From positions 1-64,000 of the forward strand of contig JACRNY010000003.1 of the NCBI GenBank assembly GCA_016214695.1: DNA of 64,000 bases, read 5' to 3'. Source of the stretch: Nitrosomonadales bacterium. GTDB lineage: Bacteria; Pseudomonadota; Gammaproteobacteria; Burkholderiales; Gallionellaceae. The notes below the pieces were generated by a model that did no database searches, was not told where the DNA came from, and saw only the letters and a list, made by a program, of their open reading frames with translations. Positions 1 to 64,000 of the stretch are shown here, piece after piece; position 1 is the stretch's first letter; every line of letters begins with the position of its first letter. A program made the position numbers and the translations under genes.

Positions 1-2427
1 AAGGTCATCGAACAAGGGCTGGCGCTCTTTCCCGCATCGGCCGAACTGCACTGTTTCCTCGGCAACACCTACATCGACGAGAAGAAGTACGATCAGGCGA
101 TCCCCTGCTATCAGCAGGCGCTGCGGATACAACCGGACTATGTTGCGGTGCACAACCTGTTGGGAAATGTCTTCAGCGACCAGGGCGAGATGGACCAGGC
201 TGCCGCCAGCTACCGCAAGGCGCTTGCCTTCGATCCGGACTCTGTCGAAGCGAACAACAATCTGGGTGCCGCACTGCAGTCCATGGGCAACCTTGGCGAG
301 GCCATAGCCTGTTTCCGCAAGGCACTTGCGCTTGAACCGGACTCAGCCGCGGCGAACAACAATCTGGGGAGCGCTTTCAAAAAACAGGGGGATCTGGAAC
401 AGGCCCGCTCCTGTTACCGCAAGGCGCTCGAACTCGACCCCGACTGTGTGGACGCCCACAACAATCTGGGCGCACTGTTCCACGACCTGGGCGAACTGGA
501 TAAAGCCGAGGCCTGTTATCGCAGGGCACTCGCGCTCAGTCCCGACAACGCCGATCTGCACAACAATCTGGGGACCCTGTTCCAGGAAAGGGACGATCAG
601 GAACAGGCTGCCGTCTGTTTCCGCAAGGCGATCTCACTCGATCCCGCTTGTGTCGATGCGCACAACAACCTGGGGATCGTACTGAAGAAACAGGGGCAGC
701 TGAATGCAGCGGCAGCCAGCTATCGCACAGCGCTCTCGCTCAGACAGGACCTGCCCGAGATATACAACAATTTCGGAAATGTACTCAAGGACCAGGGTAA
801 CCTGGAATTGGCTGAGGACAGCTACCGCAAAGCTCTCGCACTCAAGCCTGATGACGCGGATACGCACAACAATCTGGGGGCGCTGTTGCAGGACAGGCTC
901 AACCTGGATGAGGCTGCATCCTGTTACCGCAAGGCCCTCGCGCTCAAGCCCGATTTTTCCCTGGCACACAACAATCTTGGCGTCATCTATCAGGAACAGA
1001 ACAAGCTGAAGGATGCGCTGGACTGCTATCGGCAAGCGGTGAAGTTCGATCCCGGATTCCACATGGCCAGGGCCAACTTGCTGCACGTAAAGCAGCACGT
1101 GTGCGAATGGGATGATTTCGCAGCACTGTGCGAAGAGGTGCGCCGCAGCGTGCGTGAACTGCCGCCTTCCGCCGGGGACCACATCCCCCCCTTTTCATTC
1201 CTGGCCATCCCCGGCAGCACAGCGGAAGAACAAAAGCTTTGCGCCAGCAATTGGGCTCACAGCAAGACCCGGCATCTGGCAGCCCTGCGCGAAGAAATGG
1301 GCTTCGCGTTCAAGCAAGGACCCAGACCGAAACTGCATATCGCTTATTTTTCGGCCGACTTCAGGAACCACGCCGTCGCACATCTGATGGCGGAGATATT
1401 CGAGCTCCATGATCGCGAGCGCTTCCGGATCAGCGCCTATTCCTTCGGACCCGATGATGGCAGCGCGATGCGCAAACGTCTGGAGAAGGCCTTCGATCAA
1501 TTCGTGGATATCTGGGATGTCAGCCACGAAGATGCGGCCAGAAGGATATATGCCGATCAGGTCGACATCCTGGTCAACCTCACCGGCTACACGAAATATG
1601 CCCGTAACGCGATCGTCGCGCTGCGCCCGGCGCCGATCCAGGTCAATTATCTGGGCTATCCGGGGACCATGGGCGCCAGTTTCATGGACCATCTGATCGC
1701 GGACGGCTTCATCATCCCGCCGGAACGACAGAAGCACTATGCAGAGAAGGTGGCATGCCTGCCGGACTGCTATCTGCCCAGAGACTCGTCCGGCAAACGA
1801 CTGGCCGCTCCCAGCCGCCAGGAATGCGGATTGCCGCAGGATGGTTTTGTATTCTGCAGTTTCAACGTGTCCTACAAGATCACCCCCGATATCTTCGATA
1901 TCTGGTGCCGACTCCTGCAAGCCGTGCCGGGAAGCGTCTTGTGGCTGCCATCGAGCAACCCCGATGCCGAATCCAACCTGGCGCGGGAAGCACAGAAGCG
2001 CGGCGTGGATCCGGCAAGGATCATCAGGGCCACCCGGCGCAACTCCACCGACGAACACCTGGCGCGGCTCCAGTGCGCCGACCTGTTCCTCGACACCAAC
2101 CCCTACAATGCCCATACCACCTGCAGCGACGCGCTCTGGATGGGCCTGCCCCTGGTCACCTGCGTGGGCGAGACCTTCCCGTCCAGAGTCGCTGGCAGCC
2201 TGCTCACCGCGATAGGTGCACCGGAACTCGTAACCTACAGTCTGGAAGACTATTACGCGCTTGCCCTTGAACTAGCGACAGACAAGGAAAAATACAGGGA
2301 CATTCGCGCCAAGATCTCGGCCAAGCGCGAGTCGGCCGCCATGTTCAACAGCACGAAGTTCACCCGCGATCTGGAAGATATCTACCTGCAGCTATGGGAC
2401 GAATATGCGGGGAAAACTGCACACTGA
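1..2427 (+). CDS. TPR/SPINDLY-type O-GlcNAc transferase-like protein (5' end outside window)
   Basis: The frame is open from base 1, so the N-terminus lies outside the window; the first internal ATG is at 148. About nine to ten 34-residue TPR units with the signature NNLG..L...G.LdeA...YRKAL..P fill the first ~330 residues. A C-terminal ~400-residue catalytic part follows, typical of glycosyltransferase family 41 (OGT/SPINDLY): HIAYFSADFRNHAVAHLMAE, VNYLGYPGTMGASFMDHL, and TTCSDALWMGLPLVT with a ...ETFPSRVAGSLL.. loop. The family transfers a sugar, usually GlcNAc, from UDP-sugar to Ser/Thr of cytoplasmic proteins; in bacteria such enzymes often act on surface-appendage or signalling proteins. 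The neighbouring methyltransferase, a second TPR protein and a pilin/glycosyltransferase pair suggest a glycosylation locus, but the substrate is unknown. Confidence 0.9.
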   Translation, partial: KVIEQGLALFPASAELHCFLGNTYIDEKKYDQAIPCYQQALRIQPDYVAVHNLLGNVFSDQGEMDQAAASYRKALAFDPDSVEANNNLGAALQSMGNLGEAIACFRKALALEPDSAAANNNLGSAFKKQGDLEQARSCYRKALELDPDCVDAHNNLGALFHDLGELDKAEACYRRALALSPDNADLHNNLGTLFQERDDQEQAAVCFRKAISLDPACVDAHNNLGIVLKKQGQLNAAAASYRTALSLRQDLPEIYNNFGNVLKDQGNLELAEDSYRKALALKPDDADTHNNLGALLQDRLNLDEAASCYRKALALKPDFSLAHNNLGVIYQEQNKLKDALDCYRQAVKFDPGFHMARANLLHVKQHVCEWDDFAALCEEVRRSVRELPPSAGDHIPPFSFLAIPGSTAEEQKLCASNWAHSKTRHLAALREEMGFAFKQGPRPKLHIAYFSADFRNHAVAHLMAEIFELHDRERFRISAYSFGPDDGSAMRKRLEKAFDQFVDIWDVSHEDAARRIYADQVDILVNLTGYTKYARNAIVALRPAPIQVNYLGYPGTMGASFMDHLIADGFIIPPERQKHYAEKVACLPDCYLPRDSSGKRLAAPSRQECGLPQDGFVFCSFNVSYKITPDIFDIWCRLLQAVPGSVLWLPSSNPDAESNLAREAQKRGVDPARIIRATRRNSTDEHLARLQCADLFLDTNPYNAHTTCSDALWMGLPLVTCVGETFPSRVAGSLLTAIGAPELVTYSLEDYYALALELATDKEKYRDIRAKISAKRESAAMFNSTKFTRDLEDIYLQLWDEYAGKTAH

Positions 2428-2450
2428 TCAGCACCGCCCCTGACGCAGCG

Positions 2451-2981
2451 TCAGCTGCGCCGCTTCTCCGCAATCATGTTCAAGCTGATCGGAACGCCAG
2501 CGAATACCATGGAGCTGGTATCTTCAAATATGCCGAAATAGTGCACCCGCCGCATATTGGCGAAACCTGAACTGTGCAGGAAGAACTCCAGGAACTCCTG
2601 GTTCAAGCCGACCACGTGATAGTCATACCTGTCCACATGCCCGCCGAACATCATGCGCATCACCGAGAAGCGCTGGTCGATGTTGAGACGGTCCTTTTGC
2701 AGCAACAAGCCCGACAATATATCCAGATCAGGCACACTGACGAACATGCTCCCGCCCGGCTTCAGGACGCGATTCCATTCCACCAGCGTCTTGAACAGCT
2801 CGTCCTTGTAGTCAAGATGCTCGACAACGTGCGAAGCATACAGCTGGTCGAAGGTCTCATCCTCGAAGCGGGAAAGATCGTTGGCGTTGCAAACGTGATC
2901 GACATAGGGCGCCGGATTGGCGTTCAGGATTTCCCAGCCCGCACACTTTGATGTGCCTCCGACATGTAGTCTGCGTGTCAT
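2451..2981 (-). CDS. SAM-dependent methyltransferase (type 11-like)
   Basis: A 176-residue protein. The start at 2981 has a GGAGT Shine-Dalgarno about 7 nt upstream; a longer frame to 3230 exists, but its extra N-terminus is low-complexity and Arg-rich and is not protein-like. The motifs fit class I methyltransferases: LYASHVVEHLDY (post-II region), EWNRVLKPGGSMFVSVPD (motif III), and a C-terminal SSGFANMRRV segment. The glycine-rich motif I is degenerate (VGGTSKCAG), as in several methyltransferases of polysaccharide and glycosylation clusters. It ends 23 bases from the end of the OGT-like gene in a tail-to-tail arrangement. It probably modifies a sugar or lipid-linked intermediate, but the substrate cannot be read from sequence. 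Confidence 0.75.
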   Translation of the reverse strand: MTRRLHVGGTSKCAGWEILNANPAPYVDHVCNANDLSRFEDETFDQLYASHVVEHLDYKDELFKTLVEWNRVLKPGGSMFVSVPDLDILSGLLLQKDRLNIDQRFSVMRMMFGGHVDRYDYHVVGLNQEFLEFFLHSSGFANMRRVHYFGIFEDTSSMVFAGVPISLNMIAEKRRS

Positions 2982-3233
2982 CTTTGATACTCCATTGATT
3001 GTTCGACTCGATAACGCTTGATCGATCGTGCAGTTCTTTCTGCGGAGCGCGGCTCCCCTGCGGAGAACTTGCCGGAGTCGCAGCACGGATCGTTCGACCC
3101 GCATCGTGCCGTGAAGAGACGCAAATATCAAGAATGAACCCCGGCGGCCGATCTCCCGCCTGCTGGCACAGGACATTGCTGCACGGCAACAGATGTGGCA
3201 ATCTTCCCGCTCGATCAATCCGCCTGCCACATC

Positions 3234-4112
3234 ATGCTCGACTGGCTCAAGAAAACATCACCCGATCCCGGGAAAAAGGAACCCGCCACCCCGCCCGCAG
3301 GAGCCACTGTGCCAGTCGCAGCGCGCCTGGCGGATGAGTATGCGGCTCATATCAGGCAGGGTAACGAATTCCTTGCGCGCGACCAGTCAAAGGAAGCGAC
3401 GCAATGCTATCGGCACGCCGTTGGCGCCGATCCGCTCGAGCCCGAAGGTTTCCTCAACCTCGGTTTCGCCCTGAAGGAACAGGGACGGCATGTGGAAGCC
3501 GAACTCGCTTTCAGGCAGGCCATCCTGCTGGATCCGGGAATGGGGGATGCTTACTATTTTCTGGCGACGGTAGCGCAGGAACTGGGCAAGCTCGACGATG
3601 CCATAGGCAGCTATCGCAAGACCCTCGATCTCAAACCCGATTTCGAGATGGCTTACCGCGACCTGAGCCTGGCACTCCTGCAGAATGGACAGGCAGCCGA
3701 CGCCGAGGTATCACTCATGCAGGCACTTGCTCTCTATCCGACGAATGCCGATTTCCATTATTACCTCGGGAAACTGCATGTCCAGCAGGGGGCGACTGGC
3801 AAGGCGATCGATTGCTTCCTGCAGGTGCTGTCGCTTCAGCCGGAATCCCCCGTGGGACATCACGATATGGGAGTCGCCCTTCAGGCCCAGGGCAACCTGG
3901 ACGCTGCCATTCAAAGTTACCGGAAAGCGATCGCACTGAAGCCGGACTATGCCGAAGCGCATTGCGATCTGGGGATCGCCTTGCAGAAGCAGGGCAAGCT
4001 GGAAGCGTCAGTTGAATGTTACCGGCAGGCGCTTGCAATCGATCCGGATCAGGCCGATGCACGCAGCAATCTGGCTGACGCATTGCACGCTCTGGACAAG
4101 CGGAAAGACTAG
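3234..4112 (+). CDS. TPR-repeat protein
   Basis: About 292 residues if started at ATG 3234 (MLDWLKKTSPDPGKK); a GTG at 3195 would add 13 residues. Neither start has a clear ribosome-binding site. After a Pro-rich N-terminal stretch the protein is almost wholly TPR (about seven units, e.g. GFALKEQGRHVEAELAFRQA and LGIALQKQGKLEASVECYRQ). It has no catalytic domain, signal peptide or membrane segment, so it is probably a cytoplasmic scaffold. Its repeats resemble those of the OGT-like protein at the left edge, suggesting duplication of a TPR array. It ends 17 bases from the convergent membrane-protein gene. Confidence 0.8.
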   Translation: MLDWLKKTSPDPGKKEPATPPAGATVPVAARLADEYAAHIRQGNEFLARDQSKEATQCYRHAVGADPLEPEGFLNLGFALKEQGRHVEAELAFRQAILLDPGMGDAYYFLATVAQELGKLDDAIGSYRKTLDLKPDFEMAYRDLSLALLQNGQAADAEVSLMQALALYPTNADFHYYLGKLHVQQGATGKAIDCFLQVLSLQPESPVGHHDMGVALQAQGNLDAAIQSYRKAIALKPDYAEAHCDLGIALQKQGKLEASVECYRQALAIDPDQADARSNLADALHALDKRKD

Positions 4113-4129
4113 AGCACCAAGGCCAGTCG

Positions 4130-6058
4130 TCAGATCGCCCCGCATGCGGCGCGGTCGCCTTCCAGACACGCCAGCAGTTTCATGGCTGTCCTTTTCTCGC
4201 TGCTGCTGAGCGGGGCATCCTGCAGCGCTTTCAGCAGTTGCGCCGCCTCATCCCTGCGCCCTTCGAGCAAAACCAGTTGCGCCCATTTCAAACGGTTACT
4301 GGGGTTGGCAGGAACCAGCCGAAGAGAGCTTGCCAAAGCTGCGCTGGCTGCCGGCAGATCATGTTCCCGAAGCATCAGATAGTCGGCATACCATGAGTAC
4401 AGCATCGCCTGAACGAACGGCGATACCGTCGGGTTGACGAATGCCGCCGAGAATAGCCGCTCCATGTCCGGCCGGGCCAGGCATATGCCGCCCTCGATTG
4501 ACATCTCCTTAAGGCTGTACAACAGATTCCTGTCCGCCGGCGCGAAGGGGCTTTCCCGCAGGCGGCGTGACAGTTCGCTGACCCACGCCCTCTCCACCGG
4601 CATGCCGGCTTTGCAACTCAAATGGATCAGCCCCAGCCAGGCGAACTTAGAATCCCGATCAAGCTCTCCGGCCAGCTCATAATGCCTTCTGGCAAAAGCG
4701 TGGATCGGCGAGTTCGGCAAGGCTGCTTCCGGCAATCCGGCCAGCACGATCCCCGCCTCGTATTGGGCGCGGGATGACCCACGGTGATGTTGTGCCTCTA
4801 TCTGGGTGCGCCGTACGTCGTCGCCGAACTGGTGTGCTCGTAATGCGGTCACGAAAGGGAAGTAGGCCAGCGCTGTGATCGCCAGCGCTACGCCGATGGT
4901 CTTGCGCACCCCGGTGCTTTCGAGGGCGTGCAGCAGAGCACAGGCTGCGACCAGCACGATGCCCAGCAGCGGCAAATAATTGCGATGCTCGTGGGCGATC
5001 TCCAGAGGCAAGACTGTGGATTCCAGCGCATGCCCGATCAGGAACCACGCGATACCGAACGAAACGAGCGACGCACGCCTGCGCAACCACCACGCACACC
5101 AGACCAGAGCGGCCAGACCGGCCAGCGCAGGCAGCGTCGCCCAGGGAGCGAACAGGCCGGTGGATATCGCGATATCGTCATGGTACAGGCCAAGCGCTTC
5201 CAGACGGGGCAACAGGATGAGGCCGAAATAGAACCAGAGTACGCGCCCCTCGGTCAGCAAGCGCTCGCCCAGCGAGAATGGCCGGATATCGTAGCCTGCC
5301 CACAGCCATTGCCCCGCTGGCGCAAGCATATAGACTGCTGCCGCCAGCAAGCTCAGCCCCGCCAATGTGGCCAACCCGCGGGCAAAGCGATCGAGTTCCC
5401 CGCTGCTGCTTCTCCGAACGATCAGCTCCCAGGCCAGTGCAAACAAGGGGAACAGCACCCCGGTTTCCTTGCTGAAATATGACAACGGCCAGAACAGCCC
5501 CCATGCCAGGACCAGCCGCATTGCACCTGCGCGACCACCGCGCTCGCGCCCCAGAATGTGGAGCAACAAAGCGGCCAGAAGGAAGAACGCCGACAAGCTG
5601 GTCATGCGCTGCACGACGTGCAGCACTGGCAGCAACTGGATCGGGTGCAGCAGCCACAGCGCGGCCGCTGCGCCGGCCACGACAAGAACGTTGCGCTGCC
5701 TTGCCGATGGCATCGCCGTCGCCAGCAGATGGATCAGCAAATAAAGCAGCAGAACCCCGTTGGCCAGATGGATGGCGAGATTGGTTGCTTTGAAGACAAA
5801 GGGATCGAAACCGCTCGAATAATGATTGAGCGCAAAGCTCAATTGGGCCACGGGGCGGCCGGAAGGGCCGGCGTGCCCGCTCTGGAACACCTGACGCAAG
5901 GATTCGACGGACAGGCTTTCGAGACGCACCTCTTCTGCCTGCAGGATGCTGGGGCCGTCATCGAAGAAGAAACCGCCATGCAAGCCCGGCCAGTAGATCG
6001 CTACGAGAAAAGCACCGGCAAGGAACACGGCCAGCGCGAAGAGATATCGGATGCGCAT
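4130..6058 (-). CDS. Polytopic membrane glycosyltransferase-like protein with C-terminal TPR (TMTC/ArnT-like)
   Basis: 642 residues from ATG 6058 (MRIRYLFALAVF); an upstream ATG would lie in the pilA terminator. It has an N-terminal membrane segment, then an extracytoplasmic loop with FFFDDGPSI and GRPVAQLSFALNHYSSGFDP, then about ten further membrane helices. The C-terminal ~200 residues are soluble and TPR-like (LKWAQLVLLEGRRDEAAQLL). This layout matches GT-C fold proteins of the TMTC/PMT/ArnT type, which take lipid-linked sugars and have an acidic pair in the first loop (here DD). Its place directly downstream of pilA parallels pilin-glycosylating enzymes such as TfpW. A pilin-glycosylation role is inference; the transmembrane GT-C-like call is firmer. 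Confidence 0.65.
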   Translation of the reverse strand: MRIRYLFALAVFLAGAFLVAIYWPGLHGGFFFDDGPSILQAEEVRLESLSVESLRQVFQSGHAGPSGRPVAQLSFALNHYSSGFDPFVFKATNLAIHLANGVLLLYLLIHLLATAMPSARQRNVLVVAGAAAALWLLHPIQLLPVLHVVQRMTSLSAFFLLAALLLHILGRERGGRAGAMRLVLAWGLFWPLSYFSKETGVLFPLFALAWELIVRRSSSGELDRFARGLATLAGLSLLAAAVYMLAPAGQWLWAGYDIRPFSLGERLLTEGRVLWFYFGLILLPRLEALGLYHDDIAISTGLFAPWATLPALAGLAALVWCAWWLRRRASLVSFGIAWFLIGHALESTVLPLEIAHEHRNYLPLLGIVLVAACALLHALESTGVRKTIGVALAITALAYFPFVTALRAHQFGDDVRRTQIEAQHHRGSSRAQYEAGIVLAGLPEAALPNSPIHAFARRHYELAGELDRDSKFAWLGLIHLSCKAGMPVERAWVSELSRRLRESPFAPADRNLLYSLKEMSIEGGICLARPDMERLFSAAFVNPTVSPFVQAMLYSWYADYLMLREHDLPAASAALASSLRLVPANPSNRLKWAQLVLLEGRRDEAAQLLKALQDAPLSSSEKRTAMKLLACLEGDRAACGAI

Positions 6059-6070
6059 ATCGAAGCCAAA

Positions 6071-6103
6071 GAAAAAGCCCCTTGGCATCGCCAAGGGGCT
6101 TTT
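6071..6103 (-). terminator. Rho-independent terminator of pilA
   Basis: An 11-bp perfect stem (AGCCCCTTGGC / GCCAAGGGGCT, loop of 3) is followed on the minus strand by five T residues. It lies 16-48 bases after the pilA stop codon and just before the start of the membrane glycosyltransferase-like gene, so the downstream gene would depend on read-through or a weak promoter of its own. Confidence 0.85.
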
Positions 6104-6118
6104 GATCAACTCTGCAGA

Positions 6119-6565
6119 TTAAAAGTCCTTGCAGGAGCTGGGCAGATACTTCTTCGGCATGGTGCCGGCGCCGCACTGCCAGGATACTGTGCCCTTGGCC
6201 GCATCGCCGGTGCCGCGCAGGATCATGGTGGTGCTGGTTGCAGCAGCCAAGCCTGTGTCAGTCGAGGCAGTCACGGTGATCTCGCCGACCGAGCTGCTGG
6301 TCGAAGCGTAAGCTACGGAAGCGACATAACGAGAAACTTGAGTCTGCACACCCATGGAAGCCTGTGCGAGAGCCATCGTGCCTTTTTGCGAGAATGTCTC
6401 GGCAACTGCAGTACGGCCGGAAGATGCTGCCAGAACGACTTCAGAGACCTTGGCACGAACCATGTAGTCCTGATAGGCAGGCAATGCCACCGCTGCCAAG
6501 ATACCGATGATCGCAACCACGATCATCAGTTCGATCAGGGTGAAACCCTTTTGAATTTGTTTCAT
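6119..6565 (-). CDS. pilA: Type IV major pilin
   Basis: 148 residues. Start at 6565 is set by an AAGGAG Shine-Dalgarno and by the class III leader MKQIQKG^[10 protein letters not shown], cleaved after Gly7 by PilD with Phe1 and Glu5 in the mature chain. The hydrophobic N-terminal helix ([20 protein letters not shown]) is typical of type IVa pilins. A C-terminal disulfide loop is formed by two Cys (WQCGAG...SSCKDF). It is followed by a terminator and preceded by a sigma-54-type promoter, as for PilSR-controlled pilins elsewhere. No other pilus gene lies immediately beside it. A minor pilin is possible, but length and promoter favour the major subunit. Confidence 0.92.
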
Positions 6566-6633
6566 GTCGAACTCCTTATTAAATTTTGGACGTTGCCTTT
6601 GCGGGCTACACACTAGGTGTGCGGCAGAATAGT

Positions 6634-6649
6634 AGCAGAACGCGTGCCA
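6634..6649 (-). promoter_or_regulatory. Sigma-54 (-24/-12) promoter of pilA
   Basis: On the minus strand it reads TGGCACGCGTTCTGCT, which matches TGGCAC-N5-TTGC with a single change (CTGC) and correct GG-to-GC spacing. It lies about 70 bases before the pilA ATG, giving a leader of roughly 55-60 bases. PilR/sigma-54 control of pilA is known in Pseudomonas and other proteobacteria; control here is inferred from the site. Confidence 0.75.
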
Positions 6650-6779
6650 GCCGGTAGCCCCTTCTACATGGACAGCTACTGCAGGCTTCACCGACCCTTG
6701 TGGTATTTCGGATGCAGCAGAAAAGCGCATCCTGAAAAATATTCGTCAGGATGGTGACGCATTTCGTCACCACTTCAGC

Positions 6780-8414
6780 TCAAGGGGTATAGCCGGGGAT
6801 CTTGCCCTCATCCACCTCGTCGATCTGCTCGGGCTTGAGGAATTGGCGCGCATAAGTGAGATAGACCTTGTCGCGGATGAAAACATCGAACAGTTCTGGA
6901 TCGATATGCCCGTTCTCCTTGAACTTGCCCAGGATCTGCAACGACTCGGTAAGCGTCTTGCCTTCCTTGTAGGGGCGATCCTTCGCGGTGAGCGCCTCGA
7001 AGATGTCGGCGATGCCCATGACCCGCGCCTGTATGGACATCTGCTCGCGCGTCAACCCTCTGGGGTAGCCTTTGCCATCCATGCGCTCGTGGTGTCCGCC
7101 GGCATATTCCGGCACGTTCTTCAGATGGTTGGGCCAGGGCAAGGCTTCCAGCATCTTGATAGTGACGTTGATATGGTGATTGATGATCTCGCGTTCAGCC
7201 GCGGTCAGCGTACCGGCGCGGATGGTCAGGTTCTCGACCTCCTCGGCGCTCAGGAAATCCGCATCTTCGCCCCTGGTGTTGCGCCATGGATACTTGGCGA
7301 TCTGCTGCACCCGGGCGACATCGGCATCCTGCATCTTTTCCGAACCGATGTTGCAGCGCCGCAGGAATTCGCGATCCTCATCGAGTTGCCGGACGAATGC
7401 CGCAAACGCCTGTTCACTCTGGGCTCCCCTCAGCATGGCGATCTCGGCGTCGCGCTTCAGCACCTCGAAGCGCGTATCGATGAGGGCGATGCGGTCGAAG
7501 ATGGTCTGCAGCTTGGTGGACTTGTCCACCACATGCACCGGCGTGGTGATCTTGCCGCAGTCGTGCAGCAGTCCGGCGATCTTGAGTTCGTACCTGTCCT
7601 TGTCGGTGAGATTGAAGTCGCCCAGGGAACCCAACTTGCTGAGGTTGGCCGCTTCCGCCAGCATCATGGTGAGCGCGGGAACGCGCGCGCAATGCCCGCC
7701 GGTATAGGGCGATTTGTCGTCGATGGCGGTGTTGATCAGGTTGATCAGGGATTCGAACAACTCTTCGAGCTGCTGGATCAGGCGGCGGTTGCTCAGCGCG
7801 ATGGCCGCCTGCGAGCCCAGCGATTCCAGCAATTGCTGGTCGTCCTTGCTGAACTGCTTGACCCCACCGGTCTTCTCGTCAAGCGCATTGATGAGCTGCA
7901 GCACGCCGATGATCTCGTGGTCGTGGTTGCGCATCGGCACGGCGAGGAAAGAACGCGAGTGGTAACCGGTCTTGGCATCGAATTTCTTGGTGCCGGAAAA
8001 ATCGAAGCCCGCGGCGATGTAGGCATCCGGGATGTTGACCGTCTCGCCGCGCAGCACGGAGTAACTCACCACCATCGCCAGGTTCGGCACGCCGTCGTGA
8101 TAGAGCGCGATGGGATAGAACGGGATAGGATTGCCCGAAGTTCCGCCCATTCGGATGTTGAGCGAATCGTTGTGCAATATCTCGAAAGTCAGCACCTGCC
8201 GTTCGGCATCGACCAGATACAGCGTACCGGCATCGGCATTGGTGATCTTCTTGGCGGCAGTGAGAATGTTTTCCAGCAGGCGATGGATGTCGCGTTCGCT
8301 GGACAAGGCCGCGCCGATGGCGTTCAGATCGCTCAGACGGTTGAGCAGGCTCTCCAGCATGGCGCGCTGGGCCTGCTCCTGCTCCATATAGGCCTGGACC
8401 TTGGAGGTTTCCAC
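6780..8414 (-). CDS. GAF-domain HD-GYP cyclic-di-GMP phosphodiesterase
   Basis: 544 residues, GTG start behind a strong AAAGGAGG site. Residues ~30-200 form a GAF sensor domain. From ~220 there is an HD-GYP domain with LLHDCGKI (~282), NHHINVTIKML (~410), GGHHERMDGKGYP (~440) and ADIFEALTAKDRPYK, so the metal-binding and GYP residues are present. The family hydrolyses c-di-GMP to GMP. About 105 residues separate the HD pair from the next His motif, much longer than the usual ~20-30, so the domain carries an insertion. It is the last gene of the eight-gene signalling operon, 10 nt after the GAF-ATPase gene. Confidence 0.9.
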   Translation of the reverse strand: METSKVQAYMEQEQAQRAMLESLLNRLSDLNAIGAALSSERDIHRLLENILTAAKKITNADAGTLYLVDAERQVLTFEILHNDSLNIRMGGTSGNPIPFYPIALYHDGVPNLAMVVSYSVLRGETVNIPDAYIAAGFDFSGTKKFDAKTGYHSRSFLAVPMRNHDHEIIGVLQLINALDEKTGGVKQFSKDDQQLLESLGSQAAIALSNRRLIQQLEELFESLINLINTAIDDKSPYTGGHCARVPALTMMLAEAANLSKLGSLGDFNLTDKDRYELKIAGLLHDCGKITTPVHVVDKSTKLQTIFDRIALIDTRFEVLKRDAEIAMLRGAQSEQAFAAFVRQLDEDREFLRRCNIGSEKMQDADVARVQQIAKYPWRNTRGEDADFLSAEEVENLTIRAGTLTAAEREIINHHINVTIKMLEALPWPNHLKNVPEYAGGHHERMDGKGYPRGLTREQMSIQARVMGIADIFEALTAKDRPYKEGKTLTESLQILGKFKENGHIDPELFDVFIRDKVYLTYARQFLKPEQIDEVDEGKIPGYTP

Positions 8415-8424
8415 TACGCCTCCT

Positions 8425-10818
8425 TTACTTGATACAAACGGCGCGCACCTGATGGATGTCGGTGATCCCGCTCAACACCTTCTCGATGCCATCCTGTTTC
8501 AGGGTGCGCATCCCCTCCTCCAGCGCGATGGAGAAAAGTTCGGCGACGCGCGCATGCTCCTGGATGGCTTTCTTGACCGGGTCGGTACCGATCAGCAACT
8601 CGTGCAAACCGACGCGGCCGCGATAACCGGTACCCGAACACTTGTCGCAACCGACTTTTTCATACAAGGTGATCTGCCCCTTGTCGTCACCGAACAGACT
8701 GACCCATTCGGCATACAGCGCCTTGTAGGCGGCGTTCTGGTCTTTTTTCCAGGTTTCGGTAGCCATCAGTTCCGCAGCATACTCGGTAAGCAGTGCCTTG
8801 ATCTCTTCCTGCGAGGCGATATGCGCCTTCTTGCAATCCTTGCACAGCCGCTTGGCCAGACGCTGCGCCAGGATGCCCAGCAGGGCATCGGCGAAGTTGA
8901 ACGGGTCCATGCCCATATCGAGCAGACGGATGATCGACTCAGGCGCGCTGTTGGTGTGCAGGGTGGCGAAAACCAGGTGGCCGGTCAGAGAGGCCTCGAT
9001 GCCGGTGGAGACGGTCTCCTTGTCGCGCATCTCACCGACCATGATCACGTCCGGGTCGGCACGCAGGAACGCTCGCATCACCGCGGCAAAATCAAGTCCG
9101 GCCTTCTTGTTGACCTGCACCTGGCGCAAGCCCTTCTGTGTGATTTCAACCGGGTCCTCCGCCGTCCAGATCTTGGTGTCAGGCGTGTTGATATGTTTCA
9201 GGATGGAGTGCAGTGTTGTGGTCTTGCCGGAACCGGTAGGACCGCACACGAAGAACAGCCCGTAAGGTTTGCTGACCGTCTTCTTGACCAACTCCAGATT
9301 GCGCTTGGAGAAGCCCATGTTATCCAGCGGGATCGGTTCGCCCGATGCCAGGATACGCATCACCACGTCCTCGACGCCGCCCTGCGAGGGGATGGTCGCC
9401 ACGCGCAGCTCGATATCCAGGGGGCCGTATTTCTTGAACTTGATCTTGCCGTCCTGCGGTTTGCGCTTCTCGGAGATGTCCAGATCGCACATGATCTTGA
9501 GGCGGGTAACCAGCGCATTGCGGTAAGTGGCGGGGATCTCGATGTAGTTCATCAGCGATCCGTCCTTGCGCACTCGAATCATGGTCTTGGCTTTGCCCGG
9601 CTGCGGTTCGATGTGGATATCGGACGCCCCCATCTTGTATGCATCGACGATGATCTTGTTGACCAGCTTGACCAGCTCGTTGTCGGCTGCTGCGCTGACA
9701 TCGTCCTGGCTGGCTGAAGCCGACTCTTCTTCTTCACCACCGAGCGAGGTCAGCAGATCATCCATAGACCCCAGATCTTCAAAGCTGCCGGTAGTCTCAC
9801 CCAACCCGCCACCGCCGCCACCGTAAAACATGTCGAGCGTCGCTTTGAACTCGCGCTGCGTACAGACCTTGTAGACCAAACGGTTCTTGGGGAAGATGTT
9901 ATTGACCACGCGCGAAGCCTGGATCCGTTCCGGATCGGTGGTCAGGATGACCACGCCCTCCGGCGTGTCGTCCACCGGCACCCAGTGGCTGCTCTCGACA
10001 TACTCACGCTTCAGGTTGCGCAGCAGCTCCGAGGGTTTTATGCGGTCCGCCTTGTAAGGCTCATAAGGCACGCCGAAGAAGCTGGACAAGGCCTTGCCCA
10101 GCGCTTCCGGCTTGACTTGGAACTCGTCCAGCAACACGTCTTCGACATCGACTCCTTTGCGCCGCGCGGTACGCGTGGCCAGCTCGAACTCCGCGGCCGA
10201 CATCACTGCATCGGAGACCAGATAGTCGTACTTGGTCTTGACGGTACCGGCCTGTTGCTGGCGTTGCTTGAGCGCGACTGCCAGTGTCTGCGTCAGTTCG
10301 CGCGCCCCCTCTTCCACCATCGACGGGAACGGCAGGCCGGCCTTGTTGTTGATGACCTGCATCACGCCGATCAGGTCGCCGCCTTCGGTATCGACGATGG
10401 GGGCGACCAGCATCTGTTTGGTGCGATAACCGGTACGCTTGTCTACATCCTGCAGGAAGCGCAGGGTCGTGCTGTAGCCCGCCAGCTCCTGTTCATCGTA
10501 GACATCCTTGAGATTGAGCAGCTTCTTGTGGAAAGCGGCATAGCCGGCGATGCTCTGCTCGGCGATGGGCAGCTTCAGGTCCTTGAAGGAGTTCAGGCCG
10601 GTCTTCACCTTGGAGATCAGGGAAGCCTTGTCGTCGCCGACCACATAGATCGTCAACCGGTCGGCATTGAACAATGCGCAGATGTCCTTGCTGACATCGA
10701 GCATGATCTCGTCGATGTTGCTGGTGGCGTGGATCTTGTTGGTGACATGATTGAGGTTCTTGGTGAACTCCAAGCGCAACCCCATCTCGTTCGCATTACC
10801 CTGACCTGGACTACCCAT
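8425..10818 (-). CDS. GAF-fused PilB/GspE-family assembly ATPase
   Basis: 797 residues from ATG 10818 (MGSPGQGN), with a GGGGGAAG purine run upstream; the longer frame is shadow. Domains in order: GAF (~20-190), a GspE/MshE N-terminal-type domain (~210-360), a low-complexity Gly/Ser/Glu linker (~380-420), and a secretion ATPase domain with Walker A GPTGSGKTTT (~525), Asp box, and RADPDVIMVGEMRDKET (Walker B). A zinc-knuckle-like CKDC...CDKCSGTGYRG follows. Such hexameric ATPases power type IV pilus or type II secretion assembly. The GAF fusion and position among kinase, cyclase and c-di-GMP genes, with no pilin or secretin genes nearby, are unusual. It may drive the type IV pilus in response to second messengers. 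Confidence 0.88.
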   Translation of the reverse strand: MGSPGQGNANEMGLRLEFTKNLNHVTNKIHATSNIDEIMLDVSKDICALFNADRLTIYVVGDDKASLISKVKTGLNSFKDLKLPIAEQSIAGYAAFHKKLLNLKDVYDEQELAGYSTTLRFLQDVDKRTGYRTKQMLVAPIVDTEGGDLIGVMQVINNKAGLPFPSMVEEGARELTQTLAVALKQRQQQAGTVKTKYDYLVSDAVMSAAEFELATRTARRKGVDVEDVLLDEFQVKPEALGKALSSFFGVPYEPYKADRIKPSELLRNLKREYVESSHWVPVDDTPEGVVILTTDPERIQASRVVNNIFPKNRLVYKVCTQREFKATLDMFYGGGGGGLGETTGSFEDLGSMDDLLTSLGGEEEESASASQDDVSAAADNELVKLVNKIIVDAYKMGASDIHIEPQPGKAKTMIRVRKDGSLMNYIEIPATYRNALVTRLKIMCDLDISEKRKPQDGKIKFKKYGPLDIELRVATIPSQGGVEDVVMRILASGEPIPLDNMGFSKRNLELVKKTVSKPYGLFFVCGPTGSGKTTTLHSILKHINTPDTKIWTAEDPVEITQKGLRQVQVNKKAGLDFAAVMRAFLRADPDVIMVGEMRDKETVSTGIEASLTGHLVFATLHTNSAPESIIRLLDMGMDPFNFADALLGILAQRLAKRLCKDCKKAHIASQEEIKALLTEYAAELMATETWKKDQNAAYKALYAEWVSLFGDDKGQITLYEKVGCDKCSGTGYRGRVGLHELLIGTDPVKKAIQEHARVAELFSIALEEGMRTLKQDGIEKVLSGITDIHQVRAVCIK

Positions 10819-10841
10819 ATTCTTCCCCCGCTTTCCTGCTG

Positions 10842-11918
10842 TTACTGCTGCTGCGCCTTGGGCACAGACCACAGGCCGTTCTCCAACACATACACATCGT
10901 ATCCGGCCTGCGCCAGAATGAATGCCGCTGCCGCACTGCGACGGCCGCTCTGGCAATAGGCGATATAGGTCGCCGCCTTGCTGAGCGCACCGATGGCATT
11001 GCGGATGTCATTGAGGGGCACGTTGATCGCCCCGGGCAATTTGTCGTAACGATATTCCGGCGGATGACGCACATCCACCCAGATCGCGCCTTGCGCCACT
11101 TTCTGTTTGGCATCCTGGTAACTGATGCGGCGCAACAACGGCTCCTGCATCAGTTCAAGGAAATCCTGCTTTTTCAAACGCAGCAGCACGCCGTTGCTCT
11201 TCATGGTCACCGTGGCATTGCGCTTGGAATCGGAGATCAGCGCTTCTTCCCCGAACACATCGCCCGCCTTGAGTTCGGCCAGCACCAGATTGGTACCGCC
11301 GACCAGGCGCGTCACCTGCGCACGGCCGCTTTCGATCAGATAGTAGTAATCGCCCTCTTCGCCCTCGTGGATGATGACATCCCTGTCCCATACCGCGATG
11401 GCCTCGATGCGATTGAGCAACTTGCCGATATTGGCCGAGGGCAAATGCGCGAACGGGCTGTTGCTCAGATTCTCCGCACTGAACATGCCGGAGCTGAGCA
11501 GCTTCTTCACCGCCGATTCGGAGCTGTCCTTCAGCGTCATCGGCTTCACGTCATCGTGATAGGCGAACTGGTCCCAGGTCACCATGCGATCCAGCAGCTC
11601 GTCATCCACGCGCAGCAGCTGGACATTGCTCAACGCCTGCGAGGAGCGGATCTCCGGCTGCCGTTTGCCGATCGGATGTCGCGCCCACTCCGAAGCGGCG
11701 CGGATCAACACCCGGTTGCCATCCTCGTATTCGACCTCCAGTTCGCCGCGCAACAGATAGACCGATTGTCCGTGCGGAGAGTGGTCCTTGAACGGATCGC
11801 GCCCCTGCGCCACGTTCTCCACATGACAATAGTCGAGCAACTCGCGCAGTCGCGCGGGGCTGAACGAGGAGATCGGCTCCAGCGAAGCGAGTACTCTGAT
11901 GTCGAGGATATCTTGCAT
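10842..11918 (-). CDS. Cyclic-nucleotide-binding (x2) and rhodanese protein
   Basis: 358 residues. An N-terminal cNMP-binding fold (~10-120) has lost the recognisable phosphate-binding cassette. A second one (~160-265) keeps it (GDVFGEEALISDSKRNATV, with the phosphate-contacting Arg). A C-terminal rhodanese domain (~275-350) carries the active-site loop CQSGRRS with the catalytic Cys. It contains neither a DNA-binding helix nor a membrane segment, so it is a cytoplasmic cAMP or cGMP effector rather than a CRP-type regulator. It sits 18 nt after the phosphodiesterase gene and 23 nt before the ATPase gene, matching a receptor for the cAMP made by the nearby cyclase. What the rhodanese part transfers or reduces is unknown. 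Confidence 0.85.
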   Translation of the reverse strand: MQDILDIRVLASLEPISSFSPARLRELLDYCHVENVAQGRDPFKDHSPHGQSVYLLRGELEVEYEDGNRVLIRAASEWARHPIGKRQPEIRSSQALSNVQLLRVDDELLDRMVTWDQFAYHDDVKPMTLKDSSESAVKKLLSSGMFSAENLSNSPFAHLPSANIGKLLNRIEAIAVWDRDVIIHEGEEGDYYYLIESGRAQVTRLVGGTNLVLAELKAGDVFGEEALISDSKRNATVTMKSNGVLLRLKKQDFLELMQEPLLRRISYQDAKQKVAQGAIWVDVRHPPEYRYDKLPGAINVPLNDIRNAIGALSKAATYIAYCQSGRRSAAAAFILAQAGYDVYVLENGLWSVPKAQQQ

Positions 11919-11936
11919 GATCTTTTCGCCCCGGCG

Positions 11937-12701
11937 CTAGAACTCGAACACCTGGCCGTTTTGCAGCATCTTCGGCACGAATCCTTTGACGCAATCGCTG
12001 ACTTCCTGCATGGTCAGTTCGACTTCGCCGGGCTTGAGGTGGGTCACATATATCCTGGGATCGAGCTTGAGTTTGCACAACTCCTCCGCCAGCAGTGACG
12101 GGCAGAGATGCTTGGATACGATAGCCAAGTCCTTTTCCGCATTGGAAAAAGCCGTTTCCACGATGAGATATTCGAGGTTGTCGATGCGATTCACCGACTC
12201 CCACAAAGCGTCGCAGGATGTCGTGTCGCCACTGAACACCAGACTGGCTTTGCCGCTGTCGAGTTGGAAACCTACTGCCGGAACCACGTGGTTCGCCGGC
12301 AACGGCGTGATCCTGCGCCCGCCCAGATCCACCGTCTCGCCAAGCGCGATGGTCTCGTAACGCACAATCGGCTGATGCAGGCTCGGTATCTGGGAGAAAT
12401 CAGGCCATATCTCCCAGTTGAACACATGCCCCTTGAGGATTTCCAGCGTTGCGGCGGTGGCATGGATGACCAGCGGCTTGTCGCGCATGAAACCGACGCT
12501 GTCCACCAGCAAAGGCAGGCAGGCGATATGGTCGAGATGGGAATGCGTGACGAAGACATGGTCGATCATGCACATCTCTGCCAGGCTCAGATCCCCTACA
12601 CCCGTGCCCGCATCGATCAACACATCGTGATCGAGCAGCAGGGAAGTGGTGCGCAGGTTGCCCCCGATACCCCCGCTACAGCCTAATATTCTTAGCTTCA
12701 T
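11937..12701 (-). CDS. Metallo-beta-lactamase-fold cyclic-nucleotide phosphodiesterase-like
   Basis: 254 residues from ATG 12701 (MKLRILGCSGG). The metal motif THSHLDHI (~50-57) and the surrounding pattern approximate the class II cAMP phosphodiesterase signature. Other metal ligands are likely in PANHVVPAVGF, FSGDTTSCDALW and YVTHLKPGE. Class II PDEs (yeast PDE1, bacterial CpdA analogues of this fold) hydrolyse cAMP to AMP. The gene is 19 nt downstream of an adenylate cyclase and 18 nt upstream of a cNMP-binding protein, which favours cAMP as substrate over an RNase Z or generic hydrolase role. The fold is certain, the substrate is inferred from context. Confidence 0.78.
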   Translation of the reverse strand: MKLRILGCSGGIGGNLRTTSLLLDHDVLIDAGTGVGDLSLAEMCMIDHVFVTHSHLDHIACLPLLVDSVGFMRDKPLVIHATAATLEILKGHVFNWEIWPDFSQIPSLHQPIVRYETIALGETVDLGGRRITPLPANHVVPAVGFQLDSGKASLVFSGDTTSCDALWESVNRIDNLEYLIVETAFSNAEKDLAIVSKHLCPSLLAEELCKLKLDPRIYVTHLKPGEVELTMQEVSDCVKGFVPKMLQNGQVFEF

Positions 12702-12720
12702 ATGAGTGATCCCGCCACAC

Positions 12721-14952
12721 TTATTTCGTCTTGAAGACGAACACGCCGTCCCAGTTCTCCCCGGGCGGGTTGTTGCGATAGTAAGCAACACGCTCGGCAT
12801 ACACTTCATACAGTTTGGTTTTCGGCGCGATCTTCAACAGGTTATACAGCTGCAGCTCGGCCTTGTCCCACTCCTGCTTGCGATACAGGCGCAAGACCTG
12901 CTGGAATAATTTGACCTCCTCCAGCACCGCCGGCTCGACTTCACCGGCCAGACCGAGCGGTTCGAAGATCGCCACCGGCTTATCCTTGCCCTTGACCCTC
13001 ACCAGATCGAGTTCGCGATAGACGAATTCGTGCGCCTCTTCCCTGGTGGCCTCCCCGACCAGCACTGCCGCGCCGTATTCCTTGGTGATGCCCTCCAGGC
13101 GCGAGGCCAGGTTCACCGCGTCGCCCATCACCGTGTAGGCAACGCGCACTTCGGACCCCATGTTACCCACGCTCACGCGACCGGTATTGATACCGACACC
13201 GACATGAATCTCCGGCCAGCCCTTTTCCCTGAGCCGGGGCTGCAAAGCGGTCAGCGTGCGCTGCATCTCCAGGCCGGATAGCACGGCATTGTAGGCATGG
13301 CGCGCATCCTGCAAAGGCGCGCCCCAGAACGCCATGATACAGTCGCCCATGTATTTATCAATCGTGCCGCGGTGGCTGTAGATCACGCGCGAAAGCGGCG
13401 TCAGGAACTCGTTCATCAGCAAGGAAAGCTCCTTGGGCTCCAGCTTCTCCGAGATGGTGGTGAAGCCGCGCACATCGGAGAACAGGATGGTCATCTCGCG
13501 GCTTTCGCCCTCCATCGAGACCTGTTCCGGGTTCTTGCTCATCTCGTCCACCAGTTCGCTCGGCACGTACTGCCCGAACAGTCCGGTGATCTGGCGCTTG
13601 GTGCGCGATTCGATGAAATAACCATACGTCATGTTGAGCGCGAACAGTGTAGCCACCATGATCATCCCGCCCGCCAATGGCAGTGCGATATTGCCGTACT
13701 GCCACAACGAACCGTTGACGGCCACGGTCAGCGCCAGCACACCTGCGGAAAGCAGGGTCCCCTGGATGGGACTCAGCATGGGCAGCAGGATCGCCAGCAC
13801 CACACCAACGAGCAGCAGCAACAGCACGTTCGCACCCAACACATAGGGCGGGTTCTGCCTGATATCCTGATTGAGGATGCCGCTGATCATGTTGGCATGT
13901 ATCTCCACCCCCGGATAGACCTCGCCGACCGGTGTGGAACGCATGTCCATCAGTCCCGGCGCGGAGGTTCCCACCAGCACGATCTTGTTTTGCAGTTCTG
14001 CCTGTGCGAGCCGCCCGTGCAAGGCATCGGAGACCGGGATATAGCGAAATGCACCGCGCTCCCCGCGATAGGGCACCAGCGCACTCACCTCGGCATCGAC
14101 CGGAATGCGCAAAGTGCCTTGCGCAGACTCCAGATCGAGCCATTCCAGTCCGCCATAGTTCTTGTCCTTGTTCGCCGCATAGCCGGGAGACAATTTGGGC
14201 ATCCCCAGCACGGTACGCACGACCGCCAGAGACAGTGATTCGTAATACGCGCCTTCGTATTCGACGATCATCGGCACACGCCGCACCACACCGTCGAAAT
14301 CGACCACCGGGTTGAAGTGCCCTGCGTTCGCCGCACTGTCTTGCAACTCCGGCAGATTGGCACCATAGCTGTCCCAGCGCATGAACGAGATCGGACGCCC
14401 CTTGAACGTCGCGCCGGAGAACACCGGCTCGGGCAACACTCCAGAACTGCTCTTGTCGGCGCCACGCTCGCTGTTGCTGAAGTAGTAACCCAGCACCACG
14501 TTGCGTTGTCTGATCTTTTCGGCGAAGAGATTGTCGTATTCGAGCAGAGGCCTGATCTGGCTCAGCACGGACTGGAACTGCGAGACGTCCCGGAACTGGT
14601 TCCGCCCCAGATCCTGCAACACCCTGAGGCCGGAACTGTTGTCCTTCTCGGCGAACACCACGTCGAAGCCGACCACGGCGACGCCGTATTGATCGAACAG
14701 CTTGTCCATGAGCGCCGCCATCTTGTCGCGCCCCCAGGGCCAGCGGCCGTCTTCTTTCAGGCTTTTTTCGTCGATGTCGAGGATGACGATGCGCTCGTCA
14801 CCGCTGTTCGGCAAGGTGAGCCTGAGCCGGTAGTCATAGAGTTTCGCATCGATGAACTGCACGAAACCCAGGCGATAGAACTTGGCCGCATCCCCCAGGA
14901 ACAGCAGGACCACGGCCATACCAAGCGCAATAAGAAGTGCGTGTTTCTTCAC
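12721..14952 (-). CDS. CHASE2-domain class III adenylate cyclase
   Basis: 743 residues, GTG start preceded by GAGGTGAAGA. One N-terminal membrane helix is followed by an extracytoplasmic CHASE2 sensor (~30-340, with DEKSLKEDGRWPWGRDKM), three closely spaced membrane helices (~355-445) and a cytoplasmic catalytic domain (~475-655). Catalytic residues are complete: metal Asp in FSDVRGF (~489) and MGDCIMAFWG (~534), the adenine-selecting Lys in TIDKYMGD and Asp in YTVMGDAVN, and the Asn/Arg transition-state pair in VNLASRLE. It should make cAMP in response to a periplasmic signal. A C-terminal ~80-residue TPR-like tail follows. The same sensor type occurs in the kinase of this operon. Confidence 0.92.
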   Translation of the reverse strand: MKKHALLIALGMAVVLLFLGDAAKFYRLGFVQFIDAKLYDYRLRLTLPNSGDERIVILDIDEKSLKEDGRWPWGRDKMAALMDKLFDQYGVAVVGFDVVFAEKDNSSGLRVLQDLGRNQFRDVSQFQSVLSQIRPLLEYDNLFAEKIRQRNVVLGYYFSNSERGADKSSSGVLPEPVFSGATFKGRPISFMRWDSYGANLPELQDSAANAGHFNPVVDFDGVVRRVPMIVEYEGAYYESLSLAVVRTVLGMPKLSPGYAANKDKNYGGLEWLDLESAQGTLRIPVDAEVSALVPYRGERGAFRYIPVSDALHGRLAQAELQNKIVLVGTSAPGLMDMRSTPVGEVYPGVEIHANMISGILNQDIRQNPPYVLGANVLLLLLVGVVLAILLPMLSPIQGTLLSAGVLALTVAVNGSLWQYGNIALPLAGGMIMVATLFALNMTYGYFIESRTKRQITGLFGQYVPSELVDEMSKNPEQVSMEGESREMTILFSDVRGFTTISEKLEPKELSLLMNEFLTPLSRVIYSHRGTIDKYMGDCIMAFWGAPLQDARHAYNAVLSGLEMQRTLTALQPRLREKGWPEIHVGVGINTGRVSVGNMGSEVRVAYTVMGDAVNLASRLEGITKEYGAAVLVGEATREEAHEFVYRELDLVRVKGKDKPVAIFEPLGLAGEVEPAVLEEVKLFQQVLRLYRKQEWDKAELQLYNLLKIAPKTKLYEVYAERVAYYRNNPPGENWDGVFVFKTK

Positions 14953-15007
14953 TCTTCACCTCGCCCTGCATCCCTGCGGTTTGCGCGTCGATGGCTCACT
15001 TGGACGA

Positions 15008-15745
15008 TCAGGTCTTGAAATAGAACTCCATCTTCACTCCGGCCAGTTCGATGAGGTCATGATCGCTCAGCTGGTGCGGTTGTTCGCCGATGGAGGAACC
15101 GTTCACTGTCGGGAAGCTGCCGCCTTCCACATGAGTGATGAAGTAGCCATGCGGACGGCGCGCCAGCACAGCCACCTGCACGCCCGGTTTGCCCAGGGTG
15201 GTGAGATTCTTCACCAGTTCGAGTTCCTTGCCGGAATTCGGGCCGTTCAATATCTGCACCACGGCTGCCGGAGGCTGTGCGGCGGTCGTGTCGGCGGTAA
15301 GGTTGCTGGCCGTCGCATTGAACTGCGTGGTTTCGGTTTTCTGGGTCGAAGTGATATCCATGTGTGTCTTGTTGGCACCATCGCCGGGCGATGTCCGCAC
15401 GGGCGCGCGCAACACCATGGTCTTCTCGAAGTCCGCCGCCGTGGTCTGCGTGGGCTGGTCATTCAGGTATTTGAGCTTGTACTTGCCGATCTCGATCAGG
15501 TCGTTGTTCTGCAGGAAATGCTTCTTGGTCGGCACGCCATTGACCGACAGGCCATTGGTGCTATCCAGATCCTCGAGGAAGGAGTCGTTCAGGATGGTGA
15601 CGATCGCGGCATGCTCGCTGCTCACCGCAAGATTGTCGATCACGATATCGTTGTGCGGCTTGCGGCCTATCGTGGTGCGCTCCTTGTTCAGCGGATATTC
15701 TTTCAGCACCGCACCATCCATGCTGAGTATCAATTTTGCCGGCAT
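15008..15745 (-). CDS. Double FHA-domain protein
   Basis: 245 residues. The first FHA domain (~20-90) has the full phosphothreonine-binding signature: TIGRKPHNDIVID, SSEHA, DSTNGLSVNG. The second (~165-240) is more divergent (TLGKPGVQVAVLARR, THVEGGSFPTVNG). The linker is rich in Thr and contains EKTMVL and TQKTETTQ, plausible targets of the operon's own Thr kinase, as in GarA/Fha-type proteins. No other domain is present. FHA proteins read kinase output by binding pThr partners; here the partner kinase and phosphatase are the two genes upstream in the operon. Role as an adaptor is inferred. Confidence 0.88.
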   Translation of the reverse strand: MPAKLILSMDGAVLKEYPLNKERTTIGRKPHNDIVIDNLAVSSEHAAIVTILNDSFLEDLDSTNGLSVNGVPTKKHFLQNNDLIEIGKYKLKYLNDQPTQTTAADFEKTMVLRAPVRTSPGDGANKTHMDITSTQKTETTQFNATASNLTADTTAAQPPAAVVQILNGPNSGKELELVKNLTTLGKPGVQVAVLARRPHGYFITHVEGGSFPTVNGSSIGEQPHQLSDHDLIELAGVKMEFYFKT

Positions 15746-15781
15746 ATCATCAACCCTCGTAGTTAACTCTTACTGTCTTGC

Positions 15782-16606
15782 TCAATTCTTGAACCAGGAA
15801 CGCACCTTGGCCCACCATCCGCGCGGCGCAGGGAATTTACCCTTCACCTTGACCAGAATGACCGACACGTTGTCCCGCCCGCCATTGTCGTTCGCCAGCT
15901 GGATCAACTGCGTCGCCGCCAGCGGGAGATTGTTCTGCAACATCTGCACCGTGGTACCGATATCCCCGTCTTCGACCATGTCGTTCAGGCCGTCCGAGCA
16001 CAGCAGATATACATCGCCGACCTGAACCTCATGCACATGCAGCTCGGGTTCGACTTCGGCATCGATACCCACCGCACGGGTCACCAGGTTCTTGTTCTTG
16101 GACAAGCGCGCGTCTTCCTTGCTGATCAGACCGCTGTCTATCTGTTCCTGCAATAGCGAATGGTCGCGTGTGATCGTCTCGAATTCTTCGCCGCGCAGGC
16201 GATACAGGCGCGAATCGCCCACGTGCGCCACCGCAACGCGATCGTCGTAGAACAGCGCGGTGACTATCGTCGTCCCCATCCCCGCATACTGCGGCTGGCT
16301 CTGCGCTGCGTGAAAGATGGACAGGTTGGCCTTCTTCACGTTATCGCGCAGCAGGGCCATCCCGAGTTCTTCGCCCGCCTCGTTCAAATCCTCCGGGCGC
16401 GCGCCCTCCAGATGATGCCTTACTTCGCTGGACAGGACGGATACAGCGATACCGCTCGCCACTTCGCCTGCATTATAGCCACCCATACCGTCTGCCAGCA
16501 CCACCAGGCCGCAGCCTGCGTCGAAAGCGACGCTGTCCTCGTTATGAGAACGCACCATCCCGGGGTTGGTCTGACTGACTATTTCAAGCGCTTCTTGTAT
16601 ATCCAC
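15782..16606 (-). CDS. PP2C-family Ser/Thr protein phosphatase
   Basis: 274 residues, GTG start. All PP2C motifs are present: RSHNEDS (~18), LADGMGGYNAGEVAS (metal-binding Asp, ~37), GMGTTIV, VAHVGDSRLYRL, LLCSDGLNDMV and GGRDNVSVILV. It is a soluble Mn/Mg-dependent phosphatase that removes phosphate from Ser/Thr. The C-terminal ~20 residues are basic and aromatic (WWAKVRSWFKN), perhaps a membrane-surface anchor. It lies 48 nt after the CHASE2 kinase and 36 nt before the FHA gene, forming the usual kinase/phosphatase/FHA trio, as in type VI secretion regulation, but no type VI genes are visible here. Confidence 0.93.
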   Translation of the reverse strand: MDIQEALEIVSQTNPGMVRSHNEDSVAFDAGCGLVVLADGMGGYNAGEVASGIAVSVLSSEVRHHLEGARPEDLNEAGEELGMALLRDNVKKANLSIFHAAQSQPQYAGMGTTIVTALFYDDRVAVAHVGDSRLYRLRGEEFETITRDHSLLQEQIDSGLISKEDARLSKNKNLVTRAVGIDAEVEPELHVHEVQVGDVYLLCSDGLNDMVEDGDIGTTVQMLQNNLPLAATQLIQLANDNGGRDNVSVILVKVKGKFPAPRGWWAKVRSWFKN

Positions 16607-16654
16607 GTCCCACCCCTGAAAACGTCATATTGTTCTGTATCTCGTTCGGCATGT

Positions 16655-19171
16655 TTACAAAGTAGCGGCACACGCCCTGATCGCTTCCGCCATCTCGCCA
16701 CCACTCTGGTAACGGTCACCGATCTTTTTCGCCAGCGCCTTGTTGATGATGGCGACGACACAAGGCGGCACTGCCGGGTTGACGCTCAGGATGTCGGTAT
16801 GCGGCTCGTTGGCGATGCGGAACATCAGTTGCGCCATGGAATCGCCCTCGAACGGCAGCTTACCACACACCAGTTGGTACAGGCTCACACCCAGCGAGAA
16901 CAAGTCCGAATGCCCCTCGATCTTGGTGCCGGCCAATTGCTCGGGCGACATATAGGAAGGCGTACCCAGCACCATGCCGGTCTTGGTCTTGGAAGAATCG
17001 GTGATGCGGGCGATGCCGAAGTCGGTGACCTTCACCGTATCGCTCTCCATGTCGTACATGATGTTGGCCGGCTTGATGTCGCGATGCACCACGTTCAGGC
17101 TGTGGGCGTAACCCAGTGCATCCGCCACGCGCGCGACGATGCTCAAGGCCTTGGGCAGCGGCAGCAGGTTGGGCTGCCTGGTGTACATCACCAGATCCTT
17201 GCCCTTGAGGAATTCCATCGCGATATAGGCCAGGTCGTGCTCTTCGCCCGCGTCATACATGGTCACGATGTTCGGATGGTTCAGGCGACCCGCGGTCTCG
17301 GCTTCGCGGAAGAAACGTGCCTTGACGTCTTCCAGCTCGTCCGCTTCGAACTCCTGCGACAGCGCCATGGTCTTGATCGCCACGATACGGCTGATCTTCG
17401 GATCTTTACCCAGATACACGACACCCATCGCGCCTTTGCCCAATTCCTTCTCGATCTCGTAACGCCCCAGCATCGGCTTGGACAAGCTGGACTTGTCCAG
17501 CTTCATCGTGCTGTCGTTGCTGCGACCGGAATTGCCGCCGAGGATGATGGTCTCCGACATCGCCCTGGACTGCTCCATGCGCGCTTCAAGATCGCGGAAC
17601 TTGGGGTTGTAGTCGGCCATGTACTTGAACACCGACTCCGCCTTGTTGAACTGGCGCTTGCGCTCGAAATCCAGCCCGAGGTTGTACAGTACGTCCATCA
17701 GACTGTCGTCCATCGGCACCTTGCGGAATTTGTCGAACGCGATGTCCAGCTGACCCTGCCCCTGGAACGCCAGACCCAGCATGCGATTGCTCTCAGCCGA
17801 CTCGGCATCGGACTTGATCTTGCCCTGCTCTGTCATCAGGAAGCGCTTGGTGGTCAGCAGCAGGTGACCGACCAGCAGCAGCGAGGCGGGTAGCATCAGC
17901 TGCAGCCACATCGCCTGCGTCGTCATCAATACGAAATGGACGACCAGCAACACCACGAACAGGCCGCCGGTGATCGCCGCCGCCAATCCGGCGCTCAGGC
18001 GCGGCATCAGCAGGATCAGATAGAGTGCCACCGCCAGGAACACGGCGCTCTCCGCCATAAAGCCCCAGCCGGGCACCTTGAAGAAATCCTGCTTCAGTAT
18101 GCTGGAGACAGAATGCGCCAGCGTCAGCACAGGCGGTGTTGCCGCAGAGATCGGCGTCACCTGGAAATCGCCGACACCGGCCGCGGTCGCCCCGATCAGC
18201 ACGATCTTGTCGCGATATTTCTCCGCCGGGATCTTGCCGCTCAACACGTCGTAGAACGAGTCCACCTGGAATGCCGGCTTGCCGTCACGGTCCGCATAGA
18301 AATAAGTATGCATGCGCAGATCCGGATCGGTCTCGATCTGCAGGTTGCCGACCTTGACGCCCTCGCCCAGGGTGACCTGGATATCCTTGGGTTCAAGATT
18401 CAGGCTCTTCGCCGCCAGCATCAGCGAGAGTGAGGGGTAATACTGGTCGAAGTAACCGACCACCAGAGGCTCGGTGCGCACACCGCCGTCCACATCCGGA
18501 GTCGAATTGAGGTGGCCGAGGGCCAGTGCAGTAGAGCCCAGCACCGGGATCGGAACAAGCGCATTCATCGAGGGGATGGGCAGCATGGCTTCTTCGCCGC
18601 CCTGGATGCCGAGCAGATTGTTCTTCAGCACGTAGTCCGGCAGCGCACTGTCCGGCCGGCCTTGCGGCTCGCCCAGCTCGAAGAACATGCCCAACAGCAC
18701 GTTGTTGGCCTTTTGCATGCTCTCGGCAAGTTTCTGGTCGTTATCCAGATGCAGCAACGCATCCTGCAACAACAGTTCCAGTTGCGCATACTCGGCCGGG
18801 TTGCTGTGTTTCAGGGATGAATCGGAGAGGATGACGCCGATCTTGTTGATGTAATCCAGACCGGCATCGACTTGCGGCTCGGTGAACAGAACGGTATGGC
18901 CGACCACCTTTGCATGGCCTTCCGCCAGCTTGACCAGCATCTCGGCCTGCTTCTCGCGCGGCCACGGCCAGCGTCCCAGGTTGTCCAGACTCTGCTCATC
19001 GATGGCGATGATCGCAATCTTGTCGCTCGGCTCGCGTGAGGATGCCAGCACACCCCAGTCGTATGCCTTGCGCTCCAGACTCTGTATCAGGTCGCTATTG
19101 GCACCGAACAGGAACACCAGTGCGACCAGCAATCCCGTGAACCAATCGGTTTTCCAAAATGCTTTTTTCAT
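16655..19171 (-). CDS. CHASE2-domain membrane Ser/Thr protein kinase
   Basis: 838 residues. An N-terminal membrane helix (~12-28), an extracytoplasmic CHASE2 domain (~30-380, DEQSLDNLGRWPWPREKQ), three membrane helices (~385-460), a TPR-like cytoplasmic segment (~470-540) and a C-terminal Hanks-type kinase (~568-838). Kinase motifs are intact: ELGKGAMGVVYLG, VAIK (ATP Lys), HRDIKPANIM (~693), DFGIA (~716), GTPSYMSPEQLAG. The order sensor-membrane-kinase is inverted from PknB-type receptors. It is the first gene of the eight-gene operon. Its sensor is related to that of the cyclase downstream, so one stimulus may drive both phosphorylation and cAMP. Confidence 0.92.
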   Translation of the reverse strand: MKKAFWKTDWFTGLLVALVFLFGANSDLIQSLERKAYDWGVLASSREPSDKIAIIAIDEQSLDNLGRWPWPREKQAEMLVKLAEGHAKVVGHTVLFTEPQVDAGLDYINKIGVILSDSSLKHSNPAEYAQLELLLQDALLHLDNDQKLAESMQKANNVLLGMFFELGEPQGRPDSALPDYVLKNNLLGIQGGEEAMLPIPSMNALVPIPVLGSTALALGHLNSTPDVDGGVRTEPLVVGYFDQYYPSLSLMLAAKSLNLEPKDIQVTLGEGVKVGNLQIETDPDLRMHTYFYADRDGKPAFQVDSFYDVLSGKIPAEKYRDKIVLIGATAAGVGDFQVTPISAATPPVLTLAHSVSSILKQDFFKVPGWGFMAESAVFLAVALYLILLMPRLSAGLAAAITGGLFVVLLVVHFVLMTTQAMWLQLMLPASLLLVGHLLLTTKRFLMTEQGKIKSDAESAESNRMLGLAFQGQGQLDIAFDKFRKVPMDDSLMDVLYNLGLDFERKRQFNKAESVFKYMADYNPKFRDLEARMEQSRAMSETIILGGNSGRSNDSTMKLDKSSLSKPMLGRYEIEKELGKGAMGVVYLGKDPKISRIVAIKTMALSQEFEADELEDVKARFFREAETAGRLNHPNIVTMYDAGEEHDLAYIAMEFLKGKDLVMYTRQPNLLPLPKALSIVARVADALGYAHSLNVVHRDIKPANIMYDMESDTVKVTDFGIARITDSSKTKTGMVLGTPSYMSPEQLAGTKIEGHSDLFSLGVSLYQLVCGKLPFEGDSMAQLMFRIANEPHTDILSVNPAVPPCVVAIINKALAKKIGDRYQSGGEMAEAIRACAATL

Positions 19172-19270
19172 TTTCGCCCTGCCCGTTTTCTCACATTCCC
19201 TGAGCTTACAAGGGCGGATACTAAAACATTTTTCAAGCCCTAGCCATACCTGTTTGATTTATCAGTTATT

Positions 19271-19696
19271 TCACTTGACCAGCAAGACCGGGACCGGGGC
19301 CAGATGAGCGACCTTGCTGGCCACGGAACCCAACAACACATTGCTTAGCGTACCCTGGCCGTGTGCACTGATAACTATCTGATCCACCTGCTGTTCCTGT
19401 GCGGCCTGGACGATGGCTTCCGCCGGGGTGCCGATGGCGATGTGATAACTGTATGCCAGCCCGGCCGCGTCCAGCTTGGCGCGGGCTTCCGTCAGGGCGA
19501 TCATGCCCTGCTCGCGGTAATAGTCGTTGATCGTATCCTGGCTGATGAACAGCTTCACATTGCCGGCGGCCAGCTTCCACTGCACATTCAGCAGGTGGAT
19601 CTGCGGCGTCTCTTTCAGCCAGGCCACGCTGGCGATCACATGCGCTACCGCACGGTCGGCAGCGGCTGAACCATCCACCGGTATCAATACTTTCAT
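19271..19696 (-). CDS. Universal stress protein, UspA family
   Basis: 141 residues from ATG 19696 behind a GGAGGAACGT site. It has the N-terminal MKVLIPVDGSAAADRAV strand-loop and the C-terminal nucleotide loop SAHGQGTLSNVLLGSVASKV, close to the ATP-binding G-2x-G-9x-GS pattern but with Ser in place of the first Gly. A single domain, cytoplasmic. It follows terC by 13 nt on the same strand and precedes the signalling operon by 99 nt. The specific stress cannot be inferred. Confidence 0.88.
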   Translation of the reverse strand: MKVLIPVDGSAAADRAVAHVIASVAWLKETPQIHLLNVQWKLAAGNVKLFISQDTINDYYREQGMIALTEARAKLDAAGLAYSYHIAIGTPAEAIVQAAQEQQVDQIVISAHGQGTLSNVLLGSVASKVAHLAPVPVLLVK

Positions 19697-19709
19697 ACGT
19701 TCCTCCACA

Positions 19710-20450
19710 TCATGTTTTTTCTTGTTTCACATCCACCCGCTCATCGACCAGATGCACGGCGGCGATCTTCATCGCCTTGCGCATCGCCAGCCACCAGCCC
19801 ATCGCCAGCACAAACAACGCGCAAGCCGCAGGCAGCAACCAGTGCAGATAATGGTGGGCATCCATCAGAGGTTTGAGGGCGCTCTCGGTCACCAGCATCT
19901 CGCCCGCCACATAACCCAGCAGCGCGCCGCCGGCATAGATGATGAATGGATAACGGTCGATCAGCTTCAGCACCAGCTGGCTGCTCCAGGCGATCAGCGG
20001 GATGCTGACCAGCAAGCCGAACACCAGCAGGCCGACATTACCCTTCGCTGCCGCGGCGACGCCGATCACATTGTCCAGACTCATCACGAAGTCGGCGATG
20101 ATGATGGTCTTGATCGCCCCCCACAGATGGGCCTCGGCCTTGATGTTGCCCTCGCCGTGCGCATCCTCGTCCGGCAGGATGAGCTTGATGCCGATCCACA
20201 GCAGCAACAATGCACCGACCAACTTCAAATAAGGCAACGACAACAGGCTGACGGCAAAGAAAGTCAGCACGATGCGCAGGCCGATCGCCCCGCCCACGCC
20301 GTACATGATGCCTTTGCGCCGCTGCGCCTCGGGCAGGTTGCGGCAGGCCAGCGCGATCACCACCGCGTTGTCGCCCGACAGCAACAGGTCGATCATGATG
20401 ATCTTGAACACATCCACCCAGAACTGGGGACTTTGCAGCATTTCCAACAT
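19710..20450 (-). CDS. TerC-family integral membrane protein
   Basis: 246 residues, about seven membrane helices, start behind an AGGAGTTTT site. The family signatures are present: LLLSGDNAVVIALACRNLP near the N-terminus and DFVMSLDNVIGVAAAAKG in the middle, whose acidic residues within helices suggest metal coordination. Related proteins (TerC, Alx/MntX-like, YjbE) act in tellurite resistance or Mn2+ export and supply of metal to exported enzymes. The 95-bp upstream gap holds a repeat and shows no obvious yybP-ykoY riboswitch. It lies between sucD and the UspA gene on the same strand. Metal export is the most likely role, unproven. Confidence 0.87.
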   Translation of the reverse strand: MLEMLQSPQFWVDVFKIIMIDLLLSGDNAVVIALACRNLPEAQRRKGIMYGVGGAIGLRIVLTFFAVSLLSLPYLKLVGALLLLWIGIKLILPDEDAHGEGNIKAEAHLWGAIKTIIIADFVMSLDNVIGVAAAAKGNVGLLVFGLLVSIPLIAWSSQLVLKLIDRYPFIIYAGGALLGYVAGEMLVTESALKPLMDAHHYLHWLLPAACALFVLAMGWWLAMRKAMKIAAVHLVDERVDVKQEKT

Positions 20451-20456
20451 AAAACT

Positions 20457-20545
20457 CCTTCAGGGAAGGGAGAAGGGACCGCGCCTGCGGCGCTCAAGGG
20501 AGAAGGGTTGCGCTTCTACCCTTCCCCCTTATCCCTTCCCTCTTC
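20457..20545. repeat. Purine-rich imperfect inverted repeat between sucD and terC
   Basis: The gap contains CAGGGAAGGGAGAAGGG, a GC hairpin (GCGCCTGCGGCGC), AAGGGAGAAGGG and then the complementary run CCCTTCCCCCTTATCCCTTC. The two halves pair into a long imperfect hairpin. It may terminate sucCD transcripts or be a copy of a dispersed intergenic repeat; copy number was not checked. Confidence 0.55.
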
Positions 20546-21427
20546 TCAGCCTTTAAGTATTTTCTGCATCACGCGCCCCATCTCCGCCGGATTGCGCGTG
20601 ATGTGGATGCCGCACTCTTCCATCACCGCCAGCTTCTCGTTGGCCCCGCCCTGACCGCCGGAGATGATCGCCCCGGCATGCCCCATGCGCTTGCCTTCCG
20701 GCGCCGTGACACCGGCGATGAAACCGACCACCGGTTTCTTCATGTTGGCCTTGATCCAGCGCGCGCACTCCTCCTCGTCACTGCCGCCGATCTCGCCGAC
20801 CATGATCACCGCATCGGTCTCCGGATCATCATTGAACAGTTTCATGACATCGATATGCTTCAGCCCGTTGATCGGGTCGCCGCCAATGCCCACACAGGAC
20901 GATTGACCGTAGCCCAGCGCAGTCAACTGACCGACCGCCTCGTAGGTCAGCGTGCCGGAGCGCGACACCACGCCGATGCGGCCCTTCTTGTGGATGTGGC
21001 CGGGCATGATGCCGATTTTGATCTCGTCCGGCGTGATCAGGCCGGGGCAGTTCGGGCCGATGAGCAAGGTCTTCTTGCCCTGCATCTTGTAGCGCGTCCT
21101 GATCATGTCGTGCACCGGGATACCCTCGGTGATGCAGATCACCAGGTCGAGCTCGGCCTCCACCGCTTCGTCGATAGCCGCCGCCGCGCCCGAAGGCGGC
21201 ACGTAGATCACCGACACGGTCGCACCGGTGGCTTTTTTCGCGTCCAGCACCGAGGCATACACCGGTATGCCCTCGAAATCCTCGCCCGCCTTCTTCGGAT
21301 TCACGCCGGCGACGAAGCAGTTCGCGCCGTTCGCATATTGCTTGCAATGGAAGGTGTGGAACTGGCCGACCTTGCCGGTCATGCCCTGGGTGATGACCCG
21401 TGTATCCTTGTTGATGAGGATGCTCAT
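20546..21427 (-). CDS. sucD: Succinyl-CoA ligase, alpha subunit
   Basis: 293 residues from ATG 21427, which overlaps the sucC stop by 4 nt (ATGA). It starts [20 protein letters not shown], has the CoA-binding Rossmann fold, and carries the phospho-His motif [18 protein letters not shown] near residue 246. With the beta subunit it interconverts succinyl-CoA and succinate with ATP or GTP formation in the TCA cycle. Length and motifs are standard. Encoded immediately after sucC. Confidence 0.97.
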
Positions 21428-22593
21428 TTCGCCCCTTTCGCCGCTGCGACGACCTTCTGCGCCGCATCCGCCATGTCGTTGCCGGAGATGATGGGCAAAC
21501 CTGAATCGGCCAGTATCTTCTTGCCCAGATCGACGTTGGTGCCTTCCAGCCGCACCACCAGCGGCACATTCAAACTCACCTCGCGCGCCGCTGCGACCAC
21601 GCCTTCGGCGATCACGTCGCACTTCATGATGCCGCCGAAGATATTGACCAGTATCGCCTTGAGGTGCGGATTCTTCAGCATCAGCTTGAAGGCCTCGGTG
21701 ACCTTCTCCTTGCTGGCACCGCCGCCGACATCGAGGAAGTTGGCGGGACTGCCGCCATAGAGTTTGATGATGTCCATGGTTGCCATGGCCAGGCCCGCAC
21801 CGTTCACCAGACAGCCGATATTGCCATCGAGCTGGATGTAGGAAAGATCGAACTTCGATGCCTCGATCTCGGCCGGGTCTTCCTCGTCCAGGTCGCGGTA
21901 AGCGACGATCTCGGGATGACGGTACAGCGCGTTGGAATCGAAGTTGAATTTCGCATCCAGCGCAACAACGCGATCATCCGCAGTCAGGATCAGGGGGTTG
22001 ATCTCGGCCAGCATCGCATCTTTCTCCACAAATGCGCGATACAGACCCTGCAACACCTTCACCGCCTGCGCGTTCGCCACATCGGGGATGCCGATGGCGC
22101 GCGCCACTTTCGCCGCCTCGGCGGCATCCAGACCGGCGACCGGGTCGATGCGCACGGTATGGATCTTCTCCGGCGAGTGCTTGGCGACCTCTTCGATCTC
22201 CATGCCGCCTTCGCTGGAAGCCAGCAACGCCACGCGCTGCGCGCCGCGATCGACCACCATGCCGACGTAGAACTCCTTGACGATGGCCGCCCCCTCCTCG
22301 ATCAGCAGACGGCGCACCTTCTGGCCTTGCGGCCCGGTCTGGTGCGTGACCAGTTGCATGCCGAGGATCTGCTGCGCATGACTCCTCACCTCGTCGAGCG
22401 ACTTCGCCACCTTCACGCCGCCGCCCTTGCCGCGGCCGCCGGCGTGGATCTGCGCCTTCACCACCCAGACCTTGCCGCCCAACTGTTGCGCGGCGGCGAC
22501 TGCCTCGTCGACGCTGAAACACGCCGTTCCGCGCGGCGTCGGCACACCGAACTCGCGCAGTATCTCTTTGCCTTGATATTCGTGGATCTTCAT
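21424..22593 (-). CDS. sucC: Succinyl-CoA ligase, beta subunit
   Basis: 389 residues. The ATP-grasp domain starts [20 protein letters not shown] and includes [18 protein letters not shown]. The C-terminal CoA-ligase domain has [18 protein letters not shown] and [18 protein letters not shown]. It forms the heterodimer with SucD. The start has no strong Shine-Dalgarno, but the N-terminus agrees with the family. The gene is first in sucCD; terC and a UspA gene follow on the same strand. Confidence 0.97.
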
Positions 22594-22665
22594 GATGGAT
22601 TAGTACGATTGGACAGCCCGAAATTTACCAGAGCGCGCCGGTTCGCGCAGGCCTTTCAATGGGAC

Positions 22666-22695
22666 GGGGCCGCCAGGCTCCCGCCTGGCGGCCCC
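22666..22695. terminator. Perfect 13-bp GC hairpin after the outer-membrane barrel gene
   Basis: GGGGCCGCCAGGC pairs perfectly with GCCTGGCGGCCCC across a 4-base loop, 24-53 bases after the stop codon of the barrel gene. No T-run follows, so this is either a weak or Rho-assisted terminator, or a 3' stabilising hairpin for the cytochrome operon. Confidence 0.55.
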
Positions 22696-22718
22696 GCCAC
22701 TAATGCATCGACACCACT

Positions 22719-24872
22719 CTAGAAGTCCCAGCGCACTCCGCCAGAAAGCGAATACCGCGTAGTCTTCGTGGTCACTTGAGGTCCGCTGTAATTGGTCAGC
22801 TCAAGACCGCCATCCACATCCAGGAAAATCTGCTCCTTGAGACGATATGAACCGCGCACCATGGGATAAGTGCGCTTGGTCGTCCCGCCGAGCTGGTCCT
22901 TCTGGTTATAGAGTTGCAGCGAGGCATCCATCATCCAGCCGCTGACGAACTGGCTGTGGTTATAGAAATATATCGAATTGCCCGTCGCCACACCCGAGCT
23001 GAAAGAGGTGCTGGCAGACCAGATGTCCCCCTCCCTGTAGAGGCCACTGCCGATGAGCTGCAAGGTCACCGCCTTTTCGGTGCCGCGGCCCGGCAATGCC
23101 GGTTGCGTACCCGCGGCCGGGGTACCAGGCACGCTGCTGGCGGTCAATCCCGTGGTATTGGACAGGCGCACATCGCCGCCGACCTGCCACTTGTCGCGCC
23201 AGGGCACGGTCAAGCCAAGCTGCCCCATGTTCGAGGTCGCAGTGCGCGCCAGCGCCAGATCGCGCAAGCTGCTTGCCGACATCGTCTGCAACAGGTCGTT
23301 GATGGACGATGTGGTCGCGCCGTTCAGCGCGGTGCGGATGCTCAGCGACGGCGTCTTGCGGTGATCGACCATGAAGTTCACCGTGCCGCCCAATGCACCG
23401 AGCGTTCCCATGAACTGAGCCGCGTTCACCGCCCTGAAGTAGGTGTCATAGTCCAGCAGGGCATAGGCCGTGTTCTTGTCTTCAAAGTAGCGCCACTCCG
23501 TACCCAGCGCACGACGATCGAGCGTCCCGTCCACGGTCTGGTTGATGCCGTAGAAAGAGAACGGCCCCTTGTCCACGCTGGCACCGACGAATCTGGGTTT
23601 GCTGCCTTGCGAGTAATCGGCCAGGGAACCCGCGACAGCGTTGTAACGCATGTCTTCCGGATTCCCGTAAGAACCCGCGAGTCCATCGAAACGGCCCAAC
23701 ACCCCGCCGCCGTAGGAGGATTGCCGCCCCACGCGCAACAGGTAATCCTGGGTGCGCCCCTTGATCTCACCATAAGCGGAATACACGCGATTCTGGCCGG
23801 ACTGGTTCGCCAGGAAATTCTTCGTGTTCACATCGCGAAACACCAGACGACCATCATATTCATCGCTGACGTAACGCTCGGAAGCATCCACGCTGGTGAT
23901 CAGCATCGACTGATCGGTCAGTGAGGTCGACGTCGTTTCCGATACGCCATTGAAGACCTGGGTCGACTCGATTTTGGACTTGCCATAGTAATAACGCGAG
24001 GAGAGACTGCCGAAGGTGGTCCAGCGCGCCTGCTGCTTTTTCTCGGCCGTCTCGACGATTCCCTGGTCCGCTCCCTGCCCGGACAAGCCGGCCAGTCGCT
24101 GTGCGACACGCGCCGCGCCCTCGTCATCCCGGTAGAGTCGCAGGTAGAGTTCGTATTCGATCTTGGCCCGTTCTTTCTGATCGGCCCGCTCGCGCGCCAC
24201 GCCCACCCATTCCTGCGCATCCTGGGTAAAATCATTGGGCGGCAACAGCAGCAGCTTGTTGAACGCCTCCACCGCAGCCTCATTGTTCTTGGCCGCCAGC
24301 GCATCGCGTCCCTGCACCATCAGTGCGCGCGCCTGCTTGTTGGTCTCGGCGATGGTCGTCTGCTCTGCGGTCGCCGTGGCAGCCGGAGCGGCAGCCTCCG
24401 GCTTGATTGTCGGCAGCAGGGGCAGCGCACCGGTGCTCACCGGCCGCTTCTGCGGCCGGATGGTCACCAGCAGCGTGCGATTGTCCTTGCCCGGCGCGAC
24501 GCTGTATTCCGCCTCGCGCGCGAACTCCACCACCAGCTTCGGTTTGGTCTTCTGGTCGCGCGTGGTCACTGTGAAACTGGGAATGAGTCCCGACGGCGGC
24601 GAGTTGCGTACCTCGCCGTCCACCCACGGCTCGTCGCTGGTCGCCCCTTTCACGCGTTCGTAAAAGATCTCCAGCGTATTGCCGTGGCTTTCGGGGAAGT
24701 GGCTCACATAGCGCACCGGTCCGGTCAGCCGGATGGTGGCAACGACGCCCTGATCCTGAAACTCGAGACTCACGTCATCCAGCGGCTGCGCGGACGCACT
24801 GCACGCGGCGGCGAATAGCAACACGAGACCGCTGATGCTACGGTATATCCACGAGAATAAGTTGCGAGACAT
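22719..24872 (-). CDS. Outer-membrane beta-barrel protein with N-terminal AMIN-like and TPR parts
   Basis: 717 residues. A signal peptide is present (SGLVLLFAAACSASAQ, cleaved near 29; an Ala-Cys could also suit a lipobox). Residues ~30-140 resemble an AMIN-type periplasmic beta domain, ~165-265 are TPR-like (ALMVQGRDALAAKNNEAAVE), and ~285-717 alternate polar/aromatic as in a barrel, ending in ...GGVRWDF with C-terminal Phe as for BAM substrates. It is the last gene after two multihaem cytochrome genes and a membrane cytochrome b. This suggests the porin of a trans-outer-membrane electron conduit, with the TPR as periplasmic docking part. It is not a clear MtrB/MtoB homologue by eye. Confidence 0.7.
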   Translation of the reverse strand: MSRNLFSWIYRSISGLVLLFAAACSASAQPLDDVSLEFQDQGVVATIRLTGPVRYVSHFPESHGNTLEIFYERVKGATSDEPWVDGEVRNSPPSGLIPSFTVTTRDQKTKPKLVVEFAREAEYSVAPGKDNRTLLVTIRPQKRPVSTGALPLLPTIKPEAAAPAATATAEQTTIAETNKQARALMVQGRDALAAKNNEAAVEAFNKLLLLPPNDFTQDAQEWVGVARERADQKERAKIEYELYLRLYRDDEGAARVAQRLAGLSGQGADQGIVETAEKKQQARWTTFGSLSSRYYYGKSKIESTQVFNGVSETTSTSLTDQSMLITSVDASERYVSDEYDGRLVFRDVNTKNFLANQSGQNRVYSAYGEIKGRTQDYLLRVGRQSSYGGGVLGRFDGLAGSYGNPEDMRYNAVAGSLADYSQGSKPRFVGASVDKGPFSFYGINQTVDGTLDRRALGTEWRYFEDKNTAYALLDYDTYFRAVNAAQFMGTLGALGGTVNFMVDHRKTPSLSIRTALNGATTSSINDLLQTMSASSLRDLALARTATSNMGQLGLTVPWRDKWQVGGDVRLSNTTGLTASSVPGTPAAGTQPALPGRGTEKAVTLQLIGSGLYREGDIWSASTSFSSGVATGNSIYFYNHSQFVSGWMMDASLQLYNQKDQLGGTTKRTYPMVRGSYRLKEQIFLDVDGGLELTNYSGPQVTTKTTRYSLSGGVRWDF

Positions 24873-24950
24873 AGCTCTACTCCTGTCCGATTATTGTTCT
24901 AAGCTCCACCGCCAGCAGCGGAGCGATATTCGTCTGCCTTGCTTGATGCA

Positions 24951-24976
24951 GGCAGCACGACATCAGTCGTGCTGCC
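24951..24976. other. Intercistronic 11-bp perfect hairpin in the cytochrome operon
   Basis: GGCAGCACGAC pairs with GTCGTGCTGCC across a 4-base loop between the 12-haem cytochrome gene and the barrel gene. It has no T-run on the minus strand, so it may be an RNA processing or stability element giving unequal expression rather than a terminator. Confidence 0.6.
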
Positions 24977-24992
24977 CGCACGGATCTTCCAA

Positions 24993-26024
24993 TCAGGGAT
25001 TGTTCCACTGGTTGTATTGCACCGCATGGCAGGTGATGCAGTCCTGGCTGGTATTAGACCCTTCATGACTCCCCAAAGTCCTGGTACCTGTTACACCAAG
25101 GTAGGGAGAAGGCTTGTTGTGACAGGTCTTGCATGGCGGAGCAACATACGCATGCAAAGCCGCCCCCCTCGCCACTACGCCAACACCGATATGACAAGCC
25201 GTGCAACTCGTTCCGGCATTGTAAGGAATGTGGTTAGCCGGCTTGGCACCCAGCGCTGGCAGCCATGCCAAGGTGGAGTAGTGGCACTGATTGCATTCGT
25301 CTGTCGTGGCCGGGTGGATACCAGGCTTGCCTACAGCCAGAGCACCATTATGGCAGCTCGAGCAAGCACCGCCCGTGTTGTGCTTGAAGCGGTTCGGGTA
25401 CCAGCCGATATAGCTATGGCAAGAGTCGCATTCCAGCGTGTTTTTGAGTGTGGTTGCGGCATGCCCAGCCGGTTTGCGGTTCGGAATGGAAACTTCCGGA
25501 CTGCTTATATGGCAACTCGAACATGCGCCGATCGCTCCTGTGTGGTTCCAGCTAGCCGGCAACCACGAAGACGAACGATGGCAGCTATCGCAGGATTTCG
25601 TCGCCTTGTTCCCGGTGTTGTGCGTGGCAGGCTTGCTCATCGAGAGCCGGCCGTTGTGGCAGGAAGTGCATTGTCCCGGCATGGCCGTGCCGTGGCTATA
25701 GCGCGCACCGAGCCAGGTCGAGGTGTTGAAGTGACAGCTGTCGCAGGGGGCATCGGTGACGATGTGCGCGTTTGATTTGGGTGTCGCCAGGACACGCTTG
25801 CCTACGGCATGGCAGCCGTCGCAATTCTTGGGCGTTCCCTTGAACACTCCACCAACATGGCAGGATTCGCAGGCCGCCGTGGCATGCCCGCCGGAAAGCG
25901 GATAGCCGGTGGTCATGTGATTGAAGTCGCGACCGCCCAGCCGTGTCTCCGCTGCCGCCTGCAAGGAAGCAACGGTAAGCGCAACGGCGATCAAACTGCC
26001 AAATATTCGTCCTAGTCTCTTCAT
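24993..26024 (-). CDS. Dodecahaem c-type cytochrome
   Basis: 343 residues from ATG 26024 behind GGAGGGTGG. It has a signal peptide (IFGSLIAVALTVASLQAAAE) and twelve CXXCH haem motifs: CESCH, CDGCH, CDSCH, CTSCH, CDSCH, CSSCH, CDSCH, CSSCH, CNQCH, CTACH, CKTCH, CITCH. A repeated pattern, CxxCH followed by (S/T/A)W(L/Y)P...H and then CxxCHNG....GKP..H, suggests diheme modules with extra His as distal ligands. There is no lipobox or obvious membrane anchor. It is encoded between the 21-haem cytochrome and the outer-membrane barrel, consistent with a periplasmic or surface member of an extracellular electron transfer conduit. Confidence 0.9.
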   Translation of the reverse strand: MKRLGRIFGSLIAVALTVASLQAAAETRLGGRDFNHMTTGYPLSGGHATAACESCHVGGVFKGTPKNCDGCHAVGKRVLATPKSNAHIVTDAPCDSCHFNTSTWLGARYSHGTAMPGQCTSCHNGRLSMSKPATHNTGNKATKSCDSCHRSSSWLPASWNHTGAIGACSSCHISSPEVSIPNRKPAGHAATTLKNTLECDSCHSYIGWYPNRFKHNTGGACSSCHNGALAVGKPGIHPATTDECNQCHYSTLAWLPALGAKPANHIPYNAGTSCTACHIGVGVVARGAALHAYVAPPCKTCHNKPSPYLGVTGTRTLGSHEGSNTSQDCITCHAVQYNQWNNP

Positions 26025-26080
26025 GATCCACCCTCCGTAAAATATCCCATTCCTCTCCAACCGCTTGCTGCTACAACCTG

Positions 26081-27703
26081 TTATTTCTTGCTTGCTAACG
26101 GTTTCTTGTCGGCACCGACCACTCCCATCTTCACCTGCTTCCAATTATCCCCTTCGTGGCAGCGCTCGCAACGGTCCCCGAAACTGCCGTTGTGCACGTC
26201 GTCACGGTCATGGCAGCTGCTGCACGATTTAGTCAGCAACACTTTCTTGTCCATCGGCTTGGCATGGCACGAATAGCACTTGTTCGCCACTTTCTTGTGC
26301 GCCCCTCCCAGCTTGAAGTCGGTCTTGTCGTGGTTGAAGTCCCACGCCATCCAGTCGCGCGTGTTGTGGCAATCCTGGCACTCGGTGCCGAAACGCCGCT
26401 TGTGCACTTTCGCATCTTCCTTCTCGTGGCACGACCAGCAATCCGACTTGGCATCCTTGAAGGTCGGGGTTGCATGACACTTCTTGCAACTGACCAGGAT
26501 GTGGCGACCGAGCAAGGGGAAGGTCGACATCTTGTTATGGTCGAAGGTCGTCTTCGTCCAGGAATCGGCGCCATGGCACGACTCGCATTTCTTGCCTTCC
26601 TGGCCCTTGTGCTTGTCATCCTTCTCGTGGCAGGAGAAGCAATCGGTAGGCAGCTTGTCTTTGTAGATGTCGCCCTTGTGGCAACCCGTACACTTGAGCT
26701 TGGGGTCGGCATGCTTGCCGAGCAGCGGGAACTTGGTCTTGCCGTGGTCGAACTTGATCTCCTTCCAGTCTTTCTCGACGTGGCAGGACTCGCACTTGTT
26801 GCCGAATTTGCCCTTGTGCGCCTTGTCGTCTTCTTTTTTGTGGCAAGAGCTGCACTGCTTGGGCGTGTCCTTGAACTTGTTGTCGACATGGCACTTGGCG
26901 CACTTCACCTCGACGTGCTTGCCCAACAGCGGATACTTGGTGAGCTTGTCGTGATCGAACTTGACCTCTTTCCAGTCGCGATCGACGTGGCAAGTCTCGC
27001 ACTTGTTGCCCAGCTTGCCCTTGTGCGCCTTTTCGTCGTCCTTTTTATGGCATGACGCACACTGCTTCGGCGTTTCCTTGAACTTGTTGTCCAGGTGGCA
27101 CTTGTCGCACTTCACATCCTCGTGCTTGCCGCGCAGCTTGAAATCGAACTTGTCGTGGTCGACCGAGGTGGTTTTCCAGTCCTTTTCGCTGTGGCACTTG
27201 GCACAATCGGAACCCAGTTTCCCCTTGTGAGCCTTGTCATCGTCCTTCTTGTGGCACTCCACGCATTTGCCCGGCGCCTCGGAGTATTTCTTGCCTTGCT
27301 TGTGGCAATCCTCGCACTTCACCTTGGCGGTGTCAGCGTGTTTGCCTTTCAGCGCAAAATCGGTCTTGGCATGGTCGAAAGCGTTCTTGTCGAGAATGAC
27401 GATCTTGGCATCGCGCCCCTTGTGGTCGGTATGACACTCCTTGCAATCCTTACCCTCCTCGATGCGCCCGTGGTAACCGCGCTTCTCGGAGACGTCCTTA
27501 CCGACGTCCTTGTGGCAGTCGGTGCAAAGCCGGTTCTGGGCGGCCTTGTCGAATTTCTTGTGGCATTTTTCGCATGCCTCTTCTTCCTTGGCGTGCCCCT
27601 GAATGACCTCGCCCGGCATCAGCAGCTTGTTGGCCTGCGCCTGCAAGGGAAGGAACGCTAACAAGAGACCCGCAAGAGCGAGCGAGCGAAAGATCATCTT
27701 CAT
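26081..27703 (-). CDS. 21-haem c-type cytochrome made of seven tri-haem repeats
   Basis: 540 residues from ATG 27703 (MKMIFRS...QAQANK signal peptide). It holds 21 CXXCH motifs arranged as seven units of ~69 residues, each with three motifs. The typical unit runs KC.KCH.DNKFK.TPKQC.SCHKK.D.KAHKG, then GNKCE.CH...DWK.., FDHDK, and LLGKH. Every unit also keeps three non-CXXCH His (in KAHKG, FDH, GKH), matching bis-His ligation of three haems per unit. The protein is very Lys-rich. Repeat regularity suggests a linear haem wire. It lies 17 nt after the cytochrome b gene and 56 nt before the 12-haem gene. Periplasm-spanning or extracellular; which one is unknown. Confidence 0.92.
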   Translation of the reverse strand: MKMIFRSLALAGLLLAFLPLQAQANKLLMPGEVIQGHAKEEEACEKCHKKFDKAAQNRLCTDCHKDVGKDVSEKRGYHGRIEEGKDCKECHTDHKGRDAKIVILDKNAFDHAKTDFALKGKHADTAKVKCEDCHKQGKKYSEAPGKCVECHKKDDDKAHKGKLGSDCAKCHSEKDWKTTSVDHDKFDFKLRGKHEDVKCDKCHLDNKFKETPKQCASCHKKDDEKAHKGKLGNKCETCHVDRDWKEVKFDHDKLTKYPLLGKHVEVKCAKCHVDNKFKDTPKQCSSCHKKEDDKAHKGKFGNKCESCHVEKDWKEIKFDHGKTKFPLLGKHADPKLKCTGCHKGDIYKDKLPTDCFSCHEKDDKHKGQEGKKCESCHGADSWTKTTFDHNKMSTFPLLGRHILVSCKKCHATPTFKDAKSDCWSCHEKEDAKVHKRRFGTECQDCHNTRDWMAWDFNHDKTDFKLGGAHKKVANKCYSCHAKPMDKKVLLTKSCSSCHDRDDVHNGSFGDRCERCHEGDNWKQVKMGVVGADKKPLASKK

Positions 27704-27720
27704 CTGGTCACATCCGTCGA

Positions 27721-28617
27721 TTAATAGGCATGCACAGCATATACGTGGTAGACCGCGCTGAACACCATCATGTAGACCAGCGGAATGTGGAAGATATGCC
27801 ACATCGAGAACAAGCGTTCGTAGGTGTGGAACTGCGCCGCATCGCGCACTGCCTCAAGGAAGTCATCGATCTTGCCGCGGTACTCAGTGAACAGGGCTTC
27901 CATGCTTTGGCGTTGCGCAGCCGTGAAATGCTTCTCATCGGCCTGGGCATGCATGATTTTGCGCAATTCGCGCGTGAGCGTGAACGACAGCCATTTGGCG
28001 CGGATGCTCGACATGATGAAGTTGCCGAAGCCAAGTCCGGATGTCTTGCCGTATTTCTCTCCCGCGAGGCGGAAATCCTCCAGCGCCTTCTCGATACCGG
28101 GCGCAAAATGGAACGCGGACTTCACTTCGCCGGATTGCTCCAGCGCCGCCTTCAGTTCGTTCACTGTAGCCTGGCGACCGTACAAACCGTGGTGGATCTT
28201 GGTATAGAAGAAACGACCGAAAGTCCCGCTGCCCGACACCAGCAACATGCAGTACATGGCCACCGCCGCATTGATGGATCCGGTGGGATGTAAATAAGGG
28301 ATGTAAACGTGATAGGTGGAGTGGAAAACGATGGTCAGCGGACCCAGGATACCCAACACCATGTGCCATTTGAACCAAGTGGGCAGGAAACCGAAGTTCT
28401 CCAGAAACTTCCAGCGCTTGCGCAGGGGATAGAGCAGCAGGGTCAGCATCATCAATCCGCCAGCCAGACCGAGGTTATAGCCGAAATCGAAAAGCTCCTC
28501 ACCCGGCTTGTAGTAAGTCTGCGGATACACCACGAAATATCCGGCCACGGTGATGACCGCGACGATGCTGATGAATATCAGCCAAACCAGATGTTCCGAC
28601 CGTTTATTTGCCTTCAT
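27721..28617 (-). CDS. Inner-membrane b-type cytochrome (b561/ferric-reductase-like)
   Basis: 298 residues with about five membrane helices: IFISIVAVITVAGYFVVYP, LGLAGGLMMLTLLLYPL, a central WFKWHMVLGILGPLTIVFHS, a helix near 118-135, and a C-terminal pair with MWHIFHIPLVYMMVFSAVYH. His residues spaced within helices (WHM...FHSTYH; WHIFHIP...YH) are plausible haem b ligands. A soluble ~110-residue insertion lies between helices. It is the first gene of the cytochrome operon, so it could exchange electrons between the quinone pool and the periplasmic multihaem proteins. The exact family is unsure. Confidence 0.75.
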   Translation of the reverse strand: MKANKRSEHLVWLIFISIVAVITVAGYFVVYPQTYYKPGEELFDFGYNLGLAGGLMMLTLLLYPLRKRWKFLENFGFLPTWFKWHMVLGILGPLTIVFHSTYHVYIPYLHPTGSINAAVAMYCMLLVSGSGTFGRFFYTKIHHGLYGRQATVNELKAALEQSGEVKSAFHFAPGIEKALEDFRLAGEKYGKTSGLGFGNFIMSSIRAKWLSFTLTRELRKIMHAQADEKHFTAAQRQSMEALFTEYRGKIDDFLEAVRDAAQFHTYERLFSMWHIFHIPLVYMMVFSAVYHVYAVHAY

Positions 28618-28796
28618 GCTCGTTCTTCCAAGAGGTTACCCTTCAGCCAAGGGGGCGGATTGTAATAGTGAACCATTGCCCCGGTAAATCATATATTTGT
28701 CTTTGGCTGCTGCGCGACATAGAATGCCCCGGCATCCGACTGGCTGCATCAAATTAAGTTCCGACCGATCCAGAACTTCATTCAAGCACGGACTGT

Positions 28797-28813
28797 CTTA
28801 AGTCTTGCTTAAG
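28797..28813 (+). promoter_or_regulatory. PmrA/QseB-type operator (CTTAAG-N5-CTTAAG)
   Basis: CTTAAGTCTTGCTTAAG: two CTTAAG half-sites exactly 11 bp apart, 46 bp before the ATG of the Fe-S/FAD oxidoreductase gene. It matches the CTTAA-N5-CTTAA direct-repeat box of PmrA/BasR/QseB regulators. The same box occurs before the diheme cytochrome gene (32887-32903), in the operon that encodes such a regulator. Since CTTAAG is self-complementary, binding could also affect the divergent cytochrome operon. Confidence 0.7.
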
Positions 28814-28858
28814 CAATTGGCCACATACTCGCAACCACATATTTTCCCGAACTCAATC

Positions 28859-30154
28859 ATGGATATCCTCGATCTTTCCATCTACCTGATCCCCCTGGCC
28901 ATCATCGCCTATATCTACCAGAGCGGCAGGAAAAGGAAGGAGAAGCAGGCGGTCGAAACGCTGAACGAATCCATCGAAGCCGGATTGACCGAACCGCCCT
29001 CCCTGCACCCGGAGATCAACCCCAATCTCTGCCTGGGTTCGGGCAGTTGCATCACAGCCTGCCCGGAAGGGGCGATCGGCATGATCAAGGGCAAGGCGGT
29101 GCTGGTCAACCCGACGCACTGCATCGGCCACGGCGCCTGTGCCGCAGCCTGCCCCCATGACGCGATCACCCTGGTGTTCGGCACCTCCAAGCGCGGCATG
29201 GACATCCCGCAGGTGAATCCTTCCTTCGAGACCAACGTCCCCGGCATCTTCATCGCCGGCGAGCTTGGCGGCATGGGCCTGATCCGCAAGGCCGCCACCC
29301 AGGGCACCCAGGCCATCGACAACATCGCCAAACTCAAGGACAGCAGCAGCCCTTATGATGTGGTCATCATCGGTGCCGGCCCGGCAGGCTTGTCCGCCAC
29401 ACTGGGCGCGATCGAGAAGAAACTGCGCTATGTCACCGTCGAACAGGAAACTTCGCTGGGCGGCTGCATCTTCCAGTACCCGCGCAACAAAGTCGTCATG
29501 ACCGCCCCGGTGAAACTGCCTGTGGTCGGCGAGATGCATTTCAAGGAAGTCAGCAAGGAGAAGCTGCTCGAATTCTGGCACGGCATCGTGGCAAAGACCG
29601 GCATGAAGCTCAACTTCAACGAGCGCATGGAAAACATCACCAAGACCGACAAGGGCTTCATCGTCAAGACCAGCAAAGGTTCTTACGAGACCCGCGCCAT
29701 ATTGCTCGCCATCGGTCGCCGCGGCACACCGCGCAAACTGGGGGTGCCCGGCGAGGATCTGCCGAAAGTGGTCTACCGGCTGATCGAGCCTGAGCAGTAC
29801 CGCAACCAGCATGTCGTCGTCGTGGGCGGCGGCGACAGCGCGCTGGAGGCCGCCATCGCGATCGCCGAACAGCCCGGCACCACAGTCACCCTCTCCTACC
29901 GCAGCGATGCGTTCGGACGCGGCAAGCCGAAGAACCGCGAACGCCTGAAAGCGATGACGGACAAAGGACGCATCGATGTGCGACTCAAATCCAACGTGAA
30001 GCTGGTCGAAAAAGACAAGGTCGTCATCGAACACGAAGGCAAGATGGTCGAGATGCCGAACGATGCCATCATCGTCTGCGCCGGCGGCATCCTGCCGACG
30101 CCGTTCCTCAAAGAGATCGGCGTATTGGTGGAGACCAAGTTCGGCACCGCCTGA
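28859..30154 (+). CDS. Ferredoxin-domain / FAD-NAD(P) oxidoreductase with altered Fe-S motifs
   Basis: 431 residues from ATG 28859; an upstream TTG frame start would overlap the operator. An N-terminal helix (IYLIPLAIIAYIY) anchors it to the membrane. Residues ~45-110 are a two-cluster ferredoxin-like domain, but both motifs lack the second Cys: CLGSGSCITACPEG and CIGHGACAAACPHD (C-x5-C-x3-CP). From ~165 it is a thioredoxin-reductase-like flavoprotein: VVIIGAGPAGLSAT (FAD), HVVVVGGGDSALEAA (NAD(P)), CAGGILPTPFL. No redox CxxC of thioredoxin reductase is seen. Divergent to the multihaem operon, it may pass electrons between NAD(P)H and quinone or cytochrome b, possibly in reverse flow during Fe(II) oxidation. 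The partner is inferred. Confidence 0.82.
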   Translation: MDILDLSIYLIPLAIIAYIYQSGRKRKEKQAVETLNESIEAGLTEPPSLHPEINPNLCLGSGSCITACPEGAIGMIKGKAVLVNPTHCIGHGACAAACPHDAITLVFGTSKRGMDIPQVNPSFETNVPGIFIAGELGGMGLIRKAATQGTQAIDNIAKLKDSSSPYDVVIIGAGPAGLSATLGAIEKKLRYVTVEQETSLGGCIFQYPRNKVVMTAPVKLPVVGEMHFKEVSKEKLLEFWHGIVAKTGMKLNFNERMENITKTDKGFIVKTSKGSYETRAILLAIGRRGTPRKLGVPGEDLPKVVYRLIEPEQYRNQHVVVVGGGDSALEAAIAIAEQPGTTVTLSYRSDAFGRGKPKNRERLKAMTDKGRIDVRLKSNVKLVEKDKVVIEHEGKMVEMPNDAIIVCAGGILPTPFLKEIGVLVETKFGTA

Positions 30155-30172
30155 CATCAGGACAGGCCGGCA

Positions 30173-31504
30173 TCACCGGCTGCCGAAAGTCACTGTCACG
30201 CATAGCCCGCGCCCCGTATCGGCGCGGGCGAAGACCACCTCGGCACCGTGCACTTCGGCGATCCGCCGCACGATGGACAAGCCCAATCCGCTCCCGCTCG
30301 CCTGCGTCTCCACCGGCCGGTAGAAACGCTCCGATATTTTGCTCAGTTCCTGCTCGGAGACGCCGGGGCCGTCATCGCACACCGACACGCCGACCACTCC
30401 CTTTATCGACTCGGTAGCGACCCGCACCATGGTGCCCGGTGTGGTATGCCGAACGGCATTGTCGAGCAGGTTGCGCATCAGGATACGCAGCAGTTCCGGG
30501 TTGCCCTGCACCGGCGCAGTATCCTGTGCATGCAATTCGATATGCACGCCTTTGCCCAAAGCCTCCGGCGCGATGACGGCGATCTCGCCGGCCGCGATCT
30601 CACTCAAACTGCATACCTCCGCCACTCCGGCGCCCGGCGCGTCGACACGCGCCAGCGTGAGCAGCTGTTCGATCAAGTGGGTGGCCCGATCGCAGCCCAG
30701 GATCGCGTTGTCGAGCGCATGGAGACGTTCCGCTTCAGCTGCGGCCTTGCGTGCCACCTGGGCTTGCGCCTTGATCGCCGCCACCGGCGTGCGCAATTCG
30801 TGCGCAGCATCCGCCGTGAAACGACGCTCGCGCTGGAAGGTGGCATCGATGCGGACAAAGAGCTGGTTGAGCCGCTCGATCAACGGCAACACCTCATGCG
30901 GTGCCGCTTCCGCATCGAGCGGCGACAGCGCCTCCGGGGCGCGCCGCTCCACCTCCGCCGCCAATCTGGCCAACGGGCGCAGGCCGCGCGCCACCGCCAC
31001 CCACAGCAACAACGCCAGCACAGGCAGCGAGATCAACAAGGGCTGCAGCAGGTTGCCCGCGATATCGCGCGCCATATCTTCACGCACATCGGCGCGCTCC
31101 GCCACGTGGATCAGGAACATGCCAGACTCATCCATCGAGGTGAATACGCGCCAGCGATGCCCGCCCATGGTGCTGTCGCTGAAGCCGGACTGGTTCACGG
31201 TCAGCGGCTGCGCACCCGCGTTCTCCGAATGCAGCCGCAGTCCGCCACCGATCTCCCAGATCTGGAAAGCCACCCGGCGCGAGTATTTATGCAGCAGCGG
31301 CGTGTGGTCGGTTTCAAGTTCAGTGAGTTCGTGCGTCGCCTGTGCCGCCAATAGCGATGCCTCCTGGGCCAGATGCCCGTCGAGCACCTCATCGAACTCC
31401 TCACGCGCATCGAAATAGATGAAAGCTGAAGCGCCAAGCCACACCAGCGCCACCGTCGCCAGCGACAAAAGCAGCAACCGCCGTTTCAATGAGTGCCCGT
31501 TCAT
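30173..31504 (-). CDS. Sensor histidine kinase (QseC/PmrB-like)
   Basis: 443 residues from ATG 31504, which follows the regulator stop by one base. Two membrane helices (~10-30 and ~158-178) flank a ~125-residue periplasmic sensor, then a HAMP-like linker, HisKA with phospho-acceptor His in TADAAHELRTPVAAIK (~245), and an HATPase domain with NLLDNAVRHT, DDGPGV and GSGLGLSIV. Together with the upstream regulator it forms a two-component system of the OmpR class. The periplasmic part lacks an obvious ExxE Fe(III) motif; the ligand is unknown. Confidence 0.93.
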   Translation of the reverse strand: MNGHSLKRRLLLLSLATVALVWLGASAFIYFDAREEFDEVLDGHLAQEASLLAAQATHELTELETDHTPLLHKYSRRVAFQIWEIGGGLRLHSENAGAQPLTVNQSGFSDSTMGGHRWRVFTSMDESGMFLIHVAERADVREDMARDIAGNLLQPLLISLPVLALLLWVAVARGLRPLARLAAEVERRAPEALSPLDAEAAPHEVLPLIERLNQLFVRIDATFQRERRFTADAAHELRTPVAAIKAQAQVARKAAAEAERLHALDNAILGCDRATHLIEQLLTLARVDAPGAGVAEVCSLSEIAAGEIAVIAPEALGKGVHIELHAQDTAPVQGNPELLRILMRNLLDNAVRHTTPGTMVRVATESIKGVVGVSVCDDGPGVSEQELSKISERFYRPVETQASGSGLGLSIVRRIAEVHGAEVVFARADTGRGLCVTVTFGSR

Positions 31505-31505
31505 C

Positions 31506-32174
31506 TCAGCTCGCCTTGTCTGCACTGATCAGATAGCCGACACCGCGTATGGTCTCGATGAGCTCGGGAAAGAGTTTGCGGCGCAGATGGTGGATGTGCA
31601 CTTCCACCGCATTGCTTTCAACCTCTTCGCCCCAGGCATAGAGCTGCTCTTCGAGCTGCGCGCGCGACATCACCTTCCCGGCATTCAGCATCAACGCATG
31701 CAGCACGGCGAATTCCTTCGGCGAAAGGTCGACTGACGCATCGAGATAATGCACGCGATGGGCGGCCGGATCGAGCTTCACTCCAGATGCCTGCAGCAAC
31801 AGATCGGTCTTGCCGCTGGCACGGCGTATCAGCGCCCGCAGACGCGCCGCCAGCTCGCCCATATCGAAGGGCTTGAGCAGATAGTCGTCGGCTCCGGCAT
31901 CCAGACCCTTGATGCGGTCGTTCACGGTATCCCGCGCGGTGAGGATCAGCACGGGAAGGGATGAGTTGCGACTGCGCAGGCGGCGCAGCACATCCAGTCC
32001 GGAAAGGCGCGGCAGCCCGAGGTCGAGCACGACCGCCGCATAGGATTCGGTGCCTAACGCCTGGTCTGCCGACACTCCGTCCTTCATCCAGTCGACCGCA
32101 TAGCCGGATTGCTTCAATCCCGCCTGGAGTGCATCGCCCAGCAAGGCATCATCTTCGACTACCAGTACGCGCAT
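31506..32174 (-). CDS. OmpR-family response regulator (QseB/PmrA type)
   Basis: 222 residues. Receiver domain with VVEDDALLGDALQAGL, phospho-Asp in VVLDLGLPRLSG (~51), switch Thr (LTARD) and Lys in DDYLLKPFD. The C-terminal winged helix ends HIHHLRRKLFPELIETIRGVGY. Its sequence is of the QseB/PmrA/TctD subgroup, whose members bind CTTAA-N5-CTTAA repeats; two such boxes occur in this window. The gene overlaps the kinase by near-contact and follows the diheme cytochrome gene by 154 nt, so the operon is probably autoregulated. Confidence 0.93.
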   Translation of the reverse strand: MRVLVVEDDALLGDALQAGLKQSGYAVDWMKDGVSADQALGTESYAAVVLDLGLPRLSGLDVLRRLRSRNSSLPVLILTARDTVNDRIKGLDAGADDYLLKPFDMGELAARLRALIRRASGKTDLLLQASGVKLDPAAHRVHYLDASVDLSPKEFAVLHALMLNAGKVMSRAQLEEQLYAWGEEVESNAVEVHIHHLRRKLFPELIETIRGVGYLISADKAS

Positions 32175-32328
32175 ATTTCACCCGATAAAACGGCACCTCG
32201 ATCATCATGCGGCTCTGCCTGCACAGGAGCTTCTTCTGCAGACATCGCACCGATCCCGGAACAAGCTGTCCGGAATATCCCCGGCTCGGGCAGCATTATG
32301 GCATCCAGCCAGACGCTGAGGCTCCCCC

Positions 32329-32835
32329 TCATTTTCCGGGCATGCGGATATTGCGCTCGCGGTAATCGCCACTCTCGGCCTTGGTATGGCAAGCCGCACA
32401 ATTGGCCGGACTCTTCACCTGCGGATTTTTCCAGATGCGATCCGGCACCTCGTCGTGTTCGCGGACGAACCAGCGCAACTCGCTGATGCGCAACTGCGGT
32501 TTCCCAGCCGGTTCCTGCTTTTGGGGGCCGGCATGTTTCTCAAGGAAAGCGCCGATCTCCCGCGCCACCGCCGGCTCCAGGCTGGCATCGGTACCGAAGT
32601 GCTTGTCCAGCCCGGCCATCATCGCGCGCCAGGATGCGGCAGGCAGCATACGCGGCGGGAAAGCGACATGACAGGATCCGCATTCGGATTGCCATCTGGC
32701 ATTGCTCACGACCACGCGACTACCATGCTCATGCTCGTCGCCTTCATGGTCATCCGCCTGCACGGAGCCGACCGCGCCGGCCAGCAGCGCAATCAGCGCG
32801 ATCATGCGCACTGTGTTTCGATCGATGGAATACAT
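32329..32835 (-). CDS. Diheme c-type cytochrome (DHC family-like)
   Basis: 168 residues, start behind a near-perfect AAAGGAGGTCACC site. A signal peptide (MIALIALLAGAVGSVQAD) is followed by a His/Glu-rich segment, CGSCH (~54) and a C-terminal CAACH (~147), separated by ~90 residues as in the DHC diheme family. DHC proteins are small periplasmic electron carriers, often paired with cytochrome b561. It precedes the response regulator and kinase genes on the same strand and has a PmrA/QseB-type box upstream, so the two-component system probably controls it. Confidence 0.85.
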   Translation of the reverse strand: MYSIDRNTVRMIALIALLAGAVGSVQADDHEGDEHEHGSRVVVSNARWQSECGSCHVAFPPRMLPAASWRAMMAGLDKHFGTDASLEPAVAREIGAFLEKHAGPQKQEPAGKPQLRISELRWFVREHDEVPDRIWKNPQVKSPANCAACHTKAESGDYRERNIRMPGK

Positions 32836-32886
32836 GGTGACCTCCTTTGGATTTGCATTACGATGGATGCAGGATAGGAGGCGAGA

Positions 32887-32903
32887 CTTAAGATAGCCTT
32901 AAG
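32887..32903 (-). promoter_or_regulatory. PmrA/QseB-type operator (CTTAAG-N5-CTTAAG)
   Basis: CTTAAGATAGCCTTAAG: identical half-sites with 5-bp spacing, 52 bp before the diheme cytochrome ATG; a third partial site CTTAAT follows 2 bp on. It matches the box at 28797-28813 and the known PmrA/BasR/QseB consensus. Probable autoregulation site for the cytochrome-regulator-kinase operon. Confidence 0.75.
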
Positions 32904-32963
32904 TGCTTAATATTTCAGGATTGGGACGGTACGGCAAGCGGGGTATCGGGGACGATTAGGAAT

Positions 32964-33039
32964 TGGTGCCGCTTGTCGGATTCGAACTGACGACCTACCG
33001 CTTACAAGGCGGTTGCTCTACCAACTGAGCTAAAGCGGC
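32964..33039 (-). tRNA. tRNA-Thr (anticodon TGT)
   Basis: A 76-base cloverleaf with 7-bp acceptor stem GCCGCTT/AAGCGGC, D arm AGCTCAGTTGGTAGAGCA, anticodon loop CTTGTAA, T arm with GTTCGAATC and an encoded CCA end. Anticodon TGT reads ACA and other ACN codons. Confidence 0.97.
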
Positions 33040-33047
33040 GGTGAAAC

Positions 33048-33123
33048 TGGTGGGTCGGGCGAGATTCGAACTCGCGACCAACGGATTAAAAGTCCGCTGC
33101 TCTACCGACTGAGCTACCGACCC
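33048..33123 (-). tRNA. tRNA-Lys (anticodon TTT)
   Basis: A 76-base cloverleaf with acceptor stem GGGTCGG/CCGACCC, anticodon loop CTTTTAA, T loop GTTCGAATC and an encoded CCA end. It lies 8 bases upstream of tRNA-Thr in the same transcript direction. Confidence 0.97.
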
Positions 33124-33182
33124 CCACCCCAAAAGGGAGCGCGCATTATACGGGTTTGACTTTGAGTGTCAAACCAAGCCGC

Positions 33183-33857
33183 CTAAATATCGCGGTAACG
33201 CGTCGGGTCGGGCACCCCGGCTGCAGCAAAACCCTCACGGCGCAAACGGCAGGAATCGCAGCGCCCACAGGCCCGCCCCTGCTCATCAGCCTGGTAACAG
33301 GAGACAGTGATCGCGTAATCCAGCCCCAGACGCACTCCCTCGCGGATGATCTCGGCCTTGGACAGATGCAGCAGCGGCGCATGCAGGGCGAGCGGCTTGC
33401 CTTCCACCGCCGCCTGGGTCGCCAGATTGGCCATGCGCTCGAAAGCGGCGACATATTCGGGCCGGCAATCGGGATAACCGGAATAATCCACCGCATTCAC
33501 GCCGAAGAAGATGTCCTGCGCCTTGAGCACCTCTGCCCACGCCAGCGCGAGCGACAGCATGATGGTGTTACGGGCAGGCACATAGGTGATGGGAATGCCG
33601 CTGCTCGCCTGCTCCGGCACGGCAATATTGGCATCGGTCAGCGCGGAGCCGCCGAAGGCGGTGAGATCGATATTGATGACGCGGTGTTCGCGCGCCCCGA
33701 GTTCGCGCGCCACCCCTTGCGCCGCCGCCAGCTCGGCATGATGGCGCTGGCCGTAATCCACGCTCAGCGCATAGCATTCAAAATCCTGCGCGCGCGCCAG
33801 CGCCAGCACAGTGGCCGAATCCAGCCCGCCCGATAACAGAACCACTGCCCGTTTCAT
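33183..33857 (-). CDS. queC: 7-cyano-7-deazaguanine synthase
   Basis: 224 residues from ATG 33857 ([18 protein letters not shown]). The PP-loop SGGLDS binds ATP; the C-terminal zinc site is C-x10-CGRCDSC (in [18 protein letters not shown]). It makes preQ0 from CDG in queuosine synthesis. queE lies upstream across a 145-bp gap that is filled by a long palindrome. Only a weak ribosome site is seen. Confidence 0.95.
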
Positions 33858-33862
33858 GGTAT

Positions 33863-34001
33863 GGGGTCTCAAAAAATTCAAATTTCCAAGCCAGGCAAGG
33901 CGCGAGTAAAAAATTGCGACGCGGCATATGCCTTATATGTAAGGAGTAATTTTTTACGAGCAACGCAGCATAGCGACGAAATTTGGATTTTATGAGATTC
34001 C
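33863..34001. repeat. 139-bp imperfect palindrome filling the queE-queC gap
   Basis: The left arm begins GGGGTCTCAAAAAATTCAAA and the reverse complement of the right arm begins GGAATCTCATAAAATCCAAA. The arms stay alignable to the centre, sharing CAAATTTC and GTAAAAAATT. The apex contains GGCATATGCC and TTATATGTAAGG. It shows no coding potential and ends one base from queE and 5 bases from queC. A similar architecture precedes metG (61036-61157). Confidence 0.8.
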
Positions 34002-34002
34002 A

Positions 34003-34656
34003 TCATCGCCCCACCTCGTTACCCCACAATAATTTGTGCAGCTGAACCTGCAAGCGCACCGGCAAGCGGTCGCGCAATATCCACTCTGCCAGATCCTTGG
34101 GCGACAGCTGCCCCTGCACGGGGGAGAACAGGACGGCACAGCGCTGCACCAGCTCATGTTCGGCCAGCATCTGCTTCGCCCATTGGTAATCTGCCTCGTT
34201 GCTCAGCACGAACTTGATCTCATCATGAGACCTCAGATGCGCCATGTTGCTCCACAGGTTTCGGTCGGCCTCGCCCGAGCCTGGCGTCTTGATATCGACC
34301 ACCTTCTGCACTCTCTCGTCCACTTCGCTCACATCCAGCGCTCCGCTCGTCTCCAGCGAGACTGAGTATCCCGCATCGCACAGGGCGCGCAACAGGGGCA
34401 AACAGTTCTTCTGCGCCAGCGGTTCTCCGCCGGTGACGCAGACATGGTGCGCACCATGCCGTGCCACCTCGGCCAGGATGGCTTCCAGCGTCATGTATTG
34501 ACCGCCGCTGAAGGCGTAGGTGGTATCGCAATAGACGCAACGCAAAGGACAACCCGTCAGGCGCACGAACACCGTGGGCAGGCCGACACGGCTGGTCTCG
34601 CCTTGCAGGGATAAGAATATCTCGCTGATACGCAACGAATCGTTGGCGGAGGACAT
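34003..34656 (-). CDS. queE: 7-carboxy-7-deazaguanine synthase
   Basis: 217 residues from ATG 34656 (MSSANDSLRISEIFLSLQGE). The radical-SAM motif CPLRCVYCDTTYAF gives C-x3-C-x2-C for the [4Fe-4S] cluster; TGGEPL binds SAM. QueE converts CPH4 to CDG with SAM and Mg. It starts 14 nt after the cpoB stop, continuing the tol-pal operon, an order common in proteobacteria. Confidence 0.95.
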   Translation of the reverse strand: MSSANDSLRISEIFLSLQGETSRVGLPTVFVRLTGCPLRCVYCDTTYAFSGGQYMTLEAILAEVARHGAHHVCVTGGEPLAQKNCLPLLRALCDAGYSVSLETSGALDVSEVDERVQKVVDIKTPGSGEADRNLWSNMAHLRSHDEIKFVLSNEADYQWAKQMLAEHELVQRCAVLFSPVQGQLSPKDLAEWILRDRLPVRLQVQLHKLLWGNEVGR

Positions 34657-34670
34657 GTCTATCGCCCAGC

Positions 34671-35435
34671 CTACTTTATGCTGGCAAGGCGCTTCTTCGC
34701 CTTCTCCGATGCGCTGCTTCCCGGGAATTGGGAGATGAGTTGCTTCAGGGTCTTTTGCGCGGCTGATTTGTTCTTGAGGTTCAGCTGGCACTCCGCGATG
34801 TTGAGCATCGCTTCGGGCACGCGCGGATGGTCGGGATATTTCTCGCCCAGGGCCTGGTAACTGGCGACGCTGTTCTTGCAATCCTTCAACAGAAAATACG
34901 AATTACCCATCCAGTACTGGACGTTCGCCTCATGCACGGATTGTGGATAGTGCTTCAGGAAATCGCGGAAGGCTGCGGCGGCATTCAGGTAGTTCTCCGC
35001 CTTGTACAGACTGTAAGCCGCCTCGAAAGAACGGTTCTCGCCGACCGGGTCTGCGGACACGTCCCTGGTACCGTCGACGCGCGCACCGGTACTCGCTGCG
35101 GCCTCGCCCCCCTCGAACCGGCGCAGACGCGTATCGAGGTCGATGTAGAAATCCTTCTGGCGTTTCTCGGCATCCTGCAGGCCGTGTACCAGCTCTTCGT
35201 TCTGCCCGCGCAGTTTGCGCAATTCAGTGTTCAGTGCCTCCATCTGCATCTGCAAGTCGAGCGTCGAGCGGATGTATTGTTCCTTCTGCTGCTCGGACGA
35301 GGCTAATTCCTGCTCCAGCTTGACGATACGCTCTTCCAGCTGCTTGACCTGCTTGCGCGCATCGTCATCCGCGAACAAGCCCGCCATGGCGGAACTGCTC
35401 GCAACGCACAGACAGGCCAGCAACCAGAGACGCAT
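34671..35435 (-). CDS. cpoB: Cell division coordinator CpoB (YbgF)
   Basis: 254 residues from ATG 35435 (MRLWLLACLCVASSSAMAG signal peptide). An N-terminal coiled coil (VKQLEERIVKLEQELAS) mediates trimerisation; a C-terminal TPR domain (EAAYSLYKAENYLNAAAAF, AMLNIAECQLNLKNKSAA) follows. CpoB couples Tol-Pal to septal peptidoglycan synthesis in the periplasm. It follows pal by 7 nt. Length is normal. Confidence 0.94.
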   Translation of the reverse strand: MRLWLLACLCVASSSAMAGLFADDDARKQVKQLEERIVKLEQELASSEQQKEQYIRSTLDLQMQMEALNTELRKLRGQNEELVHGLQDAEKRQKDFYIDLDTRLRRFEGGEAAASTGARVDGTRDVSADPVGENRSFEAAYSLYKAENYLNAAAAFRDFLKHYPQSVHEANVQYWMGNSYFLLKDCKNSVASYQALGEKYPDHPRVPEAMLNIAECQLNLKNKSAAQKTLKQLISQFPGSSASEKAKKRLASIK

Positions 35436-35442
35436 CAGGCGA

Positions 35443-35985
35443 TCACTTGTAGACGAAATCCACGCGGCGGTTCTGGGCCCAGGAAGCCTCGTCATGACCG
35501 GTCGCACGCGGTTTCTCTTCGCCGTAGCTGACGGTGGTGATCTGCGACTCTTTGGCGCCGCTCAGGATCAGCAACTTCTTCACGTTGTTGGCACGACGCT
35601 GGCCCAGGGCCAGGTTGTACTCGCTGCTGCCACGCTCGTCGGCATTGCCTTCCAGACGCACTTTGCTGCCGCGATTCTCGCTCAGATATTTGCCATGCGC
35701 CTGCACGGTGGCACGGTCTTCCGGCTGCACCGCATCCACGTCGAACGGGAAATGCACGCTGACTTCGCCGGGCATCGCGGCCGCCTCTGGCGCTGCCGCA
35801 GCAGTTGACTCGGTCGCCGCCGGCGCCTGAGAGGCCGCAGTTGTCTCTGCCGGTGCAGCTGCAGGCTCGGTCGCTGTCGCTGCAGGTGCCGTAGTTGCCG
35901 GCTCCTGGGCCGCTTCCTTGGCGGGATCGCTCGCGCAAGCTGCCAGCAGATTCGCCAACACCAGACTCAGAATCAATTTTTTCAT
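35443..35985 (-). CDS. pal: Peptidoglycan-associated lipoprotein
   Basis: 180 residues. Lipoprotein signal LANLLAACAS, with Cys as lipidation site and Ser/Asp following. An Ala/Glu/Pro/Thr-rich linker (~25-75) is longer than in E. coli. The OmpA-like domain carries NADERGSSEYNLALGQRRA, which binds peptidoglycan. It anchors the outer membrane to the wall within Tol-Pal. AAAAGGAGA precedes the ATG. Confidence 0.96.
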   Translation of the reverse strand: MKKLILSLVLANLLAACASDPAKEAAQEPATTAPAATATEPAAAPAETTAASQAPAATESTAAAAPEAAAMPGEVSVHFPFDVDAVQPEDRATVQAHGKYLSENRGSKVRLEGNADERGSSEYNLALGQRRANNVKKLLILSGAKESQITTVSYGEEKPRATGHDEASWAQNRRVDFVYK

Positions 35986-36010
35986 TGTTGTCTCCTTTTA
36001 TTCATCGAAA

Positions 36011-37273
36011 CTACTGCTTCAGGAAAGGCCCCCAGACCGGCTCGCGAATATCGCCGCGCTGGGCAACCATCTTCTGCTTCACTCTGCCATCGCTGGATAC
36101 GGTCGCCAATATACCACGACCCTGCGACTCGGTTGCGAACAGGATCAGCTTGCCGTTGGGGGCGAAACTGGGCTTCTTCTCCCATCCGCCCGGCGTCAAT
36201 ATCTGCACCTGCTTGCTCTCGAAATCCTGCACGGCGATATAGAACGTGCCGCCGTTGAAATGCGAGTAGACGAAACTCTTGCCGTCCGGACTGAAGCGCG
36301 GCGAGAAATTGTTGCCGCCCTCGAAGGTCAGCCGTTCCGCAAAACCGCCTTCCACCGCCACGCCATAGATCTGCGCCTTGCCGCCGCGGTCGGAAGTAAA
36401 CAACAGCATCTTGCCGTCCGGCGAGAAAGTCGGCTCGGTATCGATGGTCTCGCTGAAAGTGATGCGACGCAGATCGCTGCCGTCGGCACGCACCAGATAG
36501 AGCTGCGAACTGCCGTCGCGCGTCAGCACGATGGCGAGCTGCCTGCCGTCGGGCGACCACGCCGGCGCACTGTTGCTGCCGGAGAAATCGGCCAGCACGG
36601 TGCGCTTCTGCGTCACCAGCGACTGCACGAAGACCGTCGCGTGGCCGCGCTCGAAGCTCACATAGGCGATCTGCTTGCCGTCGGGCGACCACGCCGGCGA
36701 CATGATGGGCTCGTTCTGCGACCACAGCGTCTGCTCGCCATAGCCGTCGCTGTCCGCCATCACCAGCCGGTAATGCCTGCCCTCGCGGTTGACGTAGGCG
36801 ATGCGCGTGCTGAACACCCCGGCACTGCCGGTCAGCTTCTCATACACCAGATCGGCGATACGGTGTCCGATGGCGCGCACCTGATCGCTCTTCGCCGTCA
36901 CCGCCAGCGCGATCAGTTCGGCATGCCGCACCGCATCGAGCAGGCGGAAGCGCACTTCGACACGTCCGTCATCGAGCTGGCGCACACTGCCGATCACCAG
37001 CGCCTCCACGCCCGCCCATTCGACGTATCTCACTTCGCCAGGTTCATGCGGCGCCTTGCCGGCGGGGTCGATCAGCTTGAACAAGCCGGTACGCAACAGA
37101 TCGTTGGAGACCACACTGCTGATCGGTTGTCCGGCGATGCGTTCCTCACCGCCGAAGCGCACCACCGAGATCGGCGTCTGATGCTCGCCCGCCCCGGTGA
37201 TCTCGATATCCAGCGTCGCATGCGCGGACATCGTCATGCACGCCCCAAGGATCAATCCCAGCCAACCACGCAT
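36011..37273 (-). CDS. tolB: Tol-Pal system beta-propeller protein TolB
   Basis: 420 residues from ATG 37273 (MRGWLGLILGACMTMSAHA signal peptide); a GTG two codons upstream is possible. The N-terminal domain is followed by a six-bladed propeller with repeats such as SPAWSPDGKQIAYVSFE, SAPAWSPDGRQLAIV and EPTFSPDGKMLLFTSD. It is a periplasmic partner of Pal and TolA. Confidence 0.96.
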   Translation of the reverse strand: MRGWLGLILGACMTMSAHATLDIEITGAGEHQTPISVVRFGGEERIAGQPISSVVSNDLLRTGLFKLIDPAGKAPHEPGEVRYVEWAGVEALVIGSVRQLDDGRVEVRFRLLDAVRHAELIALAVTAKSDQVRAIGHRIADLVYEKLTGSAGVFSTRIAYVNREGRHYRLVMADSDGYGEQTLWSQNEPIMSPAWSPDGKQIAYVSFERGHATVFVQSLVTQKRTVLADFSGSNSAPAWSPDGRQLAIVLTRDGSSQLYLVRADGSDLRRITFSETIDTEPTFSPDGKMLLFTSDRGGKAQIYGVAVEGGFAERLTFEGGNNFSPRFSPDGKSFVYSHFNGGTFYIAVQDFESKQVQILTPGGWEKKPSFAPNGKLILFATESQGRGILATVSSDGRVKQKMVAQRGDIREPVWGPFLKQ

Positions 37274-37284
37274 ATGCACCCTTT

Positions 37285-37994
37285 CTATGGCCTGATAGTC
37301 AATTTCAGTTCACGGAACATCTTCTGCAGGCCGGCATCGGTCGGCACCGGCAGCGGCTGCGCCTTGTAGATGGCACGTTCCGCCGCATTGTCGTATGCCG
37401 CATGCCCGCTGCTGCGTATCAGTTCCACCTCCAGCACATCCCCTCCCGGCAGCAGGGTCACCCTGAACTCGGCCCTTGCCGATTCCGGCACATCCGGCGG
37501 CATCACGATGTTGCGGCGCACCTTGGCGCGGATCATGTCCTGATACCTGCCCACCTGCGTGGCGGTGGCCGCATCGACCTCGGCACGGATGCGCGCCTGC
37601 TCCTGCCGCAAACTCGCCGCGCGCTGCGCTGCGTATTTGTCCAGCTCGCGCTTCTCTTTCTCCTGCTTCATCCTGGCTTCCGCCGCCGCCCTGGCTTTCG
37701 CTTCAGCCTGCTTCTTCTTGTCGCGTATCTCGATGTCCGCCTTCACCGGCGGCAACACGGGTGCTACGACCTTGGGTAACGGCTTCGGTTCCTGTCTGTC
37801 GGGAGGCGCGGGCTGCGGCTCGGGCGCCACTTCCGCTTCCGGCAGGCTATCCCACATCTCCACCATGAACTCCTCCGGCGGCTGTGCCTGCCAGCGGAAA
37901 CCGAAATACAGCAGGAAGAAGAACAGCAGATGCACCGCCAGCGCCAGCATGCCGGCGGGGATACGGTAGGGTTCCGGATAGGTCAGTGCGGCGC

Positions 37995-37998
<4 letters not shown>
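37285..37998 (-). CDS. tolA: TolA membrane-spanning energy transducer
   Basis: 237 residues. One N-terminal membrane helix (LALAVHLLFFFLLYFGF), a Pro-rich segment (~50-80), a charged Ala/Lys/Glu helix (KKQAEAKARAAAEARMKQEK) and a C-terminal TonB/TolA-like domain ending KMFRELKLTIRP. The helical arm is much shorter than in E. coli (421 aa), as usual in betaproteobacteria. It overlaps the tolR stop by 4 nt. Confidence 0.93.
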
Positions 37999-38410
<412 letters not shown>

Positions 38411-38414
<4 letters not shown>

Positions 38415-39088
38415 GGCTGCCTCTGCAACACGTTGGAAAATTCCTCGATGAAGCTCTCGAAGCGCGAGGAGAGCCGGGTCACATCGTGCACATAACGGTT
38501 GTATGCCACCACCGCCGGGATCGCGGCGAACAGGCCCATCGCCGTCGCCACCAGCGCCTCGGCGATGCCCGGCGCCACATGCGCCAGCGTCGCCTGCCCC
38601 ACGTTGGAGAGGCCGCGGAACGCGTTCATGATGCCCCACACCGTGCCGAACAGACCGACATACGGACTCACCGAACCGACCGTGGCAAGGAAGGAGAGAT
38701 GCGATTCGAGATGATCCACCTCGCGCTGGTATTTGGCGCGCATGGCGCGGCGCGTGCCGTCCATCACCGCCGCACTGTCCACGCCGTGCGTCTTCTTCAA
38801 TTTGATGAACTCGGCGAAGCCGGCCGCGAAGATGCGCTCCAGCGCACCGACATCGCTACGCCCGCGGCTGTTCGCCTGCTGGTAGAGCGCATTCAGGTTG
38901 GGATTGCCCCAGAAGGCATCCTCGAACTCGTGCGTCTGCCTGACGGCAGAGCGCACGGCGAACATCTTGAGGAAGATGTACCACCACGACATCAGCGACA
39001 CCAGCAGCAGCAAACCCATCACCAGCTGCACCAGCAGGCTGGCATTGGTGATCAGTTGAAGAAACGACAGATCCCCGATCAGTTCCAT
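38411..39088 (-). CDS. tolQ: TolQ (ExbB-family) proton channel subunit
   Basis: 225 residues from ATG 39088, directly after the ybgC stop. Three membrane helices: one near 15-38 (LLVQLVMGLLLLVSLMSWW) and two in the C-terminal half (LSFLATVGSVSPYVGLFGTV, ALVATAMGLFAAIPAVVAYN). The conserved GLFGTVWGIMNAF motif is present. With TolR it energises TolA. Confidence 0.95.
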
Positions 39089-39089
39089 A

Positions 39090-39500
39090 TCAGTCTTTCC
39101 ATTGGTTTCGCAACACATCCGGCACGCTCACCGGCTTGAAGGTCTCGACATTCACGCACACCAGATGCACCTCGCCCTCGGTCAGCAATTCTTCGCCGCG
39201 CTGCACCTCCTGCCACAGTGTCACGCGGCTGCGCCCGATCTCCTTGATGCGCGCCGTCACCGTCAGCAGATCGTCGAGCAGCGCGGGACGCAGGTAGTCC
39301 AGCTTCATCGAGCGCACCACGAACACCACCCCCAGCTCCTTCATCATGCCCGCATTGCTGTAGCCGAAGGTGCGCAGCCATTCGGTGCGCGCGCGTTCCA
39401 TGAAGTTCACATAGTTGGCGTGATAGACGACGCCGCCGGCGTCGGTGTCCTGGAAATAGACCCGCACCGGCAAGGAAAATATCTGGTGACGCTTACTCAT
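39090..39500 (-). CDS. ybgC: Acyl-CoA thioesterase of the Tol-Pal cluster
   Basis: 136 residues, hotdog fold. The catalytic signature is [20 protein letters not shown], with Asp in DTDAGG. It hydrolyses short-chain or acyl-ACP thioesters and is linked to phospholipid metabolism in proteobacteria. It overlaps the ruvB 3' end by 8 nt and precedes tolQ. Confidence 0.95.
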
Positions 39501-40548
39501 CCCACAACTCCTTGTTGTTGCCGTTGTTCGGACGCGCCAGGCCGAAATGCAAATATGCGCTCGCCGTCGCGACGCGGCCGCGCTGCGTTCTCTGCAGATA
39601 GCCCTGCTGGATCAGATAGGGTTCCAGCACATCCTCGATGGTGTCGCGCTCCTCGCCGATGGCGGCGGCGAGATTGTCCACACCGACCGGCCCGCCCATG
39701 AATTTCTCGATCACCGTCTGCAGCAGTTTCCTGTCCATCACGTCCAGCCCGCGCGAATCCACATCCAGCATGGTCAATGCAGCATCGGCCACTTCGCGGT
39801 TGGCGTCGCCGCCCGCCTTCACATCGGAATAGTCGCGCACGCGGCGCAACAGGCGGTTGGCGATACGCGGCGTGCCGCGCGAACGCTTGGCGATCTCCAG
39901 CGCACCGTCATGCGTCAGATTCATCTCCAGCAGTTTCGCCGAACGCATCACGATGCGCTGCAGTTCTTCCGGCGTATAGAACTCCAGTCGCGCGACGATG
40001 CCGAAGCGGTCGCGCAAGGGGTTGGTCAGCATGCCCGCGCGCGTGGTCGCACCCACCAGCGTGAACGGTGGCAGATCGATCTTCACCGAACGTGCGCCCG
40101 GCCCCTCGCCGATCATGATGTCGATCTGATAATCCTCCAGCGCGGGATAGAGGATCTCCTCCACCACGGGAGACAGACGGTGGATCTCGTCGATGAACAG
40201 CACATCGTGCGGTTCGAGGTTGGTGAGCAAGGCGGCGAGGTCGCCCGCGCGCTCCAGCACCGGCCCCGAGGTATGACGGATGTTGACCCCCATCTCGCGC
40301 GCGATGATCTGCGCCAGCGTGGTCTTGCCCAGACCGGGCGGACCGAACAGCAACACATGGTCGAGCGGCTCGTTACGCTTCTTCGCGGCCTGGATGAATA
40401 TCTCCAGCTGCCCGCGTATCTTCTCCTGGCCGACGTATTCATCGAGCTGCTTGGGGCGCAGCGCACGCTCCAGCGCCTCTTCCTGCTGCGATGCGGGAGC
40501 GGCGGAGATGATGCGCGGTTCTGCGCTGAGGTCGTCGTTCTGGATCAT
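39493..40548 (-). CDS. ruvB: Holliday junction branch-migration ATPase RuvB
   Basis: 351 residues. Walker [12 protein letters not shown], Walker [10 protein letters not shown], sensor I GATTRAG and the C-terminal winged helix ([14 protein letters not shown]) are all present. It forms hexamers that drive branch migration with RuvA. The start overlaps the ruvA stop by 4 nt (ATGA). Confidence 0.97.
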
Positions 40549-41126
40549 GCTTTGGATAATAACTTAAGCGCCTGGCGGATGCCGTCCGATACCCCGGCCT
40601 CCTTGGGCAGTTGTTTCGCCGCCCAGTCGGCCTCCTTCTCGTTGTAGCCCAGTGCGAGCAGCGCATTGACGATGTCGTTGCCCGCCGCGACCGCCACGGC
40701 ACCGCTGGCGGCAGTCGCCCCGCTCACCGCGAACTTGCCCTGCAATTCCAGCAGCAGACGTTCGGCGGTCTTCTTGCCGACGCCGGGGATCTTGGTCAGG
40801 CGCGATGCATCCTTGTTCGCCACCGCCACGGCGAGGTCGGCGATGGAAAGTCCGGACAGCACCGACAGCGCCAGCTTGGGACCGACGCCGCTGATCTTGA
40901 GCAACTGGCGGAAAGCCACGCGCTCTTCGTTCGTCAGGAAGCCGAACAGCAGGTGCGCATCCTCCCGCACGATGAGCTGCGTGTGCAGCACCACCTTCTC
41001 GTTCAACGCGGGCAGGTTGTAGAACGTGCTCATCGGCACATCCACCTCGTAACCCACGCCCTGCACATCGAGCAATATTTGCGGCGGGTTCTTCTCCAGC
41101 AGGATGCCGCTCAGTCTTCCGATCAT
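40545..41126 (-). CDS. ruvA: Holliday junction DNA helicase subunit RuvA
   Basis: 193 residues. Domain I ([20 protein letters not shown]), helix-hairpin-helix pair ([38 protein letters not shown]) and the C-terminal RuvB-contact domain ([17 protein letters not shown]). It binds four-way junctions. A REP pair lies directly upstream, separating it from ruvC and the prenyltransferase gene. Confidence 0.97.
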
Positions 41127-41152
41127 GTATTTCCTTTACTCCATTTATCTAC

Positions 41153-41230
41153 GTAGGGTGGGCACGTTCTTGTGCCCACGCGGAACAGGCTCGGCAAACA
41201 GCGTGGGCACAAAAGACGTGCCCACCCTAC
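41153..41230. repeat. REP pair (BIME-like) with inverted GTAGGGTGGGCACGT units
   Basis: GTAGGGTGGGCACGT at 41153 and its exact complement ACGTGCCCACCCTAC ending at 41230 frame two inner GTGCCCACGC / GCGTGGGCAC arms. Each unit folds into its own hairpin and the pair folds together. Its right end includes the stop codon of the prenyltransferase gene. The same unit stands beside the transposase gene at 63726-63755. Confidence 0.9.
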
Positions 41231-42165
41231 GCAATAATCATCGCCAGCGCCAGCAGCGTGCCGTGCACCATCATCGCACCTATGGTCGCCCTGATCGCAT
41301 CGCCCAGTTGCTGCGGCTGGGCGGCGTGGCGCAGCAGCAGCCGCGCAGCCTTGATGCTCAACGGCAAGGCGAAGAACGCAACCAGCGCCCACAGCGGCAA
41401 CCAGCCCAGCACAACGCTGAACAGCAACCATATATAAGACAACGCCACGATCAGCACATAACCCCAGCGCGCCTGGTCCACATCCAGCCGCGCCACCCAG
41501 TGCAATTTGCCTGCCGCGGTATCGGCGCTACGATCGGGGAACTGGTTGATGTAGAGCAGATTGGCGACCAGCAAGGCATACGACAGCCCGGCGATGAAAG
41601 GCGCCGCAACGAACTCCTTGCGCTGCACGAAATCGCTACCGACGGTGATGGCGAGGAATCCCGCCGCAACGCACAACTCGCCCAGCCCGCGACTGTTGAG
41701 CCGGAACGGCGGCGCGGAATAGGCCCAGCCGATGAACAAGCCGGCCAGCCCCACGTACATCAGTTGCGGCGCCGAGCGCGCCATCAGCCACAATCCGGCC
41801 GCGGCCACACAGGCCATCAGCGCGAAACCGTAGTTGCGCATCTCGTTCTGCGTCATCACGCCGTTCTGGATGAAGCGGCTGCCGCCGGTGAAGGGAAAGA
41901 TGCGCCCGGTGTTCTGCGCATCGGTGCCGTTGAGTGCATCGTAGTAATCGTTGAGTACGTTCACTCCGGCCTGCGCCAGCAGCGCGAACGCCAGAGTCAC
42001 CAGCGCGAGGACGATATCGAAGGACAGGCCGGCATGCCACGCGCTTGCAAGGCCGAGCAGACAGGCCATCAGACTTGCCGTCAGGAACGGGGGGCGTGTG
42101 GCGGCGATATAGCGCGCAACCGGATTGGCGAACAGCTCAAGCGTCGGTTCCAGCGGTTGCGTCAT
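41227..42165 (-). CDS. UbiA-family prenyltransferase (MenA-like)
   Basis: 312 residues, about eight to nine membrane helices. The first Asp-rich motif is [19 protein letters not shown] followed by [13 protein letters not shown], and the second is [14 protein letters not shown]; both bind prenyl-diphosphate/Mg. The wording of the motifs is closer to MenA (1,4-dihydroxy-2-naphthoate prenyltransferase) than to UbiA. No other menaquinone gene is visible. It starts within the ruvC stop (ATGA) and its stop codon lies in a REP element. Substrate uncertain. Confidence 0.82.
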
Positions 42166-42680
42166 ACCAGTCTTCCTCCCCGTACACGAAAACCCTTGGT
42201 CGCCAGCGCGCCCAAACCCATGCCGCCGTGCGCATGGCAGATCGCGCAGGCCAGCGCATCCGCGGCATCCGGGCTCGGCGTGCCGGACAATTTCAGCAGG
42301 CGCTGCACCATCGCCTGCACCTGTTCCTTGTCGGCGTGGCCGTTGCCCACCACCGCCTGTTTCACCTGCAGCGCCGTGTATTCCGCGACCGGCAGATCAG
42401 CCTGCACCGCCGCGCAGATCGCGGCACCGCGCGCCTGCCCCAGCAACAGCGTGGATTGCGGGTTCACGTTCACGAACACCTTCTCCACCGCCACCTGCTC
42501 CGGCTTGTGCTGCGCGATGACTTCGCCCAGCGAAGCCAGGATGACTTTCAGGCGCTCCGGCAATTCGCCGTCCGGCGTCCTGATGCAGCCGCTGGCGACG
42601 TAATGCAGGTGCTGACCTTCTTTATCCAGGATACCGAAGCCGGTGATGCGCAAGCCCGGATCGATGCCGAGTATCCTCAT
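42162..42680 (-). CDS. ruvC: Crossover junction endodeoxyribonuclease RuvC
   Basis: 172 residues. The catalytic acids are visible: Asp7 in [11 protein letters not shown], Glu in VAVEKVFVN (~67), and Asp pair in [15 protein letters not shown] (~139-142). It resolves Holliday junctions. The start overlaps the yebC stop by one base. It is separated from ruvAB by a prenyltransferase gene and a REP element. Confidence 0.96.
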
Positions 42681-43405
42681 CACTCTTGCAGGACAGCGTT
42701 GGTATAGACCTCTTGCACGTCGCCCAGATCTTCCAGCGCATCCAGCAGTTTCTGCATCTTCACCGCGTCGTCGCCGCTGAGTTCCACGTCGGTGTCTGCT
42801 TTCATGGTCACTTCGGCCATCTCGGGCTTGAAGCCCGCCGCTTCGAGGCGTTGCTTCACCGCCACGAAATCGTGCGGCGAGGTGATGACTTCGATGCTGC
42901 CATCGTCGTTGTTGATGATGTCTTCCGCGCCCGCATCCAGCGCCACTTCCATCAGCGCGTTCTCGTCGGTGCCGGGCGCGAAGATCATCTGTCCGCAGTG
43001 TTTGAACAGGAAGGAGACTGAGCCGTCGGTGCCCAGGTTGCCGCCGTATTTGACGAAGGCATGGCGCACATCGGCCACCGTGCGCGTCTTGTTGTCGGTC
43101 ATGCAGTCCACGATCACGGCGGCACCGTTGATGCCGTAGCCTTCGTAGCGCAGCTCCATGTAGTCCACGCCTTCCAGCTCGCCGGCGCCGCGTTTGACGG
43201 CGCGTTCGACGTTGTCCTTGGGCATGTTGTTGTCGTAGGCTTTCTCCATCGCCAGACGCAGGCGCGGATTGATGTCCGGGTCGCTGCCGCCCAGCTTGGC
43301 CGCGACCGTGATCTCCTTGATCAGACGGGTGAACACCTGACCGCGCTTGGCGTCCTGACGCCCTTTGCGGTGCTGGATATTCGCCCATTTACTGTGGCCT
43401 GCCAT
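42680..43405 (-). CDS. yebC: YebC/PmpR-family transcription or translation factor
   Basis: 241 residues from ATG 43405, with the invariant start [20 protein letters not shown]. Inner motifs [19 protein letters not shown] and [16 protein letters not shown] fit the family. YebC proteins bind DNA or relieve ribosome stalling at proline stretches. Adjacent to ruvC as in most proteobacteria. Confidence 0.95.
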
Positions 43406-43562
43406 GAAGATTCCCCGCTTATGCAAAATAAGCCGGATGGTAACATTTCGCCCCGTATAGACCAAAACACCCCGCTGCGAGCCGGTGATAGACTTGCACC
43501 GGAAAATCGGCGAAGCTGCCGCCAGATCCGCTGTACCGTCATCTCAACAAAAGGAGTACCCC

Positions 43563-43874
43563 ATGAAGATCCGCCACCTGCTCACCCTGTCCTGCGGCCT
43601 GTTGCTGGCCGGTAACGCGCTTGCCGACGAAGCGCTGCTGCGCAAGAGCGGCTGTTTTGCCTGCCATACGGTGGATAAAAAGCTCGTGGGTCCGGCGCTG
43701 AAAGACATCGCGGCCAAATACAAGGGCACCGCAGGCGCGGTGGACATGCTGGCGAAAAAAGTACGCGCGGGCGGCTCCGGCACCTGGGGCACCGTGGCGA
43801 TGGCTCCCGCCCCGGCAACCGTGAGCGATGCCGATCTGAAGGCATCGATCACCTACATCCTCACGCTCAAGTAA
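43563..43874 (+). CDS. Small class I cytochrome c (c551/c552 type)
   Basis: 103 residues from ATG 43563 behind AAAAGGAGT. Signal peptide (LLTLSCGLLLAGNALAD), haem motif CFACH (~35) with preceding LRKSGC, and a Met ligand in WGTVAMAPAPATVSDADLK, ending with the usual ITYILTLK helix. It is a soluble periplasmic electron carrier and could link the multihaem conduit to terminal oxidases, though it is not in that operon. Single gene with its own terminator. Confidence 0.94.
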   Translation: MKIRHLLTLSCGLLLAGNALADEALLRKSGCFACHTVDKKLVGPALKDIAAKYKGTAGAVDMLAKKVRAGGSGTWGTVAMAPAPATVSDADLKASITYILTLK

Positions 43875-43894
43875 ACACAGCCTTCCGCAAAGCA

Positions 43895-43927
43895 AACAGG
43901 CCGGCTTGAAGCCGGCCTGTTCTTTTT
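43895..43927. terminator. Bidirectional Rho-independent terminator
   Basis: AACAGGCCGGC-TTGA-AGCCGGCCTGTT followed by TCTTTTTT on the plus strand. It ends the cytochrome c gene and lies just before the convergent EF-hand gene stop, where a shorter T-run (complement of AGCAAA) gives weaker function. Confidence 0.9.
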
Positions 43928-43945
43928 TAGCGCCCAAGCAAGGAG

Positions 43946-44434
43946 TTACTTGGGATCGCGGTTCATCATGCCTTTATCGCGCATGTCGCGCATCCTTTCG
44001 TGCATCTTCTTCAGCCCTTCCTTCATCTCTTCCTTGGATATCTTGCCGTCCTTGCTGGTATCGGTCTCGTCGAAATGGGCGAACACCATCGGCATGCCGA
44101 TCTCGGCCTCGTCCTTGCTCAGCAGGCCGTCATGGTCGATATCGACCTCGTCGAAGCGGTCTTCGAAGCGCGGGGCGCATTTCTCCACTCGTCTCTTGCA
44201 CTGCGCATCCATCTCGTCCTGGGTGACCTTGCCGTCCTTGTTGGCATCCAGTTCCTTGAAACGGTCACGGTGGAACGTATCGAACTCCTTCTTGCTGACG
44301 GCGCCGTCCTTGTTCTGGTCCATCTGCTCGAGCATCCAGCCGCCCTGCGGGCCGCCCTTCATGCCGCAAGCCTGCGCCAGCGGCGCGGCACACACCATGC
44401 AGCCGGCAACGATCAATGTGGATAAGGTTTTCAT
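43946..44434 (-). CDS. Periplasmic EF-hand calcium-binding protein
   Basis: 162 residues from ATG 44434 behind CAGGAGATGAC. Signal peptide (STLIVAGCMVCAAPLAQA), then four EF-hand loops: DQNKDGAVSKKEFD, DANKDGKVTQDEMD, DIDHDGLLSKDEAE and DTSKDGKISKEEMK, all with normal Ca-ligand positions. The tail is Met/Arg-rich. It probably buffers or senses Ca2+ in the periplasm; no partner is evident. Confidence 0.88.
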   Translation of the reverse strand: MKTLSTLIVAGCMVCAAPLAQACGMKGGPQGGWMLEQMDQNKDGAVSKKEFDTFHRDRFKELDANKDGKVTQDEMDAQCKRRVEKCAPRFEDRFDEVDIDHDGLLSKDEAEIGMPMVFAHFDETDTSKDGKISKEEMKEGLKKMHERMRDMRDKGMMNRDPK

Positions 44435-44617
44435 GTCATCTCCTGTGGTTTTGATGTATCCGCCCGCCATGCGGGCAGTACGATGCAGACAGATTAACAC
44501 GAAGGAAGTTCGGCCACAGGATGGCGGGTTATAATCCGCCGGAATTTTTTCTGTGCTTCCCAATGGGCATGGCAAGACTGCCATCCCTGAAATTAATGAA
44601 ACTTGCCATGCCCATTT

Positions 44618-44653
44618 CCCTCACCTCAATCCTCTCCCGCAAGCGGGCGAGGA
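44618..44653. repeat. Short dispersed-type hairpin repeat upstream of the RNase II gene
   Basis: CCCTCACCTCAATCCTCTCC runs into a hairpin, CCTCTCCCGC / GCGGGCGAGG, with one mismatch and a 2-base loop. Sequences of this form are common scattered intergenic repeats in proteobacteria. It sits in the leader of the ribonuclease gene. Confidence 0.55.
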
Positions 44654-44684
44654 AGCAAACGAGCTCTTCGCGGATTTCACATCG

Positions 44685-46532
44685 ATGAACATCTTTTACG
44701 AAGAAGACGGCGGTTTCAAGGTCGGCAATATCCTGGCCGACAACACCACTTCTCTGCAGGTCGAGAACACCCACGGCAAACGCAGCAAGATCAAATCGGC
44801 CAACGTGATGCTGCGCTTCGCCCAGCCCGGCCTGTCCGAATTCATGGCGCAGGCGGAGCAAGTGGCCGCTGACATCGACGTCGACTTCCTGTGGGAAGCC
44901 TCGCCGCAGGACGAGTTCGAGTTCGATACGCTGGCGCGGGAATACTTCGGTCATGTGCCCGACCCGGTCGAATCTGCCGGGGCACTGATCCGCCTGCATG
45001 GCTCGCCCATGCATTTCTACAAGAAGGGCAAAGGCCGCTACAAGGCCGCACCGCCCGATGCACTGAAGTCGGCACTCGCCAGCGCGGAGAAGAAACGCCT
45101 GCTGGCCGAACAGCAGGCGCGCTACACCGAACAGCTCGGCAACTTCGAGCTGCCTGCCGAGTTCGCCGACAAGCTGCAGATGATCCTGTACAAGCCGGAC
45201 CGCAACACCATCGAGGTCAAGGCGCTGGAAGCGGCGTGTGCGCACACCCACCTGTCCGCCGCGCACCTGCTGGAAAAATGCGGCGCACTGCCCTCCACGC
45301 ACGACTACCACCTGAACAAATTCCTGTTCGAGAACTTCCCCAGGGGCACCGGCTTCCCCGCCGTGAACGTGGAAGAACACCCCGAGCTGCCGCAGGCCGC
45401 AGTCAATGCCTTCAGCATCGACGACGCCAGCACCACCGAGATCGACGACGCCTTCTCGGTCGAGAAGCTGGCAGACGGCAACTGGCGCATCGGCATCCAC
45501 ATCGCCGCGCCCGCGCTGGGCATCGCGCCAGGTTCCGACATCGACGCCATCGCCGCACAGCGCATGTCCACCGTGTACATGCCGGGCGACAAGATCACCA
45601 TGCTGCCGGACAACGTGGTGCAGGCCTTCACGCTCAGCGCCGACAAGGTCTGCCCCGCGCTCTCCTTATATGTGGAGGTGAATGAAACGCTGGAGATCGT
45701 CAACAGCGCCAGCCGCATCGAGCGCCTGCACATCGCCGCCAACCTGCGACACGACACGCTGGAGCCGCTGTTCAACGAAGAGACGCTGGCCGCGGGCAAA
45801 CTCGATTACGCCTACGCGCCCGAACTCAAATTGCTGTGGGACTTCGCCAACAAACTGGAAGCCGGTCGCGGCAAATCCGCCGACAACAGCACAGCGCAGA
45901 TCGACTACACCTTCAACGTCGAGAACGACCGCATCACCATCGGCCACCGCCTGCGCGGCTCGCCCATCGACAAGGTCGTGTCCGAACTGATGATCCTCGC
46001 CAACAGCAGCTGGGGCAAACTGCTCGACGACCACGATGTCGCCGGCATCTACCGCACGCAGAACAACGGCAAGGTGAAGATGAGCACCGTCGCCGCGCCG
46101 CACCAGGGCCTGGGCGTGGCGCACTACGCCTGGTCGAGTTCGCCGCTGCGCCGCTATGTCGATATGGTGAACCAGCGCCAGATCATGAGCGTGCTGCGCG
46201 GCGATGCGCCGACGTATGCGAAGAACGACACCGCCCTGTTCGCCATCCTGCGCGACTTCGATACCGCCTACACCACCTACAGCGAGTTCCAGCGCAACAT
46301 GGAGCGCTACTGGTGCCTGCGCTGGCTGCTGCAGGAAGATGTGAAACAGTGCGAAGCCGTGGTGCTGCGCGAGAACCTGGTCAAACTTGCCGACATCCCG
46401 CTGGTCGGCCGCATCCCTTCGCTGCCGGAGACGCCGCCCAACACCAGGGTGCTGCTGGAGATAGGCGAGATAGACCTGCTCGATCTTGATTTCGACGCCC
46501 GTCATGTGGCCAACGTGGAAGCGGCTGCATGA
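44685..46532 (+). CDS. RNase II-family (RNB domain) exoribonuclease
   Basis: 615 residues from ATG 44685 (MNIFYEEDGGFKVGNIL); an earlier in-frame ATG would read through a repeat and is unlikely. No strong Shine-Dalgarno is seen. N-terminal OB-like part, then the RNB catalytic core with FSIDDASTTEIDDAFSVE (Mg-binding Asp cluster, ~247-260) and GLGVAHYAWSSSPLRRYVDM. There is no full S1 tail. It degrades RNA 3' to 5'. Its stop overlaps the tonB start. Confidence 0.9.
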   Translation: MNIFYEEDGGFKVGNILADNTTSLQVENTHGKRSKIKSANVMLRFAQPGLSEFMAQAEQVAADIDVDFLWEASPQDEFEFDTLAREYFGHVPDPVESAGALIRLHGSPMHFYKKGKGRYKAAPPDALKSALASAEKKRLLAEQQARYTEQLGNFELPAEFADKLQMILYKPDRNTIEVKALEAACAHTHLSAAHLLEKCGALPSTHDYHLNKFLFENFPRGTGFPAVNVEEHPELPQAAVNAFSIDDASTTEIDDAFSVEKLADGNWRIGIHIAAPALGIAPGSDIDAIAAQRMSTVYMPGDKITMLPDNVVQAFTLSADKVCPALSLYVEVNETLEIVNSASRIERLHIAANLRHDTLEPLFNEETLAAGKLDYAYAPELKLLWDFANKLEAGRGKSADNSTAQIDYTFNVENDRITIGHRLRGSPIDKVVSELMILANSSWGKLLDDHDVAGIYRTQNNGKVKMSTVAAPHQGLGVAHYAWSSSPLRRYVDMVNQRQIMSVLRGDAPTYAKNDTALFAILRDFDTAYTTYSEFQRNMERYWCLRWLLQEDVKQCEAVVLRENLVKLADIPLVGRIPSLPETPPNTRVLLEIGEIDLLDLDFDARHVANVEAAA

Positions 46533-47401
46533 GAAAGCTCTCGCTCAGCGCCGGGCAACATCCGAACCAGCGGCTGTCCTTCGCCGTGCTGTTCTCGATC
46601 ACCCTGCATGCCTTCTTCATGTTCGGCATCAGCCTCGTCGTCCCCGACTGGAAGGACATCCCGGTCATCAGCCAGCCGCTCGAAGTCGTGCTGGTCAACA
46701 GCAAATCGCGCAACCGCCCGACCAACGCCTCCGCTTACGCGCAGAGCAACCTGGATGGCGGCGGCAACACCGAAGACGATCATCGCGCCAAAACACCGTT
46801 CCCGGTGCTCGGCGACGGACAGCGCTTCACCCCCGAACAGGCTGCCAAGCGCCAGCGCCAGCTGGAACAGGAAACCAAGCGCCTGCTCACGCGCAACAAG
46901 GGCGACTACTTCGTAGCCGAAGAGAACGACCAGCAGAAACAATCCAGCGCCAGAGACAACGGAAAGGATCTCGTGCAACGCTCACTGGAGATCGCGCGGC
47001 TGGAAGCGCAGATCAGCAAGAGCCTGGACATGTACGAGAAGATGCCGAAACGAAAATTCATCGGCGCAAGAACACAGGAATACCGCTACGCCCAATACGT
47101 CGAAGACTGGCGCTCCAAGGTCGAGCGCATCGGCAACATGAATTATCCCGAGATGGCGCGGCGCGAGAAGATCTACGGCAAACTCACCCTCACCGTCTCC
47201 ATCCGCTCCGACGGCAGCGTGGAAAGCATCGAGATCAGCCGCCCCTCCGGCCAGCGCATACTCGACGCCTCGGCCATCCGCATCGTCAAACTCGCCGCGC
47301 CCTACGCCCCCTTCCCGCCGGACATCCGCAAGGAGACCGACGTCCTCAGCATCACCCGCACCTGGATATTCACCACGACGGACCGGTTGGAGAGCGAGTA
47401 G
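46529..47401 (+). CDS. TonB-family energy transducer
   Basis: 290 residues. One N-terminal membrane helix (AVLFSITLHAFFMFGISLVV) with the SxxxH-type pattern (Ser/His), a charged helical middle (~110-190, QAAKRQRQLEQETKRLLTR), and a C-terminal TonB domain (YPEMARREKIYGKLTLTV, GSVESIEISRPSG). It lacks the long Pro-rich stretch of classical TonB. It overlaps the ribonuclease stop by 4 nt. ExbBD are not adjacent, so TolQR-like motors elsewhere may energise it. Confidence 0.88.
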   Translation: MRKLSLSAGQHPNQRLSFAVLFSITLHAFFMFGISLVVPDWKDIPVISQPLEVVLVNSKSRNRPTNASAYAQSNLDGGGNTEDDHRAKTPFPVLGDGQRFTPEQAAKRQRQLEQETKRLLTRNKGDYFVAEENDQQKQSSARDNGKDLVQRSLEIARLEAQISKSLDMYEKMPKRKFIGARTQEYRYAQYVEDWRSKVERIGNMNYPEMARREKIYGKLTLTVSIRSDGSVESIEISRPSGQRILDASAIRIVKLAAPYAPFPPDIRKETDVLSITRTWIFTTTDRLESE

Positions 47402-47481
47402 GGCGACAAACTGAGTTTATGGAGCGTGGACGGGGAGGGCGGCTGTTAACCCCTAGCAGACGGTCACTTGAAATTACATCA

Positions 47482-47856
47482 CTACTTGATTGGCTGCATT
47501 AAGTGCGCAATGGCACCTGTAGGGTCGGCCACAATGCAAATTCGGCCAACGTCGGGAACATCGTGAGGGGGCACTACGACGCTACCACCCAGTGAAGGTG
47601 CACGCTTCGCGCACTCATCGACGTTTTCCACAGCGATATATGAATGCCAGAACGACTCATGACTTAGCGTCTCTGGTGTTGGGTTCATCATTCCGGCAAT
47701 ATCCTGGCCTTCCTTCTGAAACAAGGTGTAGGTGCCAAACTTTCCGGCATCAACTTCCTTACGCGTCCAGCCAAAAAGCTGACTAAAAAACGTTCCGCTT
47801 TTTTCCTGATCTGGGGTTACTAGCTCATGCCAGATAAATGGGCTTTGGTCTGTCAT
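47482..47856 (-). CDS. VOC (glyoxalase/bleomycin-resistance-like) family protein
   Basis: 124 residues. Starts TDQSPFIWHELVTPDQEKS with the metal-type His of the first beta-alpha-beta-beta-beta module, then FWHSYIAVENVDECAKRA and the C-terminal RICIVADPTGAIAHLMQP. One VOC fold copy pair, probably dimeric and cytoplasmic. Reaction unknown. Base composition looks more AT-rich than neighbours, and it is on the opposite strand between tonB and the metal-uptake genes, hinting at acquisition. Confidence 0.83.
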   Translation of the reverse strand: MTDQSPFIWHELVTPDQEKSGTFFSQLFGWTRKEVDAGKFGTYTLFQKEGQDIAGMMNPTPETLSHESFWHSYIAVENVDECAKRAPSLGGSVVVPPHDVPDVGRICIVADPTGAIAHLMQPIK

Positions 47857-48033
47857 GGGACACCCTCCATAGGGATTTGTATGGTCTGCTTCAGCCGAAA
47901 GCAGTCAATCATCAAGCCGCACCCTATAGAGCCATACCCATCACGTCAATATGCCAAACGGCCTAGATATTCATAGCCCCACATTTCGGCAGCACCCTTG
48001 GAATGCGCATGGTTTGCCACTAGAATGCACCGC

Positions 48034-48336
48034 ATGTTCCGCTCCGCCTTGCTAAAGACATTCCTCGTCCTTGCCCTGCTCTTCGTCCAGCAGGGCGCGG
48101 TGACGCATGGCATCGCGCATACGCTGGCGGAGCAAAAGCAGGACCAGTCGCTGCCGCACGACCAACAGTGCGACCTGTGCGCAGCCTATGCACAGGTCGG
48201 CAGTGCCATCGGCAGCAGCGATGTACATTTCGATTTCTCCGCGACCTTTGCCGAAGCGCATGTGCATGCCGCGACCGAGTTCCGCTCCATCACCTTCGCC
48301 GCCTTTGCGGCACGCGCCCCGCCCCGCTCCGCCTGA
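48034..48336 (+). CDS. Small exported His/Cys protein of the metal-uptake module
   Basis: 100 residues from ATG 48034 (MFRSALLKTFLVLALLF), with a single N-terminal hydrophobic segment that serves as signal or anchor. It has HGIAHTLAEQ, then PHDQQCDLCAAYAQ, and later HVH, giving a Cys-x2-Cys plus His set that could bind metal. It resembles DUF2946-type proteins that precede metal-transport genes. The outer-membrane barrel gene follows 57 nt downstream. Function not established. Confidence 0.65.
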   Translation: MFRSALLKTFLVLALLFVQQGAVTHGIAHTLAEQKQDQSLPHDQQCDLCAAYAQVGSAIGSSDVHFDFSATFAEAHVHAATEFRSITFAAFAARAPPRSA

Positions 48337-48393
48337 ACCATGTCCCAGCCTCCGCACAGCTGCGGAGCCTTTCATGTCTTCAAGGAGTCAAGC

Positions 48394-49590
48394 ATGTTCC
48401 ATCGAATCTGTTCCGTGACGGCACTGGCCGTCGCACTTTGCCCTCCCGCCAGTGCAGCCGAGGTCGGCGAGAGCGCGTTCAACCCGGCCTTTTCGCTGAT
48501 CCTGTCCGGCAGCTATGGCAGCCTGCAGCGCGCTCCCGCCATCCCCGCCACCGGTTTCGCCATGAATCCCAACCCGGGACATGAGCAGGGCTTCAATCTC
48601 GGCGAGTCGGAGATGGGCATCTCGGCCAACATCGACCCGCAGTTCCGCGGCACCGCGACGCTCGCGCTCGACCCGGCCGGCGGCATCAGCGTGGAGAACG
48701 CCTTCGTGCAGACCACCGCACTGGGCGACGGGTTCAACCTCAAGTTCGGCCGTTATTTCTCCGGCCTGGGTTATCTCAACGAGCTGCATGCGCATGCCTG
48801 GGACTTCAGCGACCAGCCGCTGGTGTACGCAGCGTTGTGGGAGAACCAGCTGGGCGAGGACGGGCTGCAGCTCAAGTGGCTGGCACCGACCGAGATGTTC
48901 GTGGAGATCGGCGGCGAGGTGGGCAAGGGCCGCGGCTTCCCCGGCAGCGACCGCGCCAAGAACGGCAGCGGCGCGGGTGTGCTGTTCGTGCATGCCGGCG
49001 ACGACATCGGCATCGAGCAGAGCTGGCGTGCGGGCGCCTCGCTGCATCGCACCCGCCGCGTGGATGCCGAGAGTGCCGATGTGCCCGACCTGAACGGCAA
49101 TGCGGTGACCAACCTGTTCAGCGGCGACAGTCAGACCGTCGGTCTGGATCTGGTGTGGAAATACGCGCCTGATGGCAACCTCCGCAACAGCTACATCAAG
49201 GTGCAGACGGAATATTTCCGCCGCAAGGAGAGCGGCGAGCTGAGCTACGACACCGTCGGCGCGAACATCACCGACAGTTATTCCGTCACGCAGAGCGGCT
49301 GGTATGTGCAGGGCGTTTACCAGTTCATGCCGCGCTGGCGCAGCGCGTTGCGTTACGACCAGCTCGATCCGGGCAGCGCAAAGGTAGGCGCGCTGAATGC
49401 AGGCAACGTGATCGCCGACTACGCCTACCACCCGACCCGCACGACCTGGATGATCGATTACAGCCCGAGCGAGTTCTCGCGCCTGCGCGTGCAACTGGCG
49501 CACGACAGATCGCGACAGGGGCTGACCGACAACCAGCTGTTCGTGCAGTACATCATGAGCATGGGCGCGCATGGCGCGCATCAATATTGA
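48394..49590 (+). CDS. Outer-membrane beta-barrel protein (metal-uptake associated)
   Basis: 398 residues from ATG 48394 behind AAGGAGTCAAGC; signal peptide ends PPASAAE. The mature protein is rich in alternating strands (FNLKFGRYFSGLGYLNELHA, GWYVQGVYQFMPRWRSALRY), with a C-terminal region of His (GAHGAHQY) instead of the usual terminal Phe. It shows no TonB box or plug domain, so it is a porin-like barrel rather than a TonB receptor. It lies directly before ZnuA/ZnuB-like genes, implying outer-membrane passage of the metal. Confidence 0.75.
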   Translation: MFHRICSVTALAVALCPPASAAEVGESAFNPAFSLILSGSYGSLQRAPAIPATGFAMNPNPGHEQGFNLGESEMGISANIDPQFRGTATLALDPAGGISVENAFVQTTALGDGFNLKFGRYFSGLGYLNELHAHAWDFSDQPLVYAALWENQLGEDGLQLKWLAPTEMFVEIGGEVGKGRGFPGSDRAKNGSGAGVLFVHAGDDIGIEQSWRAGASLHRTRRVDAESADVPDLNGNAVTNLFSGDSQTVGLDLVWKYAPDGNLRNSYIKVQTEYFRRKESGELSYDTVGANITDSYSVTQSGWYVQGVYQFMPRWRSALRYDQLDPGSAKVGALNAGNVIADYAYHPTRTTWMIDYSPSEFSRLRVQLAHDRSRQGLTDNQLFVQYIMSMGAHGAHQY

Positions 49591-49591
49591 C

Positions 49592-49680
49592 AACCGTTCG
49601 TGGCGAGCACGTCGAAGCATGGACGTCCACCCTTCGACAAGCCTGTCCTGAGTTTATCGAAGGGCTCAGGGCGAACGGTT
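49592..49680. repeat. 89-bp dispersed-type inverted repeat
   Basis: Ends AACCGTTCG and CGAACGGTT are inverted; inside, CCCTTCGACAAGCCTGTCC and TTTATCGAAGGG pair again. This CCTTCGACAAG.CT.AG family is widespread in intergenic DNA of many bacteria. It lies between the barrel gene and the ZnuA-like gene and could act as a terminator or attenuator. Confidence 0.7.
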
Positions 49681-49699
49681 TTTGAAAAAAGGAATGACC

Positions 49700-50596
49700 A
49701 TGAAGAATCTTCTATTCGCTATTTCGCTACTGCTATTCAGCAACGCCGCCCACGCCGCCCTCAACGTTTTCGCCTGCGAACCGGAATGGGCCGCGCTCAC
49801 GCAGCAGCTTGCGGGTGACAAGGCCAGCGTCTACACCGCCACCACCGCACTGCAGGACCCGCATCGCATCGAGGCGCGGCCCAGCCTGATCGCCAAGGCG
49901 CGCCGCGCGAATCTGGTGGTCTGCACCGGTGCGGAACTGGAGGTCGCCTGGCTGCCGGTGGTGTTGCGCGAATCTGCCAACGGCGCGGTGCAGCCGGGCG
50001 GCAGCGGATATTTCGAGGCTGCCTCCGTGGTGCACATGCTGGAAGTGCCGACCCGCCTGGATCGCGGCGCGGGCGATGTGCATGCACTGGGCAATCCGCA
50101 CATCCAGACCGACCCGCGCAATTTCATCCCGGTCGCCGAGGCGCTCAGCCAGCGCCTGATCCAGCTCGATCCGGCCAATGCGGCAACCTACCGGCAGCGC
50201 TTCGCCGATTTCTCTCAACAATGGCGTGCCGCGATCGCCAAATGGGAACTGCAGGCCGCTCCGCTCAAGGGTGTGGCGGTGGTGGTGCAGCATGACGGCT
50301 TCCCTTACCTGAACAACTGGCTGGGCTTGCACGAGGTGGCGACACTGGAACCGAAACCCGGCATGGAGCCGAGCGCTGCGCACTTGTCCAGGGTGCTGGG
50401 CAGTTTGCAGCAGCACCCGGCCAGGATGGTGTTGCGTGCGGCATACCAGGACGAGCGCCCGTCGGAATGGATCGCACAGCGCGCACCTGTCGCCGCGGTC
50501 GAGCTGCCCTATACCGTGGGCGGCAGCGATGGGGCCGGGGATCTGTTCGGGCTGTTCGATGACACCGTCGCGCGTCTGCTGAAAGGGCTGCAATGA
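49700..50596 (+). CDS. ZnuA-like metal ABC transporter substrate-binding protein
   Basis: 298 residues from ATG 49700 (AAAAAAGGAAT upstream); signal peptide LLFAISLLLFSNAAHAA. Cluster A-I fold with likely metal ligands His in LQDPHRIEARPS (~58), His in LGNPHIQTDPRNF (~139) and His in VVQHDGFPYLNNW (~203). It has no His-rich charged loop of true ZnuA, so Mn2+ is possible too. It is followed by the permease with 4-nt overlap. It delivers metal from periplasm to the permease. Confidence 0.85.
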   Translation: MKNLLFAISLLLFSNAAHAALNVFACEPEWAALTQQLAGDKASVYTATTALQDPHRIEARPSLIAKARRANLVVCTGAELEVAWLPVVLRESANGAVQPGGSGYFEAASVVHMLEVPTRLDRGAGDVHALGNPHIQTDPRNFIPVAEALSQRLIQLDPANAATYRQRFADFSQQWRAAIAKWELQAAPLKGVAVVVQHDGFPYLNNWLGLHEVATLEPKPGMEPSAAHLSRVLGSLQQHPARMVLRAAYQDERPSEWIAQRAPVAAVELPYTVGGSDGAGDLFGLFDDTVARLLKGLQ

Positions 50597-51336
50597 ACCT
50601 CGAACTCGACATCCTGCTCCCCGCCTTCCTCGCCGGCCTGCTGGTGCTCGCCACGCACATCCCCTTCGGCATGCGCGTGCTGCAGCGCGGTGTGATCTTC
50701 GCCGACCTCGCCGTGGCGCAGATCGCCGGACTCGGCGTGATCGTCGCCGGATTGCTCGATCTGACCGGACAGCCGCTGCTGGTGCAGTTCATCGCCGCCG
50801 CCAGCGCGCTGTGCGGTGCGGCATTGCTGGCCTGGATAGAGCGCCACACCGCCGAAGTGAAGGAGGCCTGGATCGGCCTCACCTTCGTGCTCGCCGCCAG
50901 CCTCGGCATCCTGCTGATGAGCCGCGACGTGCATGCGGGCGAACACCTGAAGGACATGCTGGTCGGGCAGATCCTGTGGGTGAGCCAGACCCAGCTCATC
51001 GCCACCGCGCTGCTCACTGCCGCCCTGCTCGCCATCTGGAACAGCTTGCGCCAGCGCCTGGGCGATTTCGGCTTCTACGCCCTGTTCGCCCTCGCCATCA
51101 CCGCCTCGGTGCAACTGGTCGGCATCTATCTGGTGTTCGCCAGCCTGATCGTGCCGGCACTGGCGACATATCGCATCGCGGAACGGCGCCATCTGTATGC
51201 GTTCGCGGTCGGCACCCTGGGGTACGCGCTCGGCCTGCTGGCATCGGTCTGGTTCGACCTGCCTGCCGGCGCCGCCATCGTATGGGCGATGATGCTGTGC
51301 GGGATGTTGCTGACCACGCTGAAACGTACAGGCTAA
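50593..51336 (+). CDS. ZnuB-like metal ABC transporter permease
   Basis: 247 residues with about seven to eight membrane helices, ABC-3 family (LQRGVIFADLAVAQIAGLGV, VGIYLVFASLIVPALATY). It overlaps the binding-protein gene by 4 nt. No ATPase (ZnuC) gene is present before aroE begins 43 bases later, so the ATPase must come from elsewhere in the genome. Confidence 0.88.
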   Translation: MNLELDILLPAFLAGLLVLATHIPFGMRVLQRGVIFADLAVAQIAGLGVIVAGLLDLTGQPLLVQFIAAASALCGAALLAWIERHTAEVKEAWIGLTFVLAASLGILLMSRDVHAGEHLKDMLVGQILWVSQTQLIATALLTAALLAIWNSLRQRLGDFGFYALFALAITASVQLVGIYLVFASLIVPALATYRIAERRHLYAFAVGTLGYALGLLASVWFDLPAGAAIVWAMMLCGMLLTTLKRTG

Positions 51337-51379
51337 CCCGCTATAATCCGGCTCCTTTTCGAAGCCTGACGAACACAGC

Positions 51380-52186
51380 ATGACCGACAAGTACGCCGTC
51401 ATCGGCAACCCCATCTCGCACAGCAAGTCGCCGCTGATCCACAGCCTGTTCGCCGCGCAGACCGGGCAGGACATGAGCTACGAGGCCATCGAGGCTCCGC
51501 TGGACGGCTTTGCCGCCACCATCCAGCGTCTGCGCAGCGAGGGATACAAGGGCTGCAACGTCACCGTGCCGTTCAAGTTCGAGGCGTACCAGCTGTGCGA
51601 CGAACTCGCTCCCCGCGCCAGGGACGCGAAGGCGGTCAACACGATCGTGTTCCGCGACGGCAAGATCCTCGGCACCAACACCGACGGCGCCGGCCTGCTC
51701 AACGACATCCAGAACAACCTCGGGGTGAAGCTGATGTGGAAGGACGCGCTGCTGCTCGGCGCCGGCGGCGCCGCCGCCGGTGTGCTGTGGCCGCTGTTCA
51801 ACGCCGGCATCGGCATCGACATCGCCAACCGAACCATCGAGAAGGCGCAACTGCTGGCCGACGAATTCAAGGGTTCCGGTACCGTATACGCGCGCCGTTA
51901 CGACGAGCTGGCCGGAAGGAAGTATGACCTCGTCATCAATGCCACCTCCAGCGGGCTGAAGGACGACTTGCCGCCCTTGCCGGACGGCCTGTTCAAACCG
52001 GGTGCCCTGGCCTACGACATGATGTACGGGCGCGAGACGCCGTTCATGGCCTACGCCCGCAAGCAGGGTGCGGCGCTCGTTGCCGACGGTCTGGGCATGC
52101 TGGTGGAGCAGGCTGCAGATGCGTTCCTGCTGTGGCGCGGTGTGCGCCCGGACACCCGCCCGGTACTCGAAAAGTTGCGCACATGA
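51380..52186 (+). CDS. aroE: Shikimate dehydrogenase
   Basis: 268 residues. Substrate motifs NPISHSKSPLIHSLFA and GCNVTVPFK (catalytic Lys), NTDGAGLLNDI with Asp, and the NADP glycine-rich loop LLLGAGGAAAGVLW. It reduces 3-dehydroshikimate in the aromatic pathway. A TATAAT-like -10 (51345-51350) is in the short upstream gap. Its stop overlaps the mtgA start. Confidence 0.96.
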   Translation: MTDKYAVIGNPISHSKSPLIHSLFAAQTGQDMSYEAIEAPLDGFAATIQRLRSEGYKGCNVTVPFKFEAYQLCDELAPRARDAKAVNTIVFRDGKILGTNTDGAGLLNDIQNNLGVKLMWKDALLLGAGGAAAGVLWPLFNAGIGIDIANRTIEKAQLLADEFKGSGTVYARRYDELAGRKYDLVINATSSGLKDDLPPLPDGLFKPGALAYDMMYGRETPFMAYARKQGAALVADGLGMLVEQAADAFLLWRGVRPDTRPVLEKLRT

Positions 52187-52881
52187 GAAAGCGGGCAAAG
52201 AACCTCGCCTGGCGTGTCGTCACGATAACGTTCGCGCTGCTGGTGCTGTACCAGCTGTGGCTGTTCGCCCATATCTGCTGGTGGATCAAATTCGATCCCG
52301 CGACCAGCGCCTTCATGGAAGACCGCCTGGAGGTGATGCAGGACAAGAACCCCAAGGCCGGCCTGAAACACAAGTGGGTGCCCTACAAGAAGATCTCCAA
52401 CAACCTCAAGCGCGCACTCATCGTCTCGGAGGATGCGCGCTTCGTGGATCACGAGGGCTTCGACTGGGAAGGTATCGCCAAGGCCTACGAAAAGAATATG
52501 AAGAAGGGCAAGATCGTCGCGGGCGGCTCCACCATCAGCCAGCAACTGGCGAAGAACCTCTTTCTCTCCACCAAGCGCACGCCCTGGCGCAAGGGCGAGG
52601 AAGCGCTCATCACACTGATGCTGGAAGCGGTGATGGACAAGCAGCGCATCTTTGAGATCTATTTGAACATCATCGAATGGGGCAACGGCGTGTTCGGCGC
52701 GGAAGCCGCGGCGCGCCATTATTTCGGCGTCAGCGCGGCCGAACTCAGCCCCGAACAGGCGGCCAAGCTCGCCGCCATGGTGCCCAATCCGCGCTACTAC
52801 GACCGCAACCGCGAAGCGCGCGGCATGCTGGCCAAGACCATTGTCATCCTCGACCGCATGCCGGATGCGGAGATACCCTGA
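52183..52881 (+). CDS. mtgA: Monofunctional biosynthetic peptidoglycan transglycosylase
   Basis: 232 residues from ATG 52183 (ATGA overlap with aroE). One N-terminal membrane helix (VTITFALLVLYQLWLFAHI), then a GT51 domain with the catalytic Glu in IVSEDARFVDHEGFDW, GGSTISQQLAKNLFLS and EIYLNIIEWGNGVFGAEAAA. It polymerises lipid II glycan strands in the periplasm. Confidence 0.95.
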   Translation: MRKRAKNLAWRVVTITFALLVLYQLWLFAHICWWIKFDPATSAFMEDRLEVMQDKNPKAGLKHKWVPYKKISNNLKRALIVSEDARFVDHEGFDWEGIAKAYEKNMKKGKIVAGGSTISQQLAKNLFLSTKRTPWRKGEEALITLMLEAVMDKQRIFEIYLNIIEWGNGVFGAEAAARHYFGVSAAELSPEQAAKLAAMVPNPRYYDRNREARGMLAKTIVILDRMPDAEIP

Positions 52882-52901
52882 GCCTGCGAGGCAGGCTCGC
52901 C

Positions 52902-53699
52902 TCAATATCCGGCCGAGATGGTCAGGCCGAACCCGGAATCCGGACTGGCGATCGAATAGCCCTTCACCAGATAAGCGCGCAGGAACACTTCCTTCCCCAC
53001 CTCCTGATTGATGTAGGCGATGACCTCACGCTGCTCGGCCGCAGTGGCGGATGCCTGCTGCGCATAGCGGTATTCGATGCCGCCATTCGTCAGCTCGCCG
53101 AAGCGGTAGTCGCCCGCGACAGCGCCGTAGTACACGTTATCCAGCGGCACCTCTGCCGAACTTCCCAGCACCTCATAGCCCACGATCACGCTCGGGGTGA
53201 AATCGGCGATGGAATGATAGACATACAACTGCGCCGCGTAATCGTTCTTGCCGGTACCCAGCGTCGTACTCGCCGTGCCGAATTTGATGCGACCGGCCAT
53301 GTCGATGCCGGCATCGACGTTCTCGGCAGCGTACAGGTTGTATATCGCCATCGCCACGACATCGCCCAAGCCAGAATTGGTCGTGCGCGTCGCCACCGTG
53401 GTGGTGGTGACGGCACGCCGCCCGCGCCCGCCACCACTGGCGACCACGCTGCCTTCGCCGGTGACTCTCAGGTAGGGCACGGTCAGCTTCCACGCCCAGC
53501 GCCCACTCTCATAAAGTGCGCTCAGCGGCACCGTCTCGATATCGGTCGCCGATGCCGTCCCGTATTTGCCGGTGGTGGACTCGTAACCCGCCGTCAGGGT
53601 GAGGTAGCCTTCTTCCTCCGCGCCGGCGCCGGCCGCAAAGAGGGTCATCGCACCCGCGACGATCCATTTGAGTAATCTGTGCTGTCGTTCCATATCCAT
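52902..53699 (-). CDS. Outer-membrane beta-barrel-like protein
   Basis: 265 residues with a signal peptide (WIVAGAMTLFAAGAGAEE). The mature chain alternates as barrel strands (GYLTLTAGYESTTGKYG, IAYINQEVGKEVFLRAY) and ends in GFGLTISAGY, an aromatic C-terminus. A Gly/Arg/Thr loop (GGGRGRRAVTTTTVATRTT) is probably surface-exposed or periplasmic. The fold resembles small transporter/PagP-size or phenol-type barrels, but no function can be assigned. An ATG two codons in (53693) is a possible start. It heads away from mtgA. Confidence 0.7.
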   Translation of the reverse strand: MDMERQHRLLKWIVAGAMTLFAAGAGAEEEGYLTLTAGYESTTGKYGTASATDIETVPLSALYESGRWAWKLTVPYLRVTGEGSVVASGGGRGRRAVTTTTVATRTTNSGLGDVVAMAIYNLYAAENVDAGIDMAGRIKFGTASTTLGTGKNDYAAQLYVYHSIADFTPSVIVGYEVLGSSAEVPLDNVYYGAVAGDYRFGELTNGGIEYRYAQQASATAAEQREVIAYINQEVGKEVFLRAYLVKGYSIASPDSGFGLTISAGY

Positions 53700-53712
53700 T
53701 CCCTGTCCTTTA

Positions 53713-54066
53713 TCAACGGCCGCGTCCGCCGCCGCGGCTCATGCCGCTGCTGCGATATCCACCGCCTGTTCTGCCGCTCCGTTCGGAACGGGCGCGATAA
53801 CCGCGGCCATAGCCGCTCTCTTCGGTCTTGCTCTCTTCTTTCTTTGCAGCATCCTCTGCGGCGGACTTGCTCTGCTCCGGCGCAGTGGCGGCTGCCTCTT
53901 TGACCTGCTGCTGGAGTTGTTCGCGATAGGCCGTATATTCTTCCTGGCTCATCGAGCGCAACGGGACTCGATCCGCAGCCGCGCGCTCTTCCGCCGCAGC
54001 CGGTGCGGCAAACAGCCACATCACTGCCAGCAGCGGCAAGCTTCGCCCTGTAAAGAATCCCACCAT
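53713..54066 (-). CDS. Small exported Gly/Arg-rich protein
   Basis: 117 residues from ATG 54066, with a purine-rich leader (GGGAGGGTGCGGGAT). Signal peptide (LPLLAVMWLFAAPAAAEE), a charged helix (SQEEYTAYREQLQQQVKEA) and a tail of GRGYRARSERSGRTGGGYR-type low complexity. Not recognised. It lies 13 nt upstream of the barrel gene and may be co-transcribed with it and with the next exported protein. Confidence 0.65.
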   Translation of the reverse strand: MVGFFTGRSLPLLAVMWLFAAPAAAEERAAADRVPLRSMSQEEYTAYREQLQQQVKEAAATAPEQSKSAAEDAAKKEESKTEESGYGRGYRARSERSGRTGGGYRSSGMSRGGGRGR

Positions 54067-54186
54067 ATCCCGCACCCTCCCGTTTTCGGCCGGCATGCAT
54101 CGCCGGCCACCTGTCCATCCTGAAGAAACCGCGAACGCGCCGGACACAACCTTCATGCCCCGACGCATTCGCAGCCATTCATCGCA

Positions 54187-54558
54187 TCAGCGACTCCTGT
54201 TCTGGCTGGAGCCGGCACTGCGCGAACCGCTGTTGCGGCTCTGCGAACCGGTTCCCGAACCGTCTTTCGCCCTGGTTCCCTTACCCTTGTCCGCCTTGGC
54301 TTTCCGCTCCTCGGCGGCCGTCTGGGTCTGCTTCTCTTCGCGATAGCGATTGCGCTCCTGCTCGGTCATGCCCGCGGTCTCATCCTGTTGCTGCACGCGA
54401 GCTTCCTCGCGGGTGCGTGTCTGGGTCTGATCTTGCGTCTGTGTCATATCACGAACCCGATCGCGGTTCACCGCCGGCTCGTCCGCCGCCATCACCGATC
54501 CGGCAACGGCCAGACCCAATGCCAACGATGTGCCAAGTAACATTTGCTTTGTGTTCAT
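54187..54558 (-). CDS. Small exported Gln/Thr-rich disordered protein
   Basis: 123 residues, start behind CAGGAGATCATC. Signal peptide (LGTSLALGLAVAGSVMAAD), then a disordered, highly charged, Gln/Thr-rich chain (TQTQDQTQTRTREEARVQQ, KQTQTAAEERKAKADKGKG) ending in Gly/Ser/Asn/Arg repeats. No domain is recognised. It is divergent from an OmpR-type regulator gene 175 nt away, which may control it. Confidence 0.65.
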   Translation of the reverse strand: MNTKQMLLGTSLALGLAVAGSVMAADEPAVNRDRVRDMTQTQDQTQTRTREEARVQQQDETAGMTEQERNRYREEKQTQTAAEERKAKADKGKGTRAKDGSGTGSQSRNSGSRSAGSSQNRSR

Positions 54559-54733
54559 GATGATCTCCTGTCTGTTGTGATGTGTACTCTCTGATCAGGT
54601 GCTTGCCTGACGAGTGCATATTGCGACATCTCCGTTGCCCGACGATTTCCGTGTTGTAGCAAATTGTAACGATGTGTTACACGAACCATGGCGGCGCAGA
54701 CAGCGGCAGCGGCCCTCGGGTATAGTAATCCTC

Positions 54734-55444
54734 ATGGACGGAAAAAACATTCTGGTCGTGGACGACGATGCAGGTCTGCGCGACCTGTTGCAGGAGTATC
54801 TGACGGCGCAGGGCTTCGAGGTCGCCACCGTCGCGGACGGCATCGCCATGGAGGCACACCGGGCAGATCATCCGGTCGACCTGGTCATCCTCGATCTGAT
54901 GTTGCCGGGAGAGGACGGCTTGTCGCTGGCACGCAAGCTGCGAGCACAGGGCGATCTGCCCATCATCATGCTTTCGGCGCGCGGCGAAGATGTCGACCGC
55001 ATCGTCGGACTGGAGGTGGGTGCAGACGACTATCTGGCCAAGCCCTTCAACCCGCGCGAACTGCTGGCACGCATCCGCGCCCTGCTGCGCCGCAGTGACA
55101 GCGGCCACGAGGCGAACGCTACGGCACGCGCCAGCCAGCGCTTCGGCGAATTCCTGCTCAACCTCGACACTCACGACCTGTACAAGAACGGCGAGAACAT
55201 CCCCCTGACCGCCGGCGAATTCAACCTGCTGCGCATCTTCGTCGAACACCCCAACCGCGTATTGAGCCGCGACAGCATCATGGACATGCTCAAAGGCTAC
55301 GAACGCTCGCCCTTGGATCGCAGCATCGATGTGCGGGTCACACGGCTGCGCCGCAAGATCGAAAGCGATCCCAACAATCCGCTGCACATCCGCACCGTAT
55401 GGGGCGAAGGTTATCTGTTCGCGTCCGGCAACGAGCGTCCCTGA
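54734..55444 (+). CDS. OmpR-family response regulator
   Basis: 236 residues from ATG 54734 (MDGKNILVVDDDAGLRDLL). Phospho-Asp in LVILDLMLPGEDG (~55), LSARGED, DDYLAKPFNPRELL; C-terminal winged helix with SPLDRSIDVRVTRLRRKIE. Sequence is closer to OmpR than to QseB. The kinase gene starts 2 bases after its stop. An upstream frame from 54614 is rejected because the receiver begins at this Met. Confidence 0.94.
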   Translation: MDGKNILVVDDDAGLRDLLQEYLTAQGFEVATVADGIAMEAHRADHPVDLVILDLMLPGEDGLSLARKLRAQGDLPIIMLSARGEDVDRIVGLEVGADDYLAKPFNPRELLARIRALLRRSDSGHEANATARASQRFGEFLLNLDTHDLYKNGENIPLTAGEFNLLRIFVEHPNRVLSRDSIMDMLKGYERSPLDRSIDVRVTRLRRKIESDPNNPLHIRTVWGEGYLFASGNERP

Positions 55445-55446
55445 CC

Positions 55447-56760
55447 ATGCGCGCACCCCGGTCCCTCTTTCGCAGCACCGCCACCACGGTGGCCGCCGTG
55501 CTCCTGCTGTTCCAGCTCATACTGATCGCCGCCACGGTGTACTACGTGATGCTGCCCATGGCAAGGCGCTCCGCCGACGACCTCGCCGCGCTGCTGGTGC
55601 TGTCTGCGCAGACCTGGGTGGAGCTCCCGCCCGAGACGCGCGAGGACTTTGAACTGGAACTGGTGCGTAAACACCAGTTCATCCTGTTCGAGGACAGCAC
55701 ACCACTGCCGCCGCGGGAGATCTTCCTGCCCTACCTGAGCCTGCTGGACAGCGCACTGACGACCCGTACCGGCGAGGATATCTCGATCAAGATGACCGAG
55801 TTCGAGACCGTCTGGTTCTGGGCGGAGATACACACCGGCGGCAGGATGATCCGCATCGGCTTCCCCAAGGAAAGGCTGGACATGGACCCGCCCAGGATGC
55901 TGCTGCTGGCGCTCGCCGCGACCGTCATATTGACGCTGCTCACCGCGCTGATCCTGGCACGGCGCATCACCAGACCGCTGGCGCATTTTTCCAGGGCAGC
56001 CAAACGCATCGGCGCGGGCGACATCCCCGAGTCCTTCCCGGAAACCAGCATCAGCGAACTGTCCGGACTGGCGACCACTTTCAACCAGCTGGCACTGCAG
56101 GTGCGCGAGTTGCTTGCCAACCGCACCACGATGCTGGCCGGCATCTCGCACGACCTGCGCACGCCGCTCGCGCGCATGCGCCTGGCGATCGAGATGCTGC
56201 CCGCGAACACCGACCCCAAGCTCGTCGCGCGCCTGCAACATGACATCGATGAGATGAACCAGCTGGTGGGCGAATTCCTCGCGCTGAGCCGCGAGTTGCA
56301 GAAGGAGACGCCGCAACAGATCGATCTCGCCAGCCTGCTGGCCGAGCTGGCGGAGAATGCCCGCGACGCAGGCGCACAGGTGGAATATCGATCCACGGGG
56401 GACGCCAAGGTCTCGGCCGGACCCATGTCATTGCGCAGGATATTGAACAACCTGATCGGCAATGCCGTGCGTTACGGCAGCAACGCCATGGTGACGATCA
56501 CTCTGGACATGCAGGAAGATGCAACGGTGATCGGCATCCTGGACCGCGGCCCCGGCATACCCGCGCATGAAGTGGAGAACGTCTTCCACCCTTTCTATCG
56601 TCTGGAAGCCTCGCGCAGCAACACGACCGGCGGCAGCGGCCTCGGTCTTGCCATCGCCAGGCAGCTGGCGGACGCCAACAGCTGGAAGGTCGAACTACTC
56701 CCGCGCCAGGGCGGCGGCACCGAAGCAAGGCTGACCATCCCCGCACGACCGCAACCCTGA
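55447..56760 (+). CDS. EnvZ-like sensor histidine kinase
   Basis: 437 residues from ATG 55447. Two membrane helices (~17-40 and ~157-177) enclose a ~115-residue periplasmic loop; then HAMP (ARRITRPLAHFSRAAKRIGA), HisKA with GISHDLRTPLARMRLAIEM (His ~238), and HATPase with NNLIGNAVRYG, DRGPGIP, GGSGLGLAIARQ. It pairs with the regulator upstream and probably controls envelope genes nearby. Confidence 0.94.
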   Translation: MRAPRSLFRSTATTVAAVLLLFQLILIAATVYYVMLPMARRSADDLAALLVLSAQTWVELPPETREDFELELVRKHQFILFEDSTPLPPREIFLPYLSLLDSALTTRTGEDISIKMTEFETVWFWAEIHTGGRMIRIGFPKERLDMDPPRMLLLALAATVILTLLTALILARRITRPLAHFSRAAKRIGAGDIPESFPETSISELSGLATTFNQLALQVRELLANRTTMLAGISHDLRTPLARMRLAIEMLPANTDPKLVARLQHDIDEMNQLVGEFLALSRELQKETPQQIDLASLLAELAENARDAGAQVEYRSTGDAKVSAGPMSLRRILNNLIGNAVRYGSNAMVTITLDMQEDATVIGILDRGPGIPAHEVENVFHPFYRLEASRSNTTGGSGLGLAIARQLADANSWKVELLPRQGGGTEARLTIPARPQP

Positions 56761-56772
56761 GGCCGGAGCGCA

Positions 56773-57192
56773 CTACTCGAAATCCCCCCACGCGCTCTTG
56801 CGCGAGCCGACCTTCTCGTTGAAGCGTTCGATCTCGCGACGGTCGCGCTTGGTGGGCCGCCCCTTGAAGGTCGGTTGCGGCTGGGCACGCAACTGCGCCG
56901 CGATCTCCTCGCGCTTTGCCTTGCTGGCTTCGGTCTCGCGATAGAGTTTCTGCGCATCGGGCGCACCGCCGCGCTTGTTGGACAGGCCGAGCACCTCGAC
57001 CTCGTAGTGGAACTTGCCGACACGTATCTCCAGCACGTCGCCGATGCCGACGGCCTTGGCCGGCTTGAGGCGCGCACCGTGCATGGTCACCTTGCCGCCC
57101 TCCACCGCTTCGGCAGAAAGACTGCGCGTCTTGTAGAAGCGCGCGGCCCACAACCATTTGTCGATGCGCAGTTTGTCTGTGTCCTCGTTCAT
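56773..57192 (-). CDS. hslR: Hsp15 ribosome-associated heat-shock protein (S4 domain)
   Basis: 139 residues from ATG 57192, overlapping the macrodomain stop (ATGA). N-terminal S4 RNA-binding domain ([36 protein letters not shown]) and a basic C-terminal tail ([18 protein letters not shown]). Hsp15 recycles stalled 50S subunits carrying nascent chains. Size and tail fit the family. Confidence 0.93.
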
Positions 57193-57701
57193 GCCTGCTG
57201 CAACATATCCTGATAGATGGCGAGGTCGCCGGCGGAGAAACAGCAGAAGATGATCTCGGCTATGGCCGGCTCTTTTTGTGCCGCGGCCCTGACCGCGTCC
57301 ACCGCGATACGCGCGGCAGCCTCGACCGGATAGCCGTACACGCCGGTGCTGATGGAGGGAAAGGCGATGGAACGGACGGCATGTGCGGCCGCCACTTCGA
57401 TCGAACGGAGATAGCAGGAGGACAGCCGTTCCGGCTCGCCGTTTGCGCCGCCCTGCCAGACGGGGCCGACGGTATGGATGACGTATTTCGCCGGCAAGCG
57501 GTAGCCGCGTGTGATCTTGGCATCGCCGGTCTCGCAGCCGTTCAGCGTGCGGCACTCCTCCAGCAAATGCGGCCCGGCAGCCCGGTGTATCGCGCCGTCC
57601 ACCCCGCCACCGCCAAGCAACGCATTGTTGGCCGCATTCACGATGGCATCGACCCGCAGGGTCGTGATGTCGGCTTGCAGGGCGCGGATGACTGCTACCA
57701 C
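57189..57701 (-). CDS. Macrodomain protein (O-acetyl-ADP-ribose deacetylase-like)
   Basis: 170 residues. ADP-ribose-binding motifs: [37 protein letters not shown], and [18 protein letters not shown]. Matches the YmdB/MacroD group, which removes ADP-ribose from proteins or deacetylates O-acetyl-ADP-ribose. It begins 11 nt after the decarboxylase stop and overlaps hslR. Confidence 0.92.
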
Positions 57702-57711
57702 GTTGCCCCGG

Positions 57712-59958
57712 TTACTTCACGCAATCCACGTAGTACACGCGCTCGCCGTTGCCCTTCTCGGAGACGAGGCCGTGGATGTCGGTCTCGAAGCCCGGGAACT
57801 TGCGGTTGAAGTCGCGCGCGAACTTGAGGTAATCGACGATGGTCTTGTTGAAGCGTTCGCCCGGAATGAGCAGCGGGATGCCCGGCGGATAAGGCGTCAG
57901 CAGCACGGCGGTGACACGGCCTTCCAGATCGTCGATGCCCACGCGCTCGATCTCGCCGTGCGCCATCCTGGCGAAAGCGTCCGACGGTTTCATCGCCGGC
58001 TCCATGCTGGACAGATACATCTCGGTGGTCAGGCGCGCCACGTCGTTGGCCTTGTAGATGCCGTGGATCTCGTCGCACAGGTCGCGCAGGCCGAGCTTCT
58101 CATAGCGCGGATTCTTGGCGATGAACTCGGGCAGGATGCGCCACAGCGGCATGTTCTTGTCGTAGTCGTCCTTGAACTGCTGCAACTCGGTCACCATGGT
58201 GTTCCAGCGGCCCTTGGTGATGCCGATGGTGAACATGATGAAGAAGGAATACAGGCCGCATTTCTCCACCACCACGCCGTGCTCGGCGAGGTATTTGGTG
58301 ACGATGCTGGCGGGGATGCCGCTGTCGGCAAAGTCGCCGTCCACGTCCAGGCCCGGGGTGATGACGGTGGCCTTGATCGGGTCGAGCATGTTGAAGCCTT
58401 CGGCCAGCTTGCCGAAGCCGTGCCAGCGGTCCTCGGTGCGCAGCACCCAGTCTTCGCGCTCGGCCATGCCTTCCTCGGACAGGTAGTCCGGCCCCCACAG
58501 CTTGAACCACCAGTCGGCGCCGAACTCCTCGTCCACCTTGCGCATGGCGCGGCGGAAATCGAGTGCCTCGGCGATGGATTCTTCCACCAGCGCGGTGCCG
58601 CCGGGCGGCTCCATCATCGCCGCGGCCACGTCGCACGAGGCGATGATGGCGTATTGCGGCGAGGTCGAAGTGTGCATCAGGTAGGCTTCGTTGAAGCAGT
58701 CGCGGTCCAGCTTGCGCGACTCGCTGTCGCGCACCAGGATCTGCGAAGCCTGCGACAGGCCGGCCAGCAGCTTGTGGGTGGACTGGGTCGAGAAGATCAT
58801 CGATTCCTTGGCACGCGGACGCCCGCGGCCGATGGCGTGCATGCTCTTGTAGAAGTCGTGGAACGCGGCGTGCGGCAGCCAGGCTTCGTCGAAGTGCAAT
58901 GTGTCGATCTTGCCGTCCAGCATATCCTTCAGCATCTCGACGTTGTACAGCACGCCGTCGTAGGTGCTCTGCGTGATGGTGAGGATGCGCGGCTTGCGCT
59001 TCTTGTCCTTGATGAACGGGTTGGCGTCGATCTTCTTCTGGATGTTCGCCGGCTCGAACTCCGATTTCGGGATCGGGCCGATGATGCCGAAGTTGTTGCG
59101 CGTCGGCGTCAGGAACACCGGCACCGCGCCGGTCATCATGATCGCGTGCAGGATGGACTTGTGGCAGTTGCGGTCCACCACCACGATGTCGTCCGGTGCC
59201 ACCATCGAGTGCCATACGATCTTGTTCGAGGTCGAGGTGCCGTTGGTGACGAAGAACAGATGGTCGGCATTGAAGATGCGTGCCGCGTTGCGCTCGGAAG
59301 CAGCCACCGGACCGGTGTGGTCGAGCAACTGGCCCAGCTCGTCCACCGCATTGCACACGTCGGCGCGCAGCATGTTCTCGCCGAAGAACTGGTGGAACAT
59401 GCGCCCCACCGGCGACTTCAGGAACGCCACGCCGCCGGAGTGGCCGGGGCAGTGCCAGGAGTAGGAACCGTCCTGCGCGTAATCCACCAGCGCGCGGAAG
59501 AAGGGCGGTGCCAGCGAATCCATGTAGGACTTGGCCTCGCGGATCATGTGGCGCGCAACGAATTCCGGCGTGTCCTCGTGCATGTGGATGAAGCCGTGCA
59601 GCTCGCGCAGGATATCGTTCGGGATGTGACGCGAAGTGCGCGTCTCGCCGTACAGGTAGATGGGAATATCGGCGTTCTTGAAACGGATCTCCTCGACGAA
59701 GGCGCGCAAGGTACGCAACGCCACTTCCGTCTCTTCCACACTGCCGCCGCCGAATTCCTCGTCGTCGATGGACAGCACGAATGCCGAGGCCCGGCTCTGT
59801 TGCTGCGCGAACGAGGTGAGGTCGCCGTAACTGGTCATACCGACGACTTCGATGCCCTCTTTCTCGATGGCATTGGCAAGCGCGCGGATGCCGTGGCCGC
59901 TGGCATTCTCCGAGCGGTAGTCTTCGTCGATGATGATGATGGGAAAATTGAACTTCAT
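57712..59958 (-). CDS. Orn/Lys/Arg decarboxylase (PLP, class I)
   Basis: 748 residues, GAGGAATAAAGC upstream. N-terminal wing domain, PLP core with the Schiff-base Lys in [14 protein letters not shown] (~385) and [14 protein letters not shown], and C-terminal specificity domain ([14 protein letters not shown]). Length and pattern match biodegradative Arg (AdiA) and Lys (LdcC/CadA) decarboxylases; which amino acid is used cannot be decided by eye. No antiporter gene adjoins, so acid resistance is less likely than polyamine synthesis. Confidence 0.88.
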
Positions 59959-60039
59959 GCTTTATTCCTCAATAGGGAAAGTGCTGCCAGGCAGCGAGTT
60001 TGCGCGGATTGTCGCAGATTTCAAAGGTCAGGGGTGATG

Positions 60040-60261
60040 CTATTCGCGAGGCGGATAGGGGCTGGCGAGGGTGTCGACCAGTTCGGCCAGCACGCTGCGG
60101 AACTGCTGCTCGTCGCAGCCCATCAGGATGGCGTCCTCAAGGGCGTCACGGCAGACCTGGCGTATCTCGACCAGGTTCTCCTGCAGCACCTTGTTCTTCT
60201 CGAAGCAGGCGATGATCTCGCCCTCGGGGGAACGCCAGATAACTTGCTGTTTTGTATTCAT
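60040..60261 (-). CDS. Small conserved-type hypothetical protein
   Basis: 73 residues from ATG 60261 (MNTKQQVIWRSPEGEIIACF); a GTG one codon upstream is possible. It is predicted as a soluble mixed helix protein with a Cys in IIACFEK and VCRDALEDAILMGCDEQQF. No domain is recognised. It stands between dcd and the decarboxylase gene with the same strand; similar short proteins occur beside dcd or related genes in betaproteobacteria, from memory. Confidence 0.6.
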   Translation of the reverse strand: MNTKQQVIWRSPEGEIIACFEKNKVLQENLVEIRQVCRDALEDAILMGCDEQQFRSVLAELVDTLASPYPPRE

Positions 60262-60282
60262 CACAAACTCAAAACCGAATTA

Positions 60283-60343
60283 GCCACAGAGGACACAGAG
60301 AGAGTGCAGAGGTTTTCTCTGTGTGCTCTGTGGTCTCTGTGGC
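60283..60343. repeat. GCCACAGAG inverted repeat
   Basis: GCCACAGAGGACACAGAGAG pairs with TCTCTGTGTG..TCTGTGGTCTCTGTGGC across a short loop. This is a common scattered intergenic element in proteobacteria. It separates dcd from the small hypothetical gene and may act as a terminator. Confidence 0.75.
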
Positions 60344-60363
60344 AAAAAGGGTTTGGTTGCATC

Positions 60364-60930
60364 TTAGATCTTCGGCAAGGTGACGCCGACCTGCCCCTGA
60401 TACTTGCCGCCGCGGTCTTTATAAGAGGTCTCGCACTCTTCGTCGCTCTCGAAGAACAGCACCTGTGCCACGCCCTCGTTGGCGTAGATCTTGGCGGGCA
60501 GCGGGGTGGTGTTGGAGAACTCCAGTGTCACATAGCCTTCCCATTCCGGCTCGAACGGGGTGACGTTGACGATGATGCCGCAGCGCGCGTAGGTGGATTT
60601 GCCCAGGCACACGGTCAGCACGCTGCGCGGGATGCGGAAGTACTCGACAGTGCGCGCCAGCGCGAAGGAATTGGGCGGGATGATGCAATAGTCAGCCTCG
60701 ACGTTCACAAAGGAACTCGGGTCGAAGTTCTTGGGATCGACGATGGTGCTGTTGATGTTGGTGAACAGCTTGAATTCGCGCGAGCAGCGGATGTCGTAGC
60801 CGTAGCTGGAGGTGCCGTAGGACACGATCTTGTGGCCGTTGGCTTCCTTCACCTGGTTGGGCTCGAACGGCTCGATCATGCCGTGCTGTTCGCACATGCG
60901 GCGTATCCATTTGTCTGATTTGATGCTCAT
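60364..60930 (-). CDS. dcd: dCTP deaminase
   Basis: 188 residues. Family signatures [33 protein letters not shown], and the catalytic Glu in [17 protein letters not shown]; ends [10 protein letters not shown]. It deaminates dCTP to dUTP for thymidylate supply. Length and motifs are standard. Confidence 0.96.
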
Positions 60931-61035
60931 CGGTCTTTCCTCAAGGTACGGGGACTTTTCACAGGGGCGCGATTTTACCTAATTCCTCGGCTGTGCGTGG
61001 GTTTTGCTACAATCGCGCCCTCATCGAATATTAAG

Positions 61036-61157
61036 TAAAAGCGAGCGAGGCGGATGCAATGCAAGGCGCACGGCGCGCAGAAACCGGAATGCACATATAG
61101 TGCATGAGGATTTCGAGCACCGTGCAACACCGCAGTGCGCCGCCGCAGCCGCTTTTA
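61036..61157. repeat. 122-bp imperfect palindrome upstream of metG
   Basis: The arms start TAAAAGCGAGCGAGGCGG and, reverse-complemented from the other end, TAAAAGCGGCTGCGGCGG. They remain alignable (GCA.TGC, GCACGG.GC) to an apex ATGCACATATAGTGCAT. It ends 13 bases before the metG ATG, next to AAAGGAAT. Similar in shape and in GCAAGGCGC / CGAGCA blocks to the queE-queC element. Confidence 0.75.
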
Positions 61158-61170
61158 AAGGAATCGCCGT

Positions 61171-63237
61171 ATGACCCGCAAAATCCTAGTCACCTCCGCC
61201 CTACCCTATGCCAACGGCAGCATCCACCTCGGCCACCTGGTCGAATACATCCAGACCGACATCTGGGTGCGTTTCCAGAAGATGCGCGGCAACACCTGCC
61301 ACTATGTCTGCGCCGACGACACCCACGGCACACCCATCATGCTGCGCGCCGAGAAGGAAGGCATCACCCCGGAACAGCTGATCGCCCGCGTCTGGCAGGA
61401 GCACTACGACGATTTCCGTGCTTTCCATGTGGCTTTTGACAACTACGGCTCGACCAACTCGAACGAGACCAAGGAAAGCGCCCAGAGCATCTACCGTACG
61501 CTGAAGGCCAACGGCCTGATCGAGGTGCGCTCCATCGAGCAGTATTACGACCCGGTCAAGAACATGTTCCTGCCGGATCGTTTCATCAAGGGCGAATGCC
61601 CCAAGTGCCACGCCAAGGACCAGTACGGCGACAACTGCGAAGTGTGCGGCGCCGCCTATGCCCCGACCGACCTGATCGCCCCGTTCTCCGCCGTATCCGG
61701 CGCCAAGCCGGAACTGCGCAACTCCGACCACTATTTCTTCAAGCTCTCCGCCGACAGCTGCCAGCAGTTCCTGCGTCAATGGACGCGCGGCGGTTCATTG
61801 CAGCAGGAAGCGGCCAACAAGATGCAGGAATGGCTGGGTGCGGAAGGCGAGAACAAACTCTCCGATTGGGACATCTCGCGCGACGCCCCGTATTTCGGTT
61901 TCGAGATCCCCGATGCACCGGGCAAGTATTTCTATGTGTGGCTGGACGCACCGGTCGGCTACATGGGCAGCTTCAAGCAGCTGTGTGCCAAGAGCGGCCT
62001 CGATTTCAACGACTACTGGAAACAAGGCTCCGATGCCGAGCTGTACCACTTCATCGGCAAGGACATCCTCTACTTCCACGCCCTGTTCTGGCCGGCGATG
62101 CTGCAGCACGCCGGTTTCCGCACGCCGACCAAACTGTTCGCGCACGGCTTCCTCACCGTCAACGGCGAGAAGATGAGCAAATCGCGCGGCACCTTCATCA
62201 CCGCGCGCAGCTATGTCGACCACATCAAGAACACCGAATACCTGCGCTACTACTACGCCGCCAAGCTGAACGGCACGATGGAGGACATCGACCTGAATCT
62301 TGAGGATTTCGTGGCGAAGGTGAACAGTGATCTGATCGGGAAGTACATCAATATCGCAAGTCGGTGTGCGGGATTCATCAGCAAGAAGTTCGACGGCAAA
62401 CTGGGGAATTTCGACTCGGCTGCAACGGCGGAATTCCAGACAGCCTTTGCCGATGGCGAGATCGCGCGCTGTTACGAAGAGCGCGACTACAGCCGTGCCC
62501 TGCGCGAGATCATGCGTCTGGCCGATGTGGCGAACCAGTACATCGCCGAGAAACAACCCTGGGCGATGGCCAAACAGGAAGGCAAGGATGCCGAGCTGCA
62601 TGAAGTCTGCTCGACAGCACTTACCATGTTCCGCGACCTGACGCTGTATCTGAAGCCCGTAATGCCTGAACTGGCCGCGCAAGTCGAAAACTTCCTGAAC
62701 ATCAAACCGATCGCGTGGAGCGGCACATGGCAGTCATTGCCTGCCGGTCACACCATCAACGAATACAAACACCTGGCCACCCGCCTCGATCCCAAACTGA
62801 TCGAAGCGATGGTCGCCGCCAACCAGGAAAGCCTGAAACCCATGACCGACTCCCATTCCGAGACACGCCACGCCGAGCACCAGCAGCATGCTATTTCGCC
62901 CATCGCGGACACCATCAGCATCGACGATTTCGGCAAGATCGACCTGCGCGTGGCGCACATCGTCAATGCCGAGCATGTGGATGGTGCAGAGAAGCTGCTG
63001 AAACTGACGCTGGACATCGGCGAGGCGCAGCCGCGCACCGTGTTCGCCGGCATCAAGTCCGCCTACGATCCGGAGAAGCTCAAGGGCCGCATGACCGTGA
63101 TGGTCGCCAACCTTGCCCCGCGCAAGATGAAGTTCGGCATGTCTGAAGGAATGGTACTGGCGGCTTCGGGAGAAGCACCGGGATTGTTCATCCTGTCGCC
63201 GGATACGGGCGCTCAACCCGGCATGCGTATCAAATAG
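61171..63237 (+). CDS. metG: Methionyl-tRNA synthetase
   Basis: 688 residues. HIGH-type SIHLGHL (~15), zinc-knuckle [20 protein letters not shown] (~145-163), KMSKS in [12 protein letters not shown] (~333), anticodon-binding helical domain, and a C-terminal tRNA-binding (EMAP-like) domain from ~570 ([19 protein letters not shown]). It charges tRNA-Met. Confidence 0.97.
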
Positions 63238-63294
63238 ACAAGTCGCTGTTCATCAGGGGCTGATCAGGACACCGCTGACGCCCCTCGCTCTTCC

Positions 63295-63684
63295 CTACTT
63301 CTTCAGCAAGTCGCGTATCTCGGCCAGCAGCAGCTCCTGATTCGAAGGCGCAGCAGGCGCGGCCTCGGCCTTTTTCTTCAGCGAATTGATCAGCCGTACC
63401 GCCATGAAGATGACGAAAGCGATGATCACAAAATCGATCACCGTCTGGGTGAACTTGCCATAGGCGATCACCACCGCAGGCGCACCCTCCGCCGCCTCCT
63501 TCACCGTGAAAGCCAGATCGACGAAATTCACCCCGCCCAGCAACACCCCGATCGGCGGCATCACCACATCACTGACCAGCGACGACACGATCTTGCCGAA
63601 CGCCGTGCCCACAATGACACCGACGGCCATGTCGATCACATTGCCGCGCATTGCAAAATCCTTGAATTCCCGGATGAGGCTCAT
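63295..63684 (-). CDS. mscL: Large-conductance mechanosensitive channel
   Basis: 129 residues. N-terminal amphipathic helix [20 protein letters not shown], first membrane helix [20 protein letters not shown], periplasmic loop, second helix [19 protein letters not shown] and a charged Ala/Pro tail. It releases solutes under osmotic downshock. Convergent with metG. Confidence 0.96.
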
Positions 63685-63725
63685 GGCGTGCTCCTTTCAG
63701 TAGATGAAGTGAACTGCGAATACAA

Positions 63726-63755
63726 GTAGGGTGGGCACGCATTTGTGCCCACGCG
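63726..63755. repeat. REP unit beside the transposase gene
   Basis: GTAGGGTGGGCACGCATTTG followed by TGCCCACGCG folds into a GTGGGCAC/GTGCCCAC hairpin. It lies 7 bp after the transposase stop and matches the paired units at 41153-41230. Confidence 0.9.
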
Positions 63756-63762
63756 AATGCGA

Positions 63763-64000
63763 TCAATCATACCCCACCTCACAATTCACCGAACCAGCCC
63801 AATCTTGGGCATACACCCCTTCGCGCACATATCGATGGAATGTCGAATATATCCAACCAGCCGCACACTGAGCATGACCGTGCTTTACCGGATTGAAGTG
63901 AATGTAATCGACATGTCTGGCAAAATCCTCTTCATCTCGAATCCGATGTTCCCAGAATCGCCGTTGCCAGATGGTCGCTTCTCGATGTTTAAGTTTTGAT
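63763..64000 (-). CDS. REP-associated tyrosine transposase, C-terminal part (cut by window edge)
   Basis: The minus-strand frame is open from base 64000 to the stop at 63763 (78 codons visible). Residues visible include REATIWQRRFWEHRIRDEED, HVDYIHFNPVKHG and WIYSTFHRYVREGVY, the conserved C-terminal part of IS200-like Y1 transposases of the RAYT group. These single-copy enzymes cut and join REP sequences; the REP unit follows directly. The catalytic HUH and Tyr part lies mostly beyond the edge, so intactness cannot be judged. Confidence 0.85.
   Translation of the reverse strand, partial: SKLKHREATIWQRRFWEHRIRDEEDFARHVDYIHFNPVKHGHAQCAAGWIYSTFHRYVREGVYAQDWAGSVNCEVGYD

Follow-up and report, generated by a model that had tools for sequence, protein, structure and literature searches.

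This locus raises the question of whether a two-component system of the PmrA/QseB type acts on electron-transfer genes through direct-repeat boxes of the form CTTAAG-N5-CTTAAG and, if so, which genes it would control. The window, i.e. the whole stretch of 64,000 nucleotides that was analysed, carries two such boxes, one of which precedes the operon encoding the regulator:

28797..28813, no strand assigned: box 1, CTTAAG-TCTTG-CTTAAG, situated where the Fe-S/FAD gene and the multihaem operon diverge
32887..32903, no strand assigned: box 2, CTTAAG-ATAGC-CTTAAG on the plus strand, from a pattern search of the window and genome
32871..32876, minus strand: TATCCT, -10 element 10 bp after box 2 towards the dihaem cytochrome gene, from promoter comparison
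32329..32835, minus strand: dihaem cytochrome c (DHC), first gene of the operon (PF09626, 135 bits)
31506..32174, minus strand: PmrA/QseB-type OmpR-family response regulator (profile matches; 50% identity to QseB, 45% to BasR)
30173..31525, minus strand: QseC-type sensor histidine kinase (2CSK_N, HisKA and HATPase_c; 38% identity to QseC)

The original prediction had located both boxes correctly, with no mismatch to the pattern, and its 11-bp repeat is right. It had called the 17-bp boxes identical, which holds for all 12 half-site bases but not for the 5-bp spacers. Box 2 reads as a box on both strands because the half-sites are palindromes. The surroundings are also as described: box 1 is flanked by the Fe-S/FAD gene (28859, plus strand) and the multihaem operon (28617, minus strand), and 51 bp separate box 2 from the dihaem cytochrome gene at the head of the regulator-kinase operon.

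CTTAAG occurs six times in the 64-kb window, and four of these copies are within the two boxes. From the two outside copies, a thin basis, 0.0026 exact boxes are expected genome-wide, whereas the 2.66-Mb genome contains four exact copies, along with one one-mismatch and 13 two-mismatch copies. All four genomic CTTAAG pairs with a gap of 0–30 bp have a gap of 5 bp, and no pair with any other gap in this range was found in the genome. The genome scan that had been proposed as a check on random occurrence thus indicates a non-random box, in both its number and its single gap length. With up to three mismatches allowed, the window shows no box excess (5 versus 6.8 expected), and therefore only exact and near-exact sites were counted. 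The reversed pattern is commoner in the genome than the box (69 versus 18 at two or fewer mismatches; 16 versus 4 pairs with gaps of 0–30 bp). This control was set aside as unmatched, because GAATTC is simply commoner in this genome, and gap length was used in its place. The exact GAATTC pattern with a 5-bp gap occurs once versus four boxes in the own genome and 8 versus 40 times over 61 genomes.

The regulator retains seven of the eight base- or phosphate-contact residues reported for PmrA (PMC3973317): K153, R171, N188, H193, H195, R198 and R210 are unchanged, with Ser in place of T187. Among the five OmpR-type regulators in the genome, only that of the window has the helix EVHIHHLR. The regulator scores below the NCBIfam equivalog cut-offs for both QseB (250.0; cut-off, 345) and PmrA (250.4; cut-off, 330), as does the kinase for QseC (320.2; cut-off, 475) and PmrB (195.8; cut-off, 314). 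In a regulator tree, in which the Escherichia coli rows are long-branched, the window regulator falls in a branch of mostly SHP-operon regulators, with two SHP-operon rows (L110 and L125) outside the main branch.

The kinase gene overlaps the regulator gene by 20 bp, and its product contains a 2CSK_N periplasmic sensor domain (PF08521; 56.9 bits, cut-off 23.2). PmrB-type Fe(III) sensors have a short periplasmic loop with ExxE metal motifs. The loop of this kinase is long; EFDE and ELTE occur in it, but ExxE is frequent in that acidic stretch. The Fe(III) sensing of the PmrB type that had been proposed finds no support; the kinase is of the QseC type with a large 2CSK_N domain. The sequence DVRED of the kinase aligns with EYRED of QseC, in a stretch that varies among orthologues; an iron motif of FirS/QseC near the second membrane helix is named as DYRED in PMC9769818.

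The system resembles two known ones. As with PmrA/BasR of enterobacteria, the box consists of two CTTAAG/CTTAAT-like half-sites with a 5-bp gap, the DNA-contact residues are largely kept, and the arrangement at E. coli pmrR (CTTAAGGTTCACTTAAT-N10-CATACT) recurs at box 1. It differs in its identity (45%), in a score below the NCBIfam cut-off, in a kinase that is not PmrB-like and in having redox genes as putative targets. With QseB/QseC (PreA/PreB, FirRS) it shares a nearly identical recognition helix and the QseC-type 2CSK_N sensor, at 50% and 38% identity for regulator and kinase, and a one-mismatch box adjoins E. coli qseB. Here the differences are the scores below the cut-offs, the position among mostly SHP-operon regulators and the neighbours, which are DHC and the Fe-S/FAD gene instead of ygiW and mdaB. 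Overexpressed Salmonella PreA (QseB) is reported to strongly activate a cytochrome b561 gene and the quinone reductase gene mdaB (PMC2653508).

The operon behind box 2 unites DHC, a QseC-type kinase and a regulator, the composition of an SHP/DHC operon of the SK2 type. Operons of this kind that include a QseC-type kinase have been known since 2010 (Meyer et al., PMC2909971); the main text of that article nowhere uses the words box, CTTAA or PmrA. SHP (PF09086) and CytB are absent from the window operon, in which it differs from the SHP/DHC/CytB operon, and both are present in a boxed CytB-SHP-DHC operon on contig C2 of the same genome. SHP, DHC and CytB accompany the regulator and kinase in 25 of the 34 nearest named loci, and in six of the 34, as in the window, the dihaem cytochrome stays with the regulator and kinase though SHP is gone. 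The window operon is a shortened form of the SHP/DHC/CytB operon and carries a QseC-type kinase.

The box at the regulator's own operon, as originally predicted, recurs among relatives. Regulators with at least 72% identity were found at 33 named loci, of which 30 were evaluable and 29 have the operon; a box with one or no mismatch stands at 26 of these 29 operon heads, and at 28 of 29 with up to two mismatches, whereas twelve other gap lengths gave 0–1 each at the same heads. Two loci (L100 and L102) were scored box-less from a misplaced operon start, and in both an exact box directly precedes SHP or DHC. Most of 28 related operon heads have the same box-N10--10 arrangement as box 2. With more distant regulators (57–68% identity), the box (at most one mismatch) was found in 10 of 28 operons and in one of 16 loci without the operon; the identity bins took 79 of the 80 loci, one locus between bins being dropped. 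Among 150 Gallionellaceae genomes, an exact box occurs in 40 of the 55 that have a regulator with at least 72% identity and in 9 of the 95 that do not (p 1.5e-15; here and below, the Fisher tests take related genomes as if they were independent). Of the regulator-bearing genomes that lack an exact box at the operon head, seven were opened, and each has a head box with one mismatch. Conversely, 9 of the 49 box-bearing genomes lack a regulator at this identity, and the boxes in L040, L045, L052 and L060 have no clear target. The sequence itself shows the boxes, how rare they are, how they are spaced and how they are conserved along with the regulator, as well as the contact residues and the promoter geometry, and it supports a non-random box.

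Outside the window, this genome has exact or one-mismatch boxes upstream of a cytochrome b561-SHP-DHC operon (C2:6365), another cytochrome b561 gene (C2:1051591) and pntA. The C2 operon (cytochrome b, hypothetical, monohaem DUF1924/SHP, dihaem) has the gene order of the irc cluster Slit_1321-1324 reported in PMC8788666 and PMC12442390. It differs in being followed by DUF898, whereas Hsp33 is next to the irc cluster, as it is in one relative (G028). The word SHP is absent from the main texts of PMC8788666, PMC10734462 and PMC12442390. In Gallionellaceae, a box precedes the irc-matching operon in 7 of 18 regulator-bearing genomes versus none of 28 without the regulator; this comparison covers the 46 of 109 genomes with a match whose match has at least 50% identity, 5 of which align at 37–49% on realignment. 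One of these five (G075) carries its box in between cytochrome b and the gene for the regulator; leaving this genome out gives 6 of 17 versus 0 of 28 (p 0.0015). The full-promoter scores of the own irc-like (-3.4) and pntA (-0.4) sites are not above the random background. The best -10 element of the irc-like site is at N11, not N10, and the box at pntA shares bases with a stop codon, with a hairpin-like sequence coming after it. A whole-promoter search of the genome with three mismatches gave three sites with at most one mismatch, and the rest look like chance.

Box 1 has redox genes on both sides:

28824..28829, plus strand: CATACT, -10-like, 10 bp after box 1 towards the Fe-S/FAD gene, from promoter comparison
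28859..30154, plus strand: Fe-S/FAD oxidoreductase gene (4Fe-4S domain, pyridine-nucleotide-disulphide oxidoreductase fold; Pfam Pyr_redox_3, Fer4_7)
27721..28617, minus strand: inner-membrane protein of the multihaem operon, PCC3/PCC4 type (two WX3HX13H and SGXXG; no Pfam match)
26081..27802, minus strand: multihaem cytochrome with 21 CXXCH (frame opened at an upstream GTG; the actual start is probably further downstream)
24993..26144, minus strand: multihaem cytochrome with 12 CXXCH (CXXCH count)
22719..24872, minus strand: putative outer-membrane porin, 717 aa (by cluster position only; no Pfam match)

The multihaem operon shares with the PCC3 cluster (He et al. 2017, PMC5566968) the inner-membrane motifs, two multihaem cytochromes and a gene at the porin position; it differs in that the protein encoded there is a putative porin with no Pfam match. 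The own genome has no match to MtrB/PioB (PF11854), a weak negative because none of 14 control genomes passes the cut-off either. The words regulat- and two-component are absent from the main text of PMC5566968. Both PCC3 clusters are reported to go down on Fe(II) in strain ES-1 (PMC8788666), and strain CL21 to co-induce irc and a PCC3 membrane protein (PMC12442390).

Across three distinct sequences of this gap, the half-sites of box 1 are invariant at 12 of 12 positions, versus 2 of 5 in the spacer and 113 of 272 in the other columns, and among 235 stretches no other was invariant like the half-sites. The hexamer CATACT, with the spacing and sequence of E. coli pmrR, is not kept in the nearest relatives. 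Of the regulator-bearing genomes, 8 of 29 have a box with at most one mismatch between the Fe-S/FAD gene and the multihaem operon, versus 0 of 31 without the regulator (p 0.0017; whole gaps scanned, with G001, G062, G087 and G147 left out as their upstream DNA was not fetched or missing). A 450-bp scan had given 7 of 29, and the whole-gap scan added G005. Four genomes (G016, G020, G025 and G030) have the regulator next door and yet no box in this gap; in G023, irc and the single PCC3-type gap that was inspected both lack one. The regulator and the Fe-S/FAD gene as such co-occur weakly (29 of 55 versus 35 of 95, p 0.06).

These features point to a regulon in which the boxes are probably sites of the regulator at 31506-32174, which would activate its own operon and a few redox genes after phosphorylation by the QseC-type kinase. 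By analogy with PmrA, the phosphorylated regulator would bind the two half-sites as a head-to-tail dimer over the -35 region and activate promoters in which the -10 element usually follows after 10 bp. At box 2, it would activate the DHC-regulator-kinase operon; at box 1, it may drive either or both of the PCC3-type multihaem operon and the Fe-S/FAD gene; the C2 operon and the second cytochrome b561 gene would be further targets. The kinase may read a periplasmic iron, redox or oxygen-related signal. A more specific version, in which the system senses Fe(II)-driven electron flow in Gallionellaceae iron oxidisers and switches on irc/SHP carriers and the PCC3 conduit, with the dihaem cytochrome of its own operon perhaps a part of the sensor, is speculative and in our view rather improbable.

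What this regulon serves may be seen differently. The same regulator and boxes could defend the periplasm against oxygen radicals, peroxide or NO, rather than serve iron oxidation or extracellular electron transfer, and we regard this as a substantial possibility, if somewhat doubtful. Boxes stand before cytochrome b561 genes in the own genome, one of which we take to resemble a superoxide oxidase, and before di-haem cytochrome c peroxidase genes in three relatives (L054, L215 and L219), but two of the three boxed-peroxidase genomes (G156 and G158) lack a regulator at 72% identity. SHP is an oxygen-binding c-type cytochrome reported to oxidise NO (PMC2909971), and the decrease of both PCC3 clusters on Fe(II) fits such a role as well. 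Against it, the irc cluster, which has the make-up of an SHP operon, is reported to go up with Fe(II) in ES-1 (PMC8788666) and with iron-oxidising ability in CL21 (PMC12442390), and multihaem clusters recur among the box targets.

It is somewhat unlikely that only box 2 works, box 1 being a relic or serving the Fe-S/FAD gene only, with the multihaem operon outside the regulon. The gap is box-less in 21 of the 29 regulator-bearing genomes, and CATACT at N10 faces the Fe-S/FAD gene, while the N10 hexamer on the multihaem side is a poor CTTGAA. However, the multihaem-directed full-promoter score in the window (11.3) exceeds the Fe-S/FAD-directed one (8.7, between the random 99th percentile of 6.7 and the random maximum of 9.8), and the conserved block next to box 1 is found on its multihaem flank. 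Moreover, the same gap holds strong multihaem-directed promoters in G003 and G010 (38.2 and 26.6), CTTAAGCAGGAATTAAG-N10-AATAAT in G005 points the same way, and G152 scores 34.2 in that direction, on a contig that ends before the next gene. Binding by another OmpR-type regulator appears very unlikely: a paralogue at C2:824.5 kb (48% identity, helix EVYIHRLR) is a candidate, and elsewhere in the family boxed efflux genes have a QseB-like paralogue at a distance of about 6 kb, but the C2 paralogue has Tyr at the position of His193 in PmrA, the surrounding 3 kb contain no site with two or fewer mismatches, and the boxes track the window-type regulator. Chance or sequence bias, which the absence of an excess at three mismatches and the commoner reversed pattern might suggest, is scarcely credible given the exact sites, single gap length, conservation and co-occurrence with the regulator.

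Of the original reading, a two-component system acting on redox genes, the PmrA/QseB type, the box at its own operon and the link to redox genes are supported by the sequence, whereas the PmrB-like sensing is not supported. The claim of a new use of the family is only partly justified, as the association of SHP/DHC with a QseC-type kinase (PMC2909971) and the activation of a cytochrome b561 gene by PreA (PMC2653508) had been reported. What is new is the occurrence of the predicted regulator box in Gallionellaceae between the Fe-S/FAD gene and the PCC3-type multihaem operon and before the irc-matching operon. In the available portions of four articles on neutrophilic iron oxidisers (PMC5566968, PMC8788666, PMC10734462 and PMC12442390), no regulator of the irc cluster or PCC3 is named; our analysis proposes a candidate regulator for these genes, together with a specific box and promoter. 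It also connects two bodies of literature, because the Fe(II)-responsive irc genes have the make-up of the purple-bacterial SHP/DHC/CytB operon, and the monohaem IrcB is therefore predicted to be an SHP-type, possibly oxygen-binding, cytochrome. These results suggest that the PmrA/QseB family, whose known roles are in antimicrobial-peptide resistance and virulence, includes an environmental branch controlling electron transfer in the periplasm.

A scan of the window located both copies of the box CTTAAG-N5-CTTAAG exactly at the positions in the original prediction. They had been described as identical, which holds for the half-sites, whereas the spacers differ. CTTAAG is scarce in the window (six occurrences in 64 kb, of which four lie inside the two boxes), and a genome-wide scan for the box detected four exact copies and one single-mismatch copy:

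Window 28797-28813: box 1, in the gap between the Fe-S/FAD gene and the multihaem operon
Window 32887-32903: box 2, at the head of the dihaem cytochrome c (DHC)-regulator-kinase operon
Contig C2, 6365: exact box, 56 bp 5' of a cytochrome b561 gene (PF01292)
Contig C2, 1051591: one-mismatch box, 5' of a second cytochrome b561 gene
Contig C3, 88923: box that overlaps a Cys-rich protein gene at its stop codon, before pntA

Judged by gap length, this occurrence does not look random; no CTTAAG pairs were present in this genome at 30 other gaps in the range 0-30. The reversed pattern is commoner than the box in the same genome, both at up to two mismatches (69 versus 18) and in half-site pairs at gaps of 0-30 (16 versus 4), and it was not accepted as a matched control because its half-site differs in commonness. 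Four of the five sites, including both window boxes, are located 5' of electron-transfer genes, and the fifth is 5' of a transhydrogenase gene. The first C2 site precedes an operon in the order cytochrome b561, unknown, oxygen-binding cytochrome c (SHP; DUF1924) and DHC, followed by a DUF898 gene. In the Gallionellaceae genome G003, the box is again present in the gap between the Cys-rich gene and pntA, and the PntA domains were identified on this copy. The boxes at L069 (position 2924) and L059 (position 3197), from two genomes, lie between pntA and a gene for a Cys-rich, TAT-signal-like protein.

Conservation of the box was analysed in 80 named loci, in which the genes of relatives were called by similarity alone. 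A regulator with at least 72% identity was found in 33 loci, 30 of which were evaluable, and 29 of these have SHP, DHC or cytochrome b (CytB) genes upstream. The DNA just before the first gene of the operon contains a box in 26 of the 29 loci at up to one mismatch and in 28 at up to two, whereas each of twelve other gaps gave 0-1 of 29 in the same heads. For regulators at 57-68% identity, a head box (up to one mismatch) was present in 10 of 28 loci. The source organism is placed in Gallionellaceae through contigs that genomes of one genus have in common with named records. Among 150 Gallionellaceae genomes, with kin counted as independent, an exact box is found in 40 of the 55 with the regulator versus 9 of the 95 without it, and inspection of seven regulator-bearing genomes lacking an exact head box revealed a one-mismatch head box in all seven. 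The boxes are predicted, from this sequence comparison, to be binding sites of the window regulator. For 28 operon heads, the consensus promoter reads CTTAAG-N5-CTTAAG-N10-TATCCT, and the same geometry is seen at the PmrA target pmrR of E. coli (CTTAAGGTTCACTTAAT-N10-CATACT). Box 1 also has N10-CATACT on its Fe-S/FAD-gene side, like E. coli pmrR.

The two-component system is encoded as follows:

Window 31506-32174, minus strand: PmrA/QseB-type regulator
Window 30173-31525, minus strand: QseC-type kinase

The predicted type of the regulator was borne out: it belongs to the OmpR family, its best scores are to the PmrA and QseB profiles (under both NCBIfam cut-offs), and its contact residues are mostly kept. 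It shares 50% identity with E. coli QseB and 45% with BasR. In the alignment, seven of the eight PmrA residues described as hydrogen-bonding DNA (PMC3973317) are identical, and Thr187 is replaced by Ser. An alignment of 95 regulators shows N188 and H195 conserved in 94 and H193 in 81, with position 153 divided between Lys (49) and Arg (46). The genome encodes five OmpR-type regulators; the nearest other one has EVYIH where the window regulator has EVHIH, and the 3 kb around it contain no site at up to two mismatches. Another OmpR-type response regulator encoded in the window (54614-55444; 34% identity to the PmrA/QseB-type one) lacks the PmrA-type recognition helix. The kinase resembles QseC along its full length, with EFDE after the first membrane helix and DVRED aligned to EYRED of QseC. 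RExxE, HExxE and DYRED are cited as iron-sensing motifs (PMC9769818), and the reported stimuli of a Haemophilus QseBC are Fe(II), zinc and cold, and do not include Fe(III) (PMC12737762). Taken together, these features make iron a possible signal for the kinase.

Of the 34 nearest named loci, 25 combine SHP, DHC and CytB genes with the regulator and kinase, and six contain DHC but no SHP. This gene set is the SK2 variety of SHP operon, with a QseC-type kinase, described by Meyer, Kyndt and Cusanovich in 2010 (PMC2909971). The window operon is a trimmed version of this type, with only DHC, regulator and kinase; the SHP and cytochrome b of this genome are instead in the boxed C2 operon. A 54-row regulator tree groups 32 rows, mostly from SHP operons, in a branch of their own (support 95/87) that excludes QseB and BasR. 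Long branches lead to the E. coli sequences in this tree, and two SHP-operon rows lie outside the group. The window also contains a 131-bp imperfect inverted repeat (33868-33998), flanked by a queC-like gene and the one next to it (gene names by eye). This repeat, present in seven copies in the genome (82-100% identity) and folding better than 200 of 200 shuffles, is a MITE-like element.

The Fe-S/FAD gene is present in 64 of the 150 genomes, and its upstream DNA was inspected in 60 (29 with and 31 without the regulator). A box (up to one mismatch) was found in the gap in 8 of 29 versus 0 of 31, respectively (p 0.0017, kin counted as independent). The half-sites show no variation between the window and two relatives, in contrast to the spacer and most of the gap sequence. 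Evidence for the direction of box 1 is split: the better -10-like hexamer at N10 in the window points to the Fe-S/FAD gene, whereas good predicted promoters in G003, G010 and G005 point to the multihaem side, as does that in G152, where the contig ends before the next gene. The multihaem operon fits the PCC3 type of porin-cytochrome cluster, as judged by an inner-membrane protein with published motifs (PMC5566968), cytochromes with 21 and 12 haem motifs, and a putative porin assigned by position. In two genomes (L229, position 2528; L231, position 2513), a box separates two multihaem cytochrome genes within a second PCC3-like cluster.

A link to iron is suggested by the C2 operon, whose gene order is that of Slit_1321-1324, a published Fe(II)-responsive cluster now named ircABCD (PMC8788666, PMC12442390 and PMC10734462). 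An irc cluster with Hsp33 in G028 has a two-mismatch box upstream, followed by N10-TATAGT. Ahead of the irc-type cytochrome b gene, a box (up to one mismatch) is present in 7 of 18 regulator-bearing genomes versus 0 of 28 without the regulator (p 0.0006, kin counted as independent). The G075 match, included in the seven, is distant, and its box lies between cytochrome b and the regulator gene; omitting it gives 6 of 17 (p 0.0015). Two observations count against this link: G023 has no box at irc or at the single PCC3-type gap inspected, and both PCC3 clusters of strain ES-1 decrease on Fe(II) (PMC8788666).

Other boxed genes in relatives include those for di-haem cytochrome c peroxidase, located about 200 bp 3' of the box in three genomes, two of which lack the regulator at 72%:

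L054, 2251-3255: di-haem cytochrome c peroxidase
L215, 2761-3762: di-haem cytochrome c peroxidase
L219, 683-1693: di-haem cytochrome c peroxidase

In three further loci from three genomes (L043, L046 and L053), a boxed FAD/NAD/2Fe-2S protein gene is followed by a multihaem cytochrome, and L223 and L231 contain other boxed multihaem cytochromes. Separately, an exact box adjoins an outer-membrane efflux gene in four relatives (L048, L049, L050 and L055), three of which (G012, G023 and G029) have a QseB-like paralogue about 6 kb off, and these may represent a second box-using system. Two genomes (L214 and L220; also L213 and L221) contain a regulator-kinase pair, 62-63% identical, with boxes close by, adjoining a multihaem cytochrome gene in L220; this pair may have arisen by duplication of the switch.

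Control of electron-transfer genes in a putative iron oxidiser had been proposed as a new use of the family. Redox targets are not new to it, because overexpressed Salmonella PreA (QseB) raises a cytochrome b561 gene 372-fold (qRT-PCR) and mdaB 32.5-fold (PMC2653508). The boxed genes in relatives fit periplasmic redox control; their role may lie in oxidative stress as readily as in iron.
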